64,000 bases of DNA from Pseudomonas delhiensis. Its GTDB lineage: Bacteria > Pseudomonadota > Gammaproteobacteria > Pseudomonadales > Pseudomonadaceae. Positions 1 to 64,000 of the stretch are shown in pieces. A program made the translations under genes and the position numbers. The DNA lies in assembly GCF_900187975.1 (NCBI RefSeq), contig NZ_FZPC01000028.1:1-64000 (forward strand), given 5' to 3'. Every line of letters starts with the position of its first letter. The first letter of the stretch is position 1. A model generated the notes under the pieces. It was not told where the DNA came from. It saw only the letters and a program-made list of their open reading frames with translations, and ran no database searches.

Positions 1-288
1 GATCAGGCGCACATGAGCGGATTTTCATCAGGGCTCGGGAGCGGATGTATCGCTCCATGAAGCCGGATATACGGCAGCAGTCGTACCCAAGTTCGAAAAA
101 GCACGTCGGTCGCTGGCAAAACGGGAGGAGTCCATATACGTATAACGCTCCGCGTTATACGCCGGTTGGCCGTGGCCGCCAGCCTGCTCGCGGCCATGCG
201 GGAAACCAATATTCCTGGCGCCGGTGATGAATGGGATGTTGCGGCGATGGGTATCGCTTCGCTCAATGCCATCCTACGGCGCCAAGGA
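1..288. other. Left-edge intergenic region with one palindrome
   Basis: I see no convincing gene here; the open frames are short and lack Pseudomonas-like coding character. It lies downstream of the rhomboid gene, whose stop is at 289-291. At 140-160 there is a perfect inverted repeat (gtataacgc / gcgttatac, 3-base loop) of the same family as the GTAGGGCG...AACGC palindromes found elsewhere in the window. Confidence 0.5.
140..160. repeat. REP-like palindrome (GTATAACGC arms)
   Basis: Two 9-base arms, gtataacgc and gcgttatac, are separated by tcc. The same core (ATAACGC/GCGTTAT) recurs near 4235-4264, and related sequence lies near 4155 and 12050. This makes it a member of a dispersed palindromic family rather than a gene-specific site. 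Confidence 0.55.
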
Positions 289-1155
289 TCAGGCGCCGCG
301 CCCGCGCGCCAGCAGCCCGCCCAGCGCGCCGGTCAGGCAGCCGATCACCAGCCCGCCGACATGGGCGCCGTTGGCGATGGAGCCGAAGCCCAGCAGGTCG
401 ATGACGCCGGACAGGCACACCAGCAGCCAGATCAGCATCATCGCCACCACGCCCCTGGGCAGGCGGTAGGCCGGGGTCGGCGCCAGCAGCTGGAAGATCC
501 AGCAGTGCCCGAGCAGGCCGTAGAGCACCCCGGACAGGCCGCCGAACAGGCTCGGCCCGGAAGCCAGGTACTGCACGACGTTGGACACCAGGCCGAAGCC
601 CAGGCTCAGGCCCAGCAGCAGGATGCCGCCCTGGCGGTACTCGATGCGCCGGCCCAGTTCCCAATACCACATGGCGTTCATCGCCAGGTGCAGCCAGCCG
701 AAGTGGATCAGCATGGGCGTGAACAGGCGCCACCACTGCCCCGCCGCCAGGCCGTCGGCCAGCGGCTGGAACAGCACCCGGTCGGTGCCGACCAGCTGGA
801 AGTCCTGGAAGGTGAACCAGCGCAGGGTGTCCGGGTTGCCGCCGAGCAGCGTCAGGGCGGCGACCACGAAGGTCACCAGCAGCACCGCGGCGGTCACCCG
901 GCTGGCCCGGACCTGGGCCAGGAAGCCCGGCCCGCGGCGCCGTGGCTGGGCCGTGGCGGCCAGCTCGGAGTCGCCCTGGGGGTAGCGCCGGTAGAGGTCG
1001 CGCACCTGCTCGGCGAGGCTTTCGTCCGGCACCCAGAGCACCTGTTCGCCGGCCTCCTCGCTGACCCGGAAGGGCACGTTCAGGCGTTGCAGCAGGCCGA
1101 CGAAACCGGCGAGGTCCGCCGCCAGGGGCAGGCGCATGGCCACTACCGCACTCAC
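289..1155 (-). CDS. Rhomboid-family intramembrane serine protease (GlpG-like)
   Basis: Predicted inner-membrane rhomboid protease that cleaves transmembrane segments of membrane proteins. The 288-residue product has an N-terminal cytosolic part of about 85 residues, then about six hydrophobic segments. The rhomboid signatures are present: an H-x4-N element (His156, Asn160), the G-x-S-G block with catalytic Ser208, and His265 in AHVGG. The first codon used here is a GTG whose last bases overlap the TGA of the upstream metallophosphatase gene (GTGA), preceded by GGGAGAGG. An ATG six codons later (1137) is an alternative start. It is the last gene of an overlapping nadK-metallophosphatase-rhomboid run. 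The substrate is unknown. Confidence 0.88.
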   Translation of the reverse strand: MSAVVAMRLPLAADLAGFVGLLQRLNVPFRVSEEAGEQVLWVPDESLAEQVRDLYRRYPQGDSELAATAQPRRRGPGFLAQVRASRVTAAVLLVTFVVAALTLLGGNPDTLRWFTFQDFQLVGTDRVLFQPLADGLAAGQWWRLFTPMLIHFGWLHLAMNAMWYWELGRRIEYRQGGILLLGLSLGFGLVSNVVQYLASGPSLFGGLSGVLYGLLGHCWIFQLLAPTPAYRLPRGVVAMMLIWLLVCLSGVIDLLGFGSIANGAHVGGLVIGCLTGALGGLLARGRGA

Positions 1156-2135
1156 TCATCCTCTCCCGGACGCTTCACGTCCACCCAGACGAACTTGTCG
1201 CGCTGCAGGCGCGTCTCCTGGTCCAGCCGGTAGGCCACCAGCTTGCCGTACATGACCGCGCTGTAGTCCAGGCAGGCCAGGTTCGGGCGGATCGGCGCCG
1301 GCGTGCCGCTGCGCCAGTAGTGGCCGACGAACAGCAGCGGCTGGTCGGCGCCGTAGCTCAGCAGGCTGGACTTCTGCTCGGCGCTCAGGCGCTCGGCGGC
1401 CACCTCGTCGGGCAGCGCGTCGGGCTGGAAGACGATATCGCCGTAGGTCTCCGGCTCGCGGTCCTCCTCCCAGAACTTGGTGCGGAAGAAGGCCCGGGTG
1501 AAGCCGTCGCTGCCGGTCAGCGTCATGCCGTGGGGCAGGCGCATGTCGGTGCCGCGCAGCAGCCGGTTGCACACCTGGTAGGCGAAGCTGCCGTGCGCGG
1601 CGGAAGCCTGGACGAAGGCCTCGTCGATGCGCCCGTCGGGGAACTGCCGGCGCAGCGAGTCGATCAGCCCGTTGTCCCAGCAGGCATGGACCATGCGGAA
1701 GCGCCCGGCATCGAGGAACAGCGGCAGTTGCTGGAACCAGCCGAGGAAGTCGCGCCAGTCGCCGGGGTGGCCCTCGAACTGGTCGAGGGTCTCCTGGATC
1801 AGCCGCGCGTGCCGCGGGGTGTGCTCGCGCACGTACTGGCGGCCGCTGCCCGGCGCCGCCGGGGTGGACCAGCCGAGCAGGTTGAATTCGTGGTTGCCCA
1901 TGATGCACAGGGCCTCGCCGGCGGCGACCATGTCGTGCACCCGGTGCAGGGCCTCGCGGATGCGCGGGCCGCGGTCGACGATGTCGCCGAGGAACAGCGC
2001 CTGGCGCCGCGGGTGGCGCCACACGCCGCCGTGCAACTGGTAGCCCAGCCGCTCCAGCAGGCGGTCGAGGGTGTGCGCGCAGCCGTGGACGTCGCCGATC
2101 AGGTCGTAGCCACGGCCCGGGTCGAGTTCGCTCAC
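1152..2135 (-). CDS. Metallophosphoesterase (calcineurin-like)
   Basis: Predicted cytosolic metal-dependent phosphatase of the serine/threonine phosphatase / diadenosine tetraphosphatase superfamily. The 327-residue protein carries the metal-binding motifs in order: GDVHG (residues 14-18), GDIVDRG (50-56) and GNHE (80-83), with downstream histidines expected to complete the dimetal site. It starts at a GTG that overlaps the nadK stop codon (GTGA) and is preceded by a GGGAG ribosome site, so it is probably translationally coupled to nadK. Its stop overlaps the start of the rhomboid gene. The physiological substrate cannot be read from the sequence. Confidence 0.88.
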   Translation of the reverse strand: MSELDPGRGYDLIGDVHGCAHTLDRLLERLGYQLHGGVWRHPRRQALFLGDIVDRGPRIREALHRVHDMVAAGEALCIMGNHEFNLLGWSTPAAPGSGRQYVREHTPRHARLIQETLDQFEGHPGDWRDFLGWFQQLPLFLDAGRFRMVHACWDNGLIDSLRRQFPDGRIDEAFVQASAAHGSFAYQVCNRLLRGTDMRLPHGMTLTGSDGFTRAFFRTKFWEEDREPETYGDIVFQPDALPDEVAAERLSAEQKSSLLSYGADQPLLFVGHYWRSGTPAPIRPNLACLDYSAVMYGKLVAYRLDQETRLQRDKFVWVDVKRPGEDE

Positions 2136-3019
2136 TCGGCGCTCCCCAGGCGGCTGCCCCAGCCGAGCTTGGTCCGGCAGACCTCGTAGTAGTTGTGGTC
2201 GATCGGGTGGATCAGGCGCAGCTTCTGCGGCTTCTTGCTCACCGTGACCATGTCGCCCGGCGCGCAGGTGAAGTGGTTCTGCCCGTCGCAGGAGACCTGC
2301 GGGTAGATCTGCATGTTCGGCGACACCACGATCTTCAGCTCGCTGTTGCCGTCGACCACGATGGGCCGGCTGGACAGGGTGTGCGGGTACATGGGCACGA
2401 TGACGATGGCGTCCAGCTTCGGGTGCATGATCGGCCCGCCGGCGGACAGCGAGTAGGCGGTGGAGCCGGTGGGCGTGGCGACGATCAGGCCGTCGGCCTT
2501 CTGGCTGCAGACGAACTGGCCGTCGATGTGCAGTTCGAACTCGATCATCCGCGTCGACTTGCCCGGGTGCAGCACCACGTCGTTGAGCGCGTCGCCCTGG
2601 CCGATGGACTCGCCGTGGCGGCGCACCTGGGCGTCCAGCAGGAAGCGGCTCTCGACGATGTACTGGCCGCCGAGCACCTCGGCCACCTTGGTCTCCAGCT
2701 CGTCCGGGCGGATGTCGGTGAGGAAGCCCAGGCTGCCGCGGTTGATGCCCAGCACCGGCACCTTGTGCCGGGCCAGCGCGCGCGCCGCGCCGAGCATGCT
2801 GCCGTCACCGCCGACGACGATCACCAGGTCGCAGATCTCGCCCATGATCTTCCGCGAGCAGGTCTGCAGGCCGTGGCCGGGCAGCACTTCGGCGATGGTG
2901 TCCTCGAGGATCACGTGCAGGTGCCGCTCGGTCAGGAAGCGCTTCAGCCGACGGATGGTTTCCAGCACCTGGGTGCTGCCGAGGCGGCCGATGATGCCGA
3001 TATTGCGAAAGGATTCCAT
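2132..3019 (-). CDS. nadK: NAD kinase
   Basis: Phosphorylates NAD+ to NADP+ with ATP or polyphosphate in the cytosol. The product is 295 residues, a usual length for this family. It has the GGDGS motif (residues 70-74) holding the catalytic aspartate, and the conserved TGSTAYSLSAGGP block. The frame stays open 41 codons further upstream, but that extension lacks family similarity. The ATG at 3019 has a good GGAG site (CTGGAGTCTC) just ahead, so it is taken as the start. It is first in an overlapping minus-strand run with the metallophosphatase and rhomboid genes, and divergent from the DUF1853 gene. Confidence 0.95.
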   Translation of the reverse strand: MESFRNIGIIGRLGSTQVLETIRRLKRFLTERHLHVILEDTIAEVLPGHGLQTCSRKIMGEICDLVIVVGGDGSMLGAARALARHKVPVLGINRGSLGFLTDIRPDELETKVAEVLGGQYIVESRFLLDAQVRRHGESIGQGDALNDVVLHPGKSTRMIEFELHIDGQFVCSQKADGLIVATPTGSTAYSLSAGGPIMHPKLDAIVIVPMYPHTLSSRPIVVDGNSELKIVVSPNMQIYPQVSCDGQNHFTCAPGDMVTVSKKPQKLRLIHPIDHNYYEVCRTKLGWGSRLGSAE

Positions 3020-3124
3020 GAGACTCCAGGCGGCGGTGCGAGCGGGAATGACGGAATTATGGGGGAAACCCCCGAACAGCGGCAAACCCGCGCGGCAGCG
3101 CGGGCGTTCGGCTAGGCTGCACAA

Positions 3125-4069
3125 ATGAAGCCGACCGCCCATCTGCTCGAAGAGCTGCTAGCCGAACTACGCCAACCCGCGGTGCGCGACCTCGCCTGGA
3201 CGCTGCTCGGCGAACCCCTGCTGGATGCCGGCGCCCTGCCCCTGCGCCATCCGCTGGCGGCGAGCCGCTGGCTGGCCGAGCCACGGCTTCTGGGCGACTG
3301 GCTGCGCGCACAGGAAAGCGACAGCGAGGCGCTGCAGGCCTGGCTGCAGCGTTCGCCACAGCAACGCCTGGGGCGCTACTACGAGCGCCTCTGGCAGTTC
3401 GCCCTGCAGCAGGCCCCCGACCTGCGCCTGCTCGGCGCCAACCTGGCGGTGCGCGACAATGGCCACACCCTGGGCGAGCTGGACCTGCTGCTGGAGGACG
3501 ACGACGGCTTGCACCACCTGGAGCTGGCCATCAAGCTCTACCTGGGCCCCAGCCGCCAGGGGCCGGACGACTGGCTGGGCCCCGGCGCCGAGGACCGCCT
3601 GGCGAACAAGCTGCGCCACCTGCGCGAGCACCAGCTGCCGCTCTCCTCCAGCCCGCACGGCCGCGCCCTGGTCGCCGGTTTCAGCCAGGCCCCGGTGCAA
3701 GCCGCGCTCTGGCTGGGCGGCTACCTGTTCTACCCCTGGCCCGGCGAGTGCCCGGCGCCGGAAGGCGCCAACCCCGGGCACCTCGGCGGTTCCTGGCTGC
3801 ACCGCCGCCACTGGCCCCTGTACCGCGCCCAGGGCGCGGGCCGCTGGCAGCCGCTGCCACGCGGCGAATGGCTGGCCCCGGCGTGCAAGACCGACGACGA
3901 AAGCTGGACGCCGGAACGCTTCGACGCCTGGCTGGCGCAGCTGCCGGCAGACGCCTTCCCGCAGTTGCTGGTGCGCCTGGAGCAGGACCGGGGCGAATGG
4001 CACGAGGCCGAGCGGCTGTTCCTGGTCGGTGACCAGTGGCCAAGGGTGCATAACGGGTATTCCCATTGA
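3125..4069 (+). CDS. DUF1853 family protein
   Basis: Conserved protein of unknown function, 314 residues, no signal peptide or membrane segment, so presumably cytosolic. Features matching the DUF1853 family as I know it are LGRYYERLWQF (about 82-92) and HTLGELDLL (about 114-122), followed by HLELAIK (131-137). The acidic pair and lysine in this segment resemble the core of PD-(D/E)XK nuclease folds, but that is an inference from a short motif. It is divergently transcribed from nadK with a gap of about 100 bp, so the promoters may share that space. It is followed by a repeat-rich gap. No reaction can be assigned. Confidence 0.8.
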   Translation: MKPTAHLLEELLAELRQPAVRDLAWTLLGEPLLDAGALPLRHPLAASRWLAEPRLLGDWLRAQESDSEALQAWLQRSPQQRLGRYYERLWQFALQQAPDLRLLGANLAVRDNGHTLGELDLLLEDDDGLHHLELAIKLYLGPSRQGPDDWLGPGAEDRLANKLRHLREHQLPLSSSPHGRALVAGFSQAPVQAALWLGGYLFYPWPGECPAPEGANPGHLGGSWLHRRHWPLYRAQGAGRWQPLPRGEWLAPACKTDDESWTPERFDAWLAQLPADAFPQLLVRLEQDRGEWHEAERLFLVGDQWPRVHNGYSH

Positions 4070-4422
4070 GAGGAGCATGGCTCGCTCCTACGAAGAGCAC
4101 CGCGGCGCGGTCGGCAAGACAGTCTCGCCTGCGTCCGTGCCCTCCAGAAACCGTAGGGCGCATGACCGTTCGCGGTTATCCGCCGTCGGCCCGAGCGCCA
4201 TGGCCATATGGGTGCCAGATGAGCCGTCCGATCGGCGGATAACGCTTCGCGTTATTCGCCCTACGCGTTCGCCGTGGGGTACGGCATATACCTGTAGGAG
4301 CGGGCCCTGCCCGCGATTTCGCGCGCAGGGCGCGCTCCTGCAGGGGAATGGCGTGGGTGGGGCGGCGAGCGGATCTCATCCGCGATCCGCGCTGATCTAT
4401 CCGGCTGGCGCGAACGAATGCC
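4070..4422. repeat. Repeat-rich intergenic gap with several REP-like palindromes
   Basis: No gene is visible. The gap lies between two convergent genes and is filled with palindromic repeats. One is a GTAGGGCG...TTATCCGCC element near 4154-4188. A second is GGCGGATAACGC / GCGTTATTCGCC near 4234-4264. A third is a long imperfect palindrome at about 4293-4343 beginning TGTAGGAGCGGGCCCTGC and ending with GCTCCTGCAGG. They probably act as bidirectional transcript ends or mRNA stabilisers, as REP elements do elsewhere. Confidence 0.7.
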
Positions 4423-5364
4423 CTACGGCAATCGCCGCAAGCGCGCTTCCATCGCCCGCCGCCCCTGCAGGCCACCGCTGTGCACGGCGATCAACCGGCT
4501 GCCAGGAGGCACACGGCCGGCGCGGACTTCGTCATGAAGGGCCAGCAGCAACTTGCCGGTGTACAGCGGCTCCAGCGGCACGCCGGTCGCCGCCTCGAAG
4601 TCGGCCATGAACCGCGCCAGCCCGGCGTCCACCTTGCCGAAACCGCCGCGGCTGGCGTCCAGCAGGCGATAGCCGGCGTCTTCGCGCCCCGCCTCGGCCA
4701 GCAGGCGCGGCAGCATGGCTTCCACGCCATGGCCGGGCGGCACCGCCAGGGCGCCGGTCACCGGGTGCGCGCCCCGCTCGCCCAGCACCAGCCCGGCCAG
4801 GGTGGTGCCGGTGCCGCAGGCGGCCCAGAGCTGGTCGTAGCCGTTCCAGCCGATGCCCGGCAGTTGCCCGGGCAACTGCGCCACCAGCGGCGCGCAGCCC
4901 AGCGCACCGGGCAGGCCGCCACCGCCCTCGTCCACCGCCAGCAGGCGTGGGTAGCGTTCCCGCCAAGTATCCCAGAAGCCTTCGGCATGGCGCTCGCGGT
5001 AGCCGGCGTAGCCGAGCCAGTGCAGTTGCATGCCCCAGGCGCGCAGGTCGCGCACCGTGGGCGTGTCCTGCTCGTTGCCGCGCAGCAGGCCGACGCTGGC
5101 GAAGCCGAAGCGCTGGCCGGCGGCGGCCAGGGCGTGCAGGTGGTTGGAATGGGCGCCGCCGAGGCTGATCAGGCCGTCCAGGCCCTGTTCGGCGGCCTGG
5201 CGCAGGTAGGGCGCCAGCTTGAACCACTTGTTGCCGGACACCCGCTCGTCGACCTGGTCCAGGCGCAACAGGGCCAGCTCGACGCCGGCCCGCTCCAGCC
5301 AGTGGAGGCGCACCTGTTGCAGCGGGGGTAGCGGGCGCCAGTCGGGGAGTCGCAGGGCGGCCAC
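4423..5364 (-). CDS. PLP-dependent D-cysteine desulfhydrase / ACC deaminase family protein
   Basis: Fold-type II pyridoxal-phosphate enzyme of 313 residues. GNKWFKL contains the expected Schiff-base lysine (Lys46), and LGGAHSNH (68-75) is the substrate/cofactor loop typical of D-cysteine desulfhydrases and 1-aminocyclopropane-1-carboxylate deaminase homologues. The glycine-rich phosphate-binding loop is in the ACGTGTTLAG segment. The start is a GTG lying directly after the TAG stop of the upstream coiled-coil gene with no intervening base, which implies coupled translation. I favour the D-cysteine desulfhydrase side of the family on context-free grounds only; the true substrate is not determined. 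Confidence 0.82.
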   Translation of the reverse strand: MAALRLPDWRPLPPLQQVRLHWLERAGVELALLRLDQVDERVSGNKWFKLAPYLRQAAEQGLDGLISLGGAHSNHLHALAAAGQRFGFASVGLLRGNEQDTPTVRDLRAWGMQLHWLGYAGYRERHAEGFWDTWRERYPRLLAVDEGGGGLPGALGCAPLVAQLPGQLPGIGWNGYDQLWAACGTGTTLAGLVLGERGAHPVTGALAVPPGHGVEAMLPRLLAEAGREDAGYRLLDASRGGFGKVDAGLARFMADFEAATGVPLEPLYTGKLLLALHDEVRAGRVPPGSRLIAVHSGGLQGRRAMEARLRRLP

Positions 5365-6744
5365 CTAGCCCGCGGTCACGCCGCGCAGACCGCCGCTGGT
5401 CTTGTGCCGGGCGCAGCAGTTGCTGTCGCCGTCGACGAAGCGGCCGGGGGTATCCACCCGGTCGACCGGCAGCGCGCAACGTTCGCCGTTGGACAGGTGG
5501 CCGTCGCAGGTCGGCTGCTGGTAGTGGGCCAGCCACTGGCGGTACTGGGCTTCGGAGACGAAGCATTTGGCGGCGGCGTAGGCCATGGGGTTTTCCTGGT
5601 AGCGCGGGATGTCCTGCAGGGGAATGGTCAGGTGCCCGGCGCCGGGATGATAGACGACGAAGATCACCCCGAGCGAGGCCAGCTTCTCCAGCACGGCGTC
5701 GTCCTGGGGCCTGGCCGCCTGGGCGGCCAGCTCGCGGCGCAGGGCCTCGTTGTCCTGCTGCAGCTGGCGGTCCAGCTCGCTGCGGTAGCTCAGCTCGGCG
5801 TCGCGCACCGCCAGCTGTTCCTTGTACTGGGCGATCACCGCCGCGACCTTGGCATCGGCCTCGCCTTCGAATTGCGCGCGCAGCTCCTCCAGTTCCACGC
5901 GCCCCTGCTGCTCGATGCTGCGCAGTTGCGCGGTCAGCTCCTCGCGGCCGCGCTGGAAGCCGTCCACCCGCTCGTCCAGCTCGCGGCGCAGGCCGGCGTT
6001 GATCTCTTCCTCGCGCTTGAGCCCCTCGCGCAGCGCCGCCAGCTCGGCCCGCAGCACCTTGACCTGTTCCTCGGCGCCCAGGCGCAGGCGCTGCAGTTCC
6101 TGCTCGTGCTGCTGGCTCAGGCTGGACAGGCGCGAGGCCTGCTGGCCGAGCAGCTCGGCGGTCTTCTGCCGGTGTTCCTCCAGCATTGCCTGGGCCAGCT
6201 TCTCGGCCTGCTCCCGCGGGTCTTCCGTCGGCGCCGCGTACCACTGGTGCTCGGCGGCGACCTTCAGGCGCTGCGGCTCGACGGCGACGGGCTCCTCCTC
6301 GACCAGCAGGCCGAGGTGGTTGCGGCGGATGGCGTCGCGCAGCATCACCAGGTGGTTGTTGCCCGTCACCAGGCTCGGGTCCCACAGGTGCATCTGGTGC
6401 CAGGACACCGGGCACTGGCTGCGGCAGGCCAGGCGGATGGGCCCGGCGCCCATGTCCGGGCCGCGCCCGGCGCGGTCGGCGAGCTGGCGCAGCGGCAGGT
6501 TCCAGCCGCGGTCGGCCTCGCCGTTGTCGTCGAAATCCAGGTAGAAGAACACCGCCGCCTTGACCTGCAGGCGTCCGTTGATCAGCACGTAGGCCAGGCG
6601 CATCTGCCGGTCGGCGTATTCGTGCATCTGCACGACGTTGTCGAGCAGGGCCTCGAATTCGGGATAGAGCATCTGCTTGCAGATGCCTCGCTCATCGAAG
6701 AAGGCCACGGCCTCGACCATCTGAGGCTTCTTCTGCAGGCTCAT
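5365..6744 (-). CDS. Uncharacterised coiled-coil protein with C-terminal cysteine cluster
   Basis: I do not recognise a characterised family. The 459-residue product has a globular N-terminal part (about 1-180), a long charged Glu/Gln/Arg-rich stretch (about 190-345) that looks coiled-coil, and a C-terminal globular part. The latter contains Cys413-x9-Cys423 and a later Cys443-Cys444-x2-His447, a spacing that could bind zinc. There is no signal peptide or membrane segment. Pseudomonas homologues have, as far as I recall, been labelled vaguely as chromosome-partitioning-like or hypothetical, and I see no ParA Walker motif to support that. The ATG at 6744 has a good AGAGG site. It is directly coupled to the following PLP-enzyme gene. 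Confidence 0.75.
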   Translation of the reverse strand: MSLQKKPQMVEAVAFFDERGICKQMLYPEFEALLDNVVQMHEYADRQMRLAYVLINGRLQVKAAVFFYLDFDDNGEADRGWNLPLRQLADRAGRGPDMGAGPIRLACRSQCPVSWHQMHLWDPSLVTGNNHLVMLRDAIRRNHLGLLVEEEPVAVEPQRLKVAAEHQWYAAPTEDPREQAEKLAQAMLEEHRQKTAELLGQQASRLSSLSQQHEQELQRLRLGAEEQVKVLRAELAALREGLKREEEINAGLRRELDERVDGFQRGREELTAQLRSIEQQGRVELEELRAQFEGEADAKVAAVIAQYKEQLAVRDAELSYRSELDRQLQQDNEALRRELAAQAARPQDDAVLEKLASLGVIFVVYHPGAGHLTIPLQDIPRYQENPMAYAAAKCFVSEAQYRQWLAHYQQPTCDGHLSNGERCALPVDRVDTPGRFVDGDSNCCARHKTSGGLRGVTAG

Positions 6745-6938
6745 GACGGGACCTCTGGACTGTCGCGAACAGGGTTGGGCCCGCAGAGGGGCCGGCGGCC
6801 GGGCCTCGAGCGCACCGGTGCCGGGGCAAGTCTAGGGGAAATGGTGACGCAGGCAATGTGACTGGGTTGGCAGTCGCTCGGCCGTTCGTAAGAAAGCGAC
6901 GTACGACAGACGGAAAACTGTGACGGGTTCCGCCCTTT

Positions 6939-6965
6939 GCCGCCCGGACAGCGCGTCCGGGCGGC
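6939..6965 (-). terminator. GC-rich hairpin after fadH
   Basis: Two 10-base arms, gccgcccgga and tccgggcggc, form a strong stem with a 7-base loop about 13 bp beyond the fadH stop. No T-run follows, so it may be a weak terminator or a 3' stabilising structure. The rest of 6745-6977 has no recognisable gene. Confidence 0.5.
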
Positions 6966-6977
6966 AGGGACGGTGGA

Positions 6978-9104
<2,127 letters not shown>

Positions 9105-9203
9105 TCAATGACCGGAAATGACAACTTACTGATCGAAGATGACAGCACGGCTTGGCAAGCCGGCGCCGCTCCCCTACCCTGGCAGCCAGTCCCGGAGCCC
9201 TGC

Positions 9204-10322
9204 ATGCGCAAGCTGACATTCCTCATCCTGGTCACCCTCTTCGCCGCCTACGCCGGCTGGGCCGAGCGCCGCCCGGTGGGCCACTACCTGTCCGACCTGC
9301 GCAGCCAGGTGGTGCTCAACCAGGGCGCGCCCTCCGAACGCGGCAACCTGCTCGGCGTGCAGCCGGAGCTCTACGCCGCCGACTACCAGAACGTCGAGCG
9401 CCTGCGCCTGAAGCTTGCGGCCTACCTGGAGAAGGCCCGCAGCGAGGGCCTGCTCGGCCCGCGCACGGTGGTGGTGTTCCCCGAGCACATCGGCACCTGG
9501 CTGGTGGCCGCCGGCGAGAAGCCCGAGGTCTACCAGGCGCAGCACCTGGCCGAGGCCATGAAGTGGATGGCCGTCAGCAACCCGGTGAAGCTGGCCCGCG
9601 GCTGGCTCATCGCCAAGGGCCGCGACCGCTTCACCGACGCCCTGTTCCGCATGAAGGCGGTGGACATGGCCCACGACTACCAGACGCTGTTCGGCGGCCT
9701 GGCCCGGCAGTTCGGCGTGACCCTGGTGGCCGGCTCCATCGTCCTGCCCAACCCCAGGGTGGAGGACGGCGTGCTGGTCACCGGCAACGGCAGCCTGTAC
9801 AACGCCAGCCTGGTGTTCGGCAGCGACGGCAAGCCCCTGGGCCAGCCGCAGCGCAAGGTCTTCCCCGTCGACGACGAGAAGCCCTTCATCCGCGCCGGCC
9901 ACAGCGACAACCTGCAGGTGCTGCAGACCCCCGCCGGGCGCCTGGGCGTGCTGATCTGCGCCGACGCCTGGTACCCGATCAACTACGCGGTGCTGGCCTC
10001 GGAAAAGGTCGAGCTGCTGGCGGTGCCCGCCTTCCTCACCGGCAACGGCCAGTGGCAGCGGCCCTGGCGCGGCTACGACGGCGGCCGCACGCCTTCCGAC
10101 GTGCAGCTCAAGCCCGGCACCCTGAGCGAAGGCGAGGCCTGGCAGCAGTTGGCCCTCGGCGGACGCCTGGCCGCCAGCGGCGCCCAGGCCGGCATCGCGG
10201 TGTTCCTGCGCGGGAAGCTGTGGGACCTGGGCAGCTCCGGCCCCGGCCTGGTGGTCGACCGCGGCGGCCAGCAGCTCGCCGAGGACGGCCCGGGCGCACG
10301 CCTGATCAACCTCTGGCTGTGA
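9204..10322 (+). CDS. Membrane-anchored carbon-nitrogen hydrolase (nitrilase superfamily)
   Basis: Predicted C-N hydrolase of 372 residues with an N-terminal hydrophobic segment (about 4-19) that is either a signal peptide or a membrane anchor. This would place the catalytic domain in the periplasm. The Glu-Lys-Cys triad typical of the superfamily is visible: Glu94 in VVFPEHIG, a lysine in QPQRKVFP, and cysteine in VLICADAWYP. The open frame extends 32 codons upstream, but the ATG at 9204 has a CGGAG site and starts the hydrophobic segment, so it is chosen. The AraC-type regulator gene begins 2 bp after the stop, suggesting an operon. The substrate is unknown. Confidence 0.85.
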   Translation: MRKLTFLILVTLFAAYAGWAERRPVGHYLSDLRSQVVLNQGAPSERGNLLGVQPELYAADYQNVERLRLKLAAYLEKARSEGLLGPRTVVVFPEHIGTWLVAAGEKPEVYQAQHLAEAMKWMAVSNPVKLARGWLIAKGRDRFTDALFRMKAVDMAHDYQTLFGGLARQFGVTLVAGSIVLPNPRVEDGVLVTGNGSLYNASLVFGSDGKPLGQPQRKVFPVDDEKPFIRAGHSDNLQVLQTPAGRLGVLICADAWYPINYAVLASEKVELLAVPAFLTGNGQWQRPWRGYDGGRTPSDVQLKPGTLSEGEAWQQLALGGRLAASGAQAGIAVFLRGKLWDLGSSGPGLVVDRGGQQLAEDGPGARLINLWL

Positions 10323-10324
10323 CC

Positions 10325-11362
10325 ATGAAGCAACCGGGCATGCGGCTGGGCGACCTCTCCATAGGTTTCGTCCACGGCCTGGCCGACGCCCTGGAAGAGC
10401 GCGGCGTGCCGGCGCAGCCCCTGCTGCTGCAGTATGGCCTGGACGCGGCGCGCCTGGCCGAGCCCGGCGGGCGCCTGTCGATCCCGCGCTACATGCGCCT
10501 GGGCCATGCCGCCATCCAGCTCAGCGGCGACCCCGCGCTGGGCCTGCGCATGGGCCAGTTCAGCCGCCTCCAGCAGCTGGGCCTGGCCGGCGTCAGCGCC
10601 GCCCTGGCTCCCGACCTGCGTGCCGCCAGCCGCGCGCTGATCCGCTTCGAACCGCTCTACGCGCAGAACTACCGCGGCCGCTCGAGCCTCGCCGAGGACG
10701 CCGGCGGCGCCTGGCTGAGCTTCTACTCCATCAGCCCCTACAACGCCTACAACCGCTTCGTGGTGGATTCGGTGCTGGCCGGCTGGCTCAGCTACCTCGG
10801 CCGCATCGCCGGGCAGGCGGTGCGCCCGCTGCGGGTGGAGATCGAGTACCCGGCGCCGGACTATGCGGCGCGCTACGAGGAATTCTTCAGCTGCCCGGTG
10901 GAGTTCGGCGCCGGCGCCAACCGCTTCCGCCTCGACCAGGCCACGCTCTCCCTCGGCAACCGCGAACATTGCCCGAGCACCTGGCGCCAGTTGCTGGAAC
11001 TCTGCGAGAAGGAACTGGAGCAGTTGACGCGCACCCGCAGCCTGCGCGAACGCGTGGTGCAACTGCTGGGGCCGCTGCTCAACGGCCGCGAGCCGGACCT
11101 GGAGGAGGTCGCCGCGCGCCTCAAGCTGCCGACCTGGACGCTGCGTCGCAAGCTGGCCGAGGAAGGCACGCAGTTCCGCAGCATCCTCAACGAGACACGC
11201 CGCGACCTGGCGATGATCTACATCCGCGACACGGACCTGGCCTTCGGCGAGATCGCCTACCTGCTCGGCTTCGCCTCGGCCGAGGCCTTCCAGCGCGCCT
11301 TCAAGCGCTGGAACGGCCAGCCGCCGGGGGAATACCGCCGCGCGCAGCGGCAGGCCGGCTGA
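10325..11362 (+). CDS. AraC family transcriptional regulator
   Basis: Transcriptional regulator of 345 residues. The N-terminal 200 or so residues resemble the arabinose-binding-like domain of OruR/ArgR-type AraC regulators (GLADALEERGVPAQPLL near the start). The last 100 residues form the double helix-turn-helix, with the usual second-helix block DLAFGEIAYLLGFASAEAF and an adjacent RAFKRWNGQPPGEYR. The ATG is 2 bp downstream of the amidohydrolase stop, so the two are probably co-transcribed. The effector and targets are unknown, and the preceding gene is an obvious candidate target. Confidence 0.88.
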   Translation: MKQPGMRLGDLSIGFVHGLADALEERGVPAQPLLLQYGLDAARLAEPGGRLSIPRYMRLGHAAIQLSGDPALGLRMGQFSRLQQLGLAGVSAALAPDLRAASRALIRFEPLYAQNYRGRSSLAEDAGGAWLSFYSISPYNAYNRFVVDSVLAGWLSYLGRIAGQAVRPLRVEIEYPAPDYAARYEEFFSCPVEFGAGANRFRLDQATLSLGNREHCPSTWRQLLELCEKELEQLTRTRSLRERVVQLLGPLLNGREPDLEEVAARLKLPTWTLRRKLAEEGTQFRSILNETRRDLAMIYIRDTDLAFGEIAYLLGFASAEAFQRAFKRWNGQPPGEYRRAQRQAG

Positions 11363-11449
11363 TCACATCTCGGTGGCGTCGTCCGCCGGCTCCGGCGGAT
11401 CGCACTCGGCGCGGTGCGCTTCAAGCAGTTCTTCCTGGTAGTCGTCCAT
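11363..11449 (-). CDS. Small acidic 28-residue ORF
   Basis: Short open frame encoding MDDYQEELLE followed by an acidic Pro/Asp/Glu-rich tail ending in TEM. It starts at an ATG preceded by GAGAGGGGC, a plausible ribosome site at normal distance, and its stop directly abuts the stop of the convergent AraC gene. I recall similar tiny acidic ORFs annotated in Pseudomonas genomes, but this is memory rather than a search. No function can be assigned. Because it is so short, chance remains possible; the good ribosome site and sensible composition argue for a real gene. Confidence 0.55.
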   Translation of the reverse strand: MDDYQEELLEAHRAECDPPEPADDATEM

Positions 11450-11540
11450 TGGCGGCCCCTCTCCCGTTCGACAAGGCAATGGGTCCAGCCTGGACGGCCC
11501 GGATGACCGCCGCATGACCGCGGGTTTTCCCGGCGCAACG

Positions 11541-11573
11541 AAAAGCCCCCAGGCATGGCTGCCTGAGGGCTTT
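11541..11573 (-). terminator. Terminator of the tRNA-Val/Asp/Asp operon
   Basis: On the minus strand, AAAGCCCTCAGGCA pairs with TGCCTGGGGGCTTTT, giving a GC-rich stem with a 4-base loop and a trailing T-run. It begins 6 bases beyond the CCA end of the last tRNA-Asp. Confidence 0.8.
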
Positions 11574-11578
11574 GAATA

Positions 11579-11655
11579 TGGCGCAGCGGACGGGACTCGA
11601 ACCCGCGACCCCCGGCGTGACAGGCCGGTATTCTAACCGACTGAACTACCGCTGC
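11579..11655 (-). tRNA. tRNA-Asp (GTC), copy 2
   Basis: 77-nt cloverleaf with encoded CCA. The acceptor GCAGCGG pairs with CCGCTGC, the D and T arms are normal (GGTTCGAGTCC), and the anticodon is GTC in CCTGTCACG. It is identical to the copy at 11771-11847 and is the last tRNA of the operon. Confidence 0.96.
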
Positions 11656-11770
11656 GCGTCGGCTGGACTTGCGTCCAAGGGTGTTACGGCCTTCCATCCT
11701 GCCTGTCGCTACGGAGCCTTCGCTCTACGTGGCGGCGAGTTCGGGGTGGTGAACTCCAGGAGGGGGAAGA

Positions 11771-11847
11771 TGGCGCAGCGGACGGGACTCGAACCCGCGA
11801 CCCCCGGCGTGACAGGCCGGTATTCTAACCGACTGAACTACCGCTGC
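11771..11847 (-). tRNA. tRNA-Asp (GTC), copy 1
   Basis: 77-nt tRNA identical to the downstream copy, with CCA encoded and anticodon GTC. It lies 15 bp after tRNA-Val in the same minus-strand operon. The 115-bp spacer to the second copy has no gene. Confidence 0.96.
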
Positions 11848-11862
11848 GCGTAACTTGCGAGA

Positions 11863-11938
11863 TGGTGGGTGGTGACGGGATCGAACCGCCGACCCTCTGC
11901 TTGTAAGGCAGATGCTCTCCCAGCTGAGCTAACCACCC
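11863..11938 (-). tRNA. tRNA-Val (TAC)
   Basis: 76-nt cloverleaf. The acceptor GGGTGGT pairs with ATCACCC-type 3' strand with A discriminator and CCA encoded, and the anticodon is TAC (CCTTACAAG). First tRNA of the Val-Asp-Asp operon; transcription starts from the promoter at 11959-11986. Confidence 0.96.
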
Positions 11939-11958
11939 TTCGTCTCGAAGTGGGGCGC

Positions 11959-11986
11959 ATTCTACCGGGGACGAATCCTAAGTCAA
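11959..11986 (-). promoter_or_regulatory. Sigma-70 promoter of tRNA-Val/Asp/Asp operon
   Basis: On the minus strand, -35 TTGACT (11986-11981) and -10 TAGAAT (11964-11959) are separated by 16 bp. The sequence immediately upstream is AT-rich (a long A-run), like an UP element. It sits about 20 bp before the mature tRNA-Val 5' end and is followed by a GCGCCCC discriminator-like stretch typical of stable-RNA promoters. Confidence 0.85.
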
Positions 11987-12049
11987 TGCCCTGATTGAAT
12001 TTTTTTTGGAATTTCGCGTTCGCAGAAACGCGAATGCACGGATCCCTGC

Positions 12050-12298
12050 GTAGGGCGCATGACGCCCACGGCGTTATCCGCCGTTTTTGTGTCGGGTTTC
12101 GGTAGCGGACAATCGCGGACGGAGTCCGCTCCTACGCCGCCCCGCCTCCCGTTCTCCTGTAGGAGCGCGCCCTGCGCGCGAATCGCGGGCAGGGCCCGCT
12201 CCTACAGCTCCAAGGAAGCAAGGTTGTATTAGGACTCGCGCCGAGGTGCTCTTCGTAGGAGCGGACTCCGTCCGCGATCCGGCCACCGGGCCCAAACG
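12050..12298. repeat. Cluster of REP-like palindromes
   Basis: No gene between the tRNA promoter and the SDR terminator. The stretch contains a GTAGGGCGCATGACG...TTATCCGCC element near 12050-12083. A 51-bp palindrome at 12157-12207 (CTGTAGGAGCGCGCCC ... GGGCCCGCTCCTACAG) is also found at 34683-34733. A GGACTCCGTCCGCGAT unit occurs in opposite orientations near 12105-12135 and 12256-12283. Confidence 0.75.
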
Positions 12299-12325
12299 AA
12301 AAAGGGCGGCCCCCGGGCCGCCCTC
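12299..12325 (-). terminator. Terminator after SDR gene
   Basis: On the minus strand, GGGCGGCCC and GGGCCGCCC form a tight stem followed by TTTTTCG, about 20 bp beyond the SDR stop. This is a good intrinsic terminator for the metZ-SDR transcript. Confidence 0.85.
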
Positions 12326-12344
12326 CTCCGTCACCATCCCGACC

Positions 12345-13111
<767 letters not shown>

Positions 13112-13115
<4 letters not shown>

Positions 13116-14323
13116 AGTGCCGCCAGGCCTCGTGCCAGGTCCGTCTTGATGTCGTCGACGTCTTCCAGGCCCACCGCGACGCGGATCAGGTTGTCGCGGA
13201 TGCCGGCGTTCGCGCGCTCCTGCGGCGACAGGCGGCCGTGGGAGGTGGTCGCCGGGTGGGCGATGGTGGTCTTGGTGTCACCCAGGTTGGTGGTGATGGA
13301 GATCATCCGGGTAGCGTCGATGAAGCGCCAGGCCGCGGCCTTGTCGCCCTTCACCTCGAAGCTGACCACCGCGCCGAAGCCCTTCTGCTGGCGCTTGGCC
13401 AGCTCATACTGCGGGTGGCTGGCAAGGCCGGCGTAGTAGACGCGCTCGATGCCCGGCTGCTGCTCCAGCCACTCGGCCACGTCCTGGGCCGCGGCGCAAT
13501 GCGCCTGCATGCGCACGCGCAGGGTTTCCAGGCCCTTGGTGAAGATCCAGGCGTTGAATGGGCTGAGGGTCGGGCCCGCGGTGCGCAGGAAACCGACCAC
13601 GCCTTCCATCAGCTTGCGGCTGCCGGCGACCACGCCGCCCATGCTGCGGCCCTGGCCGTCGATGTACTTGGTCGCCGAGTGGATCACCACGTCGGCGCCG
13701 AGCTTCAGCGGCTGCTGCAGCGCCGGGGTGCAGAAGCAGTTGTCCACCGCCAGCAGCGCGCCGTGGGCGTGGGCGATCTCGGCCAGGGCGGCGATGTCCA
13801 CCAGCTCGGCCAGGGGGTTGGACGGCGACTCGACGAACAGCAGCCGGGTGTTCGGCTTGATCGCCGCTTCCCAGGCCTTGAGGTCGCTCAGCGGCGGGTA
13901 GTCCACCTGCACGCCGAAGCGCTTGAAGTACTTCTCGAACAGGCTGATGGTCGAGCCGAACACGCTGCGCGAGACCAGCACGTGGTCGCCGGCGCTGCAG
14001 TGGGTCATCACCAGCGAGAGGATGGCCGACATGCCGGTGGAGGTGGCCACCGCCTGCTCGGCGCCTTCCAGGGCGGCGATGCGCTCCTCGAAGGTGCGCA
14101 CGGTCGGGTTGGTGTAGCGCGAGTAGACGTTGCCCGGCACCTCGCCGGCGAAGCGCGCGGCGGCGTCGGCGGCGCTGCGGAACACGTAGCTGGAGGTGGG
14201 GAACAGCGCTTCGCCGTGCTCCGCCTCCGGGGTGCGTTGCTGCCCGGCGCGTACCGCCAGGGTGTCGAAGGCCGCGCCTTCCAGGTCACTGTCCAGGCGA
14301 CCGGCTTCCCATTCCTGTGCCAT
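13112..14323 (-). CDS. metZ: O-succinylhomoserine sulfhydrylase
   Basis: PLP enzyme of the Cys/Met metabolism family that makes homocysteine from O-succinylhomoserine and sulfide, the direct sulfhydrylation route of methionine synthesis in Pseudomonas. The product is 403 residues. The PLP-binding lysine is Lys219 in [12 protein letters not shown], and the SRYTNPT block (about 68-74) is typical of the family. ATG at 14323 has an AAGGAGAG site. It follows purF by 13 bp, so the order purF-metZ-SDR forms one minus-strand unit. Closely related gamma-lyases share these motifs; the context next to purF favours MetZ. Confidence 0.93.
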
Positions 14324-14336
14324 CCCCTGCTCTCCT

Positions 14337-15842
14337 TCAGTCGTTGTACAGGTCGATGATGGCGCTGACCGCGTTGGCCTTGGCCTTGGTCGCGTCGTTG
14401 CGCGCCTGCTCGATCCGGTTCAGATAGGCTTCGTTGACGTCGCCGGTCACGTACTGGCCGTCGAAGACCGCGCAGTCGAAGTGCTCGATCTTGATCTTGC
14501 CGCCGCCGACCGCGTCGATCAGGTCCGACAGGTCCTGGTAGACCAGCCAGTCGGCGCCGAGCAGCTCGCACACCTCTTCGGTGCTGCGGTCGTGGGCGAT
14601 CAGTTCGTGGGCGCTCGGCATGTCGATGCCGTAGACGTTGGGGTAGCGCACGGCTGGAGCTGCGGAGCAGAAGTAGACCTTCTTCGCCCCGGCCTCGCGG
14701 GCCATCTGGATGATCTGCTTGCTGGTGGTGCCGCGGACGATGGAGTCGTCCACCAGCATCACGTTCTTGCCGCGGAACTCCAGCTCGATGGCGTTGAGCT
14801 TCTGGCGTACCGACTTCTTGCGCGCGGCCTGGCCGGGCATGATGAAGGTGCGGCCGATGTAGCGGTTCTTGACGAAGCCTTCGCGGAACTTCACGCCCAG
14901 GCGGTTGGCCAGCTCCAGGGCGGAGGTGCGGCTGGTGTCCGGGATCGGGATGACCACGTCGATGTCGTGCTCCGGGCGCTCGCGGAGGATCTTCTCGGCC
15001 AGCTTCTCGCCCATGCGCAGGCGCGCCTTGTACACCGAGATGCCGTCCATCAGCGAGTCCGGGCGGGCCAGGTAGACGTGCTCGAAGATGCACGGCGAGT
15101 ATTTCGGGTTGGCCGCGCACTGGCGGGTGAACAGCTTGCCTTCCTCGGTGATGTACACCGCCTCGCCCGGGGCCAGGTCGCGGATCAGGGTGAAGCCGAG
15201 GACGTCCAGGGCCACGCTTTCCGAGGCGATCATGTATTCCACGCCGTTCTCGGTGTGGCGCTGGCCGAAGACGATCGGGCGGATCGCGTTGGGGTCGCGG
15301 AAGCCGACGATGCCGTAGCCGGTGATCATCGCCACCACGGCATAGCCGCCGACGCAGCGGGCGTGCACGCCGGCCACCGCGGCGAAGACGTCTTCCTCGG
15401 TGGGCTGCAGCTTGTTGCGCACCGCCAGCTCATGGGCGAAGACGTTGAGCAGCACTTCCGAGTCGGAGTTGGTGTTGACGTGGCGCAGGTCGGACTCGTA
15501 GATCTCCTTGGCCAGTTGCTCGACGTTGGTCAGGTTGCCGTTGTGCGCCAGGGTGATGCCGTAGGGCGAGTTGACGTAGAACGGCTGGGCCTCGGCCGAG
15601 CTGGAGCTGCCGGCGGTCGGGTAGCGCACGTGGCCGATGCCGACCTTGCCCACCAGGCGCTGCATGTGGCGCTGCTGGAAGACGTCACGGACCAGGCCGT
15701 TGTCCTTGCGCAGGTAGAGCCTGTCGTCCTGACAGGTGACGATGCCGGCAGCGTCCTGGCCGCGATGCTGGAGAACGGTGAGCGCGTCATACAACGCCTG
15801 ATTGACGTTCGACTTGCCCACGATACCGACGATGCCACACAT
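14337..15842 (-). CDS. purF: Amidophosphoribosyltransferase
   Basis: First committed enzyme of purine synthesis: PRPP plus glutamine gives 5-phosphoribosylamine. The product is 501 residues. Translation is taken to start at the ATG at 15842, giving MCGIVGI, because Cys2 must become the N-terminal nucleophile of the glutaminase domain; the frame opens three codons earlier. The C-terminal phosphoribosyltransferase domain carries [14 protein letters not shown], the PRPP loop. It lies downstream of cvpA, the classic cvpA-purF arrangement. Confidence 0.96.
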
Positions 15843-15945
15843 GCGACGCAACCCCTAGTTGGTTTACAGGCTAAAAAATCCGTTCCCGCCGCCCCCCATC
15901 GGGGCCGGCGTCGGGCGGCGCCTCGGCGCTACCCTGGCCCGGCCA

Positions 15946-16488
15946 TCACTGGCCGGGCAGCATACTCCCCATCCCGACCGGCGGTGCCAGCTGGCCACTG
16001 GCGAACCAGTGCCCGGCCAGGTTGAGGACGATGTTCTTCGACCAGTCGGCGACCAGCAGGAAGTGCGGCAGCAGCACCGACTGCTGCCACCACGGGTCCT
16101 GTTGCACCGGCGCCAGGCTCAGCAGGCCGACCAGCAGCACCACCAGCAGCACGCCGCGGGCGCCGCCGAAGGCCATGCCGAGCACGCGGTCGGTGCCGGA
16201 CATGCCGGTCACCCGCACCAGTTCGCTGATGAGGAAGTTGACCAGCGCCCCCAGCAGCAGGGTCACCACGAAAAGCAGCGCGCAGGCGGCGATGACGCGG
16301 CCGGACGGCAGCTGGATGTATGGTGCGAGATGCTCGGCCAGCGCGCCGCCGAACATCCAGGCGACCGCGCCCGCGACGATCCAGGTGAGCAGGGACAGGG
16401 CTTCCTTGACGAAGCCGCGGCTCAGACTGATCAGGCTGGAAATGACGATGATGCCGATCATCGTCCAATCGACCCAGGTAAATGCCAC
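15946..16488 (-). CDS. cvpA: CvpA family membrane protein
   Basis: Inner-membrane protein of 180 residues with about four hydrophobic helices and the usual CvpA N-terminus (WVDW...SRGFVKEALSL). CvpA is linked to colicin V production and membrane/envelope stress tolerance in enterobacteria; its molecular role is not settled. It precedes purF by about 100 bp, the conserved arrangement. The 16489-16579 gap upstream carries small repeats and a possible promoter. Confidence 0.92.
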   Translation of the reverse strand: MAFTWVDWTMIGIIVISSLISLSRGFVKEALSLLTWIVAGAVAWMFGGALAEHLAPYIQLPSGRVIAACALLFVVTLLLGALVNFLISELVRVTGMSGTDRVLGMAFGGARGVLLVVLLVGLLSLAPVQQDPWWQQSVLLPHFLLVADWSKNIVLNLAGHWFASGQLAPPVGMGSMLPGQ

Positions 16489-16499
16489 GTTGCGGCCCA

Positions 16500-16570
16500 G
16501 AAACGAAAAAGGCCCCGCATTTTAGCAGAGCCCCGGGGTTTAGCGGAGCCCCCGATGCATCGGGAGCCGC
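16500..16570 (-). repeat. Short direct repeats and palindrome between SPOR gene and cvpA
   Basis: Read on the minus strand, there is a GC-rich palindrome CCCGATGCATCGGG (about 16551-16564). Two diverged 18-bp direct repeats follow, of the form GGGGCTCYGCTAAA plus 4 bases, then GGGGCC and TTTTT. The last repeat creates TGCTAAAAT, an extended -10-like sequence that could drive cvpA-purF, and the stems could end the SPOR gene transcript. Confidence 0.45.
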
Positions 16571-16579
16571 TCGCCGGTT

Positions 16580-17245
16580 TCAGCCGCGTTCGGGCTGGAA
16601 GCGCACCACGAAGCCGTTGAGCTTCTGCTGCTTGCTCAGCTGCGCCTTCAGGCGGTCGGCCTCGGCGCGCTCGATCACCGGCCCGACGAAGACCCGGTTC
16701 ATGCCGTCGAAGCTGCGCACGTAGGCGTTGTAGCCCTGGCTGCGGAGGGACTTCTGCAGTTCCTCGGCACGGGCGCGGTTGGACAGGCTGGCCAGTTGCA
16801 CCGACCAGCTCACCGCCAGCTTGTCGGCATCCAGGCGCTGGGCCGGGGCGGCGGGCGCACTGGCTGGGGCCGGCGGCGTGGCCGGTTGCTGGGCAGGGCG
16901 CGGCGCCGGGGCGGCGGGCTGCTGGGCCGGCGTTTGCGGCAGGCTGGCGATGGGCGTGGATGGCGCGGTGGTCGGCGCGGGACTAGGCACCGGCGCCTGA
17001 ACCTGGGGCTGAGCGTCGGGCGCCTGCGGCGCTTCGGCCACCGAGGCCTGGGGTTCGGGCACCGGCGTCGGCTGCACTTCCACCGGCGGCATGGCCGGCG
17101 TCTTCGGCATCGCCGGGGCGTCGACCGTCACCTGGCGCACCTCGTCCTGGCGGCTGAACAGCATCGGCAGGAAGATCACCGCCAGCGCCAGCAACACCAG
17201 CGCACCGACGATCCGCTGCTTGAGCCCCTTATCCAGCAAAGCCAT
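16580..17245 (-). CDS. SPOR domain-containing protein (DedD-like)
   Basis: Predicted inner-membrane cell-division-associated protein of 221 residues: short cytoplasmic N-terminus, one membrane helix (about 11-31), a long Pro/Ala/Gln-rich linker (about 45-140) and a C-terminal SPOR domain (about 145-221) expected to bind denuded septal peptidoglycan. The linker explains the heavily biased composition. The ATG at 17245 is preferred over the GTG two codons earlier because GGGGGAG lies 5 bp before it and would overlap the GTG. It is placed between folC and cvpA as in other Pseudomonas. Confidence 0.88.
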   Translation of the reverse strand: MALLDKGLKQRIVGALVLLALAVIFLPMLFSRQDEVRQVTVDAPAMPKTPAMPPVEVQPTPVPEPQASVAEAPQAPDAQPQVQAPVPSPAPTTAPSTPIASLPQTPAQQPAAPAPRPAQQPATPPAPASAPAAPAQRLDADKLAVSWSVQLASLSNRARAEELQKSLRSQGYNAYVRSFDGMNRVFVGPVIERAEADRLKAQLSKQQKLNGFVVRFQPERG

Positions 17246-17273
17246 TGCCACTCCCCCGTTTCTTGACCGCTTG

Positions 17274-18554
17274 TCAGTCCTGGTTGCCGTCCAGCCAGCT
17301 CAGGGCATCCGCCACGCTGTAGAAGGAGCCGAACACCAGGATCTCGTCGTCCGCCGTCGCCTGGGCGCACTGTGCTTCGAGCGCCGTGGCGATGTCGTCA
17401 TGCACGCTGGCCTGCGCGCCACGCGCAAGCAAGGCTGCCGCCAGCTCGCCGGCCGGGCGCGAGCGCGGCGTAGGCAAGGGGGCGACGGCCCAATCCTGCA
17501 CCAAGCCGAGCAAGGGTTCCAGCACCCCGTCCAGATCCTTGTCCGAAAGCAGGCCGAAAACCGCCAGGCGACGGCCCTTCGGCGGCCGCGCGGCAAGGCG
17601 GCGGGCCAGGTAGTCGGCGGCATGGGGGTTGTGCCCGACGTCCAGCAGCAGGTGCCGCGGCTGCCCCTGGCGGCGCGCCACGCGGCGGTCCAGGCGGCCG
17701 CTCACGCGGGTCCGCTGCAGGGCCGCGAGCAGGCGCTCGGGCTGCCAGGGCAGGTCCAGCAGCGCATAGACCTGCAGCGCCAGGGCGGCGTTCTCCATGG
17801 GCAGGTCGAGCAGGTTCAGGTGGTGCAGGCGCAGCGGGGTGCCGTCGGCGCCGCGGCCGTACCAGTGCCAGTCGTGCTCGCCGATGGCCAGGTCGAAGTC
17901 GCGGCCGCGCAGCAGCAGCGGCGCGCCCAGGGCGCGGGCCTGGTCCAGCAGCGGCTGCGGCGGCTCCAGGTCGCCGCACACGGCCGGCTTGCCGGCGCGG
18001 AAGATGCCGGCCTTCTCGAAGGCCACGCTGTCGCGGGTGTCGCCCAGCCATTCGGCATGGTCGAGGCCGATGCTGGTGACCACGGCGACGTCGGCGTCCA
18101 CCAGGTTCACCGCGTCCAGGCGGCCGCCGAGGCCGACTTCCAGCACCACGGCGTCCAGGCCGGCACGCTCGAACAGCCAGAAGGCCGCCAGGGTGCCCAT
18201 CTCGAAGTAGGTCAGGGAGGTTTCGCCACGCGCCGCCTCGACTGCGGCGAAGGCCTCGCAGAGCGCCTCGTCGGAGGCCTCGCGGCCCTCGATGAGGACG
18301 CGCTCGTTGTAGCGCAGCAGGTGCGGCGAGGCGTACACGCCGACCTTCAGGCCCTGCTCGCCGAGCAGCTCGGCGAGGAAGGCGCAGGTGGAGCCCTTGC
18401 CGTTGGTGCCGGTGACGGTCACCACGCGTGGCGCCGGGCGCCCCAGACCGAGGCGGACGGCCACCTCGCGGGAGCGCTCCAGGCCCATGTCGATGGCCGA
18501 GGGATGCAGCTGTTCGAGGTAGCCGAGCCAGTCGGCCAGGGAACGCTGGCTCAT
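17274..18554 (-). CDS. folC: Bifunctional folylpolyglutamate synthase / dihydrofolate synthase
   Basis: Adds glutamate to dihydropteroate and to folates, using ATP. The product is 426 residues, Mur-ligase-like, with the P-loop GTNGKGS at 49-55 and a C-terminal ligase domain. The ATG overlaps the accD stop codon (ATGA), indicating coupled translation after accD. accD-folC-SPOR-cvpA-purF is a conserved gammaproteobacterial order. Confidence 0.95.
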
Positions 18555-19426
18555 CCTGCGAGGGCGGGGCTGGGGGCGTGGGTGAACTTGGCCAGCAGGC
18601 TGGCCAGGCGGTCGCGCATCTGCGCGCGGTGCACGATCATGTCGATGGCGCCGTGCTCGAGGAGGAACTCGCTGCGCTGGAAGCCTTCGGGCAGCTTCTC
18701 GCGCACGGTCTGCTCGATCACCCGCGGGCCGGCGAAGCCGACCAGGGCCTTGGGCTCGCCGACGATCACGTCGCCGAGCATGGCCAGGCTTGCGGAAACG
18801 CCGCCGTAGACCGGGTCGGTCAGCACGGAGACGAACGGGATGCCTTCCTCGCGCAGGCGCGCCAGGGCGGCGGAGGTCTTGGCCATCTGCATCAGCGAGA
18901 TCAGCGCCTCCTGCATGCGCGCGCCGCCCGAGGCGGAGAAGCAGATCATCGGGCAGCGGTGCTCCAGGGCGTAGTTGGCGGCGCGCACGAAGCGCTCACC
19001 GACGATGGAGCCCATGGAGCCGCCCATGAACGAGAACTCGAAGGCCGCGGCCACCACCGGCATGCCGTGCAGCTTGCCGCTCATGGCGATCAGCGCGTCC
19101 TTCTCGCCGGTGTCCTTCTGCGCGGCGGCCAGGCGGTCCTTGTACTTCTTGGTGTCGCGGAACTTCAGGCGGTCCACCGGCTCGAGCTCGGCGCCCAGTT
19201 CCTCGCGGCCTTCCTCGTCGAGGAAGATGTCCAGGCGGGTGCGCGCGCCGATGCGCATGTGGTGGTCGCACTTGGGGCAGACGTCCAGGGTCTTTTCCAG
19301 CTCCGGCCGATACAGCACGGCGTCGCAGGACGGGCACTTGTGCCACAGGCCTTCCGGTACCGAGCTCTTCTTCGCCTCGGAACGCATGATGGAAGGGATC
19401 AGCTTGTCTACCAGCCAGTTGCTCAT
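18551..19426 (-). CDS. accD: Acetyl-CoA carboxylase carboxyltransferase subunit beta
   Basis: Beta subunit of the carboxyltransferase that moves CO2 from carboxybiotin to acetyl-CoA, the first step of fatty acid synthesis; works with AccA. The product is 291 residues with the N-terminal zinc ribbon Cys31-x2-Cys34-x15-Cys50-x2-Cys53 and a crotonase-like domain ([17 protein letters not shown]). It overlaps folC by 4 bases. The 226-bp gap upstream (19427-19652) has no convincing gene. Confidence 0.96.
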
Positions 19427-19618
19427 GCTCTGTTCTCCAATGCGGGGCCAGTGCGCTCAGCGGCCCGAAGCCTTGCGCCTGCCCGTGAGCAGAAAAAATC
19501 ACCATCGGCGCCGCGGCTCGGCCACGGCCCCTCGAAATCGCGGCGCGCCCTGGGCGGCGCCTTCGCCAGGCCGACACGGGGTCGGCGCTCGCATGACAAA
19601 AACGTCAACAGCTCCTAA

Positions 19619-19644
19619 TGACGGCGGCAGACCGCCCGCCGTCA
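19619..19644 (-). terminator. Hairpin after trpF
   Basis: Two 9-base arms, TGACGGCGG and CCGCCGTCA, with an 8-base loop lie just beyond the trpF stop. No long T-run follows immediately. It probably ends the truA-trpF transcript. Confidence 0.55.
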
Positions 19645-19652
19645 CATGCACC

Positions 19653-20282
19653 TCACCGCGAATCCGCCTCGCGGCACTGGCGGATGAAGGCGCGGATCTT
19701 CCCGGCGTCCTTGATCCCCTTGCCCGCCTCCACCCCGCCGCTGACGTCCACGGCGTAGGGGCGCACCTGGCGGACCGCCGCGGCGACGTTGCCGGCGTTC
19801 AGGCCGCCGGCCAGCACCAGCGGGCGCGGCAGGGCCTCGGGAATCAGGGACCAGTCGAAGGCCGCGCCGGTTCCGCCGGGAACGCCCTCGACGTAGGTGT
19901 CCAGCAGGATGCCGGCGGCCCCCGGGTAGCGCGCGGCCTGCGCGGCGATGTCGTCGCCGGCCTTGACGCGCAGCGCCTTCAGGTAGGGCTTGTGGTAACC
20001 CTCGCAGTCTGCGGCGCTCTCGTCGCCGTGGAACTGCAGCATGTCCAGCGGCACCGCATCGAGGATCTCGCCCAGTTCGCAGCGGCTGGCGTTGACGAAC
20101 AGGCCCACGCTGGTGACGAAGGGCGGCAGCGCCGCGACTATGGCGCGCGCCTGCTGCACGCTGACCGCGCGCGGGCTCCTGGCGTAGAACACCATGCCGA
20201 TGGCGTCGGCACCCGCCTCGGCCGCGGCCAGGGCGTCCTCGACACGGGTAATGCCACAGATTTTGATGCGAACGGCGGACAA
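19653..20282 (-). CDS. trpF: Phosphoribosylanthranilate isomerase
   Basis: Third step of tryptophan synthesis: isomerises N-(5-phosphoribosyl)anthranilate to the carboxyphenylamino-deoxyribulose phosphate. The 209-residue TIM-barrel protein begins [12 protein letters not shown]. Catalytic Cys9 lies in KICGIT and Asp128 in GILLDTY. No ATG exists at the family start; the best start is a TTG at 20282 placed 10 bp after AAGGAAGG. A longer reading begins at another TTG (20303) without a ribosome site. It lies between truA and accD, away from the other trp genes. Confidence 0.93.
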
Positions 20283-20340
20283 GATGCGGCGACCTTCCTT
20301 CAAAGCAATCCGTCGATGGTAGCAAATGCCCCGGACAGCG

Positions 20341-21195
20341 TCAGCCGAGCGTATCGGGCAAAGATGAAAGGAAATGTGGCCCCAGGTAGCGCTGCGGCAG
20401 CTCGAAGGCCTCGGGGTATTCCACCCGCACCAGGTAGAGCCCGAAGGGGTGCGCGGTCACCCCGCCGGCGCGGCGGTCGCGCGCCGCCAGCACCTCGTCG
20501 ACCCATGCCGGCTCGCGCTCGCCCGCCCCCACCGTCATCAGCACCCCGGCGAAGTTGCGCACCATGTGGTGGAGGAAGGCGTTGGCACGCACGTCCAGCA
20601 CGATGAAGCGGCCGTGCTCCAGCACCTGCAGGTGGTGCACCGTCTTGATCGGCGACTTGGCCTGGCACTGCACGGCGCGGAACGAGGTGAAGTCATGGGT
20701 GCCGACCAGCTTTTGCGCCGCCGCGCGCATGCGCGCGACGTCCAGCGGGCGGTGGTTCCAGGTGACCTCCTCGGCCATGTGCGCCGGGCGGATCGGATCG
20801 TTGTAGATGACGTAGCGGTAGCGCCGCGCCACGGCCGAGAAGCGCGCATGGAAGTCCGCCGGCATGACCTTGGCCCAGGTCACGCTGATGTCCGCCGGCA
20901 GGTTGGCGTTGCCGCCCATCACCCAGGCCTTCAGCGGCCGCTCGACGCGGGTGTCGAAGTGCACCACCTGGCCGCTGCCGTGCACCGAGGCATCGGTGCG
21001 GCCGGCGCACATCACCCCGATCGGCTCTGCCGCGACCTTGGACAGGGCCCGCTCCAGCGCTCCCTGCACCGACGGCACGCCGTCCTCCTGGCGCTGCCAG
21101 CCGCGGTAGCGCGCGCCCTTGTATTCGACGCCCAGGGCGATCCTGGTGACGCCAGCGGTGGCGACCTCGCCCACCGCGCTCTCGAACTCGTTCAA
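20341..21195 (-). CDS. truA: tRNA pseudouridine(38-40) synthase
   Basis: Converts uridines 38-40 of the tRNA anticodon arm to pseudouridine. About 284 residues; catalytic aspartate Asp68 in GRTDASVHG, followed by RRYRYVIYN and MVRNFAGVL family blocks. The start is uncertain: the frame opens at a TTG (21195) without a strong ribosome site, and a GTG seven codons later is possible. The family domain begins at about residue 18 ([10 protein letters not shown]). It lies downstream of fimV, as in P. aeruginosa. Confidence 0.93.
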
Positions 21196-21310
21196 CTGCT
21201 CAGGCCATCCCGAAAAGGCAATCCAGCGCGCTATTCTGCCTGGATTGCCGCGCCCGGGCGATGCGCCTCGACCGGCGCGCCACCGGGCGCAGCATTTGCG
21301 CCCCGCCGAA

Positions 21311-21343
21311 ACGACGATGGCAGCCCGGAGGCTGCCATCGTTT
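21311..21343 (-). terminator. Terminator after fimV
   Basis: Ten-base arms cgatggcagc and gctgccatcg with a 6-base loop lie just beyond the fimV stop; minus-strand reading continues into TCGTTTCG. A likely intrinsic terminator. Confidence 0.75.
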
Positions 21344-21357
21344 CACCCGCGCCGCGC

Positions 21358-24195
21358 TCAGGACAGGCGTTCGAGCAGCTCGCGGGCTTCCTTCTGCTGC
21401 TGGTCGCTGCCTTCGCTGATGACCTCGTCGAGGATGTCGCGGGCACCCTCGGCGTCGCCCATGTCGATGTAGGCACGGGCCAGGTCGAGCTTGGTGGCGG
21501 CCTCGTCGGCGCCGGAGAGGAAGTCGAACTCGTCGTCCAGCGCGTCCTCATCCAGCGAGGACGCGTCCAGCGAAGCGGCCTCCAGCGACGGCTCGGCCTC
21601 GATCTCGTCTTCCAGCGGCGCCGCCGGGCCGGCCGGCTGCTCGAGGTCGCTGGCGAGCTTGTCCAGCTCCGCGCTGACCTGATCCAGCTGGGCCGCGAAG
21701 CTATCGTCGGCCGGCAGCGCCTGCAGGGCCTCTTCGGGCAGCGATAGGTCGAAGTCGTCCGCCAGGCCCTCGGCCGGCTTGGCCTCAGGCTCGGGCTCGG
21801 CCCCCAGGTCGAAGCTGAAGTCGTCGTCGGCGCCCGCGGCGAGCCCGGCGCCCTCCTCGCCCAGGTCGAAGAGGAAGTCCTCGTCCTTGGCCGCGGGGGC
21901 CGCCGGCTCGTCCGGCAGGTCCAGGGTGAAGTCGTCCAGCGCGTCGCTGGCCGTGGGCGCCGCGGGGGCGGCCTTCGCCAGGTCGTCGCCCAGGTCGAGG
22001 TCGAAGGCGAAGTCGTCGTCCGACTGGGCCGGCTGGGCCGCCGCGGCGGGCGTATTCAGGCCCAGGTCGGCTTCCAGGTCGAAGTCTTCGAGGGTCAGTT
22101 CGTCGGCCTTGGCTTGCGGCTCGCTGGCGGTGTGCGGCGGGTCGTCGTCCAGCTGCAGGTCGTCCAGGCCCAGGTCGAAGGCGTCGTCCAGGTCACCGGC
22201 GGCCGCCGCGACAGGCTCGGCGGGCGCGGCGTTGTCCTGGGTCAGGTCGAGGTCGTCGAGGCTGAAGTGTTCCAGTTCGTCGCTGCTGGCGGCGGCTGCC
22301 GCCAGGCCACCGGCCACGGCAGCCGCCGCGACCATGCCCGGGTAGCGCGATTTCAGCTGCTCCACCTGCGGCTCGGCGCCACCCAGTTCGCGCAGTTCGT
22401 TTTCCTGGCGGGCGAAACCTTCGCGGTCGCCGATCTCGGCCAGGACTTCCATCAGCTTCAGGCGCAGGTCGGCGCGCTGCGGTTCGTCGTAGATGGCGCC
22501 CTGCAGCAGTTCGGCAGCCTGGTTGAAACGGCCGTAGGCGATGTAGATGTCGGCCTCGCCCAGCGGGTCGCCGGTCTGCGCGGCGACCTTCTCGCCGGCG
22601 GCCGGCGCGCTGGCCGGGGTCACGTCCTCGTCCGCCAGGCTCAGGCTGTCGAATTCGCCGGCAGCCAGTTCCAGCGGCTCGTCCGTCCCGCTCGGGCCAG
22701 CCACCGCGGGCTCGAGCTTGGCGGCCTCGGCCTGGGCCGCGCGGCGGCGCAGCAGGAGCAGCACCAGCAGCAGGACCAGCACCAGGCTGCCGCCGATGGC
22801 GGCCAGCAGGGTCGGGTTGGCCAGCAGTTCCTCGATCAGCCCCGGCTGGTTCTCGGCGGCCGGGGCCGGTGTGGCAGGCTTGGGCGCCGCCGGCTTGGGT
22901 TCGGCCGGCTTGGCGGCCGCCGGCGGTGCCGGTTGAGCGGGGGCGGCGGCCTCGGGCTGCGGAGCCGGCGCTGGCGCAGCCGGTGCGGCAGGGGCTTCGG
23001 CGCCAGGCGCCGGCGCCTGGCCGGCGGGCGCGGAAGCCGGCGCGGCCGGCTGCGGCGGAGTCGCCAGCTCGCCCTGGAGCTTGGCCAGTTGCGCGTCCTT
23101 CAGCTCGATCAGCTTCTGCAGCTTGTCCAGCTGGCTCTGCAGGTCGGTCATGCGGCTCTGCAGTTCGTCGTTCTCGCGGCGGGTGCTGTCCAGGCTTTCC
23201 TGGGTCACGGCCAGCTTGTCGGAAAGCGCCTTGCCGTTCTTCGCCCCCTTGTCGGCCCCCTTGTTCTTGCCGGCTTCGCCGGAGACCAGGCGCAGGTTGT
23301 CCTTGCTCTCGGCCTGCTCGGGCGCGGCACCGGCATTGGCGCGGCGGGTGGCGTCCAACTGGCGGGAGGAACCGGCCAGGCTGCGGCCCTCGCGCCAGGC
23401 GCTGCGCTGTTCGCGCACCTGCACGTCGGCCTCGCCCGCGGAGCGGCTGCGGATCTGCTCGGCATCGGGCAGGCGCAATACCTGGCCGCTCTTCAGGCGG
23501 TTGATGTTGCCGTCGATGAAGGCGTCGGGGTTGAGGTCCTGGATGGCCAGCATGGTCTGGTTGACGGTCACGCTGCCATCGGGACGCGCGCGGGAGGCGA
23601 TTTCCCACAGGGTGTCGCGGGAACCGGTGCGGTACTCGTTACCGTCCAGGCGGGCCTGGCGCGGCGCGCTGGCCGCGGGGGCCGGCTCCACGGCGCGGGG
23701 TGCGGCCGGGGCGGCGGCCACGGGCTGGCGCGCGATGGGTGCGGGCGCCGCAACCGGGGCACGCGGCGCGGCGGCGGCGGCCACCTGCGGCGAGTACAGC
23801 GGCGGGTCGAGCAGCACGGTGTATTCGCGCAGCACCCGGCCACTGGGCCAGAGCACTTCCACGAGGAAGTTCAGGTAGGGCTCCTGCACCGGCTTGTCGG
23901 AGGTCACATGGATGACGCTCTTGCCGTTGGGCTGGACCACCGCGGTGAACTTGAGCCCGGTGAGGAAGAAATTGCGATCGACGCCGGACTTGCTGAAGTC
24001 CTCCGGCGAAGCCAGCTTGGGAATGATCTCGCCGGCCGTCAGGTCGCGGACGTCCGTCACGTCGATATCGGCATTCAGCGGCTGGTTCAGCGCCGAGTGC
24101 AGGTGGATGTCTCCCAACCCCAGCGCATGCGCCATGCCGGTGGTCAACGCCGAAGCAGCCGCAATTGCCTGCACCAGTTTACGAAGCCGGACCAT
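21358..24195 (-). CDS. fimV: FimV / type IV pilus assembly and polar hub protein
   Basis: Large inner-membrane scaffold needed for type IV pilus-driven twitching motility and for pole organisation, including cAMP signalling in P. aeruginosa. The product is 945 residues. An N-terminal signal sequence is followed by the FimV N-terminal domain (LGLGDIHLHSALNQPL). A LysM-type peptidoglycan-binding segment lies near 190-245 (GSRDTLWEIASRARP) and a coiled coil near 340-375 (SQLDKLQKLIELKD). After a Pro/Ala-rich linker comes one membrane helix near 465-488, and then a very acidic cytoplasmic part with TPR-like helices near 545-600 and at the C-terminus. ATG at 24195 has an AAGGGA site. A truncated paralogue lies at 25461-26615. 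Confidence 0.95.
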   Translation of the reverse strand: MVRLRKLVQAIAAASALTTGMAHALGLGDIHLHSALNQPLNADIDVTDVRDLTAGEIIPKLASPEDFSKSGVDRNFFLTGLKFTAVVQPNGKSVIHVTSDKPVQEPYLNFLVEVLWPSGRVLREYTVLLDPPLYSPQVAAAAAPRAPVAAPAPIARQPVAAAPAAPRAVEPAPAASAPRQARLDGNEYRTGSRDTLWEIASRARPDGSVTVNQTMLAIQDLNPDAFIDGNINRLKSGQVLRLPDAEQIRSRSAGEADVQVREQRSAWREGRSLAGSSRQLDATRRANAGAAPEQAESKDNLRLVSGEAGKNKGADKGAKNGKALSDKLAVTQESLDSTRRENDELQSRMTDLQSQLDKLQKLIELKDAQLAKLQGELATPPQPAAPASAPAGQAPAPGAEAPAAPAAPAPAPQPEAAAPAQPAPPAAAKPAEPKPAAPKPATPAPAAENQPGLIEELLANPTLLAAIGGSLVLVLLLVLLLLRRRAAQAEAAKLEPAVAGPSGTDEPLELAAGEFDSLSLADEDVTPASAPAAGEKVAAQTGDPLGEADIYIAYGRFNQAAELLQGAIYDEPQRADLRLKLMEVLAEIGDREGFARQENELRELGGAEPQVEQLKSRYPGMVAAAAVAGGLAAAAASSDELEHFSLDDLDLTQDNAAPAEPVAAAAGDLDDAFDLGLDDLQLDDDPPHTASEPQAKADELTLEDFDLEADLGLNTPAAAAQPAQSDDDFAFDLDLGDDLAKAAPAAPTASDALDDFTLDLPDEPAAPAAKDEDFLFDLGEEGAGLAAGADDDFSFDLGAEPEPEAKPAEGLADDFDLSLPEEALQALPADDSFAAQLDQVSAELDKLASDLEQPAGPAAPLEDEIEAEPSLEAASLDASSLDEDALDDEFDFLSGADEAATKLDLARAYIDMGDAEGARDILDEVISEGSDQQQKEARELLERLS

Positions 24196-24267
24196 AATCT
24201 AATCCCTTGTTTTAACAGCTTTCTTCTGGATTCGAGCGTTTCGGAACAACACCTGGCGCCCGCTATT

Positions 24268-24288
24268 CCCGGCGTCGAAAACGCCGGG
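24268..24288 (-). terminator. Hairpin between usg and fimV
   Basis: Eight-base arms cccggcgt and acgccggg with a 5-base loop lie in the 168-bp gap between usg and fimV. No T-run follows. It may be a weak terminator for usg or an mRNA structure. The flanking AT-rich stretch near 24330-24370 probably holds the fimV promoter, but I cannot assign clear hexamers. Confidence 0.4.
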
Positions 24289-24363
24289 ATATCCCCCCGC
24301 CAGGGCCGTCCAAGCCAGTATTGCCAAGCTAGAATGCTTCTTCAAATATTCGATAAGTATCTT

Positions 24364-25356
24364 TTACAGATAGTGTTTTATCAATAATGCAGCCAGGTTC
24401 GCAGCATTCAGTCCCAGGCCTTTTCGCACATTATCAGACGCAATCCACAAATTGAGGTTGCAAGGGCCGGCGGCACCCTGACGCACCCGCCCGACCTGGA
24501 TGGCATCCTGGCCCAGGGCATCGCCGATCACCGTCGGGTAATCGTCCTCGACCAGTTCGATGCCCTCGGCCGCCTCCAGAGCGGCTCGCACTTCCGACAA
24601 ATCTATCGGCACGGCGCTGCGCAAGTTGAGGTTCAGGGCGTCGCCGAAGAACACCGGGGCCAGCAGGCAATCCGCCTGCACCCTGCCCTGCAGCTCCGGC
24701 AGCAGTTCGTTCAGCTCGGCGTTCAGGCGCCGCTCGATGGCGCTGTAGCCCGAGGCGTCGGCCGCACCGACCAGGCCCAGCAGGTTGAAGGCGTACTGGC
24801 GGTCGACGAGGCGCGGCTCCACCGGGCGCGCGTTGAGCAGCTCGGCGGTCTGCCGGGCCAGCTCCTGCACGCCTTCGCGGCCCAGTTGCGAGGCGGACAG
24901 GCAGGCGGTCAGCGACAGTTCCTGCAGTTCGACGCAATCGCGCAGGGCGGCGACCACTTCGGCCACCTCGGCGGCCGGGGCGCAGGGCACGCGCAGCAGC
25001 GCCGGGAAGCCGAGTTCGCCCAGGCGTGCCGGGTTCAGCGCCGGCAGCACCAGGGCGCCGTCCACGCTGCCGCTCAGGTCGATCACCGTGCAGCCCTGGG
25101 CCAGGGCGCGCGCGGCGTGCTCGCCGGCCACCTCGGCCGAGGTGGCGAACAGCGCCAGCTTGACCTGGGCGAAGGAGAAACCGTCCAGCTCGCGCACCCG
25201 CAGGTTGCGGCCGCGGAAGGGCACGCTCTTGCCGGCGGACTCGCCGCTGGCCAGCAGGTGCAGCTCGGCCACGGGGCAGTCCAGCTCTTCCAGCAACTCG
25301 ACCAGCGCTTCGCCAACCAGGCCGGTGGCCCCTACTACAGCAACATCGACGGACAT
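24364..25356 (-). CDS. Aspartate-semialdehyde dehydrogenase-like protein (Usg family)
   Basis: Homologue of aspartate-semialdehyde dehydrogenase, 330 residues from the start used here. It has the N-terminal NADP-binding GATGLVGEAL motif and a dimerisation/substrate domain with ALNLNLRSAVPIDLSEVR. The usual catalytic GGNC segment is replaced by a VPCAPAAEV region, so it keeps a cysteine but not the standard motif. Usg-type proteins are thought not to be the main Asd. The ATG at 25356 follows GGGATTTTCG; another ATG four codons earlier (25368) is possible. Transcribed with asd and the FimV-like gene between them. Confidence 0.85.
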   Translation of the reverse strand: MSVDVAVVGATGLVGEALVELLEELDCPVAELHLLASGESAGKSVPFRGRNLRVRELDGFSFAQVKLALFATSAEVAGEHAARALAQGCTVIDLSGSVDGALVLPALNPARLGELGFPALLRVPCAPAAEVAEVVAALRDCVELQELSLTACLSASQLGREGVQELARQTAELLNARPVEPRLVDRQYAFNLLGLVGAADASGYSAIERRLNAELNELLPELQGRVQADCLLAPVFFGDALNLNLRSAVPIDLSEVRAALEAAEGIELVEDDYPTVIGDALGQDAIQVGRVRQGAAGPCNLNLWIASDNVRKGLGLNAANLAALLIKHYL

Positions 25357-25460
25357 CGAAAATCCCATGGGCTAGAAGGAAACAAGACGCAGCACTTTAC
25401 TGCCCCCTTCGCTGCCCAGGCAATCGCGCCCGCGGCCGTCGATCGCCGTTCGCCCTCACC

Positions 25461-26615
25461 CTATCGGGCAGTCTCCTGCGCGGCAGCCGGCGCCGCCTGC
25501 GGCGTTGGGGTGCCCGCCACGGCGACCGGCGGCTCGGCCGCGGCCTGTTGCCGCGACTGCGCCGCCAGGCGCGCCACCAGGGTGGCGATCTGCGCGTCCT
25601 TCAGCTCGATGAGCTTGTTCAGCTTGTCCAGTTGGCTCTGCAGGTCGCCGATCCGGCTGGTCAGCTCCTCGCCCTGGCGGCGCGCGCTGTCCAGGTCCTC
25701 CTGCAGCAGCGCCAGGCGCTCCGCGGCGGCCTTCGCCTGGGGTTGTTTCGAGGCCTGCCCGGAAAGCAGGCGCAGGTTGTCGCGAACCTCCGCCACGGCC
25801 GGGGCGGCACCGGGCGCGGCCTTGCGGGTGGCGTCCAGGGGCCGGGGGCGTTCGCGCCAGCGGGCCTCCTGGGCCTGGAAGTGGGAGACGGCCTCGGCAT
25901 GCCCCTGGGCCCGGACCTGCTTCGCGTCGGGCAGGCGCAGCACGGCGCCGACCCGCGGCCGGTTGGCGTTGCCGTCGAGGAAGGCCTGCGGGTTGAGCGC
26001 CTGGATCGCCCGCATGGTCTGCATCACCGAGGCATCCCCGGCCGGCCGGTAGCGGGAGGCGATGGCCCAGAGGGTATCGCCGGCGGCGATGCGGTGGCCG
26101 CCCGAAGGCTCCGGCGCGGCGCCGACGGGCACCTGCCGCACCGGCGGCGCGCTGGCCGTCGACGGTACGGCGGATACGGCCGGCGCGCTGGGCGCCCGGG
26201 CGACGGCCTGGTAGTTCGGCGGGTCCAGCAGCAGGGTGTATTCGCGCATGGCCCGCCCCTGCGGCCAGACCACCTGCAGCACGAAGTTGACGTAGGGCTC
26301 GCGCACCGGGGCGCTGGACTGCACGCGGATCACCCCGCGGCCGTTGCGCCCGACCTCCGGGGTGAAGCGCAAGCCGGAAAGGAAGACGTAGTTGGGCTGC
26401 ATGCCCAGCCGCTCGGCCTCCTGCTGCGGCACCAGGCTGACCTTGAGGTCCTCGCTGCCCAGGTCGCCCATGCCGCGCAGCTCGATCCGCGCATCCAGCG
26501 TCTGGCCCAGCGCGGCCTGCGAAGCGATATCCCCCAGTTCCAGCGCGCTGGCGCGCGCCGGCAGGAAAGCGGCCGCGACGGCGGCGGCCAGAAACAAATG
26601 CGCGAAGCGGAACAT
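25461..26615 (-). CDS. Truncated FimV paralogue (periplasmic N-terminal domain only)
   Basis: A second FimV-like gene, 384 residues. It has a cleavable-looking signal peptide (FLAAAVAAAFLPARASA) and a FimV N-terminal domain (LELGDIASQAALGQTLDARI). The conserved REYTLLLDPP block follows, then a LysM-type segment (AGDTLWAIASRYRP) and a coiled coil (QLDKLNKLIELKDAQ) matching the one in fimV. It ends where FimV would enter its linker, membrane helix and acidic TPR part, so it should be wholly periplasmic. The frame is intact, arguing against a pseudogene. Of two ATGs, 26615 is preferred: AGGGG lies 6 bp ahead. It sits between asd and usg, where I recall no such gene in P. aeruginosa. Confidence 0.83.
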   Translation of the reverse strand: MFRFAHLFLAAAVAAAFLPARASALELGDIASQAALGQTLDARIELRGMGDLGSEDLKVSLVPQQEAERLGMQPNYVFLSGLRFTPEVGRNGRGVIRVQSSAPVREPYVNFVLQVVWPQGRAMREYTLLLDPPNYQAVARAPSAPAVSAVPSTASAPPVRQVPVGAAPEPSGGHRIAAGDTLWAIASRYRPAGDASVMQTMRAIQALNPQAFLDGNANRPRVGAVLRLPDAKQVRAQGHAEAVSHFQAQEARWRERPRPLDATRKAAPGAAPAVAEVRDNLRLLSGQASKQPQAKAAAERLALLQEDLDSARRQGEELTSRIGDLQSQLDKLNKLIELKDAQIATLVARLAAQSRQQAAAEPPVAVAGTPTPQAAPAAAQETAR

Positions 26616-26801
26616 CCCCATCCCCTGCTGTCGATGACTCCCTCCGGCGGCCCCTGCCCGCCGGCCGACCCGAACGGGCCGGGCAGCGAGGATAATCACA
26701 GGGCGCCGGGCGCCAGCCCGCGCTCCGTCACAGAAAACGACGCCGGCGCCGGCGACTTCGCCGTTCTGTCGAGTGATCGACTTTTTCCGCCTGTACAAAG
26801 C

Positions 26802-26828
26802 AAGACGCCGGCACAGGGCCGGCGTCTT
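26802..26828 (-). terminator. Terminator after asd
   Basis: Palindrome of AAGACGCCGGC and GCCGGCGTCTT arms with a 5-base loop, followed on the minus strand by GCTTTGT. It lies 15 bp beyond the asd stop and probably reduces read-through into the FimV-like gene. Confidence 0.75.
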
Positions 26829-26843
26829 CGGGGCGGGGGGCGA

Positions 26844-27956
26844 TCAGCGCTCCAGCAGGATGCGCAGCATGCGCCGCAGCGGCTCGGCCGCGCCCCACAG
26901 CAGCTGGTCGCCGACGGTGAAGGCGCCAAGGTACTGCGAGCCCATGTTGAGCTTGCGCAGGCGGCCCACCGGGACGCTCAGGGTGCCGGTGACGGCGGCC
27001 GGGGTCAGCTCGCGCATGCTGATGTCGCGCTGGTTGGGGATCAGCTTGACCCAGGGATTGTGCTGGCTGATCAGGCCTTCGATGTCGGTCAGCGGCACGT
27101 CCTTGTTCAGCTTGATGGTCAGCGCCTGGCTGTGGCAGCGCATGGCGCCGATGCGCACGCAGATGCCGTCCACCGGGATCGGGTTCTTGAAGCGGCCGAG
27201 GATCTTGTTGGTCTCCGCCTGGCCCTTCCACTCCTCGCGGCTCTGGCCGTTGGGCAGTTCCTTGTCGATCCAGGGGATCAGGCTGCCGGCCAGGGGCACG
27301 CCGAAGTGCTCGGTGGGCAGGGCCTCGCCGCGGATGGCCTCGGCGACCTTGCGGTCGATGTCGAGGATGGCGCTGGCCGGGTTGGCCAGGTCGTCGGCCA
27401 CGGCGGCGTTGATCGCGCCCATCTGCCTGATCAGCTCGCGCATGTTCTGCGCGCCGGCGCCGGAGGCGGCCTGGTAGGTCATGGCGCTCATCCACTCGAC
27501 CAGGCCGGCTTCGAACAGGCCGCCCAGGGCCATCAGCATCAGGCTGACGGTGCAGTTGCCGCCGATGTAGTTCTTCGCGCCGGCGTCCAGCGACTGGTCG
27601 ATGACGCGGCGGTTCACCGGGTCGAGGACGATCACCGCGTCGTCCTGCATGCGCAGGCTGGAGGCGGCGTCGATCCAGTAGCCCTGCCAGCCGGCTTCGC
27701 GCAGCTTGGGGAAGACTTCGTTGGTGTAGTCGCCGCCCTGGCAGGTCAGGATGACGTCGAGGGTCTTGAGTTCCTCGATGCTGTAGGCGTCCTTGAGGGT
27801 GGCGATGTCCTTGCCGATGGACGGACCTTCGCCACCGACGTTGGAGGTGGTGAAGAACACCGGCTCGATCAGGTCGAAGTCCCGCTCTTCCAGCATCCGC
27901 TGCATGAGCACCGACCCCACCATGCCACGCCAACCGATCAGACCTACACGCTTCAT
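26844..27956 (-). CDS. asd: Aspartate-semialdehyde dehydrogenase
   Basis: Makes aspartate semialdehyde from aspartyl phosphate with NADPH, the branch point to lysine/diaminopimelate, threonine and methionine. The product is 370 residues. It has the NADP-binding start [14 protein letters not shown], catalytic Cys135 in GGNCTVSLM, and the [14 protein letters not shown] block of the gram-negative Asd class. ATG at 27956. It follows leuB by 83 bp. Confidence 0.96.
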
Positions 27957-28039
27957 CGCTACTACACCTTCGAATAAGTGGTGGACCGCCGCCCCTGCCC
28001 GTTCTTTGCGGGAGCCCAGGGGCGGGCGAACCGGAGAGA

Positions 28040-29122
28040 TTACAGATTCCGCAGCGCGGCGACTACCGCATCGCCCATTTCGCGGGTGCCGACCTTCCTG
28101 CAGCCTTCGGACCAGATGTCGCCGGTGCGCAGGCCCTGGTCGAGGACCTGGCTCACCGCCTGCTCGATGGCGCTCGCCGCGGCGCCCTGGTTGAAGCTGT
28201 AGCGCAGCATCATGGACACCGAGAGGATGGTCGCCAGCGGGTTGGCGATGCCTTGGCCGGCGATGTCCGGCGCCGAGCCGTGGCACGGCTCGTACATGCC
28301 CTTGTTGTTGGCGTCCAGGGACGCAGAAGGCAGCATGCCGATGGAACCGGTGAGCATGGAAGCCTCATCCGACAGGATGTCGCCGAACATGTTGTCGGTG
28401 ACCATCACGTCGAACTGCTTGGGCGCGCGCACCAGTTGCATGGCGGCGTTGTCGACGTACATGTGGGAAAGCTCGACGTCCGGGTAGTCCTTGGCCACGT
28501 CTTCGACGATCTCGCGCCACAGCTGGCTGGAGGCCAGGACGTTGGCCTTGTCCACCGAGCACAGCTTCTTGCCGCGCACGCGGGCCATGTCGAAGCCGAC
28601 GCGGGCGATGCGGCGGATCTCGCTTTCGCTGTACGGCAGGGTGTCGTAGGACTGGCGCTCGCCGCTGTCCAGCTCGCGGGTGCCGCGCGGGGCGCCGAAG
28701 TAGATGCCGCCGGTCAGCTCGCGAACGATGAGGATGTCCAGGCCGGCGACGATTTCAGGCTTCAGGCTGGAGGCGTCGGCCAGTTGCGGGTAGAGGATGG
28801 CCGGGCGCAGGTTGGCGAACAGGCCCAGTTGCGAGCGGATCTTCAGCAGGCCGCGCTCGGGGCGGATGTCGCGCTCGATCCTGTCCCACTTCGGCCCGCC
28901 CACGGCGCCCAGCAGCACGGCGTCGGCCGCGCGGGCGCGCTCCAGGGTCTCGTCGGCCAGCGGCACGCCGTGCTTGTCGATGGCGGCGCCGCCGATGACG
29001 TCCTCGGTCAGCTCGAAGCCCAGCTGGAACTTGTCGTTCGCCAGTTCGAGAACCTTGACCGCCTCGGCCATGATTTCCGGGCCGATACCGTCGCCGGGGA
29101 GAACCAGAATCTGTTTGCTCAT
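28040..29122 (-). CDS. leuB: 3-isopropylmalate dehydrogenase
   Basis: Oxidises and decarboxylates 3-isopropylmalate in leucine synthesis, using NAD+. The product is 360 residues with [10 protein letters not shown] at the N-terminus, the substrate loop [10 protein letters not shown] and the metal-binding aspartates in [12 protein letters not shown]. The ATG at 29122 is preferred to the preceding TTG because GAAGGA precedes it at suitable distance. It is fourth in the leuC-leuD-methyltransferase-leuB order. Confidence 0.96.
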
Positions 29123-29143
29123 CAATTTTTTCCTTCGAAAAGA

Positions 29144-29209
29144 GGCTGCAGGCTGCAGGCTGCAGGCTACAGGCTTTTCCTGCCGCCTGTAGCCTGCCGC
29201 CTGCAGCCG
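29144..29209. repeat. Heptamer repeats GGCTGCA with inverted partner
   Basis: Four tandem heptamers (GGCTGCA three times, then GGCTACA) are followed by GGCTTTT and an inverted set (TGTAGCC, TGCCGCC, TGCAGCC). This can fold into a long hairpin between the methyltransferase stop and leuB. It resembles the inverted heptamer repeat upstream of the LysR gene at 32214-32284 in architecture but not in sequence. Confidence 0.75.
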
Positions 29210-29974
29210 TTACTTGTTCGCCCAGAGCACCAGCACGTCGGTGCTGAAGGAGCCCTCGGCGTCGATCTCGAAATACTCGCGCACCTCAACGCCCACGGAA
29301 AGCTGCAGGGCGCGGATGGCCTGGCGCATCACCTCGGGGGTGCGCATGCGCTCGACCCAGGAGCTGAACTCCAGGCGCAGGCGCTGGCGGGTGCAGGCGC
29401 TGACCGCCAGCCCCGCCTCGCCGACCAGGCGGGCCCACTCGGACGGCGAATAGTCGCGCACGTGGCTGGTGTCGCGCAGCACTTCCACCGCTTGCAGGTG
29501 GGTGTCCAGCAACGGCAGCCCGGGGGCCACCACATCGATGAAGCAGGCCATGCCGCCCGGCTTCAGCACCCGGCACACCTCGCGCAGGGCCTGGCCGACG
29601 TCGCGCCAGTGGTGGGCGGAGTAGCGGCTGAAGACGAAATCGAACTCGCCGTCCTCGAACGGCAGCTGCTCGGCCACGCCCTGGCGCGTACGGATGTTGC
29701 CCAGGCCGCGCTCGGCGGCGGCCGAGGCCACCACTGCGAGCATCTGCTCGGAGAGGTCGTAGGCCACCACTTCGCCGGCCAGCGGCGCGACATGGAAGCT
29801 CACGTGCCCCGCCCCGCACCCCAGGTCCAGCACGCGGGCGCCGCGGGTCGCCGACAGTCGTTCGCGCAGCTGGGCGAACTCCTCGCCCTGGGCATGCACG
29901 GCGCTGTTCAGATAAGCGTTGGCCTGGGCGCCGAACTGGCGCTCGACCACGGCTTCATGGCGACTCTGGGTCAT
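29210..29974 (-). CDS. Class I SAM-dependent methyltransferase
   Basis: Predicted methyltransferase of the UbiE/Methyltransf_11 type, 254 residues. The SAM-binding motif VLDLGCGAGHVSF is at about 48-60, followed by the acidic residue of motif II (AYDLSEQM) and motif III (LREVCRVLKPGGM). It lies between leuD and leuB with short gaps and a good GGAGAAAGCC ribosome site, so it is probably transcribed with the leu genes. The substrate is not known; nothing in leucine synthesis requires it. Confidence 0.85.
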   Translation of the reverse strand: MTQSRHEAVVERQFGAQANAYLNSAVHAQGEEFAQLRERLSATRGARVLDLGCGAGHVSFHVAPLAGEVVAYDLSEQMLAVVASAAAERGLGNIRTRQGVAEQLPFEDGEFDFVFSRYSAHHWRDVGQALREVCRVLKPGGMACFIDVVAPGLPLLDTHLQAVEVLRDTSHVRDYSPSEWARLVGEAGLAVSACTRQRLRLEFSSWVERMRTPEVMRQAIRALQLSVGVEVREYFEIDAEGSFSTDVLVLWANK

Positions 29975-30001
29975 GGCTTTCTCCTCGTGGGGCGACGCCG
30001 C

Positions 30002-30646
30002 TCAGGCGTCGCGGAACAACCAGGGCTGGCGCTGCTTGTGGCCGACCTCGAAGTCGCGGATGGCGTCCGCGGCCTGGAGGGTCAGGCCGATGTCGTCCAG
30101 GCCGTTGAGCAGGCAGTGCTTGCGGAAGGCGTCCACGTCGAAGTGGTACTGCTTGCCGTCCGGGCGGGTCACGGTCTGCGCGGCGAGGTCGACGGTCAGT
30201 TGGTAGCCCTCGGTGGCCTCGCACTGCTGGAAGAGTTCGTCGACTTCCTCGTCCTTCAGGATGATCGGCAGCAGGCCGTTCTTGAAGCTGTTGTTGAAGA
30301 AGATGTCGGCGAAGCTCGGCGCGATCACGGTGCGGAAGCCGTACTCGTCCAGGGCCCAGGGCGCGTGCTCGCGGGAGGAGCCGCAGCCGAAGTTCTCGCG
30401 GGCCAGGAGCACGCTGGCGCCCTGGTAGCGCGGGAAGTTCAGCACGAAGTCCGGGTTGATCGGGCGCCTGGAGTTGTCCTGGTTCGGCTGGCCGACGTCC
30501 AGGTAGCGCCACTCGTCGAACAGGTTGGGGCCGAAGCCGGTGCGCTTGATCGACTTGAGGAATTGCTTGGGAATGATCTGGTCGGTGTCGACGTTGGCGC
30601 GGTCGAGCGGCGCGACGAGGCCGGTGTGCTGGGTGAATGCTTTCAT
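30002..30646 (-). CDS. leuD: 3-isopropylmalate dehydratase small subunit
   Basis: Small subunit of isopropylmalate isomerase, partner of LeuC. The product is 214 residues with the swivel-domain motifs [12 protein letters not shown] and [18 protein letters not shown] at 30646 follows GAGGAGACC. The 11-bp gap after leuC indicates co-transcription and balanced production of the two subunits. Confidence 0.96.
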
Positions 30647-30657
30647 GTTCGGTCTCC

Positions 30658-32085
30658 TCAGGCCTGCATCAGTTCGCGGACGTCGATGAAGCGGCCGGTC
30701 ACCGCGGCGGCGGCGGCCATGGCCGGGCTCACCAGGTGGGTACGGCCACCGGCGCCCTGGCGGCCTTCGAAGTTGCGGTTGGAGGTGGACGCGCAGTGCT
30801 CGCCGCTCTCCAGGCGGTCCGGGTTCATCGCCAGGCACATGGAGCAGCCCGGTTCACGCCACTCGAAGCCGGCCTCGATGAAGATCTTGTCCAGGCCTTC
30901 CTGCTCGGCCTGGGCCTTGACCAGGCCCGAGCCCGGCACCACCAGCGCCTGCTTGACCGTGGCGGCGACCTTGCGGCCCTTGGCCACGGCGGCGGCGGCG
31001 CGCAGGTCCTCGATGCGCGAGTTGGTGCAGGAGCCGATGAACACCCGGTCGAGCTGGATGTCGGTGATCGCCTGGTTGGCGTTCAGGCCCATGTACTTGA
31101 GGGCGCGGACGATGGAGTCGCGCTTGACCGGGTCGGCTTCGACGGCCGGGTCCGGCACGTTCTGGTCGACGGCCAGGACCATTTCCGGCGAGGTGCCCCA
31201 GCTGACCTGCGGCTTGATGTCCTCGGCGCGCAGCTCGACGATGGTGTCGAAGTGGGCGTCGGCGTCGGAGACCAGATCCTTCCAGGCCTCCACGGCCTTG
31301 GCCCAGTCCTCGCCCTGCGGGGCGAACGGCCGGCCCCTGACGTACTCGATGGTCTTCTCGTCCACCGCCACCATGCCCACGCGGGCGCCGGCCTCGATGG
31401 ACATGTTGCAGATGGTCATGCGGCCTTCCATGGACAGGTCGCGAATGGCGCTGCCGGCGAACTCCAGGGCATGGCCGTTGCCGCCGGCGGTGCCGATCTT
31501 GCCGATCACCGCGAGGACGATGTCCTTGGCGGTCACGCCGAAGGGCAGCTTGCCCTCCACGCGCACCTGCATGTTCTTCATCTTCTTGGCCACCAGGCAC
31601 TGGGTGGCGAGCACGTGCTCGACCTCGGAGGTGCCGATGCCGTGGGCCAGCGCGCCGAAGGCGCCGTGGGTGGAGGTGTGCGAGTCGCCGCAGACCACGG
31701 TCATGCCCGGCAGGGTCGCGCCCTGCTCCGGGCCGACCACGTGGACGATGCCCTGGCGCACGTCGTTCATCTTGAATTCGAGGATGCCGAAGTCGTCGCA
31801 GTTCTCGTCCAGGGTCATGACCTGGATGCGCGAGACTTCGTCGGCGATGGCTGCGAGGCCGCCCTTGCGCTCGGCCTGGGTGGTCGGCACGTTGTGGTCC
31901 GGGGTGGCGATGTTGGCGTCGATGCGCCACGGCTTGCGGCCGGCCAGGCGCAGGCCTTCGAAGGCCTGCGGCGAGGTCACTTCGTGGAGGATGTGGCGGT
32001 CGATGTAGATCAGCGACGAACCATCATCGCGGCGCTTCACCTCGTGCAGTTCCCAGAGTTTGTCGTAGAGCGTCTTGCCGGCCAT
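30658..32085 (-). CDS. leuC: 3-isopropylmalate dehydratase large subunit
   Basis: Aconitase-family large subunit of isopropylmalate isomerase in leucine synthesis. The product is 475 residues. The 4Fe-4S ligands are in FIGSCTNSR (near 350) and EPGCSMCLA (near 408-411). First gene of the leuC-leuD-methyltransferase-leuB unit, divergent from a LysR-type regulator that is a natural candidate controller. A sigma-70-like promoter is at 32136-32164. Confidence 0.96.
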
Positions 32086-32135
32086 CAGAGATTCCTCATC
32101 AGCGTATTTCTATGCCCCTTGGGCTTGTGGGGATG

Positions 32136-32164
32136 ATGCTATGGTCTGTCGACGAATAACTCAA
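32136..32164 (-). promoter_or_regulatory. Candidate leuC promoter
   Basis: On the minus strand, -35 TTGAGT (32164-32159) and -10 TAGCAT (32141-32136) are separated by 17 bp, about 50 bp before the leuC ATG. An AT-rich block just upstream (near 32165-32180) could hold regulator sites for the divergent LysR protein, but I cannot define a clear operator. Confidence 0.6.
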
Positions 32165-32213
32165 ATTCATATTTTTTATCCGAAGGATTCCCAAATGGAA
32201 TCCATCCAGCTAT

Positions 32214-32284
32214 AAGCTTCAAGCCACAAGCTGCAAGCGAACGCCGCAGCTTTTCTTGAAGCTTGCGGCTTGCCGCTTGGAGCT
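32214..32284. repeat. Inverted AAGCTTCAAGC-type repeat before LysR gene
   Basis: AGCTTCAAGCCACAAGCTGC-like sequence faces an inverted set (CTTGAAGCTTGCGGCTTGCC) across a short centre, giving a long imperfect hairpin between the leuC promoter and the LysR start. Its right end supplies the GGAG that serves as ribosome site of the LysR gene. A transcript from the plus strand could hide or expose that site. Confidence 0.7.
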
Positions 32285-32291
32285 CCAAAAA

Positions 32292-33185
32292 ATGGACCTG
32301 ACCAGCCTCAACACCTTCCTCGCCATCGCCGAGTCCGGCAGCTTTTCCGAGGCCGGCGAGCGCCTGCACCTGACGCAGCCGGCGGTGAGCAAGCGCATCG
32401 CCGCCCTGGAAAGCCAGCTCGGCGTGCGCCTGTTCGACCGCGTCGGCCGCGAGGTGAGCCTGACCGAGGCCGGCCGCGCCCTGCTGCCGCGGGCCTACCA
32501 GATACTCAACGTGCTGGACGACACCCGCCGCGCGCTGACCAACCTCAGCGGCGAGGTCAGTGGCCGCCTGGTGCTCGCCACCAGCCACCACATCGGCCTG
32601 CACCGCCTGCCGCCGCTGCTGCGCGCCTTCACCCGGGCACACCCGCAGGTGGCGCTGGACATCCAGTTCCTCGATTCGGAGGTGGCCTACGAGGAGATCC
32701 TCCACGGCCGCGCCGAGCTGGCGGTGATCACCCTGGCCCCGGAAACCGCCGAGCCGGTGCGCGCGGTGCCGGTGTGGGACGACCCGCTGGACTTCGTCGC
32801 CGCCCCCGAGCACCCGCTGGCCATGCAGGGCCCGGTGTTCCTGGCCGACGTGGCGCGGCACCCGGCGGTGTTCCCCGGCGGCAACACCTTCACCCACCAC
32901 ATCGTGCGGCGCATGTTCGAGGCCGAGGGGCTGACGCCGAACATCGGCATGAGCACCAACTACATGGAGACCATCAAGATGATGGTTTCCATCGGCCTGG
33001 CCTGGAGCGTGCTGCCGCGCACCATGCTCGACGAGACCGTGGTGCGCCTGCCCCTGCAGGACATCCAGCTCAGCCGCCAGCTGGGCTACATCCTGCACAC
33101 CGAGCGCACCCTGTCCAACGCCGCGCGCGCCTTCATGGCGCTGCTCGACGCCCAGGCGGTGGCGCCCATGGCCTGCGTGGTCTGA
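32292..33185 (+). CDS. LysR family transcriptional regulator (divergent from leuC)
   Basis: LysR-type regulator of 297 residues with an N-terminal winged helix (LNTFLAIAESGSFSEAGERL, residues about 6-25) and a C-terminal effector domain of the CysB/periplasmic-binding fold. It is divergent from leuC across a 206-bp gap, as expected for a regulator of leucine synthesis; that role is inferred from position only. The ATG at 32292 follows GGAG in the end of a repeat. It is followed by a strong bidirectional terminator. Confidence 0.9.
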   Translation: MDLTSLNTFLAIAESGSFSEAGERLHLTQPAVSKRIAALESQLGVRLFDRVGREVSLTEAGRALLPRAYQILNVLDDTRRALTNLSGEVSGRLVLATSHHIGLHRLPPLLRAFTRAHPQVALDIQFLDSEVAYEEILHGRAELAVITLAPETAEPVRAVPVWDDPLDFVAAPEHPLAMQGPVFLADVARHPAVFPGGNTFTHHIVRRMFEAEGLTPNIGMSTNYMETIKMMVSIGLAWSVLPRTMLDETVVRLPLQDIQLSRQLGYILHTERTLSNAARAFMALLDAQAVAPMACVV

Positions 33186-33197
33186 AACGGCGGAAAA

Positions 33198-33225
33198 GAA
33201 AAAGGCGCCTTTCGGCGCCTTTTTC
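33198..33225. terminator. Bidirectional terminator between LysR and hsp20 genes
   Basis: AAAAAGGCGCC and GGCGCCTTTTT arms with a short loop have A/T tracts on both sides, so the hairpin can end the convergent LysR and Hsp20 transcripts. Confidence 0.88.
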
Positions 33226-33237
33226 ATGGCTGGGTCA

Positions 33238-33684
33238 TCAACCCTCCAGCGCCGGGCGCTGGCCGTTGATGGTGATCCGCTTGGGCTTGGCCTCTTCCGG
33301 AACGATGCGTACCAGTTCGATGCTCAGCAGCCCGTTGGTCAGCGATGCGCCCCGCACCTCGATGTGGTCGGCGAGGCGGAACGACAGCTTGAAGGCCCGC
33401 TGGGCGATGCCCTGGTGCAGGTAGGTGACGTCACTGGAAGCTTTCTCGCGCTTGCCACCACTCACGGTCAGCACATCGCGCTCCACCTGCAGCTCCAGGT
33501 CTTCCTCCTGCAGGCCGGCGGCGGCGACGACGATACGATACTGGTCGTCACCATGCTTCTCGACGTTGTAGGGCGGGTAGGAACTGCCGTTCTCGCTGCG
33601 CAAGGCCGATTCGAAGAGGTCGTTGAAACGATCGAAGCCGATCGACTGGCGGAACAGCGGGGCAAGAGAAAGTACGTTGCTCAT
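33238..33684 (-). CDS. ibpA: Small heat shock protein (Hsp20/IbpA family)
   Basis: ATP-independent holdase that binds unfolding proteins. The product is 148 residues: short N-terminal arm starting MSNVLSLAPLFRQSIGFDRF, alpha-crystallin domain about 38-140, and a C-terminal tail with IEL/ITI-type hydrophobic contacts. The GASLTNGLLSIEL block is typical. ATG at 33684 with a CGGGAGA ribosome site that may be masked by upstream RNA structure. A sigma-32-like promoter lies about 90 bp upstream. Confidence 0.93.
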   Translation of the reverse strand: MSNVLSLAPLFRQSIGFDRFNDLFESALRSENGSSYPPYNVEKHGDDQYRIVVAAAGLQEEDLELQVERDVLTVSGGKREKASSDVTYLHQGIAQRAFKLSFRLADHIEVRGASLTNGLLSIELVRIVPEEAKPKRITINGQRPALEG

Positions 33685-33766
33685 GGCGAATCTCCCGAAT
33701 AATCAGCAAGGTTTTCTGGAGGAGCCTGTCTGCAGGACTCCGGCACGGGACCCGGTTTCGGCCTCC
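33685..33766 (-). promoter_or_regulatory. Candidate ROSE-type RNA thermometer in ibpA leader
   Basis: The predicted 5' leader is about 80 nt. Near its 3' end it reads CCTTGCTGATTATTCGGGAGA before the ATG region. The TTGCT element can pair with the GGGAG ribosome site with a bulged G, the hallmark of ROSE elements. Known Pseudomonas ibpA genes carry such thermometers, so this is a reasonable candidate. The full fold was not computed. Confidence 0.6.
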
Positions 33767-33773
33767 CGTACCC

Positions 33774-33805
33774 ATACAGATAGTGCTGCTTCCGCGCCTT
33801 TCAAG
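33774..33805 (-). promoter_or_regulatory. Candidate sigma-32 promoter of ibpA
   Basis: On the minus strand, CTTGAAA (33805-33799) is an exact match to the -35 of heat-shock promoters. The facing -10 region CTATCTGTAT (33783-33774), 15 bp away, is a partial match to CCCCATNT. It overlaps the upstream region of the divergent SDR gene. Confidence 0.6.
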
Positions 33806-33828
33806 CCCCTTTCCGAAGGAGTCGACAA

Positions 33829-34575
33829 ATGGACAAGGTCATGCTGGTCACCGGCGCCAGCCGCGGCATCGGCGCCGCCACCGCGCTGCTGGCCACCGAG
33901 CGCGGCTACGCCGTCGCCATCAATTACCACCGGCGGCGCGATGCCGCCGACGAGCTGGTACGGCGCATACGCGCCGCCGGCGGGCGGGCCGAAGCCTTCG
34001 CCGCCGATGTCGCGTGCGAGGACGAGGTGCTGAAGCTGTTCCGGGACCTGGACCAGGCCTTCGGCCGCCTCGACGTGCTGGTGAACAACGCCGGCATGCT
34101 GGAGCGCCAGATGCGCCTGGAGGACATGGACGCGGCGCGCCTGCAGCGGGTGTTCGCGGTGAACGTCACCGGCAGCTTCCTCTGCGCCCGCGAGGCGGTG
34201 CGGCGCATGGCCAGGTCCCATGGCGGCGCGGGCGGCAGCATCGTCAATGTGTCGTCCATGGCCTCGCGCCTGGGCTCGCCCAACGAGTACATCGACTACG
34301 CCGCGGCCAAGGGCGCCATCGACAGCATGACCATCGGCCTGGCCAAGGAAGTGGCGGCCGAGGGCATTCGCGTCAACGCCGTGCGCCCGGGACTGATCGA
34401 CACGGAAATCCACGCCAGCGGCGGCGAGCCGGGGCGCGTGGAACGGCTGAAGAGCGCCATTCCGCTGGGCCGCGGCGGCCAGGCGGAGGAAGTGGCGCGG
34501 GCGATCCTGTTCCTGGCCGGGGACGAGTCCAGCTACAGCACCGGGACCTTCGTCGATGTCAGTGGTGGACGATAG
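33829..34575 (+). CDS. SDR family oxidoreductase
   Basis: Short-chain dehydrogenase/reductase of 248 residues. It has TGASRGIGAA near residues 8-17, NNAG near 89-92, catalytic Ser in VSSMAS and the Tyr-x3-Lys in DYAAAKGA near 155-160. NYHRRR after beta-2 suggests NADP preference. ATG at 33829 has a CGAAGGAG site. It is divergent from ibpA and shares the short control region with it. The substrate is unknown. Confidence 0.88.
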   Translation: MDKVMLVTGASRGIGAATALLATERGYAVAINYHRRRDAADELVRRIRAAGGRAEAFAADVACEDEVLKLFRDLDQAFGRLDVLVNNAGMLERQMRLEDMDAARLQRVFAVNVTGSFLCAREAVRRMARSHGGAGGSIVNVSSMASRLGSPNEYIDYAAAKGAIDSMTIGLAKEVAAEGIRVNAVRPGLIDTEIHASGGEPGRVERLKSAIPLGRGGQAEEVARAILFLAGDESSYSTGTFVDVSGGR

Positions 34576-34799
34576 CGCGGGGAAACGCCATGCCTCACGG
34601 CGAACTGTAGGAGCGGATCTCATCCGCGATAGCCGGGGCTTCCGGCGCGATTCGCGGATGAGATCCCCCATACACCGTGCCCTTGTAGGAGCGCGCCCTG
34701 CGCGCGAATCGCGGGCAGGGCCCGCTCCTACAGGTTGGCGCCGAATTTCCTTTCCCGCCCATGCCGGACGGCCCCTAGCACCTACCGGAAACGCCTCGG
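34576..34799. repeat. REP-like palindromes after SDR gene
   Basis: No gene. A TGTAGGAGCGGATCTCATCCGCGA element near 34607 faces an inverted GCGGATGAGATC near 34651. At 34683-34733 there is a long palindrome with the TGTAGGAGCGCGCCC... ...GGGCCCGCTCCTACAG ends, which matches the one at 12157-12207 base for base over about 50 bp. Confidence 0.8.
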
Positions 34800-35759
34800 C
34801 TACGCGGCCTCTTCCACCTCGACCTGCAGCAGCCGGTCGATCAGCTCGCAATCGCTCTCGCGGCGGATCTGCGCGAACAGTTCCACCGCCTCGGGATAGC
34901 TGCGGGTGAGCATGCCCAGCCACTGCTTCAGGCGCCCCGGCGCGTAGCGCGGCGCCAGCTTGCGCCGGGCCTGGCGCCAGAAGTCGTCGAGCAGCGCGCG
35001 CACTTCGTGCCAGGGCATCGGCTGCACGTCCCCGCCCTCGCGCCAGGCGGCTATCTGCCGGGCCAGGTCGGGGCGCGAGACCAGGCCGCGGCCGAGCATG
35101 ATGTCGTCGACGCCGCTGATGGCGCGGCAGCGCAGGTAGTCGTCGAGGGTCCAGACCTCGCCGTTGGCGAACACCGGCACCTTCACCGCGTCCGCCACCT
35201 TCGCCACCCATTCCCAGTGCGCCGGCGGCTTGTAGCCGTCGGTCTTGGTCCGCGCGTGGACCACCACGTGGGCGGAACCGCCGTCGGCCAGGGCGCGGGC
35301 GCAGTCCAGCGCGCCGTCGGGGGTCTCGTAGCCCAGGCGCATCTTCGAGGTCACCGGGATGTGCGCCGGCACCGCGCGGCGCACGGCCTCGACGATGGCG
35401 AACATCAACTCCGGCTCCTTGAGCAGGACGGCGCCGCCGCGGGACTTGTTCACCGTCTTCGCCGGGCAGCCGAAGTTCAGGTCGACCACCGGCGCGCCCA
35501 GCTCGCAGGCGTAGGCGGCGTTTTCCGCCAGGCACTGCGGGTCGGAGCCGAGGAACTGCACGCGCATCGGCGTGCCGGCGCGGGTGCGGCTGCCGTGCAG
35601 CAGCTCCGGCGCCAGCTTCTCGTAGGTGGCGAGCGGGTGCAGGCGGTCGGTGACGCGGATGAACTCGGTGACGCACCAGTCGATGCCGCCGACGCGGGTC
35701 AGCACGTCGCGGAGAATTTCGTCGACCAGCCCCTCCATCGGGGCCAGGGCAATTTGCAC
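34800..35759 (-). CDS. dusC: tRNA-dihydrouridine(16) synthase
   Basis: FMN enzyme that reduces uridine to dihydrouridine in the tRNA D-loop. The product is 319 residues. The TIM barrel starts [11 protein letters not shown], with the catalytic cysteine Cys98 in [16 protein letters not shown], and a C-terminal helical tRNA-binding domain. The length and the KTVNKSRGG form match DusC rather than DusA or DusB. The start is GTG at 35759 with AAAGG upstream. Confidence 0.92.
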
Positions 35760-35825
35760 GGCAGGGAACCTTTAGTGTCGAAGGCGGCGAATTCTAGGGG
35801 CAGTCAGCGCCCGCGCAAAGCGCCG

Positions 35826-36269
35826 TCAGGCCGGCGTGGCGCCGAGCAGCGCGCGGCCATAGCCTTCGATGAACTCGGCCGGCATGCGCTTGGGCCTGCC
35901 GCTGGAGAGTTCGATGCAGACGAAGGTGGTGCGGGCGCGCAACAGAGTCACGCCGTCGGCCGGGCGCACCAGCTGGAAGCGGCGGTCCATGCGCAGCTTC
36001 TGGTCGGACTCGACGATCCAGGTGCCCATCTGCAGCTCCTCGCCCTCGTAGGCGGCGGCGAGGTAGTCGATTTCGTGGCGCACCACCGCCATGGCGCGGT
36101 CGAGGCGGCGGTACTCGGCCAGGTCCAGGCCCAGGCGCTGCGAGTGGCGCCAGGCGCAGCGCTCCAGCCAGCTGACGTAGACGGCGTTGTTGGCGTGGCC
36201 GAGGCCGTCGATGTCCTCGGCGCCCACGCTGATGTCGATGACGAAGGGTTCGGGCAGGTCCCAGGCCAT
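35826..36269 (-). CDS. Acyl-CoA thioesterase (hotdog fold, 4HBT-like)
   Basis: Predicted acyl-CoA thioesterase of 147 residues. The hotdog-fold helix segment GHANNAVYVSWLERCAWRHS is typical of the 4-hydroxybenzoyl-CoA thioesterase/YbgC-like group, as is the upstream aspartate in EDIDGLGH. ATG at 36269 has a GGAGCAAGC site. It stands alone between dusC and an alpha/beta hydrolase gene. The physiological acyl-CoA is unknown. Confidence 0.85.
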   Translation of the reverse strand: MAWDLPEPFVIDISVGAEDIDGLGHANNAVYVSWLERCAWRHSQRLGLDLAEYRRLDRAMAVVRHEIDYLAAAYEGEELQMGTWIVESDQKLRMDRRFQLVRPADGVTLLRARTTFVCIELSSGRPKRMPAEFIEGYGRALLGATPA

Positions 36270-36366
36270 GCGCTTGCTCCATTCCGGGGCCGGGTCCGGG
36301 GACCCGGCCGCATGATCGAAGCCGGCAGTTTACAGGGCTCGGCGGCGTCCTGCCCCTCCCCTGTCG

Positions 36367-37212
36367 TCAGGAGGCCAGCGCCAGGGGCAGCAGGTGCTGC
36401 TCTTCCTGGCCCTCCAGCAGTGCCAGCACGGCGTCGCTCAGGCGCGGGTCGGCCAGCACGCGCTGGTGGCCGCCGCCTTCCAGGCGCAGCAGGCGGCTGC
36501 CTGGCCAGACCGCATGGATGTCCTGGGCGTCTTCCACCGGCACCTGCGGATCGTCCTCGGCGTGCACCACCAGGCCGGGCATGCCCAGCGTGTAGCGGCT
36601 CACGTCCAGCTGCGCCGCCGGCATGCCGGTGTAGGCCTCGACCTGGCGGATGAAGCGGTGCCTCGCCTCGGCCGGCAGTCCCATGAAGGTGGCGAAGCGG
36701 CGCAGCACGGAAATGACCCGGCTCGGCGCGGCTATGCTGACCAGCGCCTCGGTGCGCAGCCCCATCTGGGTGGCCAGCAACGCACTGGCGCCGCCCATGG
36801 AATGGCCGATCACCGCGCGCAGCGGCGGCAATTCGCTGGCGGCCTCCAGCAAGGCGCGGGCGAACAGCAGCGGATGGGCTTCGCGCCCCGGCGAACGGCC
36901 ATGGGCCGGGCCATCCAGCGCCACCACGGCGTAGCCGGCGCCGACCAGCTCGCGGATCAGGTGGGCGAACTGCGTCGGCCGCCCTTCCCAACCGTGCATC
37001 AGCAGCACCGCCGGGCCTTCGCCCCAGCGCAGCGCGGAGAGGCCGAAGCGCAGGGTGATGCGCTCGGAACTGGCCAGCAGCGGCAGCTCCCAGTCGCGCG
37101 GCGGCAGCGCCCGAGGCGTCATGAAGATGTCACGCATGCGCCGCGCCGCCCATTCCGGCGCCACACGCCCCAGGGTGGCGTTGACGCCACGGATCCAGGT
37201 CAAGCTGCTCAT
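36367..37212 (-). CDS. Alpha/beta hydrolase
   Basis: Predicted serine hydrolase of 281 residues. The nucleophile elbow is GHSMGGA with Ser138, the oxyanion region is LLMHGWEG, an aspartate is in HAEDDPQVP, and the catalytic histidine is in GGGHQRVL. No signal peptide. The ATG at 37212 follows TAAGGAGGG and is better than the upstream frame opening at 37269. It follows the TetR gene by 22 bp, so it is probably in the same transcript and may be under TetR control. The substrate is unknown. Confidence 0.86.
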   Translation of the reverse strand: MSSLTWIRGVNATLGRVAPEWAARRMRDIFMTPRALPPRDWELPLLASSERITLRFGLSALRWGEGPAVLLMHGWEGRPTQFAHLIRELVGAGYAVVALDGPAHGRSPGREAHPLLFARALLEAASELPPLRAVIGHSMGGASALLATQMGLRTEALVSIAAPSRVISVLRRFATFMGLPAEARHRFIRQVEAYTGMPAAQLDVSRYTLGMPGLVVHAEDDPQVPVEDAQDIHAVWPGSRLLRLEGGGHQRVLADPRLSDAVLALLEGQEEQHLLPLALAS

Positions 37213-37234
37213 TGCCAGGCCCTCCTTAGAGGTC

Positions 37235-37807
37235 TCAATCCACCGCTTTCTTGGCGGCACGCAGGACACGGTCGGACAGGTCGCTCGGGCCCAGGGCCCG
37301 CGCCAATGCCAGTCCGCCCACCATCAGGGCGATGTCGGCGAGCACGGTGTCGGCGTCCTCGGGACGCTCGGCCAGCTCGGCGACCATGAGTTCGAGGTGT
37401 TCGGCCAGGGCCTGCTGGAAGCTCTCCGGCAGCTGCGCCATGTCACTCAGGCAACTGGGGATGGGGCAGCCCGGCTCCTCGCTGTCGCGATGCCTGCGCG
37501 ACAGGTAGAAGGCCGCGACCAGTTGCCGGCGCTCGCTGAACGGCATGTCCGGGTCGAAGTGCCTGAGCTTGGCCCGGCGCGTCGACAGCAGGTGGCGAAA
37601 GGCCTCCAGCATCAGTGCGTCCTTGCTCTGGAAGTGCGCGTAGAAGCCGCCGACGGTCAGCCCGGCGGCGCCCATCACCTCGGCCACGCTCGGCTCCAGC
37701 GGCCCACGGCGGACCAGGGCGTCGGCGGCCGCGCAAAGAATGCGCTCACGGGTCTGGGCCTTCTTCTCACCCATGCCTTTTTCATTGCTGCCGGTCTTCG
37801 GGCTCAT
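37235..37807 (-). CDS. TetR family transcriptional regulator
   Basis: TetR-type repressor of 190 residues. The DNA-binding helix-turn-helix is at about 20-65 (ERILCAAADALVRRG ... GLTVGGFYAHFQSKDALM), followed by an all-helical ligand domain. The ATG at 37807 follows TTGGAGCG; the frame opens at a TTG four codons earlier. A 9-bp-arm palindrome just upstream (37823-37852) is its likely operator, implying autoregulation and co-regulation of the hydrolase downstream. Confidence 0.9.
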   Translation of the reverse strand: MSPKTGSNEKGMGEKKAQTRERILCAAADALVRRGPLEPSVAEVMGAAGLTVGGFYAHFQSKDALMLEAFRHLLSTRRAKLRHFDPDMPFSERRQLVAAFYLSRRHRDSEEPGCPIPSCLSDMAQLPESFQQALAEHLELMVAELAERPEDADTVLADIALMVGGLALARALGPSDLSDRVLRAAKKAVD

Positions 37808-37822
37808 GACGCGCTCCAAAAT

Positions 37823-37852
37823 ATTATGAGTGAAATATTATTCTCATAATAA
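37823..37852. promoter_or_regulatory. Candidate TetR operator palindrome
   Basis: Perfect inverted repeat TATTATGAG ... CTCATAATA with a 12-bp AT-rich centre, 16 bp upstream of the TetR start codon. The arms are AT-rich in a GC-rich genome and sit where the promoter should be. Confidence 0.65.
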
Positions 37853-37910
37853 AAATCGGCAAGCGACGATGGCGACCGTTGGTCGGGCGAGAAAATTTTC
37901 GAAAGGGGAA

Positions 37911-37942
37911 AAAACAAAAGGCCACTCGAAAATTGAGTGGCC
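37911..37942 (-). terminator. Terminator of Ala-Glu-Ala-Glu tRNA operon
   Basis: Arms GGCCACTC and GAGTGGCC with a 7-base loop are followed on the minus strand by TTTTGTTTT. It lies about 27 bp beyond the last tRNA-Glu. Confidence 0.9.
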
Positions 37943-37968
37943 CTATAGGCCCCGCAGAGCGGGAAAAT

Positions 37969-38044
37969 TGGCGTCCCCTAGGGGACTCGAACCCCTGTTA
38001 CCGCCGTGAAAGGGCGGTGTCCTAGGCCACTAGACGAAGGGGAC
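37969..38044 (-). tRNA. tRNA-Glu (TTC), copy 2
   Basis: 76-nt cloverleaf with encoded CCA; acceptor GTCCCCT pairs with AGGGGAC, and the anticodon is TTC in CCTTTCACG. Identical to the copy at 38208-38283. Last tRNA of the operon. Confidence 0.96.
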
Positions 38045-38086
38045 GTAACCTTCGAGGAAATCCGCACTTGGCGAACCCTGGCGATT

Positions 38087-38162
<76 letters not shown>

Positions 38163-38207
38163 AGATGACTCTGGCGGACGACGCGAACGCATCGTCGCTG
38201 GAATAAG

Positions 38208-38283
38208 TGGCGTCCCCTAGGGGACTCGAACCCCTGTTACCGCCGTGAAAGGGCGGTGTCCTAGGCCACTAGACGAAGGGGAC
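38208..38283 (-). tRNA. tRNA-Glu (TTC), copy 1
   Basis: 76 nt, same sequence as the copy at 37969-38044, anticodon TTC. Second tRNA of the four-gene operon. Confidence 0.96.
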
Positions 38284-38336
38284 GCAAACCTTCGATTTTC
38301 GGCTCCGCCGCGAAGCGGCGAAACCTACTGGTAATT

Positions 38337-38412
<76 letters not shown>

Positions 38413-38477
38413 AAAGTACCGCTACATCTATCGTTCCGCTTCGCTCTGTGGTTCAGTTCGTCGCTGGAACGGGGCGC

Positions 38478-38506
38478 ATCTTAGGGGCGGGAGGCAACCC
38501 TGTCAA
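38478..38506 (-). promoter_or_regulatory. Strong sigma-70 promoter of tRNA-Ala/Glu operon
   Basis: On the minus strand, a consensus -35 TTGACA (38506-38501), 17-bp spacer and -10 TAAGAT (38483-38478). An AT-rich UP-like stretch (38510-38540) lies upstream and a GC-rich discriminator follows. This is typical of a stringently controlled stable-RNA promoter. Confidence 0.92.
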
Positions 38507-38636
38507 CAAGAATTTTCGACTTTTTTAAATTTTTTCTCCCAAAGAACAATCACTTAGCAAAGGAGCCCGGTTCCCCTCCCCTGCACTGCGCCTTCGGCCC
38601 CTTAAGCCGCGGCCCGGCCCCAGGGATTATGGACAC

Positions 38637-38672
38637 GAAAAAGGCCGGGCGCCCGGAGGCGGCCGGCCTTTT
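38637..38672 (-). terminator. Terminator after gltX
   Basis: Arms AAAAAGGCCGG and CCGGCCTTTT flank a GC-rich loop just beyond the gltX stop; the T-run lies on the minus strand. Confidence 0.85.
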
Positions 38673-38687
38673 GTCAGGCGGCTTCCG

Positions 38688-40172
38688 TTAGCCGGCGATG
38701 GCGTCGCGGATCTTCTCCCATTCCTTGGCTTCCTTCTTCGACGCCCCGCCCAGCAGCTCCAGGGCCTGGCGCAGGCGATAGCGCGACAGGTCGGCGCCGA
38801 GGATCTCCATGGCGTCGAGCACCGACACCGAGCTGGCGTGGCCGGTGATGGCCGGGAACATCAGCGGCATGACGTCGCGCAGCTTCAGGCCCAGGTGCTC
38901 TGCCACCGCCTGGATGCAGGCGGTGATCCTGTCCTTCTCCCACTGGCGCAGCGCTTCGAGCTTCCACAGCACCAGTTGCAGGACCTGGCGCACCTGGGTG
39001 GCGTCGAGCTTCTTGTGCTCGAACAGCTTGGCGTCCAGCGGCACGCCGCCGCTGAAGAAGAAGCCGGCCAGCGGGGCGATCTGGCTGAAGTTCTCCACCC
39101 GGCCCTGGACGTGGGGGGCGATCTTCATCAGGTACTCGGGGTTGAGCGCCCACTTCTGCACTTCGCGGGCGAACTCCTCGACGGATTGCTCGCGGATCCA
39201 CTGGCCGTTCAGCCAGGACAGCTTCTCCATGTCGAAGATCGGCCCGCCGAGGGACACGCGGGACAGGTCGAAGTTGTCGATCATCTCCTGCAGGCTGAAC
39301 TTCTCGCGCTCGTCGGGCATCGACCAGCCCATGCGGCCCAGGTAGTTCAGCAGCGCCTGGGGCAGGAAGCCCATGCGCTCGTAGAAGGTGATGGAGGTGG
39401 GGTTCTTGCGCTTGGACAGCTTGCTCTTGTCCGGGTTGCGCAGCAGCGGCATGTAGCAGAGCACCGGCTGCTCCCAGCCGAAGTACTCGTACAGCTTGAT
39501 CAGCTTGGGCGCCGAGGGCAGCCACTCTTCGCCGCGCAGCACGTGGGTGATGCCCATCAGGTGGTCGTCGACCACGTTGGCCAGGAAGTAGGTGGGCAGG
39601 CCGTCGGCCTTCATCAGCACCTGCATGTCCATGCGGTCCCAGGGGATCTCGACGTCGCCGCGGAGCATGTCCGGGACCACGCAGACGCCTTCGGTCGGCA
39701 CCTTCATGCGCACCACGTGGGACTCGCCGGCGGCGATGCGGCGCTGCGACTCTTCCTTCGGCAGGTGCATGCAGTGGCCGTCGTAGCGCGGGGTTTCCTT
39801 GCGCGCCTGCTGCTCGGCGCGGATGGCGTCCAGGCGCTCGGCGGAGCAGAAGCAGGGGAAGGCGTGGCCCTTCTCCACCAGCTCATCGCTGTACCGCTTG
39901 TAGATGGCGCCCCGCTCGCTCTGCCGGTACGGGCCATGGGGGCCGCCGACGTCCGGGCCTTCGTCCCACTCGATGCCCAGCCAGCGCAGGGCGTCGAAGA
40001 TCTGCTGTTCCGACTCGCGGGTGGAGCGTACCTGGTCGGTGTCCTCGATGCGCAGGATGAACTTGCCGCCGTGCTGGCGGGCGAAGCACAGGTTGAACAG
40101 CGCGATGTAGGCGGTGCCGACGTGCGGGTCGCCGGTGGGGGACGGCGCGATGCGGGTGCGGACAGTGGTCAT
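38688..40172 (-). CDS. gltX: Glutamyl-tRNA synthetase
   Basis: Charges tRNA-Glu with glutamate. The product is 494 residues, class I. The HIGH-type motif is [13 protein letters not shown] (HVGT at 17-20) and the KMSKS-type motif is KLSKRK (near 250). Catalytic domain first, then the helical anticodon-binding part. ATG at 40172 with a GAGAG site. It lies just upstream of two tRNA-Glu genes, though with its own terminator and a separate tRNA promoter between. Confidence 0.97.
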
Positions 40173-40221
40173 GAAAGCTCTCGTGAAAACCGGAATGAAG
40201 GATGCGGACCGCGGCCCGCAT

Positions 40222-41142
40222 TCATGGGGGCGATGTTATCAGGCGCGCCGCCCCCGGCTCCAGCCGATGGGCCTCGTCGATGGGCAGGCGGTGGATCAGG
40301 TAGTCGAGGAAGGTCTTCACTTTCATGGCCTGGAAGCGCCGCGAGGGGTAGACCGCATAGAGCTCGCCGATGGGCAGTTGCACTTCCGGCAGCAGGCGCT
40401 CCAGGCGGCCGCTTTCCAGCGCCGCGTCGACGATCAGCTCCGGCAGCGAGGCGATGCCCGCCCCGGCCAGCACCGCCTCGCGGGCGAAGGAGATGTTGTT
40501 GCAGGACAGCACCCGCTGGCAGGGCACGCTCTCGTTCAGCAGCGGCCAGTAGCGCTGCGAGTCCTGGGCCAGCAGCACCGCGCGATGCCGTGCCAGGTCC
40601 TCGACGTGCAGCGGCCGCCCGTGCTGCTGCAGGTAGCCGGGGCTGGCGCACAGGCAGCGGCTGGTCACCAGCAGGCGGCGGGCGATCAGCGTCGAGTCCT
40701 CCGGCTGGCCGACGGTGATGGCGATGTCCACGCCCTCCTCCAGCGGATCGACGGTGCGCGAGCTGAGCTCCACTTCCGCGGTGATCTGCGGGTAGAGGCG
40801 CATGAAGTCGCCGAGCACTTCGCCCAGGTACATCTGGCCGAACTCGATGGGCGCGGTGATGCGCAGCAGGCCGGAGGGCTCCTGCTGCAGCTGCATCACC
40901 GCCTGCTCGGCCTCGGCGAAGTCGAGCATGATCTGCCGGCAACGGTCGTAGTAGGCCTGCCCCACCTCGGTCAGGCGCAGCTTGCGCGTGGTGCGGTTGA
41001 GCAGGCGCACGCCCAGGCGCTCTTCCAGCAGCGCGATGCGCCGGCTCACCGTGGACTTCTGCATGCCCAGGCTGTGGGCGGCCTGGGTGAAACTGTGGAA
41101 CTCCACGACCCGGGTGAAGATCAGCGCATCATCCAGCCCCAT
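40222..41142 (-). CDS. LysR family transcriptional regulator (divergent from efflux pair)
   Basis: LysR-type regulator of 306 residues. The helix-turn-helix is at about 15-40 ([21 protein letters not shown]), followed by a two-lobed effector domain. It belongs to the AaeR/DsdC-like large group often divergent from transporter genes. The start codon lies 2 bp from a palindromic TTGTT-N7-AACAA box in the 107-bp gap to the emrA-like gene, consistent with autorepression and control of the efflux pair. The inducer is unknown. Confidence 0.9.
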
Positions 41143-41144
41143 TA

Positions 41145-41161
41145 TTGTTCCCTATAAACAA
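41145..41161. promoter_or_regulatory. Candidate LysR-type operator
   Basis: TTGTT and AACAA half-sites with 7 bp between give the T-N11-A form of LysR binding boxes. It sits right next to the regulator's start codon and 89 bp before the divergent emrA-like gene. Confidence 0.5.
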
Positions 41162-41249
41162 CAAAGTTTCCGAATTGTAGCGACTGCGCCCCGGCCGGGA
41201 ACACTGTTACATTGGCGGAAAAATCCTGCCAAACAAACGCTCGTTTATC

Positions 41250-42284
41250 ATGCCTGCACAATTGAAACGCCGCCTGAGCATCTTCTTCGCCCTCTTCTGC
41301 CTGGTCGCCCTGGCCTTCCTGGCGCGCTGGTACTTCATCGGCCGCTTCCAGGAAACCACCGACAATGCCTACGTCCAGGGCGAGATCACCCGCATCGCCA
41401 GCCAGTTGGGCGCGCGCATCGACCAGGTGCTGGTCAGCGACAACCAGCACGTGGAAAAGGGCCAGTTGCTGGTCAAGCTGGAGGACGCCGACTTCCGCCT
41501 GGCCCTGGACCGCGCCAGGGCCGCCCTGGCCACCCACGAGGCGGAGCTAGCCCAGGCGCGCAGCAAGCTGAAGGGCCAGGGCAGCCTGATCGCCGCCAGC
41601 GAGGCCGACCTGAACGCCACCCAGGCCACCTTCGGCCGCACCCAGATCGACCTCAACCGCGCCCAGACCCTGCGCAAGCCCGGCTACGTTTCCGAGGAGC
41701 GCGTCACCACCCTGACCGCCGACTCCCACGTTGCCCGGTCCCAGGTGGCCAAGGCCCAGGCCGACCTGCAGGCCCAGCGCATCCAGGTCGACGCCCTGAA
41801 CGCCGACATCAAGCGCCTGCAGGCGCAGATCGACGCCTCCCGGGCGGAGATCGCCCAGGCCGAGATCAACCTGGCGCGCACCGAGATCCGCGCCCCGGTG
41901 GCCGGCCTGGTCGGCCAGCGCGGCGCGCGGGTGGGGCAGTACGTGCAGGTCGGCAGCCAGTTGCTGGCGCTGGTGCCCGACGACGGCATCTGGGTGCAGG
42001 CCAACTTCAAGGAGACCCAGGTCGGCCACATGCGCCCGGGGCAGAAGGCCCGGCTGGTCCTCGACAGCTTCCCCGACACCCCCATCGAAGGCTGCGTGGA
42101 CAGCCTCTTCGCCGCCTCCGGCGCCCAGTTCAGCCTGCTGCCGCCGGACAACGCCACCGGCAACTTCACCAAGGTGGTGCAACGCATCCCGGTGAAGATC
42201 ACCTTCGCCGCCGACAACCCGCTCAAGGGCCTGATCCGCCCGGGCATGTCGGTCGAGGCCGAGGTGCAGCTCGGTGAGCGCTGA
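41250..42284 (+). CDS. HlyD/EmrA family membrane fusion protein
   Basis: Periplasmic adaptor of a tripartite efflux pump, 344 residues. It has one N-terminal membrane helix (about 9-30), the biotinyl-lipoyl half YVQGEITRIASQLGARI, a long alpha-hairpin coiled coil (about 80-200), and the second lipoyl/beta-barrel part (TEIRAPVAGLVGQRGARVGQYV). It overlaps the MFS gene by 11 bp, so it forms an EmrAB-like pair. It probably connects the inner-membrane transporter to a TolC-like channel encoded elsewhere. Confidence 0.92.
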   Translation: MPAQLKRRLSIFFALFCLVALAFLARWYFIGRFQETTDNAYVQGEITRIASQLGARIDQVLVSDNQHVEKGQLLVKLEDADFRLALDRARAALATHEAELAQARSKLKGQGSLIAASEADLNATQATFGRTQIDLNRAQTLRKPGYVSEERVTTLTADSHVARSQVAKAQADLQAQRIQVDALNADIKRLQAQIDASRAEIAQAEINLARTEIRAPVAGLVGQRGARVGQYVQVGSQLLALVPDDGIWVQANFKETQVGHMRPGQKARLVLDSFPDTPIEGCVDSLFAASGAQFSLLPPDNATGNFTKVVQRIPVKITFAADNPLKGLIRPGMSVEAEVQLGER

Positions 42285-43833
42285 CGCCCTCGTCCGCCCG
42301 GCCGGGGAACCCACCCGGCGCGACTGGATCGCCGTGCTCTCGGCGATGCTCGGCGCCTTCATGGCGGTGCTGGACATCCAGATCACCAACTCCTCGCTGA
42401 AGGACATCCAGGGCGCGCTGGCCGCGACCCTGGAGGAAGGCTCGTGGATTTCCACCTCCTACCTGGTGGCCGAGATCATCATGATCCCGCTCACCGCCTG
42501 GCTGGTGCAGCTGCTGTCGGCGCGGCGCCTGGCGGTGCTGATCTCCATCGGCTTCCTGATCTCCTCGCTGCTGTGCTCCTTCGCCTGGAACCTGGAGAGC
42601 ATGATCGTGTTCCGCGCCATGCAGGGCTTCACCGGCGGCGCGCTCATCCCCCTGGCGTTCACCCTCAGCCTGATCAAGCTGCCGGAGCACCACCGGCCCA
42701 AGGGCATGGCGCTGTTCGCCATCACCGCCACCTTCGCGCCGTCCATCGGCCCCACCCTGGGCGGCTGGCTGACCGAGAACTTCGGCTGGGAGTACATCTT
42801 CTACATCAACATCCCGCCGGGGCTGCTGATGATCGCCGGGCTGCTCTACGGCCTGGAGAAGAAGCCGCCGCACTGGGAACTGCTCAAGAGCACCGACTAC
42901 GCCGGCATCCTCACCATGGCCATCGGCCTGGGCTGCCTGCAGGTGTTCCTCGAGGAAGGCCACCGCAAGGACTGGCTGGAGTCGAACCTGATCGTCGCCC
43001 TGGGCAGCATCGCCCTGGTCAGCCTGATCCTCTTCGTCATCCTGCAGACCTCGCGGCCCAACCCGCTGATCAACCTGGGCATCCTGCGCAACCGCAACTT
43101 CGGCCTGGCGAGCATCTCCAGCATCGGCCTGGGCATGGGGCTGTACGGCTCGATCTACGTGCTGCCGCTGTACCTGGCGCAGATCCAGGGCTACAACGCC
43201 ATGCAGATCGGCGAGGTGATCATGTGGATGGGCGTGCCGCAGCTGTTCCTCATCCCGCTGATCCCCAAGCTGATGAAGATCATCGAGCCGCGCCTGCTGT
43301 GCGCCCTGGGCTTCGGCCTGTTCGGCCTGGCCAGCTTCAGCTCCGGGGTGCTCAACCCGGACTTCGCCGGCCCGCAGTTCAACCAGATCCAGCTGCTGCG
43401 CGCCCTCGGCCAGCCGATGGTGATGGTGACCATCTCGCTGATCGCCACCGCCTACCTGCAGCCGCAGGACGCCGGCTCCGCCTCCAGCCTGTTCAACATC
43501 CTGCGCAACCTCGGCGGCGCCATCGGCATCGCCCTGCTGGCGACGCTGCTGGATAGCCGCGCCAAGGTCTACTACGACTACCTGCGCGAAGCGGTGGTGC
43601 CGGTCAACGGCGCGGTGGAGGAACGCCTGGCGCAACTGGCGGCGCAGCTGGGCAGCCAGCAGGCGGCGCTGGGCGAAGTGAGCGTGATCGTCCACCAGCA
43701 GGCGGCGATCATGGCCTACAACGACGCCTTCCACGCCATCGGCATCGTCCTCGCCGTCAGCATGCTGGCCGCCCTGCTGACGCGGCCCCTGCCCACCGGC
43801 TTCGGCGCCCAGGCCGGCGCCGGCGCGCACTGA
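42274..43833 (+). CDS. DHA2 family MFS efflux transporter (EmrB-like)
   Basis: Proton-driven multidrug exporter of the 14-helix DHA2 group, 519 residues with evenly spaced hydrophobic segments. Typical motifs are LDIQITNSSLKDIQGAL near residue 35, SYLVAEIIMIPLTAWL, and the GPTLGGWLTE antiporter motif near 165. The start is GTG at 42274 inside the end of the adaptor gene (11-bp overlap), so translation is coupled. Substrates are unknown; EmrB homologues export hydrophobic drugs and acids. Confidence 0.92.
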   Translation: MSADALVRPAGEPTRRDWIAVLSAMLGAFMAVLDIQITNSSLKDIQGALAATLEEGSWISTSYLVAEIIMIPLTAWLVQLLSARRLAVLISIGFLISSLLCSFAWNLESMIVFRAMQGFTGGALIPLAFTLSLIKLPEHHRPKGMALFAITATFAPSIGPTLGGWLTENFGWEYIFYINIPPGLLMIAGLLYGLEKKPPHWELLKSTDYAGILTMAIGLGCLQVFLEEGHRKDWLESNLIVALGSIALVSLILFVILQTSRPNPLINLGILRNRNFGLASISSIGLGMGLYGSIYVLPLYLAQIQGYNAMQIGEVIMWMGVPQLFLIPLIPKLMKIIEPRLLCALGFGLFGLASFSSGVLNPDFAGPQFNQIQLLRALGQPMVMVTISLIATAYLQPQDAGSASSLFNILRNLGGAIGIALLATLLDSRAKVYYDYLREAVVPVNGAVEERLAQLAAQLGSQQAALGEVSVIVHQQAAIMAYNDAFHAIGIVLAVSMLAALLTRPLPTGFGAQAGAGAH

Positions 43834-43843
43834 GCGGTGGAGG

Positions 43844-45859
43844 TCAGCCGACCTCCACCAGGCGTTCGCGCAGCTTGTGGATCTCGTCGCGCAGCGCGGC
43901 GGCGGCTTCGAACTCCAGGTCGCGGGCCAGTTGGTACATCTTCTCCTCGAGCTGGCGGATGCGCTTGCTGATCTCGTTCGGCGAGCGCAGTTCGCCCTCG
44001 TAGCGCCCGCTCTCCTCCGCCACCTTGGCCACGCCGCGGCGCTTGCCCTTGGCGCCCGGCACGCTGGCGCCCTCGAGGATGTCCTTGATGTCCTTCTTCA
44101 CGCCCTTGGGCACGATGCCGTGCTGCTCGTTGAAGGCGATCTGCTTGTTGCGCCGCCGCTCGGTCTCGTCCATGGCTCGCTGCATCGAGCCGGTGACGTT
44201 GTCGGCATAGAGGATCGCCTTGCCGTTGAGGTTGCGCGCGGCGCGGCCGATGGTCTGGATCAGCGAGCGCTCCGAGCGCAGGAAGCCCTCCTTGTCGGCG
44301 TCGAGGATGGCCACCAGGGACACCTCGGGCATGTCCAGGCCCTCGCGCAGCAGGTTGATGCCCACCAGCACGTCGAAGGCGCCGGTGCGCAGGTCGCGGA
44401 TGATCTCCATGCGCTCGACGGTGTCGATGTCCGAGTGCAGGTAGCGCACGCGCACGTCGTGGTCGCCCAGGTAGTCGGTGAGGTCCTCGGCCATGCGCTT
44501 GGTCAGGGTGGTGACCAGCACGCGCTCCTCGCTGGCCACGCGCAGGCGGATTTCCGAGAGCAGGTCGTCCACCTGGGTGGAGGCCGGGCGCACCTCGATC
44601 TGCGGGTCGACCAGGCCGGTGGGCCGCACCACCTGCTCGATCACCCGCCCGGCGTGCTGCTCTTCATAGGGGCCGGGGGTGGCGGAGACGAAGATGGTCT
44701 GCGGGCTGATCGCCTCCCACTCCTCGAAGCGCAGCGGCCGGTTGTCCAGCGCCGAGGGCAGGCGGAAGCCGTATTCCACCAGGGTTTCCTTGCGCGAACG
44801 GTCGCCCTTGTACATGGCGCCGACCTGGGGAACGCTGACGTGGGATTCGTCGATCACCAGCAGCGAGTTGGCCGGCAGGTAGTCGTAGAGGGTTGGCGGC
44901 GGCTCGCCGGGGCCACGCCCGGAGAGGTAGCGCGAGTAGTTCTCGATGCCGTTGCAGTAGCCCAGCTCGAGGATCATCTCCAGGTCGAAGCGGGTGCGCT
45001 GCTCCAGGCGCTGGGCTTCCACCAGCTTGTTGTTGTTGCGCAGGTAGTCCAGGCGCACCTTGAGCTCTTCCTTGATCTGCTCCACCGCTTCCATCAGGGT
45101 CTCCCGCGGCGTCACGTAGTGGCTCTTGGGGTAGAAGGTGAAGCGCGGCAGCTTGCGGATCACCTCGCCGGTCAGCGGGTCGAAGGCGGAGATGTTCTCC
45201 ACTTCGTCGTCGAACAGCTCGACGCGGATGGCCTCAAGCTCCGATTCCGCCGGGAAGATGTCGATGACGTCGCCGCGCACGCGGAAGCTGGCGCGGGCGA
45301 AGTCCATGTCGTTGCGGCTGTACTGCAGGCTGGTCAGGCGGCGCAGCAGCTCGCGCTGGTCCATGCGGTCGCCGCGGTCCAGGTGCAGGACCATCTTCAG
45401 GTAGGACGCCGGGTCGCCCAGGCCGTAGATCGACGACACGGTGCAGACGATGATCGCGTCCTCGCGCTCCAGCAGCGCCTTGGTCGCGGAAAGGCGCATC
45501 TGCTCGATGTGGTCGTTGATCGACGAATCCTTCTCGATATAGGTATCCGAGGACGGGACGTAGGCTTCGGGCTGGTAGTAGTCGTAGTAGGAGACGAAGT
45601 ATTCCACCGCGTTGTGCGGGAAGAAGGTCTTGAACTCGCCGTAGAGCTGCGCGGCCAGGGTCTTGTTCGGCGCCAGGACCATGGTCGGGCGCTGCACCTG
45701 GGCGATGACGTTGGCGATGCTGAAGGTCTTGCCGGAGCCGGTCACCCCCAGCAGGGTCTGGTGCGACAGTCCGGCCTCCAGCCCCTCCACCATTTGTCGG
45801 ATCGCTTCGGGCTGGTCGCCCGCCGGCTTGAAGCGCGAATCCAGTTGGAAAATCGACAT
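43844..45859 (-). CDS. uvrB: Excinuclease ABC subunit B
   Basis: Damage-verifying helicase subunit of nucleotide excision repair; works with UvrA and UvrC. The product is 671 residues. Walker A GVTGSGKT is at 38-45, the beta-hairpin region carries [20 protein letters not shown], the helicase motif II is DESHVSVPQ, and motif VI is QTIGRAARN. The C-terminal UVR motif that binds UvrC is [20 protein letters not shown]. It is divergent from the aminotransferase gene. Confidence 0.98.
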
Positions 45860-45931
45860 GGGAACCTCGCTGTGGGGTGTGACGCGGGCAGAATTGCGGC
45901 GTCAAACCAGGCGAAAGCATGCGCGATCAAC

Positions 45932-45960
45932 TCGCAGCGTGCCATAGAGGCCTATATAAT
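45932..45960 (+). promoter_or_regulatory. Candidate promoter of aminotransferase gene
   Basis: A consensus -10 TATAAT at 45955-45960 lies about 80 bp before the aminotransferase ATG. The -35 at 17-bp spacing (TCGCAG, 45932-45937) is weak, so activation or an alternative spacing is possible. Confidence 0.55.
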
Positions 45961-46041
45961 ACCGGCCCGTCGACGCATCCCCCAGCGCCGTGCGCGGGGG
46001 TTGCATTTGCATTCTCACTCCCGCCTTAGAGCTGCTGCCAA

Positions 46042-47238
46042 ATGAGTCTGTTCTCCGCTGTCGAAATGGCCCCCCGCGACCCCATCCTGGGCCTGAACGA
46101 AGCCTTCAACGCCGACACCCGCCCCGGCAAGATCAACCTGGGCGTCGGCGTGTACTACAACGAGGAGGGTCGCCTCCCGTTGCTGCGCGCGGTACAGGCC
46201 GCGGAGAAAGCCCGCATCGAAGCACACGCTCCGCGCGGCTACCTGCCGATCGAAGGCATCGCCGCCTATGACCAGGGCGTGCAGAAGCTGCTGTTCGGCG
46301 CCGACTCCGAGCTGCTGGCCGAAGGCCGCGTGGTTACCACCCAGGCCGTGGGCGGCACCGGCGCGCTGAAGACCGGCGCCGACTTCCTCAAGCGCCTGCT
46401 GCCCAACGCCACCGTGGCCATCAGCGACCCGAGCTGGGAAAACCACCGCGCGCTGTTCGAGGCCGCCGGCTTCCCGGTGCAGAACTACCGCTACTACGAC
46501 GCCGCCAGCCACGGCGTAAACCGCGCCGGCCTGCTGGAAGACCTCAACGCCCTGCCTTCGCAGTCCATCGTGGTCCTGCACGCCTGCTGCCACAACCCGA
46601 CCGGCGTCGACCTGAGCCTGGACGACTGGAAACAGGTCCTGGAAGTGCTCAAGGCCAAAGGCCACGTGCCCTTCCTCGACATCGCCTACCAGGGCTTCGG
46701 CGACGGCATCGACGAAGACGCCGCCGCCGTGCGCCTGTTCGCCCGGTCCGGCCTGAGCTTCTTCGTTTCCAGCTCCTTCTCCAAGTCGTTCTCGCTGTAC
46801 GGCGAACGCGTCGGCGCGCTGTCGGTGGTCACCAACAGCCGCGAGGAGTCCGCCCGCGTCCTGTCCCAGGTCAAGCGCGTGATCCGCACCAACTACTCCA
46901 ACCCGCCGACCCACGGCGCCAGCGTCGTTTCCGCCGTGCTCAACAGCCCGGAACTGCGCGCCCTGTGGGAAGAGGAACTGGGCGAAATGCGCAGCCGCAT
47001 CCGCAACATGCGCGTGGCCATGGTCGAGCAACTGGCCGCCCTGGGCGCCAAGCGCGACTTCGGCTTCGTCGCCCAGCAGCGCGGCATGTTCTCCTACTCC
47101 GGCCTGACCGCCGAGCAGGTGGAGCGCCTGAAGAACGAGTTCGGCATCTACGCCGTCGGCACCGGCCGCATCTGCGTCGCTGCGCTGAACAACGGCAACC
47201 TGGAAACCGTCACCCGCGCCATCGTCCAGGTGCTCTGA
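46042..47238 (+). CDS. Aromatic/aspartate aminotransferase (class I)
   Basis: PLP-dependent transaminase of 398 residues in the AspC/TyrB group. The PLP lysine is Lys248 in SSSFSKSFSLYGERVG. HNPTGVDLS (184-192) and the C-terminal substrate arginine (GRICVAAL) are conserved. It probably transfers amino groups between aspartate or aromatic amino acids and 2-oxoglutarate; which substrate dominates cannot be told. ATG at 46042 has only a weak ribosome site. It is followed closely by a terminator that overlaps the tRNA-Asn promoter. Confidence 0.92.
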   Translation: MSLFSAVEMAPRDPILGLNEAFNADTRPGKINLGVGVYYNEEGRLPLLRAVQAAEKARIEAHAPRGYLPIEGIAAYDQGVQKLLFGADSELLAEGRVVTTQAVGGTGALKTGADFLKRLLPNATVAISDPSWENHRALFEAAGFPVQNYRYYDAASHGVNRAGLLEDLNALPSQSIVVLHACCHNPTGVDLSLDDWKQVLEVLKAKGHVPFLDIAYQGFGDGIDEDAAAVRLFARSGLSFFVSSSFSKSFSLYGERVGALSVVTNSREESARVLSQVKRVIRTNYSNPPTHGASVVSAVLNSPELRALWEEELGEMRSRIRNMRVAMVEQLAALGAKRDFGFVAQQRGMFSYSGLTAEQVERLKNEFGIYAVGTGRICVAALNNGNLETVTRAIVQVL

Positions 47239-47246
47239 AAAAAATC

Positions 47247-47284
47247 GGGGAAGTCATCGGCAGAATGTTGACTTCCCCTTTTTA
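47247..47284 (+). terminator. Terminator after aminotransferase gene
   Basis: GGGGAAGTCA pairs with TGACTTCCCC (12-base loop) and is followed by TTTTTAA. The right arm contains the TTGACT -35 hexamer of the tRNA-Asn promoter. Confidence 0.88.
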
Positions 47285-47295
47285 ATCAGTAAGAT
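47268..47295 (+). promoter_or_regulatory. Sigma-70 promoter of tRNA-Asn
   Basis: -35 TTGACT (47268-47273), 16-bp spacer, -10 TAAGAT (47290-47295), then 12 bp to the mature tRNA 5' end. The -35 is part of the upstream gene's terminator stem. Confidence 0.85.
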
Positions 47296-47307
47296 ACGCC
47301 CCGTTGT

Positions 47308-47383
47308 TCCGCGATAGCTCAGTCGGTAGAGCAAATGACTGTTAATCATTGGGTCCCTGGTTCGAGTCCAGGTCGCGGAGCCA
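47308..47383 (+). tRNA. tRNA-Asn (GTT)
   Basis: 76-nt cloverleaf with encoded CCA; acceptor TCCGCGA pairs with TCGCGGA, and the anticodon is GTT in GACTGTTAATC. Its last 22 bases plus 9 following bases are repeated 146 bp downstream. Confidence 0.97.
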
Positions 47384-47392
47384 GATTCAAAA
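47362..47392 (+). repeat. Direct repeat copy 1 (tRNA-Asn 3' end)
   Basis: 31-bp sequence starting TCGAGTCCAGGTCGCGGAGC and running into the first bases after CCA. The same 31 bp occurs at 47508-47538. Both copies are followed by similar terminators. It is the arrangement left by site-specific integration at a tRNA, or by a partial tRNA duplication. Confidence 0.85.
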
Positions 47393-47419
47393 GCCCTCGG
47401 CACATGCCGGGGGCTTTTT
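47389..47419 (+). terminator. Terminator after tRNA-Asn
   Basis: AAAGCCCTCGGC and GCCGGGGGCTTTTT arms with a short loop and T-run lie just after the tRNA. A near-copy with a longer loop lies at 47537-47575. Confidence 0.88.
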
Positions 47420-47507
47420 CCTTGGGGCTTCCTGGACTCTCGCCAGGGACTGCGTCCCAGGTGATACCCCCTGCGGGGCCGCGCTGAAGCGCGTTCGGCT
47501 CACGCCG

Positions 47508-47538
47508 TCGAGTCCAGGTCGCGGAGCCAGATTCAAAA
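47508..47538 (+). repeat. Direct repeat copy 2 (orphan tRNA-Asn 3' end)
   Basis: Exact 31-bp repeat of 47362-47392 without the rest of a tRNA. The sequence between the copies (47420-47507) carries no gene that I can recognise. Confidence 0.85.
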
Positions 47539-47575
47539 AAGCCCTCGGCATGCATACGCCGGGGGCTTTTTCTTT
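47537..47575. terminator. Second terminator, probably serving comEA-like gene
   Basis: AAAAAAGCCC(T)CGGC and GCCGGGGGCTTTTTC arms. T-runs lie on both strands, so it can end the minus-strand comEA-like transcript as well as any plus-strand transcript. Confidence 0.8.
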
Positions 47576-47609
47576 TCAGCCGACCATGAACAGGGCTGGC
47601 TTTCTCTCG

Positions 47610-47933
47610 TTACTCCACGCTCAGCCTGTCCCGGTTCCGGTCCAGCAGCGCCTTGCCGATGCCTTTCACCTCCAGCAACTGGTCCACGCTGGCGAAGGGA
47701 CCATTGGATTCGCGATAGGCCACTATGGCCTCCGCCTTGCTCTTGCCGATGCCGCTCAGCGCCTGCTGCAGCGAGGCGGCGTCGGCCGTGTTGAGGTTCA
47801 CCTTCGCCCCGTCCGCCTGGTGCATGACGACGGTTGCCGGCGTCAGCTTCTCGCTGTCGGCGGCGGCTTGGGCGGTGGCATTGGCGCAAAGGCCGGTGAG
47901 CAGGATCAGCAGTACTGCGGGGAGTCTAAGCAT
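47610..47933 (-). CDS. ComEA family helix-hairpin-helix protein
   Basis: Secreted or periplasmic DNA-binding protein of 107 residues. A signal peptide (about 1-22, LLILLTGLCANATAQA) is followed by a helix-hairpin-helix pair: KVNLNTADAASLQQALSGIG and LLEVKGIGKALLDR. ComEA homologues bind incoming DNA in transformation; in Pseudomonas the role is less clear. ATG at 47933 has an AAGGAGCG site. It lies next to wbpM, as in P. aeruginosa. Confidence 0.88.
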   Translation of the reverse strand: MLRLPAVLLILLTGLCANATAQAAADSEKLTPATVVMHQADGAKVNLNTADAASLQQALSGIGKSKAEAIVAYRESNGPFASVDQLLEVKGIGKALLDRNRDRLSVE

Positions 47934-48113
47934 GGTATCGCTCCTTGAAGATGAAGGATCAGGCGGGCCCCTGCCGGGTCCGCCCGCACACCTTCACTCC
48001 GAAAAGCGACCTGAAAAAAGGCCTCGACACGGCCAAGGCACTTAAATAGATGCCCCCTACAGCCTGGAAGGAAGCGCCTTTGGGGCCAGGGGAACAAGTC
48101 GCACTGCCGCCGT

Positions 48114-50108
48114 TCAGGGCTCCATACGACGCTGCTGGTGGACCAGGTCGACGATGTCGCCATCCGGGCAGTAGCCGTTGACCGAATCGCGCAGCAGCAT
48201 GCGCACCTGGGCGTAGTCGCCGCGCTCCACCGCCTTCAGCAGCGAGCCCAGCACCGCCTTGAACGCATCCCAGGGCAGCATTTCCTCGTTCGCCTTCATG
48301 ATCATCGGGTGCTCGGTAGTGCCCACGTCGTCACCGATCAGCAGTTCCTCGTAGAGCTTCTCGCCCGGGCGCAGGCCACTGAACTCGATGGCGATGTCGC
48401 CATGGGGCGTGCTCTCCGAACGCACGCTGAGCCCCGACAGGTGGATCATGCGCTGGGCCAGCTCGAGGATCTTCACCGGCTGGCCCATGTCCAGCACGAA
48501 GACATCGCCGCCGCGCCCCATGGAGCCCGCCTGGATCACCAGTTGCGCGGCCTCGGGTATGGTCATGAAGTAGCGGGTGATCGCCGGATGGGTGACGGTC
48601 ACCGGGCCGCCGCGCTTGATCTGTTCGCGGAACAGCGGAATGACCGAGCCGGACGAACCCAGGACGTTGCCGAAGCGCACCATGGTGAAACGGGTCTTGT
48701 TCACATGGTGCACGCCGGCCTTGTCGCCGAAGAGCACCGGCGCCTGCTCCTGGCTGAGCGCCTGCAGGATCATCTCGGCCAGGCGCTTGGTGCCGCCCAT
48801 GACATTGGTCGGACGCACCGCCTTGTCGGTGGAGATCAGCACGAAGTTCTGCACCCCGGCCTGGATCGAGGCCTGGGCCGCCTGCAACGTGCCCAGCACG
48901 TTGTTGAGCACGCCCTCGGAAATGTTGTGCTCGACGATCGGCACGTGCTTGTAGGCGGCCGCATGGTAGACGGTGTTGATCTTCCAGCTGCCCAGCACTT
49001 CCAGCAGGCGCTCGGCGCTACGCACCGAGCCCAGGATGGGCACCAGCTGCACCGGCAGGGACTCGCGGCGGATGCGCCGCTCCAGTTCCTGGTGGATACG
49101 GTAGAGGTTGAACTCGCAGTGCTCGAACAGCACCATCACCGTCGGGCCGCAGGTCAGGATCTGCCGGCACAATTCCGAGCCGATGGAACCGCCCGCCCCG
49201 GTGACCATCACAGCCTGGCCGCGGATGCAGTGTTCCAGCAGCTCCTTGCGCGGCGCCACCGGGTCGCGCCCCAGCAGGTCGGCGATATCCACTTCCTGGA
49301 TGTCGTCCACCCTCACCCGGCCGTTGGCCAGGTCGATGATGCCGGGCACGCTGCGCACGTGCAGCGGATAGGGTTCCAGCAACCCGAGGATCTCGCGGCG
49401 GCGCGCCCGCGAGGCCGAGGGAATCGCCAGGAGGATCTCCTGGGCGCCGGTCTCCTCGATCATCTGCTGGATATGCTTGGGCTTGAATACCCGCAGGCCG
49501 GCGATCACCCGGTTGGCGATCTCGTCGTCGTCGTCGATGAAGGCCACCGGGCGCATCGCCCGCCCCAGGCGCAGGGCGGCCACAAGCTGGTTCCCCGCTG
49601 TACCCGCGCCGTAGACCGCGACCTTGGTCAGGCCATCGTCCTGCTTGAAGAAGGGCATGGCCTGGACCGCGCTGTACCAGTCGCCCATGAAGTACTGGCG
49701 CATGGCCAGGCGCAGGCCGCCGACCATCAGCAGGCTCAGCCACCAGTAGTTGAGCACCAGGGAACGCGGCACCGCCTCGACGACCGAGCGGTTCCAGTAG
49801 ACCACCAGCGAAAGCACCAGGGCCGAGATGGTCACCGCCTTCCAGATGGCGATCAGCGCATCGTTGCCCAGGTAGCGCATGACCGCCCGGTACATGCCGA
49901 AGCGGATGAACAGCGGTATCGCGATCAGGGGCGCGGCGATGAACAGCCAGGCATGCACGCGGAAGGGGTAGGTCAGGTCGTCCGCACCCAGGCGCACCAC
50001 GAAAGAAAGCCACAGGGCCAGCCACACCAGGAACACGTCCGTGACCACCTGCAGCATTCGCTTGTAACGTCGGGGCAACCTCAGCAGGCGCTCTCGCAGC
50101 ATATCCAT
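48114..50108 (-). CDS. wbpM: UDP-sugar 4,6-dehydratase, WbpM/FlaA1-like polysaccharide biosynthesis protein
   Basis: Inner-membrane enzyme making the first 6-deoxy-4-keto sugar (from UDP-GlcNAc) for O-antigen. The product is 664 residues. About four N-terminal membrane helices come first, then a first Rossmann part (GAGTAGNQL near 167) and the catalytic long-SDR domain (VTGAGGSIGSELC near 298). As in WbpM, the usual Tyr of Tyr-x3-Lys is replaced by Met (MGGTK near 436). ATG at 50108 follows GGGAAGG. It is last in a minus-strand LPS unit with the wbpL-like gene. Confidence 0.94.
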   Translation of the reverse strand: MDMLRERLLRLPRRYKRMLQVVTDVFLVWLALWLSFVVRLGADDLTYPFRVHAWLFIAAPLIAIPLFIRFGMYRAVMRYLGNDALIAIWKAVTISALVLSLVVYWNRSVVEAVPRSLVLNYWWLSLLMVGGLRLAMRQYFMGDWYSAVQAMPFFKQDDGLTKVAVYGAGTAGNQLVAALRLGRAMRPVAFIDDDDEIANRVIAGLRVFKPKHIQQMIEETGAQEILLAIPSASRARRREILGLLEPYPLHVRSVPGIIDLANGRVRVDDIQEVDIADLLGRDPVAPRKELLEHCIRGQAVMVTGAGGSIGSELCRQILTCGPTVMVLFEHCEFNLYRIHQELERRIRRESLPVQLVPILGSVRSAERLLEVLGSWKINTVYHAAAYKHVPIVEHNISEGVLNNVLGTLQAAQASIQAGVQNFVLISTDKAVRPTNVMGGTKRLAEMILQALSQEQAPVLFGDKAGVHHVNKTRFTMVRFGNVLGSSGSVIPLFREQIKRGGPVTVTHPAITRYFMTIPEAAQLVIQAGSMGRGGDVFVLDMGQPVKILELAQRMIHLSGLSVRSESTPHGDIAIEFSGLRPGEKLYEELLIGDDVGTTEHPMIMKANEEMLPWDAFKAVLGSLLKAVERGDYAQVRMLLRDSVNGYCPDGDIVDLVHQQRRMEP

Positions 50109-50169
50109 TCGTCCTTCCCAGTCCGGGAGCGCAGTCTCCCGTTACATTGACCACCATTTCCCATGGAGT

Positions 50170-51192
50170 TCACTTCGGTTGGCCGTCTTCAGGCCCACCG
50201 GCACCCAGCACTGCCACGACCAGCACCAATGGAGCATAGGCAAGAATCAGTCCGGCCACGCCGTCGATCCAGCCCAACGCCACGAAAACGGCGATCGGCG
50301 ACAGCCATATCAGATTGATCGCAGCCACCGACAGACTGATGGCGCGATGCTGGCCCAGACGCCGCGAAGCCCGCTGGTAGGCATGGCTGCGGTGCGCTTC
50401 ATGCACCCGCTCGCCACGCAGCAAGCGACGCGCCAGGGTCCAGGTGGCGTCGACCACGAAGGCGCCCAACAGGATCAGCCAAGACCAGAACAGCTGCGGA
50501 GCCTGCCAGGCCGCCTGCAGGGACAACCCTCCCAGGACGATGCCGAGGAAGCCGCTGCCGGCGTCGCCCATGAAGATTCGCGCCGGCGGGTAGTTCCAGG
50601 CCAGGAACCCCGCGGTGGCCGCGGCGAGCAGCAGCGGTAGCCAGGCGGCCGAGCCCACCCCGGCCAGCCAGCAGCAGAGCGCCGCACCGACGCAGACGGT
50701 GATCGCCTCCAGGCTGGCGATGCCGTCGATGCCGTCCATGAAGTTGTAGAGGTTCAGCAGCCACACCAGGTAGAGCAGCGCCAGCAGCGAACCGAACAGG
50801 CCCAGGTCCCAATGGCTGCCGGCGAACGGCAGGGCCGGCACGCCACCCAGCATGTAGAGCAGGAACCCCGCCCCCAGGAAGTGGCCGAGCAGGCGCCAGC
50901 GGGCCGGGACGTGGCGATGGTCGTCGACGAAGCCCACCAGGGCGATCCAGCCGCCCGACAGCAGCAGGGCAAGCATGCCGCGCGTATCGGTCAGGCCCAT
51001 CCCCCAGGACAGCAGCAGCACCAGAAGGAAGCTCAGGACTATCGCCACCCCACCGCCCCTGGGCGTCGGGACACTGTGGGAGCTGCGCTCGTTGGGCACG
51101 TCCATCACGCTGCGCGCGAGGGCGTAGTGGCGAACCCCGGCGGTACCGGCCCAGGCCAGCAGCAGGGCGAGAAACGACAGCAGGACGATCAT
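50170..51192 (-). CDS. wbpL: Undecaprenyl-phosphate glycosyltransferase, WbpL/MraY family
   Basis: Integral membrane sugar-phosphate transferase (340 residues, about ten helices) that starts O-antigen on undecaprenyl phosphate. MraY/WecA-family motifs are present: SSHSVPTPRGGGVAI near 37-51, NLYNFMDGIDGIA (near 143-155), and GDAGSGFLG (near 205). The cytoplasmic loop HEAHRSHAYQR matches the HxxxH(R) region. ATG at 51192 overlaps the epimerase stop (ATGA). WbpL of P. aeruginosa initiates both O-antigen types. Confidence 0.92.
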   Translation of the reverse strand: MIVLLSFLALLLAWAGTAGVRHYALARSVMDVPNERSSHSVPTPRGGGVAIVLSFLLVLLLSWGMGLTDTRGMLALLLSGGWIALVGFVDDHRHVPARWRLLGHFLGAGFLLYMLGGVPALPFAGSHWDLGLFGSLLALLYLVWLLNLYNFMDGIDGIASLEAITVCVGAALCCWLAGVGSAAWLPLLLAAATAGFLAWNYPPARIFMGDAGSGFLGIVLGGLSLQAAWQAPQLFWSWLILLGAFVVDATWTLARRLLRGERVHEAHRSHAYQRASRRLGQHRAISLSVAAINLIWLSPIAVFVALGWIDGVAGLILAYAPLVLVVAVLGAGGPEDGQPK

Positions 51193-52148
51193 CGCCGGGA
51201 CTCCCGGTACCAGCGAGCCGTCGCCGCCAGCGCCTGGTCGACGCCCACCGGCGGGCGCCAGCCCAGCAACTCGCGGGTCTTGCCGATATCCACCTGCAAC
51301 GAACCCAGCACGCGCTGCGCCTGGGCTCCCCGTCCGAACAACGCGGCCAGCCCCTGCAGCAAGGCGACCGGCACCGGCAGCAGCCGCGAACGTACGCCCA
51401 GCGCCGCGGCCAGGCGGCGGCACAGCTCGGCGCTGGAAAGGTCCTGGTCGTCGCTGACCAGGAAGACCTGGTTGGCGGCACGCTCGTGCCCCAGGCAGAC
51501 CCGCAGCAGGTCGACCAGGTTGTCCCTGGCCACCAGGCTCCGCCGGTTGCGCACCCGCGCGAACGGCAAGGGCAATTGCCGCTGCACCGCACGCATCAGG
51601 CTGGCGAAGTTGGCCCCCACACCCGGGCCATAGATCAGCGGCGGGCGGATGACCACCCATTCCATTGCACAGTCTTCGGCCAGGCGCGACAGCGCCCGCT
51701 CCGCTTCCAGCTTCGACTGGCCGTAGGGGTCGGCCGGCGCCGGCGCGTCCTCGGCACGGAACGGCCGGCCGGGCGGCGTCGATTCGCCATTGACCTTGAC
51801 CGAGCTGATGAAGATGAAGCGCCGCACCCCTGCCGCGGCGGCCTGGCGTGCCAGGTTGAGGGTGCCCTCGACGTTGACCGCGCGGAACTCGGCCAGGGGA
51901 TCGTCCGCGGTTTCGCACATGACATGCACCCGGGCCGCGGCATGGACCACGACGTCCACGCCGGCCAGTGCACCGCTCCAGTCCTGGGTGGCGCTCAGGC
52001 CATCGATGGAGTGGACCTCCACGCCGGGGAACTCGCCGGGCAGGCGGGAACGCACCGCCACCGCCAGGCGCAACTCCGGTATCGCGGCAAAGGCTTCGAG
52101 AACGCCACGCCCGACAAAACCGGTGGCACCGGTCAGAAGTACTTTCAA
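51189..52148 (-). CDS. NAD-dependent epimerase/dehydratase for UDP-sugar
   Basis: Extended-SDR sugar-nucleotide enzyme, 319 residues. GATGFVGRG at 7-15 binds NAD, and YGQSK near 140 is the Tyr-x3-Lys pair. It resembles WbpK/WbpV/Gne-type epimerases or reductases that supply 6-deoxy-HexNAc precursors such as FucNAc or QuiNAc. No ATG fits; the best start is a TTG at 52148 five bases after AGGAG, giving MKVLLTGATG. Coupled to the wbpL-like gene by a 4-bp overlap. The exact sugar is not determinable. Confidence 0.85.
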   Translation of the reverse strand: MKVLLTGATGFVGRGVLEAFAAIPELRLAVAVRSRLPGEFPGVEVHSIDGLSATQDWSGALAGVDVVVHAAARVHVMCETADDPLAEFRAVNVEGTLNLARQAAAAGVRRFIFISSVKVNGESTPPGRPFRAEDAPAPADPYGQSKLEAERALSRLAEDCAMEWVVIRPPLIYGPGVGANFASLMRAVQRQLPLPFARVRNRRSLVARDNLVDLLRVCLGHERAANQVFLVSDDQDLSSAELCRRLAAALGVRSRLLPVPVALLQGLAALFGRGAQAQRVLGSLQVDIGKTRELLGWRPPVGVDQALAATARWYRESRR

Positions 52149-52205
52149 CACCACTCCTAGAGATTCAAGGCGCCGGGGCACCGTCCATGATTTCGGGCAC
52201 TGGCA

Positions 52206-53360
52206 TCACTGCTGGGGAGCAGCGATCGGCCTGAGCGTATTCCACCCGTGGCAGCCCGGGCATTGCCAGTGCAACTCGCGCCCGGCGAAACCGCAATTGC
52301 CGCAGCGATAGTGCGGCATCGATCGATACAGGCCGAGGATGATCGGCTGCATGTGGGTGAACAGCTCCTGGTCCGCCCTTCCGCCGCCCAGCGTACCGAG
52401 CATGTCCAGCAACCCTCGCCAGGAAGGCTGCTGCTGGACCTTGGCCAGCAACCGGCCGCGCCAGCCCTGCCCGTCCGCGTCGAGCTGGGCCAGGATCGCC
52501 AGCAGCGCCGGCGACGCATCCGGCGCCTCGGCCAGACGGCGCAGGCAGGCGAGGATCGCCGGCTCGGCGCAACACTCGCGGCGCCGCAGCATGGGCAACA
52601 GCTCGCCGAGAAAACCGGCATCGGCCGCGCAGAGCTCGGTGATGGAAGCGTCGGCAGCCTGGAAGTTGCGCTGCCACAGCTCGCAATCCAGGCGCATCAG
52701 CAAGGCGCGCACGCACTGGGGATCGACCCGCCGGGCCTCCTTGAGCAGCTCGCGGGCGCTGTCGCGGTCACCCCCACGGATGCGCTCCTGGGCCTGCTCG
52801 CAATAATAGTTGGCCAGCACCGTCTTCAACTGGGGCCGCCGCCCCACCAGGCGCGCTGCAAGCTCCACTGCACGCGCCCAGTCCTTCTCGCGTTCGGCGA
52901 TGCGACGCAGTTCGTCCAGCGCCTCCAGCGAGGCGGCCTGGCCGTCGCGCCGCATCAGCTCGTCCAGCAACTGCTCGGCGCTGCCAAGCAACCCGCCGGC
53001 GATGTAGTCACGGGCGAGTTCGAGGCTGATCTGCGCGGACAGCTCGGTGTTGGCGGACGCCTTGCCCAGCAATTCCTGGTGGATCTGGATCGCCTTCTCG
53101 ATATCCCCACGGCGGCGGAACAGGTTGCCGACATGAACGTGGCTTTCGAGCGTCTCCTCGTTCAGCGAAAGCCCCTGGGAAAGGCGCTCCAGCGCGTCGT
53201 CGGAATGCCGGTCGAGCAGGTTGTGCATGTTGCGCACCCGTTCGCGCAACGCCTCGTCAGCAGAAGCCGGCCGAGACCCAGGGCGCAACGAGCGGCGCCC
53301 CAGCCACCAACCGACGGCCAGGGCCAGGACGAACAGCAGCATCGCTACAACGCTGGACAT
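52206..53360 (-). CDS. lapB: Lipopolysaccharide assembly protein LapB
   Basis: Inner-membrane adaptor that tunes LPS synthesis by promoting FtsH-dependent breakdown of LpxC. The product is 384 residues. One N-terminal helix (about 3-20) precedes about nine TPR-like repeats (about 60-340) and a rubredoxin-like zinc site of Cys353-x2-Cys356 ... Cys367-x2-Cys370. All four cysteines are present. Follows lapA by 6 bp. Confidence 0.94.
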   Translation of the reverse strand: MSSVVAMLLFVLALAVGWWLGRRSLRPGSRPASADEALRERVRNMHNLLDRHSDDALERLSQGLSLNEETLESHVHVGNLFRRRGDIEKAIQIHQELLGKASANTELSAQISLELARDYIAGGLLGSAEQLLDELMRRDGQAASLEALDELRRIAEREKDWARAVELAARLVGRRPQLKTVLANYYCEQAQERIRGGDRDSARELLKEARRVDPQCVRALLMRLDCELWQRNFQAADASITELCAADAGFLGELLPMLRRRECCAEPAILACLRRLAEAPDASPALLAILAQLDADGQGWRGRLLAKVQQQPSWRGLLDMLGTLGGGRADQELFTHMQPIILGLYRSMPHYRCGNCGFAGRELHWQCPGCHGWNTLRPIAAPQQ

Positions 53361-53366
53361 CCCGGA

Positions 53367-53669
53367 TCACTGGGTCTTCAGCGACTGGTCGCGCAGGGCC
53401 TGGTTTTCCTTGCGGAAGCGCGATACCTCGGAACGCAGCCCCGAGAGATGCAGGCGCGTGCGCGCCCGGAACGGAATGCTCAGCAGCAGGCCGATGACGC
53501 CACCCAGGACGAAGGACAGGGTGATGAAGACCACCAGCGGCCACTCAGGCGTCTGCCAGCCGAGGAAGGCCAGCTGGACCTTCTGCAGGTTCTCCAGGAC
53601 GAAGACGACGATCACTGCGCATAGCAGGATGGCAGCCAGGAAGGCCAGAAAGCGTTTGAGCCGAAGCAT
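53367..53669 (-). CDS. lapA: LapA family membrane protein
   Basis: Small inner-membrane protein of 100 residues with two hydrophobic helices (about 7-28 and 43-65) and a C-terminal coiled segment (LRSEVSRFRKENQALRDQ). Conserved partner gene of lapB. ATG at 53669 follows GAGGATT. Lies between ihfB and lapB in the conserved rpsA-ihfB-lapA-lapB order. Confidence 0.92.
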   Translation of the reverse strand: MLRLKRFLAFLAAILLCAVIVVFVLENLQKVQLAFLGWQTPEWPLVVFITLSFVLGGVIGLLLSIPFRARTRLHLSGLRSEVSRFRKENQALRDQSLKTQ

Positions 53670-53697
53670 GAAAAATCCTCGATCGTTCTCTAGCCGG

Positions 53698-53982
53698 CTA
53701 CACGGGCTCGTTCACCCGATCGCGCAATTCCTTGCCCGGCTTGAAGTGCGGAACGAATTTACCATCCAGGCGCACCGATTCGCCGGTCTTCGGATTCCGG
53801 CCGACGCGCGGTGCACGGTAATGCAGAGAGAAACTGCCGAACCCACGGATCTCGATGCGATCGCCGGTCGCCAGAGCCTGGGACATCTGCTCAAGCATGG
53901 TCTTGATCGCCAGCTCCACGTCCTTTGCGGAAAGCTGCCCCTGATGGGTGACGATTCTCTCGATCAACTCCGACTTGGTCAT
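53698..53982 (-). CDS. ihfB: Integration host factor subunit beta
   Basis: DNA-bending HU-family subunit, partner of IhfA, 94 residues. [10 protein letters not shown] at the start and the DNA-intercalating arm region [14 protein letters not shown] are typical. ATG at 53982 with a GGGAAAA site. Expressed with or just after rpsA, from which it is separated by 135 bp and a terminator. Confidence 0.96.
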
Positions 53983-54072
53983 GGTTTTCCCTTCTTTTTC
54001 AAGCGGCTAGATCAGCTCTAGGTTCTTTTAGCACGCAGCTCAAGCTTTGAACAGCCTAAAGGAGGGAAAACG

Positions 54073-54101
54073 AAAAAGGGCGACCGAAGTCGCCCTTTTT
54101 C
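54073..54101 (-). terminator. Terminator between rpsA and ihfB
   Basis: AAAAAGGGCGAC and GTCGCCCTTTTT arms with a 4-base loop, immediately after rpsA. It should partly uncouple ihfB from rpsA. Confidence 0.9.
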
Positions 54102-54117
54102 TTGGAAGAATCAGGAC

Positions 54118-55800
54118 TTAGCCCTGGTTCTCCATTTGCGCACGAATCAGATCACCAATGGTGGTCGGACCGGTGCTTTCTACTTCCTGCTTGCTACGCA
54201 GCTCTTTCATCGCATCCTTCTCGTCATCGACGTCCTTGGACTTGATGGAGAGGCTGATGACGCGGCTCTTGCGGTCGATGCTGATGATCTTGGCTTCGAC
54301 TTCTTCGCCTTCCTTCAGCACGTTGCGGGCGTCTTCGACGCGGTCGCGGCTGATTTCGGAAGCCTTCAGAACGCCTTCGATCTCGTCGCCCAGGCTGATG
54401 ACGGCGCCTTTGGCGTCAACTTCCTTGACGATGCCGCGAACGATGCTGCCCTTCTCGTGCTGGCCGGCGTAGCTGGAGAACGGATCGTCTTCCAGTTGCT
54501 TGATGCCCAGGGAGATGCGCTCGCGCTCCGGATCGACGGAGAGGATGACGGTTTCCAGCTCGTCGCCCTTCTTGAAGCGACGCACGGCTTCTTCACCGGC
54601 TTCGTTCCAGGAGATGTCGGACAGGTGAACCAGGCCGTCGATGCCGCCTTCCAGGCCGATGAAGATACCGAAGTCGGTGATCGACTTGATGGTGCCGGAG
54701 ATCTTGTCGCCCTTGTTGAAGCGACCGGAGAAATCTTCCCACGGGTTGGACTTGCACTGCTTGATGCCCAGGGAGATACGACGACGCTCTTCGTCGATGT
54801 CCAGAACCTGAACTTCCACTTCGTCGCCAACCTGAACGACTTTCGACGGGTGGATGTTCTTGTTGGTCCAGTCCATTTCGGAGACGTGTACCAGGCCTTC
54901 CACGCCCTCTTCCAGCTCGGCGAAGCAGCCGTAGTCGGTGAGGTTGGTGACGCGGGCCATGACGCGGGTGCCTTCCGGGTAACGAGCCTTGATGGCAACC
55001 CACGGGTCTTCGCCCAGTTGCTTCAGGCCCAGGGATACGCGGTTGCGCTCGCGGTCGAACTTCAGAACCTTGACATCGATCTCGTCGCCGACGTTGACGA
55101 TTTCCGACGGGTGCTTGATGCGCTTCCAGGCCATGTCGGTGATGTGCAGCAGGCCGTCTACGCCGCCCAGGTCCACGAATGCGCCGTAGTCGGTGAGGTT
55201 CTTGACGATACCCTTGACTTGCTGGCCTTCCTGCAGGGATTCCAGCAGGGCTTCGCGCTCGGCGCTGTTCTCGGCTTCCAGGACGCTACGACGGGAAACG
55301 ACAACGTTGTTGCGCTTCTGGTCCAGCTTGATGACCTTGAACTCGAGCTCTTTGCCTTCCAGGTGAGTGGTGTCACGCACCGGACGGACATCGACCAGGG
55401 AACCCGGCAGGAACGCGCGGATGCCGCTGACGTCGACGGTGAAGCCGCCCTTGACCTTGCCGTTGATTACGCCCTTGACCACTTCATCAGCGTTGAAGGC
55501 AGCTTCCAGAACCAGCCAGGATTCGGCACGCTTGGCTTTCTCGCGGGACAGCTTGGTTTCACCGAAGCCATCTTCAACCGCGTCCAGCGCAACGTGGACT
55601 TCGTCACCCACCTTGATGGTCAGCTCGCCCTGTTCGTTGTAGAACTGCTCGACCGGGATGACGCCCTCGGACTTCAGGCCGGCATGCACGGTGACCCAGT
55701 CACCGTCGATGTCGACCACGATGCCGGTGATGATGGCACCCGGCTGCATGTCGAGGGATTTCAGACTTTCTTCAAAGAGTTCTGCGAAGCTTTCGCTCAT
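54118..55800 (-). CDS. rpsA: 30S ribosomal protein S1
   Basis: Large RNA-binding ribosomal protein that recruits mRNA to the 30S subunit. The product is 560 residues with six S1 (OB-fold) repeats visible by recurring [10 protein letters not shown] / [10 protein letters not shown] / [10 protein letters not shown] blocks. The ATG at 55800 gives [13 protein letters not shown], the expected start; the frame stays open 15 codons further but lacks a better site. Its codon choice is noticeably restricted compared with neighbours, as expected for a highly expressed gene. Normally cmk precedes rpsA; here a sulfotransferase gene does. Confidence 0.98.
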
Positions 55801-56004
55801 GTTTATACCTGTAGTCAAAGGCCTGTAGGCCCGGCTCCGCGCCACCAGCGAACGCGGTCAAGTGATGAAAAAGAAGCCAGCAGGATCGAGACTGGTATCC
55901 TGCCGGCCCCTGGCCGCGCCCGGCCGAAGCCGGGCACTCCACATTCAGTTTTTACGGGTTGCTCCGCCAGATAGGGACGAAAGCCTCCCAATACAAGGTC
56001 TGGA

Positions 56005-56033
56005 ATGGTAGCAATCACTGTCGATAGCGTCAA
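56005..56033 (-). promoter_or_regulatory. Sigma-70 promoter of rpsA
   Basis: On the minus strand, -35 TTGACG (56033-56028), 17-bp spacer, -10 TACCAT (56010-56005), leaving a leader of about 200 nt before rpsA. The -35 includes the TGA stop of the upstream sulfotransferase gene. Confidence 0.8.
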
Positions 56034-57271
56034 ATAGGCTTGGTGCCTATTCTCCCCACCCATTCGGCGCAACGCCGCAGGGGCTCCGTCGCTCGCCAGG
56101 ACCTGCTGGACAGGATCGACTCGAGGCGCTCAAGAGTTGCAGAGAGTTCTGCACGCAAGCCAGACTGCGTGGCCTCCGAGGAGGCAAGCGCTCCACGCAG
56201 GCCCTTCATCGACACCAGAAGAGCATCGCGCTCCCGCTCCACTGCCTGGAGCCGGACCAGATACGCTTGCTCCTGTGCCTCGAACCAGGCCGCCGCCTGC
56301 CGATGTGCAGTCTCACCCGCCTGGACGGTGGATTCCAGGCGAGATATCCAACCGACCAGTTCTGCCTCTCGGGCAACCAAACGCTTATGGTCACTGAGGT
56401 ACCACTGGGCGGTCCTCCAGGACTCCTGGTCCATTTGTCCGAAATGTCGCAGCAATGGCCATACGTCGGCAAATTGGCGCTCCATGGCCTCGATCCGACG
56501 AGCGCAGACCTGTTCTGCATCCCTGGCCAGCCCGCATAGCAGGTCATGGAGTTCAACCAGGGCCGGAAAGGCATCTGCATGCTCTTGCAGAAGCGATGCG
56601 TCGAAGCACGTATGCCGCAGGGAACGGTCCAGGATGCCCACGGAGAAACACTGGAACGACGCCTCCGAGAATGGCAGGCCCAGACGATCTGCAATCCGCA
56701 GCAGGGATTCACGCGGCTGCGCCATGAACAGGTCGTAGTCGACTACGACCATGCGCCTGGTAACCGCGAATCGCAAGGCCCTATACATGTGCTCGTACCA
56801 CAGCATCAGGCTCTTCGCCGTGGAAAAACCGTCGCGCGCCTGTAACGAGGCGGCCACGCTCAACGGATGGCGGACGGGGACCACCAGTGCAACATTCACC
56901 CTTCTGGCATCCAGCAGCGGCATCCAGAAATCCATAAGACGCGGCAGGCGCGGATCCTTGATGCCAAACAGGTCATGGCAAGCCAGGCGTTGATCCAGCA
57001 ACAGCCCCATTCGCCGCTGCAGAACCTTGCCAGCCTCGCTACCCAGGAGGCCGGCGCCATCGACACCAACACAGGAAGACGAAGAGCCTTGCGCCGCGAA
57101 TACCTGTTCGTTCAGTTCGACAATCGCGCTGTCCTCCCAAAACCCCCTGGGATTGTCCGGCCTCGGCGCGATGAGGTGCTCCCCGAAGTCCACCCCCAGG
57201 CACTCCAGCGCCGCGGACAACAGGCTGGTACCGGAACGATGCATGCCAAGTGTCATGACTACCGTTTTCAA
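56030..57271 (-). CDS. Sulfotransferase-family protein with C-terminal coiled coil
   Basis: Predicted PAPS-dependent sulfotransferase, 413 residues. The 5'-phosphosulfate loop is GMHRSGTSLL (9-18), the 3'-phosphate loop is VRHPLSVAASL (near 133-143), and KDPR (105-108) is typical of bacterial Sulfotransfer_3-like proteins. Residues about 280-390 look coiled-coil, ending with SWRATEPLR, a motif seen at the ends of many surface-polysaccharide glycosyltransferases. The start is a TTG at 57271, one base after the upstream stop, with AGGTAGGAA ahead; the intervening ATG runs straight into TGA. Last gene of the LPS operon, just before rpsA. The acceptor is unknown, probably an O-chain sugar. Confidence 0.8.
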   Translation of the reverse strand: MKTVVMTLGMHRSGTSLLSAALECLGVDFGEHLIAPRPDNPRGFWEDSAIVELNEQVFAAQGSSSSCVGVDGAGLLGSEAGKVLQRRMGLLLDQRLACHDLFGIKDPRLPRLMDFWMPLLDARRVNVALVVPVRHPLSVAASLQARDGFSTAKSLMLWYEHMYRALRFAVTRRMVVVDYDLFMAQPRESLLRIADRLGLPFSEASFQCFSVGILDRSLRHTCFDASLLQEHADAFPALVELHDLLCGLARDAEQVCARRIEAMERQFADVWPLLRHFGQMDQESWRTAQWYLSDHKRLVAREAELVGWISRLESTVQAGETAHRQAAAWFEAQEQAYLVRLQAVERERDALLVSMKGLRGALASSEATQSGLRAELSATLERLESILSSRSWRATEPLRRCAEWVGRIGTKPI

Positions 57272-57272
57272 T

Positions 57273-58586
57273 TCATTTCCTACCTGACTGACAACGATCC
57301 CATCGAGCCGGTCCATCTCCACGTTCGACTACGACGTCTTGCGCATGGAGAAGCCGGGCAGCGCCGGGCGCCTGGGGCACGACCAGAGCGCCAAGCCAAT
57401 CCCGGGTCGCGAAGTAGTTGCTCACGAACGCAGCGCATTGACTCTCATCTAGGAGTCCGGACAACCGATAGACGGTGGCGGCGCGCTCGACCAACCAGCC
57501 GGGTGGCTCAGCGCAATCCTCGATGAGCAAGTGCAGCGTCGCCTTTCCGATGAGAACCTCCAGTTCCGGTCGAGAGCATTGCTTGATATCGCAGCCTCGT
57601 TGCAGGCAAACCACAAAAATCCGTACCGGCGGACGCCGATACTGGCCCGGTCGTGACAAATTGAGCAGCGGTTCATCCACCAGCCGGCGGCGATATCCAT
57701 CGGCCAGCGATTTTCGCCAAGCCGAGTTGGCGCAAAACTCCCGATGCGCCAGGCGCAACTCTCGGCAGGCCTGGCGCGGGCGACGGTTGGCATGCCCCAG
57801 TCGCGACCTGGGGTGCCTCCGATAGAACATCAGCGCCTCGCCTATCACCCTGCCCCGTACTCCCAAGCTCGCCAGGCGGATCCAGAAATCCCAGTCCTCG
57901 TACAAGGCACTCCGGACCTCGGAAAAACCGCCCACAGCCGCCCAGGCAGAACGCGAGAACACAGCCGAGACCCCAAGGTGATTGACGTGAGCCAGCAACA
58001 CCGGATCGAGGTCTCGGGTCTTGACCAACCGCCGCTCCCTTCCGAACAGCTGCAGCCAGCTATGGGCCAGCCCCAGGCCTGCATCCGCCTCCAGCATGAC
58101 CACACACTTCTCCAGGTAAGACGGCGCTAGAAGGTCATCGGCGTCCAGGCAACAGACATACCGCCCTCGAGCCTTAGCGATGCCCGCATTGCGTGCAGCC
58201 CCGGGACCGGCATTGGCTTGCCGGAGAACGGTCAATGAGGTGAGCCGCTCGAGCAACACGAGCAGACGACGAGTGGCGGGATCATCGGAACCATCGTCTA
58301 CCAGGATGACCTCGAAGTCCTGCAATGTCTGCTCGCGCAAACTGCGCAGCGCCTGCAACAGATAATGGCCATAGTTGAAGCAGGGAATGACCACACTGAC
58401 CAAAGGCAATTCAGGGGCCCAGGGTTCAGCCATAGCAGGCTCGCCAGGCAGACTTCCGCATGGGCGCGAGCCCAGCATCCAATGGAGCGCAGCTCGGCCC
58501 GGATTCCCCGCCATACGCCGTAATGCGGGCCGGCACAGGAACCAGAACCGCTCTGCTCCCGAACGAATCGCCTCTGCCATCGACAT
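57273..58586 (-). CDS. Glycosyltransferase family 2
   Basis: Predicted inverting GT-A glycosyltransferase of about 437 residues for O-chain synthesis. The GT2 core is SVVIPCFNYGHYLLQAL (64-80), VDDGSDD (96-102), NAGPGAARNAG (125-135) and the metal-binding DAD at 148-150. An EDWDFWIRL block follows near 230 as the acceptor/base region. The C-terminal 150 residues do not match anything I recognise. The ATG at 58586 is chosen; a GTG three codons earlier (58595) directly after the upstream stop is possible. Donor and acceptor sugars are unknown. Confidence 0.85.
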   Translation of the reverse strand: MSMAEAIRSGAERFWFLCRPALRRMAGNPGRAALHWMLGSRPCGSLPGEPAMAEPWAPELPLVSVVIPCFNYGHYLLQALRSLREQTLQDFEVILVDDGSDDPATRRLLVLLERLTSLTVLRQANAGPGAARNAGIAKARGRYVCCLDADDLLAPSYLEKCVVMLEADAGLGLAHSWLQLFGRERRLVKTRDLDPVLLAHVNHLGVSAVFSRSAWAAVGGFSEVRSALYEDWDFWIRLASLGVRGRVIGEALMFYRRHPRSRLGHANRRPRQACRELRLAHREFCANSAWRKSLADGYRRRLVDEPLLNLSRPGQYRRPPVRIFVVCLQRGCDIKQCSRPELEVLIGKATLHLLIEDCAEPPGWLVERAATVYRLSGLLDESQCAAFVSNYFATRDWLGALVVPQAPGAARLLHAQDVVVERGDGPARWDRCQSGRK

Positions 58587-58595
58587 GAATGGCAC

Positions 58596-60047
58596 TCACT
58601 CGACCGGCTGCGGTGCAGCACATGTCGGCAAGTATCCCGGCACGGCGGCAACCTCTCGCGTAAAAGTGGCCCAGACATGCCGCCCGCGCATTCGGGCCTG
58701 GGCATTGGTCACTTTCCTTTCGGCCCGCTGAGGATCCTCCAGCACTTGCCTGATCATCTCGACAAAGGCAAGCGGCCCTGCCGCAGCATCGAGGGGATAG
58801 CCGCTGTCCTCCTCCACCAGCTCCGCTATACCGCCCACCGTCGGCGCGACTATGGGAAGGCCTGCGGCAGTAGCCTCGAGCAGGACGTTCGGCAAACCGT
58901 CGTAGGCGGAGGTATAAAGGAAAACGCCATAATCACCCGCCTGGGCGATTGCCGCGAAACTGTCAAAGCGGCCAACCAGGGAAACGTTCGGCAATGCCTT
59001 CAGGCGCTGCAGCACATTTGTGTCATAGGCGGGGTCGGCTTCACCATGGACATCGAAGCCCACCTCCGGCATGGCCCGGGCGATTTCATAAAGCAGCTCG
59101 GGGCGCTTCTGAGCGGCCAACCGTCCCGCCCATAGCACCTTCCTACCTACTCCAGGCGCGCTGACGATCTCGCCGATGAAGGGGAAATACAAGGCATGCA
59201 GACGCTCCCGCGGAAGGCCGTCACGCCGCTGGATGAGCTCGAGAAAGTGCTGGTTGTCGGTGAAAACACCAGCGAGGTGCATCCATGCCTTCGGCAGGAA
59301 CTCTGTGGCATAGCCACAACGCACCCCGTTGCGGTCGACATCGTCGCAGTAGACGCTGGCAAACAGGCGCTTGCCACTGCTCACCAGCGGTTTGCCGAAT
59401 CGCTCGAACAATTGCCAACCCAGCAACGAATTGATCAGGTGCAGCGTACTGGCCGAACTCTGCAGCAGCAGCCGCAGCAACACCAGTTCACGATCCTCGT
59501 CGCCGGCATGTCGCGTCAGGCGTCCGAACTCGACCACCCTGGCCGCTGCCGGCAGGCGATTGATCCAAGGTGAGAGGACATCCCGGGTGATCACCACCGT
59601 CACCCGCAACCCCTGCTCCACACAAAGGTGAACATGGTGCAAAGTGCCCAGATCGGCCCCACCTCGCATCATGTGGGGAATGAGGAAAATCACTTGAGGC
59701 TGGCTGTCGACGAAATCAGCCAACAATTCCCGGTAGAGCGCCGCTGCATGAGGATCCTCGCCTGGCTGCCAGGAACGGAAGCGACCGAGCAGCTCATCGC
59801 TGGGATATAGCGCCGGCTCGATATGCGACAGTTCGCGTAACTCCTCGACTATCCAATGCGGCAGCGCTGCCGCTGCAGCGCCCTGAATCGGCGCAGCCTC
59901 CGGAAAGTAGCGATACTTGAGACGGCGGCAGGACACCACGAACTGCTGCAGCTGTCGCTCATTCAGGCAGCGTCGCAGAAGCGCGAACATCCATCTGTAG
60001 GCGTGCCAGGCAAGCCATGCGAGGAGTTTCTTCAGACGTACGGACAT
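58596..60047 (-). CDS. Glycosyltransferase family 4-like protein
   Basis: Predicted GT-B retaining glycosyltransferase of 483 residues. The N-terminal half has IFLIPHMMRGGADLGTLHH near 140-160. The C-terminal half has KVLWAGRLAAQKRPELL and the donor-binding block YDGLPNVLLEATAAGLPIVA, where the family's E-x7-E becomes D-x7-E. Basic, partly amphipathic N-terminus (about 1-30) may attach it to the membrane. ATG at 60047 with AAGAGG ahead. It is 9 bp from each neighbour in the operon. Confidence 0.84.
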   Translation of the reverse strand: MSVRLKKLLAWLAWHAYRWMFALLRRCLNERQLQQFVVSCRRLKYRYFPEAAPIQGAAAAALPHWIVEELRELSHIEPALYPSDELLGRFRSWQPGEDPHAAALYRELLADFVDSQPQVIFLIPHMMRGGADLGTLHHVHLCVEQGLRVTVVITRDVLSPWINRLPAAARVVEFGRLTRHAGDEDRELVLLRLLLQSSASTLHLINSLLGWQLFERFGKPLVSSGKRLFASVYCDDVDRNGVRCGYATEFLPKAWMHLAGVFTDNQHFLELIQRRDGLPRERLHALYFPFIGEIVSAPGVGRKVLWAGRLAAQKRPELLYEIARAMPEVGFDVHGEADPAYDTNVLQRLKALPNVSLVGRFDSFAAIAQAGDYGVFLYTSAYDGLPNVLLEATAAGLPIVAPTVGGIAELVEEDSGYPLDAAAGPLAFVEMIRQVLEDPQRAERKVTNAQARMRGRHVWATFTREVAAVPGYLPTCAAPQPVE

Positions 60048-60056
60048 CAAAACCTC

Positions 60057-60785
60057 TTACCTCCAGAATCCATCGGCGAAGAATGGCCCCGGGCGCACGA
60101 CGACCTGCTGTCGCAAGCCGGCGCTCTGCCGGGAACCGGCAGGCTTGCGCCGATAGAACAACGCCGTCTGCGGCGCTGTGGTATGGCGCGCTCCCGCGGC
60201 CAAGGTCGCGAGGCTCCAGTCCCAGTCCTCGTAGCCGAAGCCGGTCCTGGCCATGTTCGCCTCCCGATAGGGGCAACGCAGGAACAGCTCCCGAGACGCG
60301 AACACCGTCGAGGCCCACAGATGGTGTTTGAAACAGGTTTCAGCCCCCCCCTTCCCGGTTAACTGATCGCTCTGCCGGGAAAACTCCCAGGACTCGCCGA
60401 AAGTCAGCAGATAATCGGTATGCACGACCACCTCGCCAGACTGCGCAGCCAGGGCGCTCGATGCCTCGGTAATCCAGTTCGCCGAACAATAGTCGTCGCC
60501 ATCGAGAATGCCGATCAGTTCGCCGTCCGCCTCGCTGACTCCCAGGTTGCGCGCCAGGCCAGGATCCCCCAGGGATGCCTCTATGACTCGATCCGTCGGA
60601 CGCAGTACCGGATGCTCGCGGACCATTCGCAGCGTGAACGGATCGGCATGGTCCAGTACTGCCAACAGTTGCACTTCGTGCCCGAATAGCTCGGCATGGC
60701 TACGCATGCGTTCGAAGCCGAACAGCGACCACTGTCCCAGTGTGCGCTCGCGATGGAAGGTCATAACCACGCAGGACCTGGACAT
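60057..60785 (-). CDS. Small glycosyltransferase family 2 (paralogue A)
   Basis: GT2-like enzyme of 242 residues: VVMTFHRERTLGQWS at the N-terminus, LARNLGVSEADGELIGILDGDD (metal-binding DGDD 95-98), and EDWDWSLATLA near 198. It is clearly paralogous to the upstream gene product: FERMRSHAELFGHEVQLLAV and CQRMRRWTAFHGLSVQLVVV align. The ATG at 60785 lies 4 bp after the paralogue's stop. The long open frame further upstream is an overlap with that gene. Specificity is unknown. Confidence 0.82.
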   Translation of the reverse strand: MSRSCVVMTFHRERTLGQWSLFGFERMRSHAELFGHEVQLLAVLDHADPFTLRMVREHPVLRPTDRVIEASLGDPGLARNLGVSEADGELIGILDGDDYCSANWITEASSALAAQSGEVVVHTDYLLTFGESWEFSRQSDQLTGKGGAETCFKHHLWASTVFASRELFLRCPYREANMARTGFGYEDWDWSLATLAAGARHTTAPQTALFYRRKPAGSRQSAGLRQQVVVRPGPFFADGFWR

Positions 60786-60789
60786 GGTC

Positions 60790-61581
60790 TCAACCAACCT
60801 CCGACAAGTGACGAGAAAAGAAGACACCCGGCCTGGGTACGCCGGCTGTCCCTTTACGCTGGACGGGGAGCCCCTCGGGCGCTCCGCGACAAAAGGCGGC
60901 AGTACCGCTAGCCAGGGTGTGAGCGCGACCGGAAGCAATGACCTCCAGCCCCCAGTGCCAGTCAGGAAAAGCGAAGCCCGTCTGCTCGGTGAACACAGGC
61001 TGATAGGGCACGGCCTCGAATACCTCGCGACGGGCAAAGACCATGGCGCCCCATGGATAACTCTTGAAGCAGCTCGCCGAGCTGTAAGCATCCACCAATT
61101 GATCGATGCAACGGGCATAGGAGAAGGCCTGGTCGTGATGCAGGAGATACTCGGGGTGCACCACCACCCGACCTCCACAACGCCGTACGACTCTCTGCGC
61201 CTCTACCAGCCAATTGGCGCTGCAGTAGCTGTCGCCATCGAAGATACCGAGACACTCGCCCTCCGCCAGGCCTATGCCGGCATTGCGGGCCAGGGACAGG
61301 TCACCGTGCTCGACCTCCAGCAGTCGGTCCGTCGGCTGCAGAGCCGGATGCTCATTGACAATTCGCCGGGTATCGCAGTCAGGACGGTCGAGTACCACCA
61401 CCAACTGGACCGACAGGCCATGGAAAGCAGTCCATCGACGCATGCGCTGACAGGCCCATAGACTCCATTGGGCCCGTATGCCTTCGCTGCCGAATACGCC
61501 CACAAGGCTGATCACCGGCGGCATGGCGTCCATCTCGTGCCCTTTTATTTCCCCCATATCGGTACGACCGTCAAAGTACAT
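60790..61581 (-). CDS. Small glycosyltransferase family 2 (paralogue B)
   Basis: GT2-like enzyme of 263 residues with LARNAGIGLAEGECLGIFDGDS (DGD at 115-117, followed by Ser instead of the Asp in paralogue A) and PDWHWGLEVIA in place of the usual EDWDW. The first 25 or so residues are extra relative to paralogue A. ATG at 61581 overlaps the stop of the upstream fusion gene by 11 bp and follows GGGAG; later ATGs are possible. A tandem duplicate with changed catalytic-site neighbours, so substrate may differ. Confidence 0.8.
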   Translation of the reverse strand: MYFDGRTDMGEIKGHEMDAMPPVISLVGVFGSEGIRAQWSLWACQRMRRWTAFHGLSVQLVVVLDRPDCDTRRIVNEHPALQPTDRLLEVEHGDLSLARNAGIGLAEGECLGIFDGDSYCSANWLVEAQRVVRRCGGRVVVHPEYLLHHDQAFSYARCIDQLVDAYSSASCFKSYPWGAMVFARREVFEAVPYQPVFTEQTGFAFPDWHWGLEVIASGRAHTLASGTAAFCRGAPEGLPVQRKGTAGVPRPGVFFSRHLSEVG

Positions 61582-63289
61582 ATCCCAGACTCCCGGCAAC
61601 GTCACTCACCACGGCGGCGACCAGCTCACGCTCATGCTCGTCCATCTCGTTACCAAGGCAGGACAGTGGGGCCTGATCCGGCAGAGAAGCGCTCCCCAGC
61701 AAGCGATCGAGCATGCCGGAAGGCTCGCTGACCAGATCCTCGTATCGCATCCAGCGCAGATGCTGCTCCATTTCCAGCAATTGGCAGGCGAGGTAGCGCC
61801 ACCAGAGCGCCCGGCGCACAGGCAGGCAATCGCATGCCACGACTTCCCGCAGCATCTTGCGCTGCCAGCCGCTCAGGCCGGGATCGTCCGGATGGCCGAC
61901 TGGCTGTGCCTGCACCGCCGCCGTACGCAGGTGTTCGAAGGTCCGCTTCCAGGAAGACAGACTGTCGTAGGGGTGGCGAACAAGCGCGATGCAGGTGGCG
62001 TCGGGCATAACCCGATGCAACTCCGGGAGACGCGACAGGTACGCCAAGGTGTTCTTGGTCCCCAGGGTGAAAGACCTGCTCTGGAGTTGCGCCCGATAAG
62101 GCAGTCGGTGGTCGAACTCGCGGGCGGTATCGTCCACCAGACGCCCCTCCACGTGCTTGTTCGGCACAGGCAACCCCGCCAGCAGGTCACGACGCAGTTC
62201 GCCATACAGCCGCGGAATTCCCCACGGAGTGGCACCGCTCGCCAGTGCCGGAAACACCTCGGCGGGCTCATTGATGATCACGGTGTCCCGACGTTCCGAC
62301 AGCAGCCGACACAGATGGCTGGTACCGCTACGTGGCAGGCCGGTAATCAGCAGATCACGCCCAGCATCCTCCAGGCACGGGCTGACACCAGAACCAGCGA
62401 ACCAGGCGGGTGAATAGGCCTGCACATCCACGGATTGCCGGAGCACCTCGGCCAGTTCGGGGAAACGTTGCTGGAGCCCCTGCATGTCGCCCAGCAACTC
62501 AGGTTCACGCGCCAGCACCGGAAGGTCGTGATAGTGGCAGAAGAAAGGCCCCCTCCCCGACTTGCCCAATGGTTTCAGGTGCAATGGAAAGTTGTAGCGC
62601 TCATCCAGTGAACGTATCCGCTTCTGCAATTGCACCAGGGCAAGCGGCAGTGCCAACTGGTCCAGCCAGGGCCATTTGTGCTCAAGCCCCGGCTCTTCGA
62701 CGAGGCACTTGGCCACCCTTAACCAGGATGCGGCGAATTGCCCGGCATCGCGCACCCAGATGAAGCCGGCGTTGAAATACCCGGGCATGACCTCCTGATC
62801 ATGGCTGGCCAGTACTCGCATCTGCGGAAGATCGAGCCCCAGCACCCCGTACAGACGCCCCCAGTAGTTGGCGTCGGTGGGTACCAGAGCCATATCCGCA
62901 GGCTTCAGCGCCGCTTCGGCCTGACGAAGCGCATCGAAATCCGGCGCGTGCAGACAGTACATGTCCGTATCGAGAAACAAGGTGTGCTCATACCCCTCCC
63001 CCAGGGCCAGAGCGGCGAACTTATTGCCGATGGGGTACGCCGTACCGAAGGGGTTCTCGATCTCCCGAATAGGAATGGCGAGGCGGTCGTACAGGTTGTG
63101 CGAAGCTTCGCTGAGCGCGCCCCAGGACGACGCGGGAGTGGCCAGGGCGGCCAGGATGGGGACCTTTTCTCCAAGCCTTGCTCTGAGAGAGGTCGCCAGC
63201 AACGCTGCCTTGTACTCGAGCGCACCGCCATGGGTAACGAATACCACGCAGAAGCCGGGAGCGACTCGATCAGGAAGTGAATGGGTCAT
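61571..63289 (-). CDS. Glycosyltransferase-sulfotransferase fusion protein
   Basis: 572-residue two-domain protein. The N-terminal part (about 10-290) looks like a GT-A nucleotide-sugar transferase: FCVVFVTHGG at the start, FLDTDMYC with DTD at 107-109, and PGYFNAGFIWV near 169-179. The C-terminal part (about 310-572) is a sulfotransferase: LLITGLPRSGTSHLCRLL with the PAPS loop (317-324), and LVRHPYDSLSSWKR (3'-phosphate loop, 437-449). No membrane helix. ATG at 63289 overlaps the Wzt stop (ATGA). The natural reading is an enzyme that adds a sugar and a sulfate to the same glycan, inferred from domain content only. Confidence 0.82.
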   Translation of the reverse strand: MTHSLPDRVAPGFCVVFVTHGGALEYKAALLATSLRARLGEKVPILAALATPASSWGALSEASHNLYDRLAIPIREIENPFGTAYPIGNKFAALALGEGYEHTLFLDTDMYCLHAPDFDALRQAEAALKPADMALVPTDANYWGRLYGVLGLDLPQMRVLASHDQEVMPGYFNAGFIWVRDAGQFAASWLRVAKCLVEEPGLEHKWPWLDQLALPLALVQLQKRIRSLDERYNFPLHLKPLGKSGRGPFFCHYHDLPVLAREPELLGDMQGLQQRFPELAEVLRQSVDVQAYSPAWFAGSGVSPCLEDAGRDLLITGLPRSGTSHLCRLLSERRDTVIINEPAEVFPALASGATPWGIPRLYGELRRDLLAGLPVPNKHVEGRLVDDTAREFDHRLPYRAQLQSRSFTLGTKNTLAYLSRLPELHRVMPDATCIALVRHPYDSLSSWKRTFEHLRTAAVQAQPVGHPDDPGLSGWQRKMLREVVACDCLPVRRALWWRYLACQLLEMEQHLRWMRYEDLVSEPSGMLDRLLGSASLPDQAPLSCLGNEMDEHERELVAAVVSDVAGSLGYVL

Positions 63290-64000
63290 GGTGCGTGCAG
63301 CAACTCGAAGGAGCCATGCAGGTTGACCACGGCATCGAAACGCTTGATGGGATTGTTGATTCGGAAAGTCGCTGCGTTCACCTGCTTGTCCAGCAGTTCG
63401 CAGAGTTCATCCGTCAACGCGTCATCCAGGCGTACCGTCAGGGCATAGTCGCCTGCCTGCAGATCGCCAGCGAAGCTGATGCGTACATGCAGAAGTCCAT
63501 CGTCCCCCGTCGGCAACTCGATGCCCTGATGCGAATTGTTGAATGCGTAAAGGTTGTATCCCCGCAGATCACGAAGAACCAAGGTGATCCTCGGCCTCGA
63601 TACAGGCTGGAATAGCCTGGCCACCACCTCGACCACTATCCGTTCACCGCTATCGAAAGATTCACGCCACTCTCCGGCGGTTCCCAGACGCAATTGCTGA
63701 ATCCGCCCCTTGGCGTTGCCAAACGCCAAACCTCCATTACCAAGCGCAAGGTCGGTACCGCGTTCACCCACACGGTCTACAGCAGCACCCGCCTGGCTAT
63801 CGCGCTGGTAGAGTTCGCAAGCCGTCTCGCAATCGCCGTCGAATGCAACCTGACCATCCCTAAGGTAGATAGCCCGGCTGCAATAGCCTTTGATCAACTG
63901 CGCATCATGGGAGACCAGCAAGATGGTCACGCCCCTGGCCAACAACTCGTCCAGCCTGCTCAAGCATTTGAACTGGAAGGCGGCGTCGCCAACCGCAAGG
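63286..64000 (-). CDS. wzt: O-antigen ABC transporter ATP-binding protein (Wzt), partial
   Basis: The gene runs off the right edge; the last 238 codons are present. The visible part begins with LAVGDAAFQFKC, the end of Walker B/D-loop of Wzt-type ATPases, followed by the H-loop TILLVSHD. After the nucleotide-binding domain comes a C-terminal beta-sandwich (about the last 150 residues, LRDLRGYNLYAFNN ... RFDAVVNLHGSFEL) as in Wzt proteins that recognise the finished O-chain. Walker A and signature lie outside the window, and so presumably does wzm. It shows export by the ABC-transporter route. Confidence 0.9.
   Translation of the reverse strand, partial: LAVGDAAFQFKCLSRLDELLARGVTILLVSHDAQLIKGYCSRAIYLRDGQVAFDGDCETACELYQRDSQAGAAVDRVGERGTDLALGNGGLAFGNAKGRIQQLRLGTAGEWRESFDSGERIVVEVVARLFQPVSRPRITLVLRDLRGYNLYAFNNSHQGIELPTGDDGLLHVRISFAGDLQAGDYALTVRLDDALTDELCELLDKQVNAATFRINNPIKRFDAVVNLHGSFELLHAP

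Follow-up and report, generated by a model that had tools for sequence, protein, structure and literature searches.

A Putative GT8-Like Glycosyltransferase-Sulfotransferase Fusion in an S-Layer-Like Locus of Pseudomonas

In this study, we analyzed a 64,000-nucleotide stretch of Pseudomonas delhiensis DNA (contig NZ_FZPC01000028.1, positions 1 to 64,000), referred to here as the window, and sequence comparisons support the conclusion that one of its genes encodes a GT8-like glycosyltransferase domain joined to a PAPS sulfotransferase domain in a single polypeptide. The gene lies in a conserved locus together with the ABC export gene wzt and a gene for a secreted protein that is best read as an S-layer protein. 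On balance, we lean toward the view that the fusion builds a sulfated, ABC-exported glycan that the S-layer would need.

RESULTS

The fusion gene (P0001) occupies positions 61571..63289 of the minus strand. The initial annotation had described a single intact frame there, giving no strand, and the frame was borne out: the minus strand carries a stop-free open frame of 572 amino acids, and the plus strand over the same interval is broken by stops. The motifs that it had listed, DTD (residues 107-109), GLPRSGTS (residues 317-324), and RHPYDS (residues 438-443), were found at those residues. Within the genus, 7 of 25 genomes, the window's own included, encode full-length relatives of the fusion, and such relatives were also detected in 8/398 genomes of the family, 4/322 of the order, and 3/369 of the class; these searches overlap, and the distinct fusion genomes number 12, with that of the window included and some lying outside the Pseudomonadaceae. 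Because full-length relatives exist in other genomes, the fusion is more than a chance frame. The nearest relative is 83% identical, and comparison with it gave dN/dS values of 0.154 over residues 1-290 and 0.111 over residues 306-572; by this comparison, purifying selection acts on each half. All 12 proteins keep the key motif residues in the N- and C-terminal halves alike. A single-protein scan of genome contigs matched the fusion in P. citronellolis LMG 18378 only; no fusion was found in plasmid records (E up to 1e-8), and viral contigs yielded only three look-alikes of the C-terminal half (23-26% identity). The initial annotation knew of no such fusion in Pseudomonas, and none is described, by title, abstract, or passages, in the papers that the literature searches listed.

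The two halves were also searched separately by profile, which returned a GT8-like N-terminal half and a Sulfotransfer_3 C-terminal half. The N-terminal half (residues 1-290; positions 62420..63289, minus strand) was assigned by hhalign comparison with the GT8 profile and by conserved motifs. The profile comparison was made because Pfam alone was weak (GT8 on the fusion, E = 0.12) and PDB searches gave no usable match: the N-terminal half alone matched nothing up to E = 10, a single-sequence search with the fusion returned only a chance toxin match (E = 0.67), and an eight-row alignment of the fusion returned only chance or marginal matches. Against the GT8 profile, the N-terminal half gave P = 7.1e-7 (probability 91.9), compared with P = 0.022 to 0.91 for five control profiles; since these controls include two GT2 families, the match is more specific than one to glycosyltransferases in general. 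An alignment of 20 N-domain sequences gave P = 2e-6 against the same profile. The GT8 motifs DxD (residues 107-109; about 62963-62971, minus strand), NAG/NSG (YFNAG, residues 171-175), DQ (residues 210-211), and HY (HYH, residues 252-254) are present in order and align to those of the Escherichia coli GT8 enzymes WaaJ and WaaO (P = 7e-7). They are invariant in the 12 fusions except for the middle residue of DxD, which is T or S, and one NAG in which A is replaced by S.

Unlike GT8 members, however, the N-terminal half falls under the Pfam cut-off: PF01501 (Glyco_transf_8) scored 12.4 bits (P0008) against a gathering cut-off of 24.3, and at E up to 1, it matched 3 of 10 N-half members, the best (E = 0.0022) still being under the cut-off. 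We therefore use the label GT8-like rather than GT8 member and regard this half as a separate subfamily, which also occurs in another class without the sulfotransferase half. For the earlier description of a GT-A-like domain, the GT8 profile match gives indirect support to the predicted fold.

The C-terminal half (residues 306-572; positions 61571..62374, minus strand) matched PF13469 (Sulfotransfer_3) with E = 6.9e-18 and 66.1 bits, or 62.8 bits with the whole protein, above the gathering cut-off of 27, and at E up to 0.1, all 11 members of the C-half alignment matched. Residues 317-324 (about 62318-62341, minus strand) form the 5' phosphosulfate loop, and R438...S446 (about 61952-61978, minus strand) the 3' phosphate loop; between them, on the same strand, lies the conserved pair N340-E341. 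Residues G317, P319-S324, N340, E341, K412, R438, and S446 are invariant in 12/12 fusions. The claim of a sulfotransferase domain with both PAPS loops is supported by this clear family match and by the retention of the loop residues.

The best PDB matches of the C-half profile were the protein-tyrosine sulfotransferases TPST1/2 (E = 2.4e-4), in which the 5' loop PRSGT and a later Glu align with the fusion. Unlike TPST1/2, the C-terminal half is bacterial and fused to a glycosyltransferase, and its expected acceptor is a glycan. In that respect, it resembles NoeE, NodH, Stf0, and LpsS of rhizobia and mycobacteria, in which bacterial glycans are sulfated with PAPS; these are single-domain enzymes, unlike the fusion. 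NoeE and Stf0 appeared as subthreshold matches in our searches.

The arrangement of the N domain and a sulfotransferase as neighboring split genes was considered and rejected: the C-half profile matched none of 14 N-domain loci (L057 and 13 others taken with 1.5-kb flanks). One split-like pair exists, however: in genome G1043, a sulfotransferase gene of another type (Sulfotransfer_3, 28.4 bits; cut-off 27) begins 219 bases after a stand-alone N-domain gene. In genome G1173, a stand-alone C-half homolog is followed 3 bases later by a weak GT8-like frame, for which PF01501 gave E = 0.0019, below the cut-off, and the N-half profile gave no match.

The start of the fusion overlaps the stop codon of wzt by 4 bases (ATGA). 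The wzt gene (63286..64000, minus strand) is cut by the window end; the whole gene (G000:C64:63286-64530, minus strand) encodes a 414-amino-acid protein with an ABC transporter domain (ABC_tran, 5.2e-20) and a C-terminal carbohydrate-binding domain (Wzt_C, 7e-15). On the other side of the fusion, all on the minus strand, are three GT2-type glycosyltransferase genes and one group 1 (GT4-type) gene: GT2c (60790..61530; PF00535, 23.1 bits, narrowly missing the cut-off of 23.3; start codon approximate), with a relative at the equivalent position in four of the other seven Pseudomonadaceae genomes; GT2b (60057..60779; PF00535, 26.4 bits, cut-off 23.3; start codon approximate); GT4b (58596..60050; PF13692, E = 2.3e-15); and GT2a (57273..58595; PF00535, E = 4.3e-29), the last three being kept in 8/8. 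They are followed by P0002 (56030..57322, minus strand; start probably inside the frame), a second sulfotransferase-like protein (PF13469, 31.6 bits, cut-off 27) that has a relative in all eight Pseudomonadaceae genomes. Its C-terminal segment is coiled-coil-like, with the tail SRSWRxTxPLR, and includes a proline-free segment of 103 amino acids (71-215 amino acids across the seven homologs measured); matches of this region to the PDB were weak (E = 0.05-0.9), with many coiled-coil proteins among them. The gene run is bounded downstream by a gene in the same direction that we take to be rpsA (54118..55800, minus strand; start approximate), which is found at this end in seven of the eight genomes, none being seen in G088.

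The order SLP (the S-layer candidate), GT4, Wzt, fusion, GT2, GT4, GT2, and P0002-type sulfotransferase is shared by 8/8 Pseudomonadaceae genomes. In all eight, wzm is next to gspE, a gene of a type II secretion cluster; wzm, the type II cluster, SLP, and wzt form one locus in six, whereas the other two (G014 and G088) carry wzm and most gsp genes at a different place in the genome. In 10 of the 12 fusion genomes, from three families, the SLP gene is located 0.8-3.6 kb upstream of the fusion. Nine of these 10 have wzt directly before the fusion, and in all nine genomes with wzt beside SLP, a sulfotransferase-domain gene directly follows wzt. Within the genus, fusion and SLP co-occur in the identical 7 of 25 genomes. 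Neither an SLP nor a Wzt gene was found in the visible DNA of G429 (5.8 kb upstream, 0.3 kb downstream) or G573 (0.5 kb upstream, 31 kb downstream), and the 29 kb visible for G1317 likewise yielded no wzt. In the class (369 genomes), the SLP profile matched only the window's genome and a weak C-terminal piece in G429, and it had no match in plasmid records (E up to 1e-3). The initial reading of the run as an O-antigen operon captured part of this context but missed the S-layer-like locus of wzm, type II secretion, secreted protein, and wzt genes; a plain O-antigen operon was set aside, since the fusion is linked to SLP and type II secretion genes as well.

The SLP protein (P0010, about 600 amino acids, about 60 kDa) is conserved and apparently secreted, and from its setting, it is best read as an S-layer protein. 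It had no match in Pfam, NCBIfam, or the PDB, and the S-layer label therefore rests on gene context. The five SLP proteins measured, of 10, are acidic (pI 4.2-5.2).

Genes for sulfate activation accompany the fusion in two relatives. In G1400, the fusion's gene run includes an APS kinase gene (E = 1.7e-69), whose product shares 52% identity with E. coli CysC. G1317 encodes, about 8.5 kb downstream, homologs of CysD (69% identity to the E. coli protein), CysNC, and CysQ (42%; PAP phosphatase type), and dTDP-rhamnose-type genes come next; because gsp genes and an opposite-strand transporter intervene, these cys genes are neighbors of the fusion and not a demonstrated operon. Two APS kinase loci are also present in the genome of the window, but APS kinases occur in 11 of 14 control genomes, and its own copies therefore say little.

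DISCUSSION

From the domain content and gene neighborhood, we infer that the fusion is a cytoplasmic bifunctional enzyme. Its GT8-like domain would use a nucleotide-sugar donor to extend a lipid-linked surface glycan by one sugar, and the sulfotransferase domain would sulfate that glycan with PAPS as the donor, probably on the newly added sugar or next to it. As the initial annotation proposed, having both activities in one polypeptide may fix where the sulfate is placed. The secreted protein of about 600 amino acids would then form an S-layer that the sulfated glycan anchors.

The closest gene plan is that of the Aeromonas salmonicida A-layer (wbsalmo) locus, which contains wzm, a type II secretion system, vapA, wzt, and a sulfotransferase-domain open reading frame, ORF19 (PMC4483657). 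As in the locus described here, wzt is apart from wzm and the sulfotransferase-domain frame directly follows wzt; this likeness is one of gene plan. The Aeromonas frame encodes only 216 amino acids, with no glycosyltransferase domain named in the published table, and the sugar genes differ from those of the window (PMC4483657). The passages of the A. salmonicida account considered here make no mention of sulfate (PMC4483657). A second parallel is NpdA, for which LPS-dependent self-assembly has been reported in Delftia (PMC3110197) and whose size ranges from 52 kDa for the mature Paracidovorax protein up to about 61 kDa in Delftia (PMC10765051, PMC3110197). Like SLP, NpdA is exported, lacks conserved domains, and is encoded beside a gsp cluster (PMC10765051, PMC3110197); P0010 is likened to it by description only, and the words glycosyltransferase and sulfotransferase are absent from the searched text of the NpdA account (PMC10765051). 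Since Pseudomonas mendocina is listed there with an npdA ortholog (PMC10765051), an S-layer gene in Pseudomonas is not new in itself.

One alternative, which we consider unlikely, is that the fusion caps the chain: a terminal sulfated sugar would stop growth and mark the chain for export by being recognized by the carbohydrate-binding domain of Wzt, a role played in known ABC systems by methyl, methylphosphate, or Kdo caps, with P0002 acting as a length ruler or an alternative cap enzyme. The Wzt_C domain, the 4-base overlap, and the position of wzt directly before the fusion in 9/10 SLP-linked genomes are all in line with such a role. Chain terminators with coiled-coil rulers have been described (PMC11231755, PMC3482155), and like WbdD and WbbB, P0002 has a modifying, catalytic N-terminal domain followed by a long segment, proline-free in P0002, and is encoded in an ABC-export locus (PMC11231755, PMC3482155). 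However, WbdD and WbbB are methyltransferase/kinase proteins, whereas P0002 is a sulfotransferase and a neighbor of the fusion (PMC11231755, PMC3482155). No long coiled-coil-like segment is apparent by inspection in the fusion, P0002 is the better candidate terminator, and the G1317 fusion has no wzt in the 29 kb seen.

Less probable still is that the fusion is an ordinary O-polysaccharide-decorating enzyme that shares a position, but no function, with the secretion system and secreted protein. In its favor, the Aeromonas S-layer genes have been described as inserted within an O-antigen cluster, and deletion of vapA left the LPS profile unchanged (PMC4483657, PMC4413209); G429 and G573, moreover, carry the fusion with no visible SLP gene. 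The linkage of SLP and fusion in 10/12 genomes from three families speaks against mere shared position, as does the retention of SLP-wzt-fusion in G014 and G088 despite the separate location of wzm and most gsp genes; so, too, does the position of the fusion within the run of gsp genes in G1317.

That same G1317 arrangement, in which the fusion has SLP and a DsbA-like gene on one side and gspE on the other, with no wzt in view, would suit an enzyme that adds sugar and sulfate to the secreted surface protein itself ahead of its export. This is very improbable, since the sulfo- and sugar donors are cytoplasmic while SLP has a signal-peptide-like N terminus (by eye), and all eight Pseudomonadaceae genomes pair the fusion with wzt and several glycosyltransferases. 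That one half is noncatalytic and only binds glycan or recruits the other half is scarcely credible, given the retention of key motif residues of both halves in 12/12 fusions and the low dN/dS in each.

Returning to the reading of a sulfated glycan needed by the S-layer, a more specific version can be offered only tentatively: the LPS anchor may be sulfated on purpose, with the fusion writing the sulfated sugar, the second sulfotransferase setting or capping chain length on a coiled-coil ruler, and a dedicated type II system delivering an S-layer protein family that recognizes the sulfated glycan. SLP is acidic, and direct charge attraction to sulfate is therefore unlikely, so that a divalent-cation bridge must be assumed.

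In conclusion, these data describe a GT8-like family that lies under the Pfam and NCBIfam cut-offs and whose members stand alone or are combined with other catalytic domains. To our knowledge, the recognition of LPS by Gram-negative S-layers is poorly defined in molecular terms; the conserved enzyme pair predicts a sulfated anchor, which makes S-layer/LPS recognition directly testable. If the proposal is correct, the P. citronellolis group is predicted to carry an S-layer, one not found described in the parts of the literature searched, and sulfate would represent a new code for export or docking.

Results

The fusion gene (positions 61571 to 63289, minus strand) comprises 572 codons from ATG to TGA, and its ATG and the stop codon of the upstream wzt share a four-base overlap, ATGA; the window is part of contig C64 of a 6.7-Mb genome. 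The motifs listed in the initial annotation were recovered at their positions in the minus-strand translation: DTD at residues 107 to 109, GLPRSGTS at 317 to 324, and RHPYDS at 438 to 443. The claim that the C-terminal half is a sulfotransferase domain was borne out, since the whole protein scored 62.8 bits against Pfam Sulfotransfer_3 (cut-off, 27) and the motif residues were invariant in 12 of 12 full-length fusions (G317, P319-R320-S321-G322-T323-S324, N340-E341, K412, R438, and S446). Of these, the residues at 317 to 324 correspond to the 5' phosphate loop, and R438 and S446 to the 3' phosphate loop. Sulfotransfer_3 also matched at E values up to 0.1 in all 11 aligned C halves, and a profile search placed protein-tyrosine sulfotransferases among the PDB relatives of this half (E = 2.4e-4 and weaker).

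The proposal that the N-terminal half is a glycosyltransferase stood at the level of profiles but not of single sequences. Pfam GT8 was unconvincing on the single sequence (E = 0.12) and matched 3 of 10 N-half members, with the best (E = 0.0022) falling below the Pfam cut-off; however, profile-profile comparison with a GT8 profile consisting of Escherichia coli WaaJ and WaaO and three GT8 proteins from one other genome gave a P value of 7.1e-7 (probability, 91.9), or 2e-6 when rerun with 20 N-domain sequences. As controls, five profiles from the same loci, including two GT2 families, gave P values of 0.022, 0.13, 0.2, 0.31, and 0.91. The aligned blocks paired FLD(S/T)D of the N half with YLDAD of GT8, YFNAG with YFNSG, DQ with DQ, and HYH with HY. 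Because the Pfam scores were below the cut-off yet the profiles matched, we describe this half as GT8-like rather than assign it to GT8.

In the phylum search, the N domain was matched in 30 of 398 genomes: two fusions of this genus, one genome of the same order, one of the same class, and 26 of family f223 of another class. The domain is also carried on an Aliiroseovarius plasmid; therefore, f223 is probably alphaproteobacterial. The C-half profile detected no sulfotransferase near the N domain in 14 loci. In another class, a 680-aa protein (L062:1483-3525) joins the GT8-like domain to a GT2-type domain, so the domain is joined to different partners. In genome G1043 (L095:9844-11568), a different type of sulfotransferase gene starts 219 bases after a stand-alone GT8-like N-domain gene; the two make up the same kind of pair as the fusion, carried as separate genes. 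From these lone, neighboring, and fused occurrences, it is concluded that the N half is a glycosyltransferase module that can stand by itself, next to a partner, or fused to one, and that its partners differ. Genome G1173 has a cluster of several sulfotransferase-like genes (L094:2987-10877) and a stand-alone C-half homolog followed after 3 bases by a weak GT8-like frame.

The search for the domain pair across genomes, as the initial annotation had proposed, yielded 12 distinct carriers of the full-length fusion, the window's included. It was present in 7 of 25 genomes of the genus and 8 of 398 of the family (the same seven and G088). The order search found it in 4 of 322 genomes (window, G022, G1400, and G1317), with the C half only in two others and the N half only in one, and the class search in 3 of 369 (window, G429, and G573), with the C half only in nine other matching genomes. 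The other eleven fusions are 33 to 83% identical to the window protein, and the carrier of the nearest relative found is Pseudomonas citronellolis LMG 18378 (83%). Against the P. citronellolis copy, dN/dS was 0.154 for the N half and 0.111 for the C half; purifying selection acts on both.

In transcription order, the window genome carries frames that we take to be hisC, tyrA-aroA, and cmk, then wzm, gspE, gspF, further gsp genes, gspD, the gene for the 602-aa secreted-type protein SLP (P0010; L008:6802-8610, contig C64:66802-68610, minus strand), galE, a GT4 gene, wzt, the fusion, GT2c, GT2b, GT4b, GT2a, the gene for P0002 (a second sulfotransferase-like protein, with a coiled-coil-like tail), and rpsA. 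The order SLP, GT4a, Wzt, fusion, GT2b, GT4b, GT2a, sulfotransferase-coil is kept in all eight Pseudomonadaceae genomes; galE and GT2c are less constant (five of eight each), and some genomes have an extra glycosyltransferase. Wzm adjoins gspE in all eight, six of them at the fusion locus; in G014 and G088, wzm lies elsewhere in the genome, along with gsp genes. Within the genus, the genomes with SLP (7 of 25) are precisely those with the fusion (Fisher p = 2e-6, an overstatement given shared ancestry). Between the rpsA end and a ComEA-like frame (48114 to 53669, minus strand) are what we take to be LapA/LapB-like frames, an epimerase, and Glycos_transf_4 and Polysacc_synt_2 proteins, presumably WbpL-like and WbpM-like, respectively. 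No wzx or wzy was apparent by eye in 48114 to 53669; thus, O-polysaccharide may be made chiefly through the ABC locus.

The link between SLP and the fusion also holds outside the family. The order in G1400 is gspD, an SLP homolog (~30% identical), DsbA-like, Wzt, the fusion, and four genes of dTDP-rhamnose type (RmlD, dTDP_sugar_isom, NTP_transferase, and epimerase families). Next come an APS kinase and a 1191-aa protein; the latter has sulfotransferase, GT2, and GT4-type domains, and its sulfotransferase part is below the Pfam cut-off but matches the P0002 profile at 2.7e-72. The APS kinase (L092:5058-5708; PF01583, E = 1.7e-69), within this sugar/sulfotransferase gene run, is 52% identical to E. 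coli CysC. G1317 has gspD, an SLP homolog, DsbA-like, the fusion, a Sulfotransfer_4 protein, gspE, gspF, and further gsp-type genes. Beyond these, and before four frames reading as dTDP-rhamnose genes, are an opposite-strand transporter with a partial Na_sulph_symp match and homologs of CysD (69% identical to the E. coli protein), CysNC (48% to CysN and 57% to CysC), and CysQ (42%) (L101:6427-10071 and L093:1272-3044).

The SLP gene lies 0.8 to 3.6 kb upstream of the fusion in 10 of 12 genomes. No wzt was found within the 29 kb seen of G1317; it follows that the fusion's link is to SLP and the secretion genes, not to wzt alone. Counting against the link, neither SLP nor wzt was found near the fusion in G429 or G573, where the visible DNA is mainly on one side.

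Discussion

SLP is 63 to 89% identical in seven relatives and ~30% in two further families. Its homologs span ~540 to 620 aa, depending on the start codon, with an N terminus that by eye is signal-peptide-like, four cysteines, and a pI of 4.2 to 5.2 (5 of 10 measured). SLP had no match in Pfam, NCBIfam, or PDB, and two distant homologs had none in Pfam. By analogy with known loci, SLP is a candidate new S-layer protein family. The Aeromonas salmonicida A-layer locus is reported to run wzm, type II genes, vapA, wzt, an ORF with a sulfotransferase domain, and sugar genes (PMC4483657); the fusion locus is alike in wzm, the type II genes, a putative surface-protein gene, wzt, and the sulfotransferase-domain ORF. 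A related arrangement is described for Aeromonas hydrophila AH-1, in a paper where a search for the word "sulfotransferase" showed no occurrence (PMC4413209). In many beta- and gammaproteobacteria, with Pseudomonas mendocina listed among them, NpdA S-layer proteins adjoin gsp clusters (PMC10765051), Slr4 likewise adjoins type II genes (PMC7821379), and LPS-dependent assembly is reported for Delftia NpdA (PMC3110197).

A DsbA-like gene directly follows the S-layer candidate in two genomes (L092:12105-12755 and L093:11257-11892), and the four cysteines of the candidates are conserved. The fusion carrier G429 encodes a 1525-aa leucine-rich-repeat protein (L052:5771-10348) whose last ~120 residues resemble the SLP C-terminal domain (32% identity; E = 2.5e-8), perhaps a common surface or secretion domain.

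The sulfotransferase-like protein P0002 (56030 to 57322, minus strand) has a coiled-coil-like C-terminal segment and an SRSWRxTxPLR tail, and homologs are present in L011, L012, L013, L015, L016, L017, and L092. The proline-free segment after the catalytic domain is 71 to 215 aa long in the seven homologs measured. Within the G022 gene, a 105-bp unit is repeated in tandem 3.7 times with 91% match (L016:4308-4696); the unit equals 35 residues, or five heptads, and would therefore lengthen the segment in register. This layout looks like that of a chain-length ruler. WbdD and its relatives use coiled-coil rulers (PMC11231755, PMC3482155); P0002 would have a sulfotransferase in place of the methyltransferase/kinase.

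PAPS is made by CysD, CysN, and CysC, and the by-product PAP is removed by CysQ. A PAPS supply for the fusion is plausible, given that the G1400 gene run includes an APS kinase and that CysD, CysNC, and CysQ homologs lie near the G1317 locus. The window genome has two APS kinase loci, both elsewhere, but APS kinase genes are widespread, occurring in 11 of 14 control genomes.

In the most likely mechanism, as predicted from sequence, a lipid-linked glycan is extended or decorated by the GT8-like domain on the cytoplasmic side, sulfated from PAPS by the sulfotransferase domain, and exported by Wzm/Wzt. The sulfated LPS would then be the surface on which SLP assembles; since SLP is acidic, a divalent-cation bridge between the two is the simplest assumption. 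The product of the fusion could be a repeat-unit decoration or a terminal cap, and the sequence is compatible with both.

Among the papers listed by searches of open-access full texts on sulfotransferases (in Pseudomonas O-antigen, with glycosyltransferase domains, or with S-layers) and on S-layer anchoring by sulfated LPS, none was found to describe this fusion or a sulfated anchor for a Gram-negative S-layer. Each half of the fusion is of a known general kind; what is new is that the two are combined and that the combined gene sits in an S-layer-type locus.
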